Source: Actinomycetes bacterium
GTDB taxonomy: Bacteria > Actinomycetota > Thermoleophilia > Gaiellales > Gaiellaceae
Length of the DNA: 32,906 nt
NCBI GenBank assembly: GCA_023251945.1
Contig: JAHEXT010000008.1
Span: 1-32,906, forward strand
Reading direction: 5' to 3'
Shown here one piece after another: positions 1 through 32,906 of this stretch. Both the position numbers and the translations under genes were made by a program. The stretch's first letter is position 1, and the number at the start of each line of letters is the position of its first letter. Below the pieces are notes generated by a model. It did no database searches. It was given only the letters and a program-made list of their open reading frames with translations, and was not told the origin of the DNA.

Positions 1-255
1 CGCGCGAGGCGCACGAGCACGCCGAGTCGCCGTCGCGTCTGCCTCCACGACCAGTCCTCGACCTTCGCGCCTCGCTGGTCCGTCAGGTGGCTGCCGGCCT
101 GCCAGACTCTCATCGAGCGGCCCTCTCACGGGGCACCCCAGCCCACCACCCGCTCTCAGCGTAACGCGGCGGGCCGCACGGGTGGGACACGTCTTCGAGC
201 CGAGTGTGCGTCAACTGGCGGGCGGCCGAGTCCCCGGTCATCGGGACGTGCTCGG

Positions 256-2034
256 TCATCCCGCCACCACCTGCTGGAGAAGCCCGTGCTCGTGGATCTC
301 GCGAAAGAGCGGACTCTCCACGAGCAGCTCGGCCTGGGTCCCCCGGGCTGTGATCCGTCCGCGATCCAGGACGACGATCTCGTCCGCCAAGGCAATCGTG
401 GACAGGCGATGCGCGATGATGATCGTCGTCCGCCCGCGCATCGCCTCGCGGAGCCCGCTCCTGATCTTGGCCTCGGTCGTCGCGTCGACGGAGGCGGTCG
501 CGTCGTCGAGGATCAGGATGCGCGGGTCGATCAGGAGGGCGCGGGCGATCGCGACCCGCTGCCGCTGCCCGCCGGAGAGCGTGATCCCGCGCTCGCCGAC
601 GATCGTGTCGTACCCCTGGGGGAGCTCGAGGATGAACTCGTGCGCCTGCGCCGCCTGCGCCGCAGCCTCGACCGCGTAGGAGGGCGCGTCGGGCATGCCG
701 AAGGCGATGTTGTCGCGGATCGAGGCCGAGAACAGGAACGGATCCTGTGAGATGACGCCGATCTCGCGGCGGAGTGACCGCCGCTGGAGATCTCGGACGT
801 CGATCCCGTCCACGAGCACGCGCCCGGCGGTCGCCTCGTAGAAACGAGGCACGAGTGCGGACAGGGTCGTCTTTCCAGACCCGGTGCGGCCGATGAGCGC
901 GACCGTCTGCCCTGCCTCGATCTCCACGTCGATGTCCTCGAGCACGATGCGCGTGGGCTCGTATCCGAACTCCACACCCTCGAAGGTGACGCGGCCGGGG
1001 CCGGGCGGGAGCGATCGCGCCCCCGGACGGTCGGCGATCTCCTCCGGCTCGTCGAGGATCTCGAAGATGCGCTCGCCCGCGGCGATCGCGCGCTGCGCCT
1101 GCCCGACCCACATGCCGAGCATGCGGAGCGGCAGGACCAGCATTGCGAGCAGGAGGTTGAAGGCGAAGAAGTCGCCGATACTGAGGGAGCCGGAGACGAC
1201 CATCCGCCCCGCGACGAGCAGCACTGCGGCCTGCGCGACGAGCGGCATGAACGTCAGCAGCGGGACGTAGAGCGCGCGCTGGCGATTCGCGAGCAGCGTA
1301 CGGTCGAAGACGGAGTCGGCTGCGGCTGCAAAACGCTCGCTGCGGCGGTCCTCCTGGGCGAACGACTTGACGACGTGCACGCCGACGATGCTCTCCTCGG
1401 CGACCGTGGCGACGTCGGCGAGCTTCTGCTGAACGTCTCGGAGGATCGGGTGGGAGACGCGGCTGTACCGGTATGCAACGAGCACGATCGCCGGTGTGAT
1501 CGCGAGTGCGATGAGCGCAAGCTGCCAGCTGTAGACGAAGAGCACGACCGTCACGACGGCGATGGTGACGACGTGCTGCGCGAAGAAGATCAGCCCGTAG
1601 CCGAGGAAGAAGCGGACGGACTGGAGGTCGATCGTCGCTCGCGACATGAGCTGGCCCGTCTGGCTGCGGTCGTAGAAGCCGAAAGAGAGACGGAGGAAGT
1701 GCGCGTACAGCTCGTCCCGGAGGTCGTACTCGACCGCGAGCGCCTGTCTCCCCGAGATGAGCCGGCGACCCACCATCAGGGCTCCACGCAGGACTCCGAG
1801 GGCGACGACGGCGGCGATCTCGAAGACGAGAAGCCGAGTGTCGGGATCGTCGGAGAGCTCGTTGATGACCAGGCCTGTCAGGACCGGGACGAGGATCCCT
1901 GCGACCTGGGACGCGATTGCGAGGAGCGATGAGACGATGAGCGAGGCGCGGTGCGGGCGAAGGAACGCGAGCAATCGGGCGAATGTGCGTCGACCGGAGC
2001 GTGGTCGGTTCGTGGCGTCCTCCTCGGCCCTCAC
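256..2034 (-). CDS. ABC transporter, fused permease-ATPase (MsbA/multidrug exporter type)
   Basis: 592 aa ORF. Walker A LIGRTGSGKTTL, signature LSGGQRQRVAIARALL, Walker B ILILDDATASVD, preceded by about 6 TM segments. Starts at GTG. Confidence 0.95.
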   Translation of the reverse strand: MRAEEDATNRPRSGRRTFARLLAFLRPHRASLIVSSLLAIASQVAGILVPVLTGLVINELSDDPDTRLLVFEIAAVVALGVLRGALMVGRRLISGRQALAVEYDLRDELYAHFLRLSFGFYDRSQTGQLMSRATIDLQSVRFFLGYGLIFFAQHVVTIAVVTVVLFVYSWQLALIALAITPAIVLVAYRYSRVSHPILRDVQQKLADVATVAEESIVGVHVVKSFAQEDRRSERFAAAADSVFDRTLLANRQRALYVPLLTFMPLVAQAAVLLVAGRMVVSGSLSIGDFFAFNLLLAMLVLPLRMLGMWVGQAQRAIAAGERIFEILDEPEEIADRPGARSLPPGPGRVTFEGVEFGYEPTRIVLEDIDVEIEAGQTVALIGRTGSGKTTLSALVPRFYEATAGRVLVDGIDVRDLQRRSLRREIGVISQDPFLFSASIRDNIAFGMPDAPSYAVEAAAQAAQAHEFILELPQGYDTIVGERGITLSGGQRQRVAIARALLIDPRILILDDATASVDATTEAKIRSGLREAMRGRTTIIIAHRLSTIALADEIVVLDRGRITARGTQAELLVESPLFREIHEHGLLQQVVAG

Positions 2035-2041
2035 GTGGTCG

Positions 2042-2048
2042 TAGGGTA
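2042..2048. promoter_or_regulatory. Candidate symmetric -10 element TAGGGTA serving both divergent genes
   Basis: TAGGGT ends 7 nt before the ftcD GTG (2055). On the opposite strand TACCCT ends 8 nt before the ABC transporter GTG (2034). Confidence 0.45.
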
Positions 2049-2054
2049 CGGGTC

Positions 2055-2927
2055 GTGCTCCAGGCCGTGCCGAACGTGTCCGAGGGGCGGGACCCGGCGG
2101 CGATCGCGGCGATCGGCCGGGCGTTCTCCACGAGCGCGCGGCTGCTCGACGTGCACTCCGACCCGGACCACCACCGGGCGGTCTTCACGCTCGCCGCTGA
2201 CCGCGAGGACCTGACCGGCGCGCTCGTCGCCGGGATCGTCTGCGCGTGTGAGGTCATCGATCTACGCCGCCATGACGGCGTCCATCCGCGGGTCGGCGCC
2301 GCCGACGTCGTCCCGGTCGTGCCACTCGACCCGGAGGGCATGGAGATGGCGAAGGCCGCGGCGCTTGCCGTCGCGGACAGGGTCGGGCGCGAGCTCGGGC
2401 TGCCGGTGTTCCTGTACGGAGAGGTGGGTGGCGGACGGGTGCCCGCGTTCTTCCGCCGTGGCGGTGTCGGGGAGCTGACGCGGCGGGTCCGTGCCGGCGA
2501 GCTCGCTCCGGACCTCGGTCCGTCGGAGCTCGACGCGCGGTCCGGTGCGGTGCTCGTGGGGGCCCGCCGCCCGCTCGTCGCGTACAACGTCGACCTCGCG
2601 ACCGACGACGTCGATGCCGCCAGAGCGATCGCGGCCGCTGTGCGCGAGTCGAACGGAGGAATGCCCGGCGTGCAGGCGATCGGTTTGCGGTTGCCGCGTT
2701 CGGGCCGAGTCCAGGTCAGCATGAACGTCCTCGACCTCGAACGGTCCCCGCTCCACACGGTCGTCGAGCGCGTGCGTCAGGAGGCTGCGCTGCGCGGTCT
2801 CGGCATCAGCGGCGGCGAGCTCGTCGGCCTCGTGCCGGCCCGAGTGCTCGAGGCGGCCACGGCCGCGGGGGTGCGGATCCCGGGTGTCGACGAGTCGCGG
2901 GTGCTCGAACGGGTGCTCTCGCTCTAG
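2055..2927 (+). CDS. ftcD: Glutamate formimidoyltransferase
   Basis: ORF 1983..2927 trimmed to GTG at 2055. N-terminus VLQAVPNVSEGRD and HDGVHPRVGAADVVPVVPL are typical of formiminotransferase; adjacent to hutHUI. Confidence 0.9.
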   Translation: MLQAVPNVSEGRDPAAIAAIGRAFSTSARLLDVHSDPDHHRAVFTLAADREDLTGALVAGIVCACEVIDLRRHDGVHPRVGAADVVPVVPLDPEGMEMAKAAALAVADRVGRELGLPVFLYGEVGGGRVPAFFRRGGVGELTRRVRAGELAPDLGPSELDARSGAVLVGARRPLVAYNVDLATDDVDAARAIAAAVRESNGGMPGVQAIGLRLPRSGRVQVSMNVLDLERSPLHTVVERVRQEAALRGLGISGGELVGLVPARVLEAATAAGVRIPGVDESRVLERVLSL

Positions 2928-2930
2928 ACT
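2925..2930 (+). promoter_or_regulatory. Candidate -10 element TAGACT, 6 nt before the hutH GTG
   Basis: TAnnnT motif overlapping the ftcD stop codon, with leaderless spacing. Confidence 0.35.
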
Positions 2931-2936
2931 CGACTC

Positions 2937-4466
2937 GTGCCGCGCACGATCGACCTCACCGGGGAGGATCTGACCCTCGAGGACGTCTGGGACGTCGCCT
3001 TCCACGGGGCCGAGGCTTCGCTCACCGACCCGGCGCGGGCGCGAATGAGGGCTGCGCGAGCGCTCCTCGAGTCCATCCACGGCGAGCACACCTACGGGGT
3101 CAACACGGGCTTCGGCCGCTTCGTCTCGGCGCACATTCCGGACGAGCTCGCCGAGGAGCTCCAGCTCCGCCTGCTCCGCAGCCACGCCTGCGGCGTCGGC
3201 GACCTCTATCCCGACGAGGTCGTCCGCACCGCCATGCTGCTTCGCGCAAACGCGCTCGCGAAGGGCTATTCGGGTGCGCGGGTCGAGACGGTCGAGCTGC
3301 TCGTCGCGTGCCTGAACCGCGGAGTTCTCCCCGTCGTCCCCTCCCAGGGATCGGTCGGCGCAAGCGGCGATCTCGCGCCGCTCGCTCATCTTGCGCTGCC
3401 GCTCGTCGGAGAAGGCGAGGCTTGGGCCGAGGGAGAGCGGCTGGACGGCGCGGCTGCGCTCCGCCGCGTCGGGCTCGAGCCCATCCGCCTCGCGAGCAAG
3501 GAAGGACTTTCTCTCGTCAACGGGACCCAGTTCATGACCGCGATGGCGGCTCTGGGACTCGTGCGGGCCCGGCATCTCGCCGGTGCGGCCGACCTTGCGT
3601 GTGCGCTCTCGCTCGAGGCGCTGCAGGGCTCGCGAACGAGCTTCCAGCCCTCCATCCACCGCTCGCGGCCGCTCAAGGGGCAGCAGGAAGCCGCGGCGAA
3701 CGTGTGGCGCCTGCTCGAGGGCTCGGCGATCATCGAGTCGCACCGCTGGTGCGACAAGGTCCAGGACGCCTACTCGCTCCGCTGTGCGCCGCAGGTGCAC
3801 GGGGCGTGTCGCGACCTCCTCGACTACGTCGAGTCGACGGTCGCGGTGGAGCTCAACGCGGCCACGGACAATCCACTCGTCCTCCTGGAGGAACGCCAGA
3901 TCGTCTCGAACGGAAACTTCCACGGACAGCCGCTCGCCTTCGCCCTCGACGCGCTCGCGATGGCGGTGGCCGAGCTGGCGAGCATCTCCGAGCGGCGTGT
4001 CGAGCGGCTCGTCAACCCGAGCCTCTCCGACGGGCTTCCCCCGTTCCTCGTGGAGGAGGGAGGGCTGAACTCCGGATTCATGATCCCGCAGTACGTCGCG
4101 GCCGCGCTCGTGTCCGAGAACAAGGTCCTCGCCCACCCGGCGAGCGTCGACTCGATCCCGACGAGCGCCGGGCAGGAAGACCACGTCTCCATGGGGAACG
4201 CCGCCGGCCTGAAGGCGCTGCGCGTCCTCGACAACGCGGAGCGGACGCTCGCCATCGAGCTCCTGGCGGGCACGCAAGCCGTTGAGTTCCTCGCGCCGCT
4301 TCGGCCCGGGAACGGGGTCTGCGCCGTGCACGACGTCGTCCGGTCGCTCTCGGCGCGCCTCGATGAGGACCGCTCCCTGAGCGGCGACATCGAGCGGGTC
4401 GCCGCGGCAATCCGCTCCGGCGAGATTCTCGCGCCGGTCCAGGAAGAGATCGGAGCGCTGGCATGA
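2937..4466 (+). CDS. hutH: Histidine ammonia-lyase
   Basis: 509 aa. MIO-forming ASG in [45 protein letters not shown]. Confidence 0.97.
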
Positions 4467-6175
4467 CCGACGTCGCGTCGCTCGACGCCGCCGTGGAGGC
4501 GCTCTGCGGCGATCCGGCCCGGATCAGGGCGCCACGGGGCACGACGCTGAACGCGCGCTCGTGGCAGACCGAGGCGCCGCTGCGGATGCTCCTCAACAAC
4601 CTCGACCCGGAGGTTGCCGAGCATCCCGAGAGCCTCGTCGTGTACGGCGGCACCGGGAAGGCGGCGCGGAATCGCGAGGCTCTCCGCGCCATCGTCCGGA
4701 CGCTGCTTCGGCTGCGGGACGACGAGACGCTCCTCGTCCAGAGCGGGAAGCCGGTCGGGGTCTTCCGGACGACCGAGTGGGCACCCCGGGTGCTGATCGC
4801 GAACGCGCTGCTCGTGCCCCGGTGGGCGTCCTGGGACGAGTTCCGCCGGCTCGAGGCCGAGGGGCTGACGATGTTCGGTCAGATGACCGCCGGCAGCTGG
4901 ATCTACATCGGAACGCAGGGGATCCTGCAGGGCACCTACCAGACGTTCGCGGCCGCCGGGGAGAAGCACTTCGGGTCGCCGGACCTGGCCGGCAGGACGA
5001 TCCTCACCGCAGGACTCGGGGGAATGGGGGGCGCGCAGCCGCTCGCCGCGACCATGACCGGTGCCGCGATTCTGTGCGTCGAGGTGGATCCCTCGCGGAT
5101 CGAGCGGCGGCTCGAGACGCGCTACCTCGACGAGGCAGCCGACTCCCTGGACGACGCGCTGAGTCGCGTCCGTCGTGCGGCGGAGGAGGGCCGGCCGCTG
5201 TCGGTCGGCCTGCTCGCGAATGCGGCGGATGTCGTCCCCGCGCTCGCCGCGCGCGGCGAGCACTTCGACCTCATCACGGATCAGACCGCGGCGCACGACC
5301 CCCTGAACGGCTACGTGCCGCAGGGCCTCGACGTGGAGCAGGCCGCGGAGCTGCGAGCTCGGGACCCGGACGATTACCTCCGTCAAGCCGGCTCGTCGAT
5401 CGCCGCGCACGTGCAGGGCCTTCTCGAGTACGTCCGCAGGGGCTGCTACGTTTTCGACTATGGCAACAATCTGCGAGGGGAGGCGTATGAGGCCGGCGTA
5501 GCGGATGCGTTCACGTACCCGGGCTTCGTCCCGGCCTATATCCGGCCTCTCTTCTGTCGAGGCGTGGGGCCTTTCCGGTGGGCGGCGCTGTCGGGCGATC
5601 CGGCGGACATCGCGGAGATCGACCGGGAGCTCGGGGGACTCTTCCCGGACGACGCGCTCCTCCGGCGCTGGTTCGAGCTGGCACCCGAGCGGGTTGCGTT
5701 CCAGGGGCTTCCGGCCCGGATCTGCTGGCTCGGCTACGGGGACCGGGCCCGCGCCGGTATCGCGATCAACGAGCTTGTCCGCTCGGGTCGGGTCTCGGCA
5801 CCCGTCGTGATCGGGAGGGATCACCTCGACTCCGGCTCCGTCGCCTCGCCGTTCCGCGAGACCGAGGCGATGCGTGACGGATCGGACGCGATCGCCGACT
5901 GGCCGATCCTCAACGCGCTCGTGAACGTCGCAGCGGGAGCGACGTGGGTGAGCGTGCACCACGGCGGCGGGGTCGGCATCGGCAACTCGATCCACGCTGG
6001 GATGGTCGTCGTCGCGGACGGGACCGACATCGCCGCCGAGAAGCTCGAGCGCGTCCTCACGACCGATCCGGGCACCGGCGTCATGCGCCATGCCGACGCT
6101 GGGTACGCGGAGGCATTGGAGACGGCCCGCGAGCACGGGCTCGACCTTCCGTCGGTCCCGGGCGGCGGCGCGTGA
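4463..6175 (+). CDS. hutU: Urocanate hydratase
   Basis: 570 aa. [55 protein letters not shown] overlap with hutH. Confidence 0.97.
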
Positions 6176-7422
6176 CGTCGACCGACGCAGGGTCGCGCCG
6201 GCTCCTCATCCGAGACCTCGCCCAGCTCGTCAGCCCCGGGGGGCGCTCGGCACCGCTCCGCGGACGGGAGCTGGGAAGTGTCGACGTGATCTCCGACGCC
6301 TACGTCCTGTGCGAGAACGGGCGCATCGCCCGGGTCGGGCGCATGGACGACCTCCCGGCTCTCTCCGGCGATATCGAGGAGCTCGACGCGCGTGGCCTCT
6401 CGGCCGTCCCGGGCCTCGTCGACTGCCACACACATGCCTGCTTTGCGGGCGACCGGGTCGAGGAGTTCGCCCTTCGTGCGGCCGGGGCGACGTACGAGGA
6501 GCTCCACGCGGCCGGCGGAGGCATTCTGTCCACCGTCCGCGCGACCCGAGCGGCGGGTCAGGACGGGCTCGCTGGCGCCCTCGCGCGGCACGCGGAGTGG
6601 ATGACGCGGGCGGGGACGACGACGTTCGAGGCGAAGTCGGGCTACGGTCTCGACCGCGAGACCGAGCTCGCGCAGCTCCGGGCCATTCGCGCTGGCGGTG
6701 GCATCCCGACGTGGCTCGGCGCGCACGCTGTTCCACCCGAGTTCGAGGACGAGGGAGCCGACGCGTACCTCGAGTTCCTCATCGCAGACGTTCTCCCCGA
6801 GGCCGCAGCGGTCGCCGAGGCCGCCGACGTCTTCCTCGAGCGCGGCGCCTTCGACGTCGCGCAGGCACGGCGCTACCTGAGCGCGTGCCGTAAAGCCGGG
6901 CTCTCACTGCGGCTCCACGGCGACCAGTTCACGGAGGCGGGGGCGGTGCCGCTCGGCATCGAGCTCGGAGCTCGCTCCGTCGACCACCTCGAGGTCACGG
7001 GCGAGCGCGGGATCGCGCTGCTCGCCGGGAGCGACGTCGTCGCCGTCGTGCTGCCGGCAAGCGCCCTCTTTCTCGGCCGCCCCATGCCGCCGGCGCGGGC
7101 GCTCGTGGACGCCGGAGCGGCGCTCGCGCTCGCGACCGATTTCAACCCTGGAAGCGCCTTCTGCGAGAGCCTGCCGCTCGTGTGCGCGCTCGCCTGTACT
7201 CAGCTGGGCCTGACCCTCGAGGAGGCGCTCGCAGCATGCACCGTCAACGCCGCCCACGTCCTCGCTCGGGCCGATCGCAAGGGGCGGCTCTCCCCGGGCT
7301 TCGACGCGGATGTCCTCCTCCTCGCGTCGGACGACTGGCGCCACCTCGCGTACCACCTCGGCGGCCCCGTGGTCCACACCGTCGTCCGTAGCGGCCGGAT
7401 GGTGTGGGGCAGCCCGGCATAA
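6172..7422 (+). CDS. hutI: Imidazolonepropionase
   Basis: GTG start overlapping the hutU stop. [57 protein letters not shown]. Confidence 0.95.
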
Positions 7423-7423
7423 T
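7418..7423 (+). promoter_or_regulatory. Candidate -10 element CATAAT, 6 nt before ATG 7430
   Basis: Near-consensus -10 overlapping the hutI TAA stop, with leaderless spacing. Confidence 0.4.
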
Positions 7424-7429
7424 CGCACC

Positions 7430-7825
7430 ATGGCGACACGCAAGCAGCGACGACGCCGCGAGAAGGAGTTCCGGCACGAGTACGTGTGGGAGGACGCGGA
7501 AGGGAACGAGCTCGAGCCCGACGAAGTCCCGGCGCACAAGGCCGGCGCCACGCCCCCAAAGCGTGCATCCGCCCCCGCTGGGCGCGAGCCGCAACCCCCG
7601 TCGTGGCGCCGGACGCTGAAGCGCGGGCTCATCTTCGCGCCCATCATGTTCGCGACCGTGTTGCTGCTCTCTCCGAAGCTGTCCATGTCGGCAAAGATCG
7701 GCCAGACCCTGTTCATCGTCGCCATCTTCGTGCCCTTCTCCTACCTGCTCGACGGCATCTTCTTCCGCTCTGCGAAGAAGCGGCAGGCTCGGCACGAGCA
7801 GTCGAACGGACGACGCGGGAGCTGA
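7430..7825 (+). CDS. Small membrane protein of unknown function
   Basis: ORF trimmed to ATG 7430 (MATRKQRRRREKEFRHEYVWED...). Charged N-terminus and two hydrophobic segments. Confidence 0.75.
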   Translation: MATRKQRRRREKEFRHEYVWEDAEGNELEPDEVPAHKAGATPPKRASAPAGREPQPPSWRRTLKRGLIFAPIMFATVLLLSPKLSMSAKIGQTLFIVAIFVPFSYLLDGIFFRSAKKRQARHEQSNGRRGS

Positions 7826-7839
7826 CGAAGGCTCCCGCG

Positions 7840-8487
7840 ATGACGCTCCGGGTCGAACAGCTATCGCTCGGACCGATCGGGACGAACTGCTACGTCGTCC
7901 GAGCCGATACGTCGGCACCCGAGGCGGCCGTCGTCGATCCGAGCGGCGATGCGACCGAGCTCCGGCTTACCCTGGCGGGCCTCGGCGCGCGCTGCGCCGG
8001 GATCCTCGTCACGCACGGGCACTGGGATCACCTCCTGGGTGTCGCCGACCTCGCGGAGGGGGCAGGCGCGGAGGTGTACATGGCGGAGGGCGAGCGGACC
8101 CTGCTCGAGACTCCGGAGCGGTTCACGCCGGCGGGTATCTCGCTTCGTCCCCACACACCGGACGTCCTCCTCCAAGGGGGTGAGACGATCGACGTGGCGG
8201 GCATCACGTTCGACGTTCTCGCCGTGCCCGGCCATTCACCCGCGCACCTCGCCTACTACGCCGACGGCTGCCTCTTCTCGGGCGACGTCCTGTTCGCGGG
8301 CTCGGTCGGGCGCACAGACCTCCCTGGAGCGAACTGGGACACGCTCATGGCTTCGATCCGGTCGCTGGTCCAGGAGTATCCACCCGAGACCGCCGTCTAT
8401 CCGGGCCACGGTCCGGTGACCACGCTGGGCGACGAGCTCGCTCAAAACCCGTTCCTCGCAGAGCTCCGCGCGGAGCGCACTGGGTGA
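7840..8487 (+). CDS. MBL-fold metallohydrolase (hydroxyacylglutathione hydrolase-like)
   Basis: Trimmed to ATG 7840. GPIGTNCYVV, THGHWDHLLGV, VPGHSPAHLAYY, FSGDVLFAGSVGRTDLPG. Confidence 0.9.
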   Translation: MTLRVEQLSLGPIGTNCYVVRADTSAPEAAVVDPSGDATELRLTLAGLGARCAGILVTHGHWDHLLGVADLAEGAGAEVYMAEGERTLLETPERFTPAGISLRPHTPDVLLQGGETIDVAGITFDVLAVPGHSPAHLAYYADGCLFSGDVLFAGSVGRTDLPGANWDTLMASIRSLVQEYPPETAVYPGHGPVTTLGDELAQNPFLAELRAERTG

Positions 8488-9737
8488 GCCGCGGGCCGAG
8501 AATCGAGCGGCCCCGGGGTACGCACGATGTCGTCCCGGCCGACCAGCCCCTCTGGCGGCGCGTCGTCGTTGAAGCCGAGCGGCTCTGCGCGCTCTCCGGG
8601 TACCTGCCCATCGCCACGCCGGTTTTCGAGGAGACGGCCCTCTTCGAGCGGACGTCGGGTGCCGGCTCCGACGTCGTGCAGAAGGAGATGTACACGTTCC
8701 AGGATCGAGGCGGCCGGTCGCTCACGCTGCGTCCCGAAGGTACGGCACCGATCTGCAGGGCGTACGTCGAGCACGGGATGCACCGAGAGCCCCAGCCGGT
8801 GAAGCTCTACACGGTCGGGCCGATGTACCGGTACTCCGCGCCACAGCGTGGCCGCTTCCGGGAGCACTGGCAGCTCTCGGTCGAGGCCATCGGCTCCGAC
8901 GATCCCGCGGTGGACGCGGAGGTGATCCAGCTCTACCACGCGCTCCTGGAGCGGCTTGGCGTCTCGGAGTTCGAGCTGGCTCTCAACTCGATCGGCTGCC
9001 GCGAGTGCCGGCCTGCATATCTCGAGCTCCTGGACGAGTGGCTCGCGGTGAACCTCGACCGCCTCGACCGGCCGACGCGCGAGAAAGCCGCGGCCAACCC
9101 GCTCCGAGTCTTCGACAACTTCGACGCGAAGCCGGCGCCCGTCCAGGCGGCTCTGCGCGAGGCGCCGACCATCGGGGAGTCGCTGTGCGATGCGTGCAGC
9201 GAGCACTTCGACGCCGTCCAGCGCGACCTCGACGCGTACGGCGTCTCCTACGAGCTCGTCCCGACGCTCGTCCGCGGGCTCGACTACTACACGCGCACGA
9301 CGTGGGAGTTCGCCGGCCCCGAGAAGGGAGCGCAGAGCGCGCTCTCCGGCGGCGGGCGCTACGACGGGCTCATCGAGCAGATCGGCGGTCCGTCCACTCC
9401 GGGAGTGGGGTTCGGCGCCGGAGTCGAGCGGCTCGTGCTCGCGCTCGAGCACGCGAAGGTCTCTGCAAGCCCGCCGTCGGTCGACGTCTTCTTCGCACTC
9501 GCCGCCGGTGCTCCGCACGAGCGTGTGGTCGGGTGGCTGAGAGAGCTCCGCGCACGTGGTGTCGCCTGCGACACGGACTACGCCGGACGCTCGCTCAAGG
9601 GTCAGCTGACGCACGCCGCGCGGCTCGGAGCTGTCGCCACGGTGGTCGTGGGGCCCGACGGCGCGTCGATCCGACGGGCCGGACGGGCGGATGAGGACGT
9701 CCTCCTCGACGACGTGCTAGAGCGGGTGTCGCCATGA
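8484..9737 (+). CDS. hisS: Histidine--tRNA ligase
   Basis: PRGTHDVVP; motif 2 TLRPEGTAPICRAY; LVRGLDYYTRTTWEF. GTG start overlapping the previous stop. Confidence 0.96.
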   Translation: MSRGPRIERPRGTHDVVPADQPLWRRVVVEAERLCALSGYLPIATPVFEETALFERTSGAGSDVVQKEMYTFQDRGGRSLTLRPEGTAPICRAYVEHGMHREPQPVKLYTVGPMYRYSAPQRGRFREHWQLSVEAIGSDDPAVDAEVIQLYHALLERLGVSEFELALNSIGCRECRPAYLELLDEWLAVNLDRLDRPTREKAAANPLRVFDNFDAKPAPVQAALREAPTIGESLCDACSEHFDAVQRDLDAYGVSYELVPTLVRGLDYYTRTTWEFAGPEKGAQSALSGGGRYDGLIEQIGGPSTPGVGFGAGVERLVLALEHAKVSASPPSVDVFFALAAGAPHERVVGWLRELRARGVACDTDYAGRSLKGQLTHAARLGAVATVVVGPDGASIRRAGRADEDVLLDDVLERVSP

Positions 9738-11473
9738 CCTGGCGCGACCTCATGTGCGGCGAGCCGCGCACCGAGCATGTCGGGCAGACGCTCGCGCTCG
9801 CAGGCTGGGCGGCGCGGCGTCGAGACCACGGCGGGCTCGTCTTCGTCGACCTCCGTGACCGCACGGGACTGATGCAGCTCGTGATCAACCCGGAGCGCTC
9901 TCCCGCAGCGGCCGAGCTCGCGAAGGAGATCCGGAACGAGTTCGTGCTCCAGGCAACCGGAGACGTCGTCGCCCGCTCTCCCGAGACCGTGAACCCGAAG
10001 ATGGCCACGGGGGAGGTCGAGCTTCACGTCGACGAGCTCACGATCATCTCACGCTCGACACCGCTCCCGTTCCAGCTCGACGAGGAGGGCGTGGACGAGA
10101 CGCTGCGCCTGCGCTACCGCTGGCTCGACCTTCGCAGCGAGCGCATGCAGCGCAACCTGCGCCTGTCGGCCATCGCGGTCTCGGCGATCCGGCGGCGCAT
10201 GGAGGAGCTCGGGTTCATCGATCTCTGGACGCCGAGCCTGACCAGAGCCACGCCGGAAGGGGCGCGCGACTTCCTCGTGCCGGTACGTCTGCAGCCGGGA
10301 ACGTTCTTTGCACTTCCTCAGTCGCCGCAGCTTTTCAAGCAGCTGTTCATGATCGCCGGCTTCGACCGCTACTACCAGATCGCGACGTGCTTCCGCGACG
10401 AGGATCTGCGGGCAGACCGCCAGTTCGAATTCCGTCAACTCGATGTCGAGATGGCGTTTGCCCAGCGCGAGGACGTGCTGGATGTGCTGGAAGAGGCTGT
10501 ACGCGCTGCCTTCGAGGCGCTCGATCGCGAGCCTCCGCCAGCACCGTTCGCGCGCGTGCCGTGGAGTGATGTCATGGCGCGCTACGGCTCCGACAAGCCC
10601 GATCTCCGCTTCGGGCTCGAGATCCGGGAGGCGACCGCCGTCACGCGGGACTCGGAGTTCGGCGTGTTCGCGAACGCGCCCTGCGTGCGATTCCTTGTCG
10701 CGCCCAAGGCGTTCTCACGTGCGGAGCTCACGCGCCTCGAGGAGCTTGCCAGGGAGTGGGGGGCGAAGGGGCTGGCGTACCTGATCGTCGACGAATCCGG
10801 CGAGGTGCGCTCGCCGATCGCCAAGTTCTTGTCGGATCGAGAGCTCGCGGCGTTCCGTGCCGAGCCCGGTTCGACCGTCCTCTTCGGCGCCGCCGAACCC
10901 GGTGCGGTGGCGCGTGTGCTCGGCCTGCTACGCCTGCACCTCGGCCGAGAGCTCGAGCTCATCGACGAGGATCGTGACGAGTTTCTCTGGGTCGTCGACT
11001 TCCCGCTGTTCGAGCTGGACGAGGAGACGGGTGGGTGGACGTTCAGCCACCATCCGTTCACGGGGGTCGCGCCGGGGCACGAGGAGCTGATCGAGAGCGA
11101 CCCGGGGGCGGCCCTGAGCCAGGCTTACGATCTCGTCTGGAACGGCTGGGAGCTCGGGTCCGGCTCGATCAGGATCCATCGCCAGGACGTGCAGCAGCGT
11201 GTCTTCCGCGCGCTCGGGCTGACCGAGCAAGCTGCGAAGGAGAAGTTCGGGTTCCTGCTCGAGGCGCTGGAGATGGGACCTCCCCCACACGGAGGGTTTG
11301 CGCTGGGCCTCGACCGCTTCATCGCGCTGCTCGCTGCAGAACCCAACATCCGCGAGGTGACGGCGTTTCCGAAGCTCTCGAGCGGCTCCGACCCGCTGAC
11401 CGGGGCTCCGGCGAGGGTTCCGGCGGAGCAGCTCGAGGAGCTCGGGATCCGGCTCCTCGAGGAACCCTCCTAG
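9734..11473 (+). CDS. aspS: Aspartate--tRNA(Asp/Asn) ligase
   Basis: 579 aa. GWAARRRDHGGLVFVDLRDRTG, FFALPQSPQLFKQLFM, CFRDEDLRADRQFEFRQLDVEMAF, GFALGLDRFIALL. ATGA overlap with hisS. Confidence 0.96.
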   Translation: MTWRDLMCGEPRTEHVGQTLALAGWAARRRDHGGLVFVDLRDRTGLMQLVINPERSPAAAELAKEIRNEFVLQATGDVVARSPETVNPKMATGEVELHVDELTIISRSTPLPFQLDEEGVDETLRLRYRWLDLRSERMQRNLRLSAIAVSAIRRRMEELGFIDLWTPSLTRATPEGARDFLVPVRLQPGTFFALPQSPQLFKQLFMIAGFDRYYQIATCFRDEDLRADRQFEFRQLDVEMAFAQREDVLDVLEEAVRAAFEALDREPPPAPFARVPWSDVMARYGSDKPDLRFGLEIREATAVTRDSEFGVFANAPCVRFLVAPKAFSRAELTRLEELAREWGAKGLAYLIVDESGEVRSPIAKFLSDRELAAFRAEPGSTVLFGAAEPGAVARVLGLLRLHLGRELELIDEDRDEFLWVVDFPLFELDEETGGWTFSHHPFTGVAPGHEELIESDPGAALSQAYDLVWNGWELGSGSIRIHRQDVQQRVFRALGLTEQAAKEKFGFLLEALEMGPPPHGGFALGLDRFIALLAAEPNIREVTAFPKLSSGSDPLTGAPARVPAEQLEELGIRLLEEPS

Positions 11474-14400
11474 GCTGAGGGGCCCGGCGTTCCGCGCTCG
11501 GCGAGAGCGCTTCGAAGCTTGTCGGCGGATACGACGTTGCCCTTGCGCTCGAAGAGTTCGAGCGCCCGCTCCAGGAGCGAGACGGCCTCGGCTTCGCGGC
11601 CGGCGCTCCGAACGATCTCCGCGAGAGCGACGAGGACGCGGCCCTGCCGGTTGAGGTCATCCGTCCGCTCCACGGTGCGTACGGCATCGCGGGCGAGGGC
11701 CTCTGCGGACTCGAGCTCACCCTGTCCGGCGAGGCTCGCCGCTCGGACGATCTGCCACGAGATCTGAGCCGCAACGTCCTGCGGACGAGCGAGCTCCTCG
11801 GTCACCCGGGTGAGCCGCTCGGCCTCCTCGTACCGCCCCTGCGCGCAGACGGCGGACGCCAGCTCGGAGGCGACCGTCGCGAGCAGCCCTCGCTCACGCA
11901 TTGCCCCGAGCGCCTCGGAGCCGCGCCGCAGCTCGCGCTCGGCAGCCGCAGGGTCGTCCGCGAGCATCTCGATGTCGCCGGCGAGGAGCGAGAACCCGGC
12001 GACCCAGACGCGGAACCCGAGCTCGTCCGAGATCGCTCTGCCCTGGGCGAGGAGGCGGCGCGCCTCTTCGAAGTCCCCCGCCAGCGCATGGAGACCCGCA
12101 AGGCAGACGAGCGCCGTCGTCTGCACGACCCTGGAGCTCTGGGCGCGCTCCAAGAGCTCCTCGGCCCGGGCCATCGCCTCCGTGACAGGCATGGGCCCGT
12201 AGTAGAAGGCCATCGGCATCCGCATGAGCGCTCCCGCCGCCTCGCGGGCGTCGCCGGCCCGTTGGGCGTGCTCGAGCGCACGCTCGAGCGCCTGTGCCTG
12301 CTCGCTCCACCGATTCGCCATCCACTGGACGTCGGCGATCCGCCGCCAGGCCTTGGCGAGGCCGAGCTCGTCGCCGAGCTCGTCGAGCTCAGGAAGGGCC
12401 TGCTCGACGATCCGGCGCAGCTCCTCGACGCCCTCGGGATCCCTGAGAGCGCGCAGGAACACCCGCTCCAGTACGGCGTGAAGCTCGAGGCGGCGGTTGC
12501 CCGACGTGGCGCCCGCCTCGATGGCCTCGGTCAGAACGGCGTCGGCCTCGACGAGCTCTCCCGCGAGGACGAGCGAAGACCCCAGCGCCCCGAGAAGATC
12601 CGCTCGAGCGGAAACGTCGCCCGGGAGGAGCGCGGCGGCGCGGCGCAGGAGCTTGGCGGCCGCGGTGGCGTCGCCCCGGGCGAGCGCACGCCGGCCGGGA
12701 GCCGCAAGCCGCTCCGCCGCCATGCCGGCTAGCCTTCGCGCATGCTCGTCCACCGGGCCGAGCTCGGCCCGGTAGCGGAATGCCTGCTCCAGGTGGTAGC
12801 CGAGGATCTCCTCGACCTCGACGACGCCGGTGCCCGCCGTTTCGTCGATCAGCCGAGCGAAGCGCTCGTGCAGGTCGGAGCGAGCCTGCTTCGGGATTGC
12901 GCCATACGCGGCGTCGCGGATCAGGAGGTGGTGGAACCGGTACCCGTCCTGGCCCGGAACGAGCGAGCGGTCGGGGCCGATGAGCTCCTTGCGTACCAGG
13001 AGTTGCAGGCACTCCACGACCTTGCCTCTAGCGCCCTCGTCGAGCAGCCCCTCTACAGCGGCCGTCCAGAAGCGCTTGCCGATGACGGCCGCCCGCTCGA
13101 TGACCGCGCGCTCCTCCGCGCTCAGGCGGTCGAGCCGGGCGGCGAGCAGGGCCTGGATCGTGGGTGGGACCTCGACCTCGGCCACTGAGCCTCCCTCGGC
13201 GACCATGGCGACCATCTGCTCGACGAAGAGGGGGTTGCCGTCGGCGGCCTCGGCGATCTTCGTGCGCGCGGCCACGGGGAGTGCGACCGCGCCCTGCAGA
13301 TGGTCGATGAGGACCCCCGACTCCGTGTCCGTCAGCGGCCTGAGGAGAACAGACGTCGAGCCGAGGTTGCCTCCGGCCCACGAGGGTCGTATCTCGAGCA
13401 GCTCTGGACGGGACAGGCACAGGAGGAAGATGGGTGCGTCGTGCGACCACTCGGCGACGTGCTCGACCAGGTCCAGGAAGGTCGGCTCCCCCCAGTGAAC
13501 GTCCTCGAGCACGACAACGAGAGGGCGCTCCTGGGCAAGCACCTCGAACAGCTTGCGGACGGCCCAAAACGTCTCCTCGGCAGACGCGGCCTCGTGAGAA
13601 CGGCCGAGCGCAACGGCGATCCGCTCGGCGATGGCGCCGGCCGCCTCCTCGCCCGCGACGAGGCGCGCGATCGCCGGCCGGGGGTCCTCGTCCTCACCCA
13701 CGAGCTCGCGGACGATCTCGAAGAGCGGCCAAAACGTGATTCCGTCCCCGTACGGAAGGCAGCGGCCGGTGAGGACGCGGGCGACGTCCTCCGGGAGCGA
13801 CGCACCCAGCTCCGACGCCAGCCGCGACTTCCCGATCCCGGCGGGTCCGAGCACCGTGAACAGGTACGCCGTCCGCTCCTGCACGGTGTGCTCGAACGCC
13901 TCCCGCACCTGCGTCAGCTCAGCTTGGCGTCCCACGAGGGGGGAGTCCAGCCTGCGCGCGAACGCCGGCGCCTCGGCGAGCACCTCGAGCAGGCGCCACG
14001 AGAGGACGCCGTCCTCCTTGCCCTTGAGGGAGATGGGCCCGATCAGCTCGACTCTGACGGCGTTGTGCACGAGACGCCGTGTCGCCTCGCCGATGATGAT
14101 CTCGCCGGGCGCCGCGGCCTGCTCGAGACGGGCGGCGACGTTCACCGTGTCGCCGGTGACGAGCGTGTGCCCGTCCGCCGGGTCGCCCGCCACCACCTCG
14201 CCTGTGTTGACTCCCATGCGGAGCCGGAGCTGCACGCCCCGCTCCCGCTCGAGCTCGCGGTTCAGCACCTCGACGGCGTCACGCAGCTCGATGACTGCTC
14301 GGACCGCACGCAGCGCGTCGTCCTCGTGAACGGAGGGGATCCCGAACACGGCCATGACGGCGTCGCCGATGAACTTCTCGACGGTTCCCCCGTGCCGCTC

Positions 14401-14637
14401 GAGGGCCCGAGAGGCGGTCTCGAAGTAGCGCGACATGACGCGGCGGACGGCCTCGGGATCGATTTCCGCGCCGAGCTTCGTCGACTCCGCGACGTCCGAG
14501 AAGACGACGGTTACGGTTTTTCGCGCTTCAGCCGGAGTCGATCTCGCTCCTGGCAAGTGACCCTCCGCACCGGAGGCCCCCACCTCGTCGGATTCTGACA
14601 CGTTCGTTGGAGACGAGTCTACGGAGGCCGGCCACAC
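11470..14637 (-). CDS. Class III adenylate/guanylate cyclase domain fused to an AAA/NACHT-like ATPase and TPR-like region
   Basis: 1055 aa. TVVFSDVAESTKLG, FIGDAVMAVFGIP, GVNTGEVVAGDP; P-loop GPAGIGKSRLA; C-terminal alpha-helical repeats. The exact start is uncertain. Confidence 0.9.
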   Translation of the reverse strand: MWPASVDSSPTNVSESDEVGASGAEGHLPGARSTPAEARKTVTVVFSDVAESTKLGAEIDPEAVRRVMSRYFETASRALERHGGTVEKFIGDAVMAVFGIPSVHEDDALRAVRAVIELRDAVEVLNRELERERGVQLRLRMGVNTGEVVAGDPADGHTLVTGDTVNVAARLEQAAAPGEIIIGEATRRLVHNAVRVELIGPISLKGKEDGVLSWRLLEVLAEAPAFARRLDSPLVGRQAELTQVREAFEHTVQERTAYLFTVLGPAGIGKSRLASELGASLPEDVARVLTGRCLPYGDGITFWPLFEIVRELVGEDEDPRPAIARLVAGEEAAGAIAERIAVALGRSHEAASAEETFWAVRKLFEVLAQERPLVVVLEDVHWGEPTFLDLVEHVAEWSHDAPIFLLCLSRPELLEIRPSWAGGNLGSTSVLLRPLTDTESGVLIDHLQGAVALPVAARTKIAEAADGNPLFVEQMVAMVAEGGSVAEVEVPPTIQALLAARLDRLSAEERAVIERAAVIGKRFWTAAVEGLLDEGARGKVVECLQLLVRKELIGPDRSLVPGQDGYRFHHLLIRDAAYGAIPKQARSDLHERFARLIDETAGTGVVEVEEILGYHLEQAFRYRAELGPVDEHARRLAGMAAERLAAPGRRALARGDATAAAKLLRRAAALLPGDVSARADLLGALGSSLVLAGELVEADAVLTEAIEAGATSGNRRLELHAVLERVFLRALRDPEGVEELRRIVEQALPELDELGDELGLAKAWRRIADVQWMANRWSEQAQALERALEHAQRAGDAREAAGALMRMPMAFYYGPMPVTEAMARAEELLERAQSSRVVQTTALVCLAGLHALAGDFEEARRLLAQGRAISDELGFRVWVAGFSLLAGDIEMLADDPAAAERELRRGSEALGAMRERGLLATVASELASAVCAQGRYEEAERLTRVTEELARPQDVAAQISWQIVRAASLAGQGELESAEALARDAVRTVERTDDLNRQGRVLVALAEIVRSAGREAEAVSLLERALELFERKGNVVSADKLRSALAERGTPGPSA

Positions 14638-14655
14638 GCGCGCACTTGCCGGGGT

Positions 14656-15348
14656 TCAGAGGAGGCTGTCCACACGCTCTGCCGCGCGCTCCGTGATCGG
14701 ATCGCCGTGCCCGACGCCGACGGCCGCGGGGTGCAGAGCGGCCATGAGGCGGAGCGACTCCCGCCGCTGGCGTTCGTTGAGCGTGAAGGAATCCCAGCCG
14801 GCGGCGAACTCGGGCCACGTCGTGATCGCGTCGCCCGAGAGCAGCACCTTGTGCTTCTCAGCCCAGAACGCGAGGTGGCCGGGCGTGTGGCCAGGCGTGT
14901 GGAGCACCCTCAGGCCGCCTTCCTCGTGCTCGTGCGTCAGGACGCCGTCCACCGGGCACGGCGGATGATCCCCGAGCCCCAGCGCGAGACCGATCTGGAA
15001 GGGGTAGTACGCACGGAGCGGACGCTTCGGCACGATGGAAACCCGCTGCGCCTTGCGGTCTCCCGAGACGATGTCCGCCTCCCACTCGTGCGAGCAGACC
15101 TTCGCACCGGTGAGCTGTCTCAGCTCGGCGACGCCGCAGAGGTGGGAGAAGTGCGCGTGCGTCAGCCAGATCCGCTTCAGGTCCGAGAGCGAGCGGCCCA
15201 TGTGTCGGATCTCCGCCAGGATGGCGTGGGGGTGCGTGTCGCCGAGAGTGTCCACGAGCGTCAGGTCCTTGCCGTCAGCGACGAGGAACGCCCGCACGTA
15301 GCCGCGCGTCCGGTCTCCGATACTGACGATCCCCGGCGCAAGATCCAC
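14656..15348 (-). CDS. MBL-fold metallohydrolase-like protein with altered metal motif
   Basis: ORF 14656..15429. GTG at 15348 (VDLAPGIVSIGD) is a likely start. LTHAHFSHLCGV, HTPGHTPGHLAFW, LLSGDAITTWP. Confidence 0.85.
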   Translation of the reverse strand: MDLAPGIVSIGDRTRGYVRAFLVADGKDLTLVDTLGDTHPHAILAEIRHMGRSLSDLKRIWLTHAHFSHLCGVAELRQLTGAKVCSHEWEADIVSGDRKAQRVSIVPKRPLRAYYPFQIGLALGLGDHPPCPVDGVLTHEHEEGGLRVLHTPGHTPGHLAFWAEKHKVLLSGDAITTWPEFAAGWDSFTLNERQRRESLRLMAALHPAAVGVGHGDPITERAAERVDSLL

Positions 15349-15416
15349 GAGAGGAAGTCTCCCAGCTTGACGGCCGTCTTGGAAGCGTGTTTTGATCGAA
15401 GGGAGCTTCGGCCCCC

Positions 15417-17186
15417 ATGGGCGCTTCACGGATCCTCATCGCACTCTCATCGCGACTCGACCGGACGATCGGGTGGGACCGTCTGCCGCGCCCGCTCGGC
15501 CTCCTGACGCTGATCGGGCTCCGCGACCAGCTCCGCGAGCGCAACCTCTACGACACCGGGCTCGTGAAGCCCCCGCCGGCGCAGCCGACCGATCTCATAA
15601 GGCGCACCCTCGACGGCAGCTGGAACGACCTGCACAGGCCCGCGATGGGAAGCCTCGGCACCCGCTTCGGCCGCAACGTGCCGCTCGATCGAGCGTACCC
15701 CGAGCCGGCGCCGGACCTCCTCGACCCAAGCCCGCGTCTCGTGAGCCGTACGCTCCTCGCTCGCGAGCAGTTCATTCCCGCGCCGACGATCAACGTCCTG
15801 GCCGCCGCGTGGATCCAGTTCGAGGTCCACGACTGGGTGAGCCACGACACGGACGCGTCGAGACCGATCCGCGTTCCGCTCGAGAAGGACGACCCCTGGC
15901 CCGAGCCGCCGATGGAGATCGCCCGCACGGTTCAGGATCCGTCCGCGAGCGGCGACGGCGCGCCGCCGCCGTTCTGCACCTCTGACACCCACTGGTGGGA
16001 CGGCTCGCAGGTCTACGGGAACGTGCAGGACTTCCAGGGCGTGGTACGCACCGGCGTGGGCGGCGAGCTGGCATTCGACCAGCAGGGGCTCCCTCCGCCT
16101 GCGCTCGACCCCTTCCTCGACCCCGTGGGCCCTCGCGGGAACTTCTGGCTCGGCCTCGCGCTCCTCCACACGCTGTTCATGCGGGAGCACAACGCGATCT
16201 GCAAGACGCTTCGGGAGAACGAGCCCGGCGACTGGAGCGACGACAAGCTGCACGACACGGCGCGGCTCATCAACGCCGCCGTCATGGCGAAGATCCACAC
16301 GGTCGAGTGGACGCCGGCGATCATCGCTCACCCGACGACCGAATGGGGCATGAACGCCAACTGGTACGGCCTCCTCGGAGAGCGGTTTCGAAAGCGGGTC
16401 GGGCGCGTCGGTCGCAGCGACGTCCTGAGCGGCATCCTGGGCTCGCCGACCGATCACCACGGGGTTCCCTACTCCCTGACGGAGGAGTTCGTCGCCGTCT
16501 ACCGCATGCACCCGCTCATCCCCGACACGTACACGTTCCGGGCCGTCAAGGACGACGGGTTTCTGAGCGAGCGTGATTTCCTCGAGCTCGGGCCGGGGGG
16601 CAAGTGGCGCAAGGCGCTCGGGGAGATCGGGCTCGCCGACGCGCTCTACTCCTTCGGGACCGCCAACCCCGGGGCGATCGCGCTCCACAACTACCCTGCC
16701 TCGCTGCGAGCGTTCAGGCCGGACGCGCAGGGGCCGCTCGTAGACCTCGCGACGATCGACATCCTCCGCGATCGCGAGCGCGGAGTCCCGCGGTACAACG
16801 AGTTCCGGACCCTCATGCACCGCAAGCCCGTCTCGTCGTTCGAAGATCTGACCCGAGACTCCCGGACGGCTGCCGAGCTCCGCGACGTCTACGGTCACGT
16901 CGACCGGCTCGACACGATGGTCGGCCTCTACGCGGAGCCGCGCCCACAGGGGTTCGCCTTCGGCGACACGACGTTTCGCGTCTTCCTCCTCATGGCCTCC
17001 CGGCGGCTGAAGAGCGACCGCTTCTTCACGACCGACTACACGCCCAAGACGTACACGCGAACGGGCCTTCAGTGGATCAACGACGCGACGATGTCGAAGA
17101 TCCTGCTCCGGCACTACCCCGAGCTCGAGCCCGCCCTGCGTGGCGTGGACAACGCCTTCAAGCCCTGGCACCGCGTCAGCGGCTGA
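15417..17186 (+). CDS. Animal-type haem peroxidase, fatty-acid alpha-dioxygenase-like
   Basis: 589 aa. IQFEVHDWVSHD (distal His), DTHWWDGSQVYG, LHTLFMREHNAICKTL, EWTPAIIAHP, EEFVAVYRMHPLIPD (catalytic Tyr plus proximal His, YxxH). Confidence 0.88.
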   Translation: MGASRILIALSSRLDRTIGWDRLPRPLGLLTLIGLRDQLRERNLYDTGLVKPPPAQPTDLIRRTLDGSWNDLHRPAMGSLGTRFGRNVPLDRAYPEPAPDLLDPSPRLVSRTLLAREQFIPAPTINVLAAAWIQFEVHDWVSHDTDASRPIRVPLEKDDPWPEPPMEIARTVQDPSASGDGAPPPFCTSDTHWWDGSQVYGNVQDFQGVVRTGVGGELAFDQQGLPPPALDPFLDPVGPRGNFWLGLALLHTLFMREHNAICKTLRENEPGDWSDDKLHDTARLINAAVMAKIHTVEWTPAIIAHPTTEWGMNANWYGLLGERFRKRVGRVGRSDVLSGILGSPTDHHGVPYSLTEEFVAVYRMHPLIPDTYTFRAVKDDGFLSERDFLELGPGGKWRKALGEIGLADALYSFGTANPGAIALHNYPASLRAFRPDAQGPLVDLATIDILRDRERGVPRYNEFRTLMHRKPVSSFEDLTRDSRTAAELRDVYGHVDRLDTMVGLYAEPRPQGFAFGDTTFRVFLLMASRRLKSDRFFTTDYTPKTYTRTGLQWINDATMSKILLRHYPELEPALRGVDNAFKPWHRVSG

Positions 17187-17228
17187 GAAGCGGGCGCTGC
17201 TCTCAGGCCGTCGGGACCACCCGCGGAA

Positions 17229-17642
17229 CTACTCGGCGAGTGTGTTCCGGTCGCGGAGCAGCATCCCGACCCCTCGCACCATCCCGAAGCGCTCGTAAAA
17301 GGGCACGAGATCCTCGTCGCAGGCGAGGTCGATCATGTAGTGGCCCTCGAGCAGCTCGAAGAGCCGCCGGACGAGCTCGGTACCGACTCCCCGGCTCTGG
17401 TAGGCGGGCAGCACCTCGAGCAAGGGAATGTACGCGCTGAGGACGCCGTCGCCGTGCGCGCTCACGAACCCCACGATCCGGCCCGACTCCGAGTCGCGCG
17501 CGACGATGACGTAGTCGCTCCCGCGGAGGAGCGCGAGGTGCCGATCCGGCGACGGTGCGATTGGCCAGCCGACGAAGAATCCGACGAGATCCTCAGCGCG
17601 GACACCGGAGACGTCGGTCTCGTACGCGATCACGCACCGCAC
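17229..17642 (-). CDS. GNAT-family N-acetyltransferase
   Basis: ORF trimmed to GTG at 17642. IPLLEVLPAYQSRGVGTELVRRLFELLEG (acetyl-CoA motif A) and FYERFGMVRGVGMLL. Confidence 0.85.
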   Translation of the reverse strand: MRCVIAYETDVSGVRAEDLVGFFVGWPIAPSPDRHLALLRGSDYVIVARDSESGRIVGFVSAHGDGVLSAYIPLLEVLPAYQSRGVGTELVRRLFELLEGHYMIDLACDEDLVPFYERFGMVRGVGMLLRDRNTLAE

Positions 17643-17673
17643 CGTAGCCGCTCCGTGGGCCACACTTCGGCAC

Positions 17674-18102
17674 GTGACGCCGTCGTTCCCGGAGCGCCTG
17701 GTCGTCCTTGCCGCGGTCGCCCTGCTCGGCGCCGTGGCCGCCCTCGCCGTCGTCGAGCGTAGCGAGCAGGCCGCGAGCACCGCGCCGCTCGTGAGCGCAG
17801 CTGCGCCGGCCGGCTGGAACAGCGCCTTCGCAGGATCACGCGGCCCGGTGGGAGATGCCCAGCGGACGACATGCGGGCAGGTGCTCGCACCGGAGTCGCT
17901 CGGCGTGACACACCCCGTCCTTCCCTGCGGCGCCAAGATCGTCCTCCGGCTTGGGGGGACGCAGGTCCTGACCGAGGTGATCGACAACGAGCTCGTGGAG
18001 CCGGGTCGCCAGCTCGAGGTCACGGAGGGGCTCGCGCGCATTCTTCACCTCGAGGACACAACGGAGATCGATTGGCGCTTCGCCACCGAGGCGGGCGGTT
18101 AG
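17674..18102 (+). CDS. Exported RlpA/DPBB-like small protein
   Basis: N-terminal hydrophobic segment, then TTCGQVLAPESLGVTHPVLPCGAKIVLRLGGTQVLTEVIDN, resembling the double-psi beta-barrel core of RlpA-like proteins. Confidence 0.7.
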   Translation: MTPSFPERLVVLAAVALLGAVAALAVVERSEQAASTAPLVSAAAPAGWNSAFAGSRGPVGDAQRTTCGQVLAPESLGVTHPVLPCGAKIVLRLGGTQVLTEVIDNELVEPGRQLEVTEGLARILHLEDTTEIDWRFATEAGG

Positions 18103-18111
18103 GATAAGAGC

Positions 18112-18284
18112 GCTCGACCCTGTGCGTGGCACCGGCTCTAACGTGAACCAACACACAAGCGAAGGGAGCCGGCGTCGGGGATAGGCGTTGCCGACGCCCC
18201 GCACGGTGCCCACCTGGCAAGCCAGGTTCGCAACGGCCGGAGCTTCACCGGCAGGGTGGAGCACGTCCGAGGACACCGATCATC
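18112..18284 (+). ncRNA. Candidate structured RNA of unknown class
   Basis: Non-coding gap preceded by TAGGAT (18100-18105). Multiple helices: TGGCACC/GGTGCC, GGCTC/GAGCC, GCGTCGG/CCGACGC, ACCTGG-CAAG-CCAGGT, GCCGG/CCGGC, GTGC-CCACC/GGTGG-A-GCAC. Confidence 0.4.
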
Positions 18285-18290
18285 TAGCCT
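18285..18290 (+). promoter_or_regulatory. Candidate -10 element TAGCCT, 6 nt before the mnmA GTG
   Basis: TAnnnT motif with leaderless spacing. Confidence 0.35.
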
Positions 18291-18296
18291 GACCCG

Positions 18297-19556
18297 GTGG
18301 CAACTGTCGAGGTCCTGGGCGACGCGACGCGCGGCGGGGAGTGGGCAGCCGTGCGCCTTCTCGTAAACCACGACCGGATCGTCGAGGCCGACGCTGACGG
18401 CCTCGATCGCGCTCTCGTCGGACTGACCCTGCTCGAGGCGGCGGCCGTCGGGGGCGATCCGCTCGCGGTCGAGGCGCTCGCGTCGGCGCTCGGCCAGGTG
18501 TTCAGGGCCGACCCGGACCCCGCCCGCGTCGCGGTCGCGATGAGCGGGGGAGTGGACAGCGCGGTCGCGCTCCTTCGAGCGCTCCCGAACGCGCTCGGAG
18601 TCACGCTCCGTCTGTGGCAGGACCCGGCCGGGCCGTCGGCCGAGCGCGCCTGCTGCTCGCCGGCGGCCGTGTCCGCGGCAAGAGAGACGTGTCACGCGCT
18701 CGGACTCCCGCACGTGACCCTCGACCTCCGCGAGGAGTTCCGGCAGGCGGTCGTAGACCCCTTCGTGGCCGGCTACGCGGCGGGAGACACGCCCAACCCG
18801 TGTACCCGTTGCAACGGCGCCTTCCGTTTCGACGCGCTCCTCGCCTTTGCCGCTCGCGCCGGCGCCGCCCGCCTCTCTACCGGCCATTACGCACGAGTCG
18901 TCGCGCGGAAGGGAACACGTCTCCTCGGCCGCGCAGCCGACGCCGAGAAGGATCAGTCCTACATGCTCGCGACGCTCGACCCGAGCCTTCTCGAGCAGAT
19001 CGAGTTCCCGCTCGGAAGCCAGTCGAAGGACGACACGCGGGCCGAGGCCGCCCGGGCCGGCCTCGCGGCCGCTTCCCGTGCGGAAAGCCAGGAAGCTTGC
19101 TTCCTCGCAGGCGGCGACTATCGTCGCTTCCTCGAGCGTGAGGGCCTCATCGGCGCCGACGGCGAGATCGTCGACGAGCACGGACGGGCACTGGGCCGGC
19201 ACAGCGGCTACTGGCGCTTCACGCCCGGACAGCGCCGTGGGCTCGGGGTCGCCGCGGGTCGACCTCTCTACGTTCTGCGCACGGACCGCTCGACGAACGC
19301 GGTCGTCGTCGGGCCCTCCGAGGCGCTCGCCGTGACGACGGTCGAGGCGCGGGGTCGCCTCTACGTGCCGGTCGAGCACGCGGAGGTGAAGCTGCGGTAC
19401 CGCTCGGCCCCGGTCTCGGCGTGCGTCGCGTCGTCGAACGGAGGCTTCTCACTCGATCTCGAGGCACCTGTGCGCGCGGTCGCGACAGGTCAGGTCGCGG
19501 CGCTGTACGACGGCGACGCCGTCGTGGGCGCGGGTGTCGTCACCCGCGTTGCCTGA
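18297..19556 (+). CDS. mnmA: tRNA 2-thiouridine(34) synthase-like (MnmA) with about 75 aa N-terminal extension
   Basis: VAVAMSGGVDSAVALL PP-loop, DTPNPCTRCNGAFRFDALL, GHYARV, AEKDQSYML, ESQEACFLAGGDYRRFL. Confidence 0.92.
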   Translation: MATVEVLGDATRGGEWAAVRLLVNHDRIVEADADGLDRALVGLTLLEAAAVGGDPLAVEALASALGQVFRADPDPARVAVAMSGGVDSAVALLRALPNALGVTLRLWQDPAGPSAERACCSPAAVSAARETCHALGLPHVTLDLREEFRQAVVDPFVAGYAAGDTPNPCTRCNGAFRFDALLAFAARAGAARLSTGHYARVVARKGTRLLGRAADAEKDQSYMLATLDPSLLEQIEFPLGSQSKDDTRAEAARAGLAAASRAESQEACFLAGGDYRRFLEREGLIGADGEIVDEHGRALGRHSGYWRFTPGQRRGLGVAAGRPLYVLRTDRSTNAVVVGPSEALAVTTVEARGRLYVPVEHAEVKLRYRSAPVSACVASSNGGFSLDLEAPVRAVATGQVAALYDGDAVVGAGVVTRVA

Positions 19557-19566
19557 ACGGAGCGTC

Positions 19567-19572
19567 TAGGAT
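19567..19572 (+). promoter_or_regulatory. Candidate -10 element TAGGAT, 7 nt before ATG 19580
   Basis: TAnnnT motif with leaderless spacing. Confidence 0.45.
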
Positions 19573-19579
19573 CATCCGT

Positions 19580-20065
19580 ATGACGCTGGCCTCTACCTCG
19601 GGCGACATCCTCAACTACGCACTCGCCGCGTTCTTCGTCGGGACCGGCGCGTTCCTCTCGTACATGCTCCTCCGGCTCGGAGGGACGTTCGCGCGACTCT
19701 CCTCGTTCATCAAGGGCTCGGAGCGTGATCTCCTGCCGGTGATCGTGAAGGCGGGAGGGACGGTCGACCGCGTGAACGACCAGCTCGACAAGCTCGACAC
19801 CGTGACCGACAGCGCGGTCTCGATGGCCGACAGCGCCGATACGGCGGTCCGGGCGGTGTCGACGGCGATCACGACACCCGTGAAGAAGGTGACCGGGCTC
19901 GCGGCAGGGATCTCGCACGGCATTGCAGCCTTCCGGGCTCGCCACGATGTCGGCGACGCCTTCGACGTCGCGAAGGAAGCCGCCGCCCGGCGGGAGGACG
20001 AGCTCGACGAGGAGCTGCGCAGTGCCGGCCGCTCCTCCTCCGACGGAGCACCGCCGGAAGCGTAG
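19580..20065 (+). CDS. DUF948-like single-TM protein
   Basis: Trimmed to ATG 19580. TM segment followed by a helical VDRVNDQLDKLDTVTDSAVSMADSADTAVRAVSTAITTPVKKVTG region. Confidence 0.75.
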   Translation: MTLASTSGDILNYALAAFFVGTGAFLSYMLLRLGGTFARLSSFIKGSERDLLPVIVKAGGTVDRVNDQLDKLDTVTDSAVSMADSADTAVRAVSTAITTPVKKVTGLAAGISHGIAAFRARHDVGDAFDVAKEAAARREDELDEELRSAGRSSSDGAPPEA

Positions 20066-20102
20066 GCGCCGCCGGCCGTCGGGTCCCCGCACGGCCCGCT
20101 CG

Positions 20103-20108
20103 TAGAAT
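20103..20108 (+). promoter_or_regulatory. Candidate -10 element TAGAAT, 6 nt before the alaS ATG
   Basis: 5/6 match to TATAAT with leaderless spacing. Confidence 0.5.
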
Positions 20109-20114
20109 CCAGGC

Positions 20115-22649
20115 ATGCGGACGTCAGCCGAGCTGCGCGAGGGATTCCTCGCCTTCTTCGAGGAGAAGGGCCACCTGCGCGTGCCCTCAGCGTCGCTCGT
20201 GCCGCGCGCAGACGATCACTCGACGCTGCTCACGAGCGCCGGGATGCAGCCGCAGATGCCCTACTTCCTCGGACGCGAGCCACCGCCCGCGCCCCTGGCG
20301 GCCACGGTGCAGAAGGTCTTTCGCACGCCCGACATCGACGAGGTCGGCCTCGACACATACCACCTCACCTTCTTCGAGATGCTCGGCAACTTCTCGTTCG
20401 GCCAGTACTTCAAGGAAGGCGCCATCGACCTCGCGACCGAGTTCGTGCGCGAGCGGCTGCGGCTCGACTGGGATCGGGTCTGGGTCACCGTGCACGCAGG
20501 AGACCCGCAGCTCAAGCTCGGGCCGGACGAGCTCACGATCGAGCTCTGGGAGAAGGTCGGGGTGCCCGCAGAGCGGATCGTCCCACTGCCCACCTCGGAG
20601 AACTTCTGGTCGGTCGGCGGGCCGGGGCCGTGCGGGCAAGACTCGGAGCTGTACTACGACTGGGGCGAGGAGGTCGGCTGTGGCCAGCCGGACTGTGCGC
20701 CGGCGTGTACGCGCTGCGAGCGCTTCCTCGAATTCTGGAACCTGGTCTTCATGGACTTCGAGCTGCACCCCGACGGGACGCTGACCCCGCTGCCGACGCA
20801 GAACATCGATACGGGCCTCGGGCTCGAGCGGACTGCGCGGATCCTCCAGAACGTCCCTTCCGTGTACGAGACCGACGGCTTCCAGCACATCATGGAGTGG
20901 GTCGCAGCCGAGTCCGGCGTTGCCTACGGCGACTCGCCGGCGGCGACGAAAGCTCACCGCGTCCTCGCCGACCACGGGCGGGGGATGACGTTCCTCGTCG
21001 GGGACGGCGTGACCCCTTCGAACGAGGGCCGTGGCTACATCCTGCGGCGGATCATCCGGCGCGCGGTGCAACAGGCACAGCGCATCGGCCTCCACGACGT
21101 GTACCGGCTACCCGCCGTGGTCGTCGAGCAGATGGGCGGCGCGTACCCGGAGATCCGCGAGCACGCCGGCGAGATCGAGAGGGTCGTGAAGGCCGAGGAG
21201 CAACGCTTCCTGGAGACGCTCGAGCGCGGCCTGACGCTGTTCGAGGAGCTCGCCGACCGTGAGGTGATCTCCGGGGAGGAGGCATTCACGCTCGCGGCGA
21301 CGTACGGCTTCCCGCTCGAGCTGACGGTGGAGCTCGCGGAGGAGCGGGGCCAGGCCGTCGACGTCGACGGTTACGGAGTGGAGATGGACCGCCACCGGGA
21401 GATCTCCAGAGCAGGAGGCGAGACAGAGGTGCAGCGCGCTGCCGACTTCGCCCGCGCAGCGGACTTCGAGACGGAGTTCGTCGGCTACCGCAAGACCGAT
21501 GTGCTCACGCAGATCGGGGCGCTCGAGGAGCGCGGCGACGGGCTCTTCCTCGCGAAGCTCCGCGAGTCGCCGTTCTACCCGGCGGGCGGCGGCCAGGTGA
21601 CCGACCAGGGGTACGTCGAGCTCGACGACGAGTCGAGGACGCGGGCCGAGCTCGTCGAGGCGTACCGGTTCGACGACGACCAGGCGCTCCTCCTGAGCGG
21701 ATCGGGATTCGCGGAGGGTGACCGCGTGCGGGCGGTCGTGCCTTGGAGCGTCCGCTTCCCGACGATGGCGAACCACACCGGGACGCACCTTCTGCACAAG
21801 GCGCTCCAGGAGGTCCTCGGCGACCACGTGCGGCAGGCGGGCTCGGCGGTGCGGCCGGACAAGCTGCGCTTCGACTTCACACACCCACAGGCGCTGACGC
21901 CCGAGGAGCGGGAACGCGTCGAGCGCATCGTCAACGAGAAGATCTTCGAGAACCTCCCGGTGCACGTCTTCGAGACGCCGATCGACGAGGCGCGCCGCCT
22001 GGGCGCGATGATGCTCTTCGGCGAGAAGTACGGCGGGATCGTGCGCGTCGTCGAGATCCCCGGCTTCTCGATCGAGCTCTGCGGAGGGACGCACGTGGGC
22101 TCGACCGCGGCGATCGGGGCGTTCGTGATCCTCTCCGAGGGGTCGGTCGGCGCCGGTGCGCGCCGGATCGAGGCGGTCACGTCCGGCGATGCGTGGGCCT
22201 ACCTCCACGGCCGCTCGCGCGAGCTGGACGAGCTTCGCGCCGAGCTCGAGAGGCTGCGCAAGGAGCGCAAGCGCAAGGACGTGGCCGTGCGCACGCCGGC
22301 GGCGGAGGCCAGGGCGAAGTCGGTCGCCGGGATCAACGTGATCGTGCAGGAGGTCGGGGATCACGATGCCGACGCGCTCCTTGAGCTGTCCGACCGCTTC
22401 AAGCAACGGCACGCGCCGGCGGCGGTGGTCCTCGGCTCGCAGGAGGACGGGAAGGTGCACCTCGTCGCCAACTTCGACGCGTCGGTCGCGGAGCGCGTCA
22501 GCGCCTCCGACGTCGTCAGGCAGGCGGCGGCGATCGTGGGCGGAGGAGGAGGCGGCCGGCCGACGATGGCGCGCGCCGGGGGAAACGATCCGGAGAAGCT
22601 GCCCGAGGCGCTCGCGGAGGCTGAGCGCCTCATCCTCGCCGCGCTGTGA
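20115..22649 (+). CDS. alaS: Alanine--tRNA ligase
   Basis: 844 aa. LREGFLAFFEEKGHLRVPSASLVP, TFFEMLGNFSFGQYFKEGAI, NHTGTHLLHKAL, ELCGGTHVGSTAAIG, GGGGGGRPTMARAGG. Confidence 0.97.
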   Translation: MRTSAELREGFLAFFEEKGHLRVPSASLVPRADDHSTLLTSAGMQPQMPYFLGREPPPAPLAATVQKVFRTPDIDEVGLDTYHLTFFEMLGNFSFGQYFKEGAIDLATEFVRERLRLDWDRVWVTVHAGDPQLKLGPDELTIELWEKVGVPAERIVPLPTSENFWSVGGPGPCGQDSELYYDWGEEVGCGQPDCAPACTRCERFLEFWNLVFMDFELHPDGTLTPLPTQNIDTGLGLERTARILQNVPSVYETDGFQHIMEWVAAESGVAYGDSPAATKAHRVLADHGRGMTFLVGDGVTPSNEGRGYILRRIIRRAVQQAQRIGLHDVYRLPAVVVEQMGGAYPEIREHAGEIERVVKAEEQRFLETLERGLTLFEELADREVISGEEAFTLAATYGFPLELTVELAEERGQAVDVDGYGVEMDRHREISRAGGETEVQRAADFARAADFETEFVGYRKTDVLTQIGALEERGDGLFLAKLRESPFYPAGGGQVTDQGYVELDDESRTRAELVEAYRFDDDQALLLSGSGFAEGDRVRAVVPWSVRFPTMANHTGTHLLHKALQEVLGDHVRQAGSAVRPDKLRFDFTHPQALTPEERERVERIVNEKIFENLPVHVFETPIDEARRLGAMMLFGEKYGGIVRVVEIPGFSIELCGGTHVGSTAAIGAFVILSEGSVGAGARRIEAVTSGDAWAYLHGRSRELDELRAELERLRKERKRKDVAVRTPAAEARAKSVAGINVIVQEVGDHDADALLELSDRFKQRHAPAAVVLGSQEDGKVHLVANFDASVAERVSASDVVRQAAAIVGGGGGGRPTMARAGGNDPEKLPEALAEAERLILAAL

Positions 22650-22664
22650 CTCACGTCCCTGGAC

Positions 22665-22706
22665 GCCTCCGACTCCCGCCTGGCAAAGCCGGGCTCCGCC
22701 GGAGGC
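22665..22706 (+). terminator. Possible alaS downstream stem-loop
   Basis: GCCTCCG (22665-22671) pairs with CGGAGGC (22700-22706) around an inner CCCG/CGGG helix, 15 nt after the alaS stop. No clear U-tract. Confidence 0.3.
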
Positions 22707-22808
22707 TGACGCCGCTCGCGGCAGGATGCGTCGCGCTCGGCGCTTGTCCGTACCTCATGTACTGTCCTGCGCGCCTCGCGCTCGCCTCCTTTGCGAGGGT
22801 TTTGGGGG

Positions 22809-22837
22809 CCCCAGACAGTGCGAAGCACTTTCTGGGG
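22809..22837. repeat. 29-nt stem-loop CCCCAGA-C-AGTGC-GAA-GCACT-T-TCTGGGG upstream of ruvX
   Basis: 12 of 13 positions pair, with a single C/T mismatch and a GAA loop. Flanked by GGGGCCCC and TGGGG/CCCCA. Confidence 0.7.
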
Positions 22838-22854
22838 TTGGGCGCCCCAGGAAC

Positions 22855-23250
22855 ATGAGAGTCATCGCTTTGGATTACGGCGCCGCCCGGACCGGCGTCG
22901 CCGTCTCGGACGCGACGGGAACGATCGCGCGGCCGCTCGAGGTGGTCGAGCGAGCGGCGACCCAGTCCGGTCTCGGGCGAATCCGGGAGATCGTGCGCGA
23001 CCAGGAAGCCGAACGCGTGGTGGTGGGCCTGCCGCTGACGCTCCGGGGCGAGCGAGGCCGGCAGGCGCGGGAGACCGACGAGTTCGTCCGCACGCTTCGG
23101 CAGGCTCTCGACGTTCCGGTGGAGACGTACGACGAGCGCTTCACGACGACGCTCGCGGCGAGCGGGCCGGGCGACGCGCCCGAGGACGCCCGCGCCGCGG
23201 CGCATCTCCTGGAGAGCTACCTCGCATGGACGAGCGCGCACCGGAAGTAG
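22855..23250 (+). CDS. ruvX: Holliday junction resolvase-like YqgF/RuvX
   Basis: ORF trimmed to ATG 22855. MRVIALDYGAARTGVAVSD, VVGLPLTLRGERG, YDERFTTTLA, DARAAAHLLESYL. Confidence 0.93.
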   Translation: MRVIALDYGAARTGVAVSDATGTIARPLEVVERAATQSGLGRIREIVRDQEAERVVVGLPLTLRGERGRQARETDEFVRTLRQALDVPVETYDERFTTTLAASGPGDAPEDARAAAHLLESYLAWTSAHRK

Positions 23251-24137
23251 CCCCGACTCCGCGCGGGCCGAGCCGTACGCACATCTGGGCGCGGCGGGCG
23301 GTCGCGGCCCTCGTCGCCGTCGGCGCGCTCGGAGTGGCCGTCTGGGCCGGCGCCTCGCTGGTCAGGGACGAGGACCCGCCGCCGCCGCCGACCGAGACCG
23401 TGCCGCCGCTCGCGCGGCTGCGCATCATCTTCCCCGAGGGATTCACGCGGCGTGAGATGGCAGACCGGGTCGCTGTAGTGCGTGAGATCGCGATCGACAG
23501 GCGCGGGGTCACGCCTCGTCTTACGCGCCAGGCGTACCTGCAGGCGACCTCGAGCGCGAAGCCGCCGGCCGAGTTCCGCAAGGACTGGGCAGGCCGGTCG
23601 ATCGAGGGGTTCCTCTTCCCGGCCACGTACGAGTTCAGCCAGTACACGTCGTCCGCGAAGCTCGTCCGCGACCAGCTTGCCGCCTTCCGGAAGCGGTGGA
23701 GGAAGGTCGACCTGCGGTACTCGAAGTCGAAGAACCTGACCCCGTACGACGTCCTGATCATCGCGTCGATGATCGAGAAGGAGATCGTTGCGCCAGAGGA
23801 GCGGCGGCTCGTCGCCGCGGTCGTCTACAACCGGCTACGGCGCGGGATGCCGCTCCAGATCGACGCGACGATCCGCTACGGGCGGAACGTGCCCGGGACG
23901 AAGCCGCTCAAGCAGTCGGACCTCGAGAGCAACGACCCGTACAACACGCGCAAGCGGCTCGGGCTGCCGCCGACCCCGATCGCGAACCCGGGGCTCGCGT
24001 CGAGCCAGGCGGCGGCGCATCCTGCGCGGGTCGACTACCTCTTCTTCGTCCGCAAGCCGGACGGGGTGCACCACTACTTCACGGCGAGCGAGTCGGAGTT
24101 CTTCCGCAAGAAGTGCGAGTACGGCTTCGGCTGCTGA
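23226..24137 (+). CDS. mltG: Endolytic transglycosylase MltG
   Basis: Trimmed to ATG 23226. SIEGFLFPATYEF, LIIASMIEKEIVAPEERRLVAAVVYNRL, MPLQIDATIRYG, PYNTRKRLGLPPTPIANPGLASSQAAAHP, YLFFV. Confidence 0.93.
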   Translation: MDERAPEVAPTPRGPSRTHIWARRAVAALVAVGALGVAVWAGASLVRDEDPPPPPTETVPPLARLRIIFPEGFTRREMADRVAVVREIAIDRRGVTPRLTRQAYLQATSSAKPPAEFRKDWAGRSIEGFLFPATYEFSQYTSSAKLVRDQLAAFRKRWRKVDLRYSKSKNLTPYDVLIIASMIEKEIVAPEERRLVAAVVYNRLRRGMPLQIDATIRYGRNVPGTKPLKQSDLESNDPYNTRKRLGLPPTPIANPGLASSQAAAHPARVDYLFFVRKPDGVHHYFTASESEFFRKKCEYGFGC

Positions 24138-24205
24138 CTTTCCTCCGGACACGTCCGAAAGAGCGCGTTTCGCACTCGCATCGACGCAACTACCGTCGCG
24201 GGTGC

Positions 24206-24292
24206 GGAGAGTGAAGGCGCGTGGTGCGCCACCCGATTGACAGTCGAGGTGTCCGGTTGCCACCGGATCCGGTTCGAGTCCGGCGCCCTCCG
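24206..24292 (+). tRNA. Candidate non-canonical type-II tRNA-like gene (8/4 or 9/4, long variable arm, anticodon loop TTGACAG = GAC)
   Basis: Acceptor GGAGAGTG/CGCCCTCC (one A-C mismatch, one G-U); D-hairpin GGCGC-GTGGT-GCGCC; anticodon arm CCCGA-TTGACAG-TCGAG (one mismatch); V-arm GTCCGGT-TGCC-ACCGGAT; T-arm CCGG-TTCGAGT-CCGG; G73, then CCCA. Confidence 0.4.
24232..24246. repeat. Left arm of perfect 15-bp inverted repeat (CCCGATTGACAGTCG)
   Basis: Exact reverse complement at 24398-24412. Confidence 0.9.
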
Positions 24293-24386
24293 CCCAGGCA
24301 TCGCGTCGGCCTTGAGGGTCACGGTGTGGCGACCTGCTGTCAGGCCTTCAGAGCCGGCGCGGTTGCCGTCCGCAGGTTGAGTGGGC

Positions 24387-24392
24387 TATGGT
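24387..24392 (+). promoter_or_regulatory. Candidate promoter -10 TATGGT (with TTGCCG at 24363-24368, 18-bp spacer)
   Basis: Hexamers match bacterial housekeeping consensus at 4/6 each. Predicted TSS falls on the right arm of the inverted repeat. Confidence 0.35.
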
Positions 24393-24397
24393 GAGAG

Positions 24398-24412
24398 CGA
24401 CTGTCAATCGGG
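24398..24412. repeat. Right arm of perfect 15-bp inverted repeat (CGACTGTCAATCGGG)
   Basis: Exact reverse complement of 24232-24246. Confidence 0.9.
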
Positions 24413-24480
24413 CGCAAGCGGGGTGGCTTTCCCCGCACTCGCGACTTCACCTCAGTCGGCCCGCTTCGGCGGGCCGTCGC
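24399..24480 (+). ncRNA. Candidate small RNA bounded by a promoter-like motif and an intrinsic-terminator-like hairpin
   Basis: Follows TTGCCG-N18-TATGGT. Contains GCGGGG-TGGCTTT-CCCCGC and ends in GGCCCGC-TTCG-GCGGGCC. Confidence 0.35.
24458..24475 (+). terminator. Hairpin GGCCCGC-TTCG-GCGGGCC
   Basis: Perfect 7-bp GC stem with a UUCG tetraloop, followed by GTCGCTTGTC. The U-tract is weak. Confidence 0.6.
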
Positions 24481-24731
24481 TTGTCGGTGGTAACCGCGTG
24501 ACGTTCGCGTCCTGGGACTTGATTCTCTTGCCTCCGGTGTTAGGGTCGGCCCGACAGAACGAGATGGGCTCAGTCTGGGTCGAGCTGCCGATCCTGTAGC
24601 CCTCGGCCGGTTCATCGCGTTAGCCGGCCCGAGCAAGCAGGTGCGCCGCAACGATCGCAGCCTGAACGCCTCGCGCTCCAGAGACTGCCTCGACGACTTC
24701 CGCCGGCAACCAGCGTGTGAGGAGGTTCTTC

Positions 24732-26297
24732 ATGCAAGGCAAGAGCGGGAGCCGGTCCGGAGTCCTGCAGTGGGTCGTCGTGCTCGTGGTCGGCGTCTTG
24801 GTCGTGACCGTCGTCCTCGGCCTGAATCTGATTCCACGCCTGAACGACGGCCAGAACGTCCTGGACGCGGCCAGGCCGGCGTTCGCTCCTGAGCGTGTCG
24901 CAGGCGCCCGAGCCGGCATCGACATCATCTCGGCCGACGTCGACGTCGCGGATCCGATCGGTACCTCATCGGGCACGGGTGCAACCGAGGTGCCGAAGCT
25001 GATCGCGTTCGTCTCACAGCAGACCGGGCTTTCTGAGGCCGAGGTCGTCGCCGCGCTGCAGGAGAACTTCCCGCACACGACCGCGCTCCTGCAGACGATC
25101 CCGCTGTCATCCGTGACGGCGGAGCTGCCCGGCCTGCTCGCGTTCCTCGAAAAGACACTCGATGTGTCGGAGCCCGAGCTGCTCGCGGCGCTCCAGGCGA
25201 ACTTCCCGCGGCTCACCCAGTCGATCGTCAACCTGCCGACGGTCACCAACGGGTGGGACAACATCCAGTCGATCGAAGGGGCCTCGCGCTTCGACGGCAC
25301 GCCCATCAAGACCGTGCCAGACCTGAGGACGTACTTCAGCTCGGATCTGATCCCCATCTTGGAGACCCAACAGAGCAACTTCGCCAGTCTCGACGGGACA
25401 TCTACCGTGAACTGGATCGCACCCCTCCTGTTGATCGTCGGGCTGGTCGTGATCCTGTTCGCGGCGCTGATGATCGCGCTGAATCTCAGGGGACCGGTAT
25501 CGCGCGGGCTTGCCATCGCGAGCGCGTCGGTCGTCCTTGTCGTCGGTGTGGGAGTCGTGGCACTGGTTCTCGCGGTGTCGCTGGTCCCGCGGGTCGACAA
25601 CGGACAGACGCTGCTCGACGCCCTACGTCCTGCCAACGACCCCGCACGGGTCGAGGGCGACCGCGACGGGATCACCATGGTCTCCGCGATCGTCGACATG
25701 GAGGACCCGATCATGACCTCGCAGGGCGGGGCCGCGGCCGAGGTGCCGAAGCTGATCGCGTTCGTCTCACAGAAAACCGGGCTTTCGCAGGCCGAGGTCG
25801 TCGCCGCGCTGCAGGAGAACTTCCCGCACACGACGGCGCTCCTGCTGGCGATCCCGCTGTCGTCGGTGACGGCTGAGCTGCCCGGCCTGCTCGCGTTCCT
25901 CGAGAAGACGCTCGATGTGTCGGAGACCGAGCTGCTGGCGGCGCTGAGCGCGAACTTCCCGGGGCTCGCGCAGTCGATCGTCAACCTGCCGACGGTCACC
26001 AACGGTTGGAACAACGTCCAGTCGATCGGCGGGGCTACGCGCTTCGACGGCACGCCCGTCAAAACCGTGCCCGACGTCCGTACGTACTTCGCCTCGGACG
26101 TGATCCCTGTGCTAGAGACCCAGCGAGGCAACTACGAGAACCTCGTTTCGACCTCGAACATCGACTTCATCGGGCCTCTGGTGCTGATCGTCGGGATCAT
26201 CGTGATCATCTACGGGCTGCTCATGGTGCTCCTGGCATGGCGTCTGGAGCCCAGCACGAGCGGGGCCACCAGACCCTCACCGATACCGGCGACGTAG
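24732..26297 (+). CDS. Membrane protein of unknown function with an internally duplicated TM-ectodomain-TM unit
   Basis: SD GAGGAGG immediately upstream of ATG 24732. Two copies of EVPKLIAFVSQxTGLSxAEVVAALQENFPHTTALLxxIPLSSVTAELPGLLAFLEKTLDVSExELLAAL, and four hydrophobic segments. Confidence 0.85.
   Translation: MQGKSGSRSGVLQWVVVLVVGVLVVTVVLGLNLIPRLNDGQNVLDAARPAFAPERVAGARAGIDIISADVDVADPIGTSSGTGATEVPKLIAFVSQQTGLSEAEVVAALQENFPHTTALLQTIPLSSVTAELPGLLAFLEKTLDVSEPELLAALQANFPRLTQSIVNLPTVTNGWDNIQSIEGASRFDGTPIKTVPDLRTYFSSDLIPILETQQSNFASLDGTSTVNWIAPLLLIVGLVVILFAALMIALNLRGPVSRGLAIASASVVLVVGVGVVALVLAVSLVPRVDNGQTLLDALRPANDPARVEGDRDGITMVSAIVDMEDPIMTSQGGAAAEVPKLIAFVSQKTGLSQAEVVAALQENFPHTTALLLAIPLSSVTAELPGLLAFLEKTLDVSETELLAALSANFPGLAQSIVNLPTVTNGWNNVQSIGGATRFDGTPVKTVPDVRTYFASDVIPVLETQRGNYENLVSTSNIDFIGPLVLIVGIIVIIYGLLMVLLAWRLEPSTSGATRPSPIPAT
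24987..25345 (+). repeat. Direct repeat copy 1 (period 753 bp)
   Basis: Nearly identical to 25740-26098 with no indels, beginning GAGGTGCCGAAGCTGATCGCGTTCGTCTCACAG in both. Confidence 0.9.
25740..26098 (+). repeat. Direct repeat copy 2 (period 753 bp)
   Basis: See copy 1. The offset is constant at both ends (24987 to 25740; 25329 to 26082). Confidence 0.9.
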
Positions 26298-26340
26298 TTC
26301 CACCAGCAAACGCAACAACGAGACTTGGAAGGGACGCGAG

Positions 26341-26403
26341 ATGACCAGACGGGTTGAGGCTCCCACAGCTTTCCAACAGCACGTTGTCGCATGCTCACGC
26401 TGA
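26341..26403 (+). CDS. Possible 20-aa leader peptide (MTRRVEAPTAFQQHVVACSR)
   Basis: ATG preceded by GGAAGGGA. Its stop overlaps the start of the next ORF (26391). Confidence 0.3.
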   Translation: MTRRVEAPTAFQQHVVACSR

Positions 26404-26654
26404 TCGCGTCATCAGGCTGGTGGCAGGTCGGGATCGCGCTCGAGATCGCGGTGATCGCGGTGGCCGCGGTGATCGTGATCGTGATCGTCTGGCTGGCGAT
26501 CAGGATCGCCAAGCAGGCCTCCACGGCCGAGCAGGCGGTCGAGGTGGTGCGCCAGCAGACCGCCGAGCTCGGCGGCATCGCGCGGATCAACGACTCGGGG
26601 GTGAGGATCCTGCACGCCGCCCGGTCCCTTCGAAAGGTGGCGGTCGGAAAATGA
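26391..26654 (+). CDS. Small single-TM protein of unknown function
   Basis: 87 aa with TM helix EIAVIAVAAVIVIVIVWLAI. ATGA overlap with the next gene. Confidence 0.7.
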   Translation: MLTLIASSGWWQVGIALEIAVIAVAAVIVIVIVWLAIRIAKQASTAEQAVEVVRQQTAELGGIARINDSGVRILHAARSLRKVAVGK

Positions 26655-26944
26655 CAGCCCCACTTGCTGCACTGTCCTTCAACGAGTATTGGGCGATAGC
26701 CCTGAGCATCGCCTTCGGCTCGGCGGTGATCGTCGCGATCCTGCTGACGGTGCTCCTGGAGGCCGTCGGGAGCATCGAGAGGTCGGTCGACGGCTTGCTG
26801 GAGATCGCGGGCCAGGTCGGCTCGAACACGGCAAACATTCCGCAACTCGAGGCGACGGCGCCCGTGCTGGCACTGATCGTGGAGGAAGCTGTGGTCCAGG
26901 ACGGCTACATGAACGCGCTCACCGACGGGTTCGGTGGAAGATGA
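26651..26944 (+). CDS. Small single-TM protein of unknown function
   Basis: 97 aa, MTAPLAALSFNEYWAIALSIAFGSAVIVAILLTVLLEAVGSIERSVDGLLEIA. ATGA overlaps on both sides. Confidence 0.7.
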   Translation: MTAPLAALSFNEYWAIALSIAFGSAVIVAILLTVLLEAVGSIERSVDGLLEIAGQVGSNTANIPQLEATAPVLALIVEEAVVQDGYMNALTDGFGGR

Positions 26945-27219
26945 GCAGCACCCACGCACTCGTTCTCCTGTCCGTCGTGCTGGCGGCAGGCGTCGTGCTT
27001 GTGCTGGCCGTCGCGCTGATCGAGGTGCGCAGGGGCCTGACGAGGATCTCGGAAGGGCTCGCGACGCTGTCATCCGCGCTGCAGGGCGTCGAGTCCGAGC
27101 ACCTGCGCCCGCTCGAGGGCGCGGTCAAAGCGATCAACGGGCAGTTCGACATCATCCTCGGCGCGCTGCCGGGGATCGCCAGCAAGGCGGCGGTCGTCGC
27201 CGAGAGGAGGCCGCGATGA
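26941..27219 (+). CDS. Small single-TM protein with amphipathic helical tail
   Basis: 92 aa, MSSTHALVLLSVVLAAGVVLVLAVALIEVRRGLTRISEGLATL. ATGA overlap with the next gene. Confidence 0.7.
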   Translation: MSSTHALVLLSVVLAAGVVLVLAVALIEVRRGLTRISEGLATLSSALQGVESEHLRPLEGAVKAINGQFDIILGALPGIASKAAVVAERRPR

Positions 27220-27473
27220 TCCTCTGGTGGATTGGAGACCTTGTTCTGCTCGCGGTGGTCCTTCCGGTCGTCGTGCACCTGCTCCGCGGTGTGCTGGGCG
27301 CCGCCAAGAGCATCGTCCCCAGCGTGCAGGAGATCGCGAAGGCGGCGGCCGCGGGGTCGAAGGACCTCGATGCCGCCGCGCTGCTCGAGACGACGCAGGA
27401 CCAAGTGACCAAGACCGTTGCGGGAGTCGCGAACTACGGCGGCTCCCTCGACGTGATCCTCGACGACGCCTGA
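27216..27473 (+). CDS. Small single-TM protein with helical tail
   Basis: 85 aa, MILWWIGDLVLLAVVLPVVVHLLRGVLGAAKSIVPSVQEIAKAAAAG. SD GAGAGGAGG upstream. Confidence 0.7.
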   Translation: MILWWIGDLVLLAVVLPVVVHLLRGVLGAAKSIVPSVQEIAKAAAAGSKDLDAAALLETTQDQVTKTVAGVANYGGSLDVILDDA

Positions 27474-27484
27474 TGGGAGGAACC

Positions 27485-28156
27485 ATGGCACCGGTGTTGG
27501 CATTCGCGGCAGCGGGCGCGGTCACGATCCTCGCCGTCGTGCTGATCGTCGTCGCCCTCGTCTTCTACCTCGTCTCGGTGATCGCGCAACTTCGAAAGAT
27601 CACGACTGGCCTGGACGAGACCATCGCCAGCGTGGGCGAGATCGTGCAGAAGAGCGCGCCGGTCAACGACGTCGTGACGACGATCAATCAGCAGCTCGAC
27701 GCAGGCGTCGATCTGCTCGAGGGCCTGCTCGTGAAGAAGGCCGGTATGAGAGATGCCGTTGGCCTCGTCGACGGCTTGTACGCAGGCGCGGCCGCCGCCG
27801 GGTTCAGGAACTTTCCGGAGAGCCCCACGACCAAGGCGCCGCGCATCGGCGAGGTCTACACGAGAGGCACGCTCACGCTCGCACGGCTCGGCCGGGAGGC
27901 GCCGATAGCCGCCGGGAACCCGGCAGGTCCTGCCCTCCGGGACGTCGAGCGAGGAAGCCTTGCGGCGCGGCAGCTGTACCCGGAGATTCGTCAGACGAAG
28001 CCGAAGTCCCTGGCCAGGTCTCCGGTCATCGGCACCGACGCGCCCGTGCAGTACGAGCAGCGGGAAGACATCGGGGCACCGCGCAAGCGGCTCCCCGGCC
28101 GCGTGGCGACCGCGGGGCCGGGAACGGCCTCGTCCAAACAGCCCCGCGATGACTGA
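27485..28156 (+). CDS. Single-TM protein with amphipathic helix and long polar C-terminal tail
   Basis: MAPVLAFAAAGAVTILAVVLIVVALVFYLVSVIAQLRKITTGLDETIASV. SD GGGAGG upstream of ATG 27485. Confidence 0.75.
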   Translation: MAPVLAFAAAGAVTILAVVLIVVALVFYLVSVIAQLRKITTGLDETIASVGEIVQKSAPVNDVVTTINQQLDAGVDLLEGLLVKKAGMRDAVGLVDGLYAGAAAAGFRNFPESPTTKAPRIGEVYTRGTLTLARLGREAPIAAGNPAGPALRDVERGSLAARQLYPEIRQTKPKSLARSPVIGTDAPVQYEQREDIGAPRKRLPGRVATAGPGTASSKQPRDD

Positions 28157-28186
28157 TCAAAGCTGACCGCGCCGGTCCGAATGCGC

Positions 28187-28549
28187 TCAGTCAACCGAGA
28201 ACTGCCGCGGGTCAGAGTCGTCGACGGAGACGATGCACGACGGAGGACAGCCGACCGGCAGCTGCAACTGGCCGCTGGCCCACCACCAGCTCTGGACTTC
28301 GACGACCGCGGAGTCCGGCACATCCAGTTCGATGACGACACAGGCATCTGCACCAAGCGTCATCGCCCTGTGCCATGCGTACTCGCCCGCCAGCGCGTGG
28401 CTCCGTGTGACAAACGATCGCGGCCGCAGCCCTTCTCGACGGATCGAGTCCAGGCAGTCGACGGTTGTTCCGTGGAAGATGATCACGTCTCGACCCGCAG
28501 GAAGACAGCTTGCCACCTCGGGCTGCGCCCGTTGGCCCGGACCCGTCAC
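28187..28549 (-). CDS. Small ADP-ribosyltransferase-like (ART-fold) protein, tentative
   Basis: DVIIFHGTTVDCLDSIRREGLRPRSFVTRSHALAGEYAWHRAMTLGADACVVIELDVPDSAVVEV resembles the HGT...SI..EGL...A..YA pattern of ART/Tpt1-like folds. GTG start. Confidence 0.5.
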   Translation of the reverse strand: MTGPGQRAQPEVASCLPAGRDVIIFHGTTVDCLDSIRREGLRPRSFVTRSHALAGEYAWHRAMTLGADACVVIELDVPDSAVVEVQSWWWASGQLQLPVGCPPSCIVSVDDSDPRQFSVD

Positions 28550-28615
28550 GGGAGAGTGACCGGTCCCCCTCTGTGTGCAACGATGTTTGCCGCTTCCTGA
28601 TACGAAAGGAGCCCT

Positions 28616-29491
28616 GTGCAGACCCCTGCGTCATTCGAGTACGAGCGCGCGACCAGTGTCGAGGGCGCGATCGCATCGCTTCAGAGGCTTGGCTCGGGGG
28701 CGCGCATCATCGCGGGCGGGCACAGCCTGCTTCCGATGATGAAGCTCCGACTTGCGAACCCAGAGCACCTGATCGACATCAACGATCTCGCGGAGCTCTC
28801 CTACATCCGCGAGCAGGGCGACGAGCTCTCGATCGGGGCGCTGACCCGACACGTGGAGCTCGAGAAGTCCGAGCTGCTGGCCCGCCACTTTCCGCTGTTT
28901 CGCGACGCCGAGAACGTGATCGCCGACCCGGTCGTGCGCAACCGCGGCACGATCGGCGGCTCGCTGTGCCAGGCGGACGCGGCCGAGGACCTCTCGGCCG
29001 TCTGCTCGGCGGTCAAGGCGAAAGCCGTGATCCGCGGCGCGGGCGGCGAGCGCGTGGTCGGGATGGAGGACTTTCACATCGGGCCCTATGTGACCGCGGT
29101 GGGCGAAGGCGAGATGCTCACCGAGGTCCGGATTCCGTTGCGTCCGGGCGGCGGCAGCGCGCACGAGAAGGTCGAGCGCCGTGCCGGCGACTGGGCGATC
29201 GCCGCCGCGTCGGCGGCCGTTTGGATCGAGGGCGGCAAGATCGCCGACGTGGGCGTCGCGCTCGGCGCGGTCGGGCCTACGACGATCCACCTCTCGCGAG
29301 CCGAGGAGCTTCTGCGAGGGAAGGCTCCGTCGGAGGGACTATTTGCGCAGGCAGGCGAGATCGCCTCGGCAGACTGCTCTCCGAGCGCGGACGGTCGTGG
29401 GCCGATCGACTACAAGCGCCATCTCGCGAGCGTCCTCACGACACGCGCCCTGAGCCGCGCGACCGCACGCGCCCTGCACCAGGAGGCCTGA
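28616..29491 (+). CDS. coxM: Aerobic CO dehydrogenase medium (FAD) subunit
   Basis: ARIIAGGHSLLPMMKLRLANPEHLIDIN, DPVVRNRGTIGGSLCQADAAEDL. SD AAAGGAG before the GTG. Confidence 0.92.
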   Translation: MQTPASFEYERATSVEGAIASLQRLGSGARIIAGGHSLLPMMKLRLANPEHLIDINDLAELSYIREQGDELSIGALTRHVELEKSELLARHFPLFRDAENVIADPVVRNRGTIGGSLCQADAAEDLSAVCSAVKAKAVIRGAGGERVVGMEDFHIGPYVTAVGEGEMLTEVRIPLRPGGGSAHEKVERRAGDWAIAAASAAVWIEGGKIADVGVALGAVGPTTIHLSRAEELLRGKAPSEGLFAQAGEIASADCSPSADGRGPIDYKRHLASVLTTRALSRATARALHQEA

Positions 29492-29493
29492 TC

Positions 29494-29973
29494 ATGCACG
29501 TCTCGATATCGGTAAACGGCGAACAGGTCTCCCGTGAGATCGAGCCGCGTCAGTTGCTCGTTCACTTCATTCGCGAGACGCCCGACCTGACCGGCACGCA
29601 TTGGGGCTGCGATACGTCCAACTGCGGCGCCTGCGTGGTGCAGATGGACGGCCAGCCGGTCAAGTCGTGCACGATCCTGGCGGCGATGTGCGAGGGTCAT
29701 GAGATCCGCACGGTCGAGTCGCTCGAGGTCGACGGCCAGTTGGACCCGATCCAGATGGGCTTCCACGAGCAGCACGCCCTCCAGTGCGGATTCTGCACGC
29801 CGGGGATGTTGATGACGGCTCGCGCCCTGCTGGATGAGAACCCGAATCCAACCGACCTCGAGATCCGTACGGCTATCTCAGGGGGCATCTGCCGCTGTAC
29901 GGGATACAAGAACATCGTCAGCGCCGTGCGCTGGGCCGCTGAGTACGAAGCCGCCGCAAAACAGGAGGTATGA
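29494..29973 (+). CDS. coxS: Aerobic CO dehydrogenase small (2Fe-2S) subunit
   Basis: GCDTSNCGACVVQMDGQPVKSC and CGFCTPGMLMTA...GGICRCTGYKNIVSAV. Confidence 0.95.
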   Translation: MHVSISVNGEQVSREIEPRQLLVHFIRETPDLTGTHWGCDTSNCGACVVQMDGQPVKSCTILAAMCEGHEIRTVESLEVDGQLDPIQMGFHEQHALQCGFCTPGMLMTARALLDENPNPTDLEIRTAISGGICRCTGYKNIVSAVRWAAEYEAAAKQEV

Positions 29974-29975
29974 GC

Positions 29976-32356
<2,381 letters not shown>

Positions 32357-32360
<4 letters not shown>

Positions 32361-32906
32361 CCGCCGGCGCTGTGTCGCCGCTAGCGCAGGAGCTCGCCGG
32401 ACAGGGCACGGCGTTCGTGATCGCTACGGTTGTGCGCGCACAGCGCCCGACGAGCGTGCAGGCGGGGAACGTCGCGCTCGTGCTCGACGACGGCACAATC
32501 GAGGGGTTCGTGGGCGGCGTGTGTGTGCAGCACAGCGTGCGCGTGTACTCGATGACCGCGATCGAGACCGGCGAGGCGGTGTTGCTGCGAATTCTTCCCG
32601 ACGGATCAGTCGGCGAGGGCGACGGCGACGACCAGGAGGTTTCGAGCGAGGAGGGAGCCGTGACGGTCCAGAATACGTGCCTGTCGGGCGGCGCAATCGA
32701 GGTATTCCTCGAGCCGGTGCTCCCGGCGCCGCGCGTCCTGGTCGTAGGCGACACGCCGATCGCGGCCGCGGTCCTGTCGCTCGGCGCGGAGCTCGGGCTC
32801 GACCTCGTGGCCGTGGAGGGAGGGGCGCCCGATCCGTCTCCCGACGATCTCGCACTCGTCGTCGCGTCGCACGGGCGGGACGAGCTGCACACGCTGCGCC
32901 GCGGGC
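32357..32906 (+). CDS. XdhC/CoxI-family protein (truncated by window end)
   Basis: Open frame to the window end: FVIATVVRAQRPTSVQAGNVALVLDDGTIEGFVGGVCVQHSVRVYS. ATGA overlap with coxL. Confidence 0.8.

Follow-up and report, generated by a model that had tools for sequence, protein, structure and literature searches.

The window, meaning the whole stretch of 32,906 nucleotides that was analysed, carries an allo-tRNA-like gene, a folded 3′ trailer and, about 100 nt downstream of the tRNA, a second RNA gene made up of a TATGGT -10 box, a guide, a hairpin and a terminator (Table 1). The tRNA had already been proposed in a sequence-only reading of the same DNA, and its acceptor, D-hairpin, anticodon loop, V-arm, T-arm and G73 were all found where that reading had placed them. 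The account given there holds for the tRNA but misses both the antisense gene and the trailer.

Table 1. Features of the two-gene module in the window.
Feature	Position	Strand	Evidence or remark
-10-like box TACCGT of the allo-tRNA	24191–24196	+	TANNNT box at like spacing in the family
Allo-tRNA-like RNA	24204–24296	+	ARAGORN, tRNA-Sec-like cmscan match, family models R1 and R2, covariation
8/4 core of the allo-tRNA	24206–24292	+	G73 at 24292; encoded CCCA at 24293–24296
Acceptor stem, GGAGAGTG with CGCCCTCC	24206–24213 with 24284–24291		8 bp including one A:C mismatch and one U:G pair
D-hairpin GGCGC-GTGGT-GCGCC	24216–24230		D-stem of 5 bp
Anticodon-arm target CCCGATTGACAGTCG	24232–24246	+	perfect 15-nt inverted repeat with the guide; duplex -32.9 kcal/mol
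Anticodon GAC	24239–24241		with U33 and A37
Long variable arm	24251–24268	+	loop TTGCCA at 24257–24262; GCCA can pair with TGGC of the sRNA hairpin loop
T-arm	24269–24283		4-bp T-stem, loop TTCGAGT
3′ trailer, long hairpin	24297–24367	+	fold; family tests of trailer hairpin loops
Antisense sRNA gene	about 24387–24484		
-10-like box TATGGT of the antisense sRNA	24387–24392	+	predicted start about 24398–24399
sRNA guide CGACTGTCAATCGGG	24398–24412	+	complementary to the anticodon arm; predicted 5′ end of the sRNA
sRNA hairpin GCGGGG-TGGCTTT-CCCCGC	24418–24436	+	sequence; equivalent hairpin in other sRNAs
Intrinsic-terminator-like hairpin CGGCCCGC-TTCG-GCGGGCCG	24457–24476	+	ends the sRNA; strong G+C-rich hairpin at the matching place elsewhere

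ARAGORN calls the window gene as tRNA-Val(GAC). No family in an Rfam scan of this tRNA reaches its gathering score; the top match, tRNA-Sec (RF01852), has 37.1 bits (E = 7.8e-6) where 47 are required, and RF00005, used as the test for a canonical 7/5 type I tRNA-Val, is matched by neither of the two copies in genome G000. The folding energy beats that of dinucleotide shuffles (z = -2.4), and the covariance models built for the family, R1 and then the refined R2, give scores of 97.2 and 92.4 bits. Transcription is predicted to start near 24203, nearly at the 5′ end of the tRNA, and in 16 of 28 members the tRNA model start is preceded at 12–16 nt by a TANNNT box, a motif with a background frequency of 0.0009 per base. 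The copy has defects: acceptor pair 5 is A:C, the anticodon stem contains a C:A, and GCCCA stands in place of GCCA. Since the gene's 3′ end reads G-CCCA, a strict 8/4 reading (8-bp acceptor, 4-bp T-stem) shifts CCA by one base; a ninth acceptor pair, C24205:G24292, is possible and gives a 9/4 reading. With one acceptor and one anticodon-stem mismatch, the window copy may be weakened.

A DNA search of relatives revealed more copies, including a second one within G000. The comparison set has 34 members, of which 33 were aligned for covariation and 31 were used for acceptor identity; it provides 28 tRNA/sRNA pairs. The seed alignment of R1 (A3) had one extra T deleted from three seeds, and R2 was built from unmodified sequences. 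Covariation of the helices, the absence of which in relatives had been named beforehand as refuting, is present: both bases vary at 23 of 28 pairs, the 33 aligned members have standard pairs in 94.6% of the cells, and none of 500 shuffles matches any of these measures. The V-stem has 5 bp, is 100% paired and shows double changes at all five pairs. The 8-bp acceptor and the 4-bp T-stem covary as well, and a ninth pair, C:G in 27 of 31 members, offers a 9/4 alternative; a clear G73 or acceptor strand is missing from 3 of the 34. The 8/4 allo-tRNA-like gene first suggested for the window is thereby supported through family alignment and covarying helices. Other matches were rejected: R1 picks up mostly ordinary tRNAs from ~44 bits downwards, the R2 matches of ~48–56 bits in families f8 and f9 proved to be tRNA-Ser of the ordinary kind, and Curtobacterium pattern matches (L073, L079) have neither the family fold nor the pairing.

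DNA downstream of the tRNA masks the member's own anticodon in 29 of 34 members, and the guide sequence differs between members. Over positions -7 to +5 around G34, own partners pair at 353 of 364 positions in the 28 pairs, against 240.5 ± 8.7 (maximum 277) in 20,000 permutations of partners. Taking the best downstream match as the register gives the own partner an advantage; 71 canonical tRNAs put through the same procedure serve as an independent control. Their downstream score is 17.4 ± 2.7, with 5 of 71 reaching at least 22 over the anticodon, compared with a mean of 28.6 and 29 of 34 in the family. Cognate duplexes have a mean energy of -31.4 kcal/mol vs -16.5 for non-cognate ones, and by the same measure the copies within one genome are mutually orthogonal. 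Three congeners (G004, G009 and G006) have the module at what is apparently one locus, next to a ribonuclease-H-like reading frame, and their anticodon arms differ, each with a matching guide. On one contig (G398:C24), two allo-tRNA/sRNA modules stand in tandem (L452 / L391), both with a GCC anticodon and with different guides. Pairing in L043 and L044 covers 11–12 nt only and is individually no better than the best shuffles.

The sRNA gene has signals of its own. In 26 of 28 members, a TANNNT box (background 0.0009 per base) precedes the base opposite G34 by 14–21 nt, which is a second independent check on the pairing; given this fixed spacing before the guide, the sRNA should begin with its guide. 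In the other sRNAs a G+C-rich hairpin follows the guide, and a terminator-like hairpin was present in the copies inspected. An Rfam Yfr1 match over the sRNA (19.1 vs 38 bits) was taken as chance. The anatomy of the module, that is, the tRNA fold, the two RNA genes and the cognate, co-varying pairing, is strongly supported at the level of sequence comparison. A decayed pseudo-tRNA next to a chance inverted repeat might be suspected from the acceptor and anticodon-stem mismatches of the window copy and from the scores of ordinary tRNA models, which stay below cut-off; the sequence-only reading had kept a pseudo-tRNA as an option. This explanation is hardly credible and is refuted for the family, given the covariation inside the tRNA and between both RNAs and the 15-nt perfect match in the window. 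The family is better described as selected for structure and for pairing with the antisense RNA. The pairing by itself does not imply toxicity or addiction.

A second contact is probable between the loop of the V-arm and the loop of the sRNA hairpin, with matches such as GTAGTG/CACTAC and AGTCAC/GTGACT. The family-wide match is 186 for own partners against 154.3 ± 7.8 (p = 3e-5), a significance that shared ancestry among members can inflate, as it can in the trailer tests; for this reason the contact is rated only as probable. Members with long spacing between the two genes have a strongly folded 3′ trailer. Subject to the same inflation, its hairpin loops match the member's own anticodon loop (p < 1e-5; in a second test, 15 of 22 matched vs a permuted mean of 4.9) and, more weakly, the V-loop (p = 6e-4). 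The window trailer contains CTGTCA (24337–24342), the complement of the anticodon loop UGACAG, and TGGCGA (24327–24332), the complement of the V-loop UUGCCA with one G-U; both are partly paired within the helix in the minimum-energy fold, and masking by the trailer would be a weaker reading for the window copy than family-wide. Four intact members (L346, L355, L356 and L357) have no sRNA, and each of them has a trailer with an anticodon complement, which is short in L346 and L355. The sRNA, the trailer or both were present in every intact member compared.

Of 31 members, 29 combine the base pairs G1-C72, G2-C71 and A3-U70, and 29 carry G73. These are SerRS recognition features in E. coli, and the host tRNA-Ser has like acceptor features (GGAG...CTCC-G). 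The anticodons of the 34 members are GAU (11), GAC (8), GAG (7), GCC (6) and GAA (2), corresponding to Ile, Val, Leu, Gly and Phe and never to Ser. A serine-type acceptor with a non-serine anticodon, as proposed for the window copy alone, is found throughout almost the whole family. G34, A37 and the anticodon set are tightly conserved, and the conserved loop is NYG[A/C]NAN; some loops carry C33, which weakens decoding. The C-ending codons for these anticodons are used at 34–62 per 1000 codons each in six genes of the window. Canonical tRNAs for all five, Val (GAC), Ile (GAU), Leu (GAG), Phe (GAA) and Gly (GCC), and for Ser are present in the near-complete relative G004; with this complete set, the allo-tRNA is not needed for decoding. 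Serine at these codons would be damaging.

The preferred reading, with a probability of about 0.5, is an RNA-only toxin-antitoxin-like (type VIII-like) module, with an antisense RNA that silences a missense serine tRNA. The first gene would encode an allo-tRNA of 8/4 geometry and serine type, with an anticodon directed at a codon for a hydrophobic residue or glycine (Val GUC in the window), and the second, just downstream, an antisense sRNA with its own promoter and terminator. On the anticodon arm, the guide would span the 5′ stem strand and the complete loop and reach into the beginning of the 3′ strand; the loop of the sRNA hairpin could in addition contact the variable arm. The sRNA is thus predicted to open and mask the anticodon arm and to keep the product silent, and in many members the trailer may mask the anticodon in cis, so that the precursor is kept silent too. 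If free, the allo-tRNA would be charged by SerRS and would insert Ser at very common Val, Ile, Leu, Phe or Gly codons. Expression, serylation, mistranslation, toxicity, silencing and addiction are steps that we infer from sequence. The fuller proposal, of a new RNA-only toxin-antitoxin class with a serine-charged missense tRNA as toxin, a two-site antisense RNA (anticodon arm and variable loop) as antidote, a cis-masking 3′ trailer and many orthogonal copies that diversify within a bacterial class and are carried by viruses, is put forward tentatively, at slightly less than even odds.

The two-RNA arrangement recurs in related soil and sediment bacteria. Members of the tRNA family were detected in 24 of 399 sampled genomes of the class Thermoleophilia and in 9 of 129 at the level of the order, with further members in two other families. 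They are patchily distributed, a genome carrying as many as four or five; of the eight congeners that have mltG, G000 alone has the module beside this gene. Adjoining the module, at 24717–26297 of the window, is a long ORF with two internal repeats, a Thermoleophilia membrane-protein-like gene; in a relative, mltG is followed by shikimate dehydrogenase instead. Those records of the pattern scan that have names are Actinomycetota metagenome bins, one of them labelled Thermoleophilia. No mobile-element neighbour was seen consistently, and a search of a plasmid collection for the family yielded no match. The tRNA/sRNA pair is present on two IMG/VR contigs, L080 and L215 (170 kb and 44.6 kb). A search of INPHARED phages returned a single weak 38-nt match only, the tail-like protein of L080 has no relative in INPHARED, scans of viral sequences with broader TGATA or TGACA patterns added no real members to L080 and L215, and a viral scan with a pattern for the f8/f9 T-arm found nothing. 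Large viral contigs very commonly carry a tRNA-Ser with 8/4 geometry and serine anticodons (many loci among L153-L271, IMG/VR). A different, apparently widespread phage tRNA-like element was noticed in IMG/VR (L099, L103, L110, L113, L116, L126, L129, L149 and others); it has an 8/4-like acceptor and T-arm (NNNNCGGTTGTTTCCAATGGGAACGGTTAG...ATCCGGTTCGAATCCGGCGCCGNNNN) and seemingly lacks a normal anticodon arm.

A further reading, suggested by the two viral contigs and the conserved loop NYG[A/C]NAN, makes the tRNA a decoy or sensor in phage defence or for anticodon nucleases, its anticodon loop being protected or exposed by the sRNA. This role is very unlikely, as the part of the copies whose surroundings were inspected has no recurrent nuclease or defence gene nearby, and canonical Val, Ile and Leu tRNAs with identical anticodons are present in the cell.

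Two orphan sRNAs share the guide GGGTGTCAGCCGGTCG and have no allo-tRNA of matching type nearby: L481 (G004:C3:3466-3538) and L037 (G000:C48:9500-9569), in genomes that are 97% and 63% complete, respectively. Upstream of L481, a promoter-like remnant TACCGT was observed. One copy in G008 has lost its acceptor, and a member in L048, L049 and L078 (G067, G015) has no anticodon arm, with the acceptor, D-, V- and T-arms kept and with flanking sequence common to both genomes. Under the toxin-antitoxin reading, it is expected that a tRNA is lost and its sRNA kept. The anatomy would also fit regulated mistranslation, in which the conditional release of a useful missense tRNA adds diversity to the proteome, with the sRNA and trailer acting as ordinary regulators and not as antitoxins. 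Allo-tRNAs do insert Ser at non-Ser codons in E. coli (PMC7609411), and the decoding features (G34, A37 and the anticodon set) are tightly conserved. Nevertheless, the patchy presence, the many private orthogonal pairs per genome, the orphan sRNAs and the decayed tRNAs look more like addiction or immunity modules, which makes regulated mistranslation rather unlikely. The orphan sRNAs, together with the sRNA's own promoter and terminator, may also point to regulation outside translation, where the sRNA actively regulates other targets and the tRNA-like RNA serves as a sponge or decoy; irregular Acidobacteria allo-tRNAs were inactive in E. coli translation (PMC7609411). A sponge, on the other hand, needs neither the SerRS identity (29 of 31) nor the limit to a few G34 anticodons, the guides differ among copies of one genome, and members without an sRNA still mask their own anticodon in cis; such a function is considered unlikely.

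To our knowledge, no dedicated antisense control of a tRNA has been described in bacteria. For the natural role of allo-tRNAs with the wrong anticodon, a co-evolving antisense partner offers a direct and testable answer, namely that they must be silenced. If this is true, the module poisons by mistranslation, a mode of toxicity new for RNA-only systems, and orthogonal, switchable suppressor tRNAs would be at hand for genetic code work. Allo-tRNAs were reported from Clostridia, Proteobacteria and Acidobacteria, with anticodons for 35 of the 64 codons (Mukai et al. 2017, via the review PMC7609411). The present RNAs share with them the 8/4, 12-bp acceptor branch, the long variable arm, serine-type identity with non-serine anticodons and an occurrence in soil bacteria. 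They differ in coming from Thermoleophilia and in having five anticodons rather than a wide range, and the review mentions no dedicated antisense RNA or cis anticodon-masking trailer. For irregular allo-tRNAs with G-1, a link to toxin-antitoxin systems or transposons was guessed (PMC7609411). A literature search for an allo-tRNA with an antisense partner or for a tRNA-type toxin gave nothing relevant (Mukai et al. 2017 being covered via the review only), and the literature searched contained no dedicated antisense RNA, cis anticodon-masking trailer or two-site recognition for an allo-tRNA.

The 8/4 tRNA-Ser of phages has a near-identical acceptor (CGGARGGTG/CGCCYTCCG) and a 4-bp T-stem, but its anticodons are those of serine, and the genes in the scan have no comparable downstream antisense. 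The long acceptor/T branch, with 9/4 geometry possible, is shared with tRNA-Sec, the top Rfam match, although the UCA anticodon is absent from the family (GAC in the window) and the score is below gathering. A T-box specifier hairpin likewise offers a codon-like triplet plus a purine to an anticodon, as the trailer loop does; here there is no downstream gene, the trailer matches the adjacent allo-tRNA, the sRNA ends in a terminator-like hairpin, and Rfam has no T-box match at the window module.

Among toxin-antitoxin systems, type VIII shares two adjacent RNA genes with cognate pairing; this match is one of anatomy alone, and the module was not filed as an established member of that type. The silencing in hok/sok (type I) combines a precursor that is silent by cis folding with a separately promoted antisense RNA acting in trans. 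A cis-silent precursor with an own-promoter antisense in trans would be common to both systems, but the target of hok/sok is the mRNA of a toxic peptide and not a tRNA. With CreTA, if the reading is true, the module shares a toxin and an antidote that are both RNA and tRNA-dependent decoding as the target (PMC8501985). CreT sequesters a tRNA, and the crRNA-like guide CreA represses creT transcription with Cas proteins (PMC8501985), whereas here the presumed toxin is the tRNA itself and the predicted antidote pairs with the toxin RNA directly.
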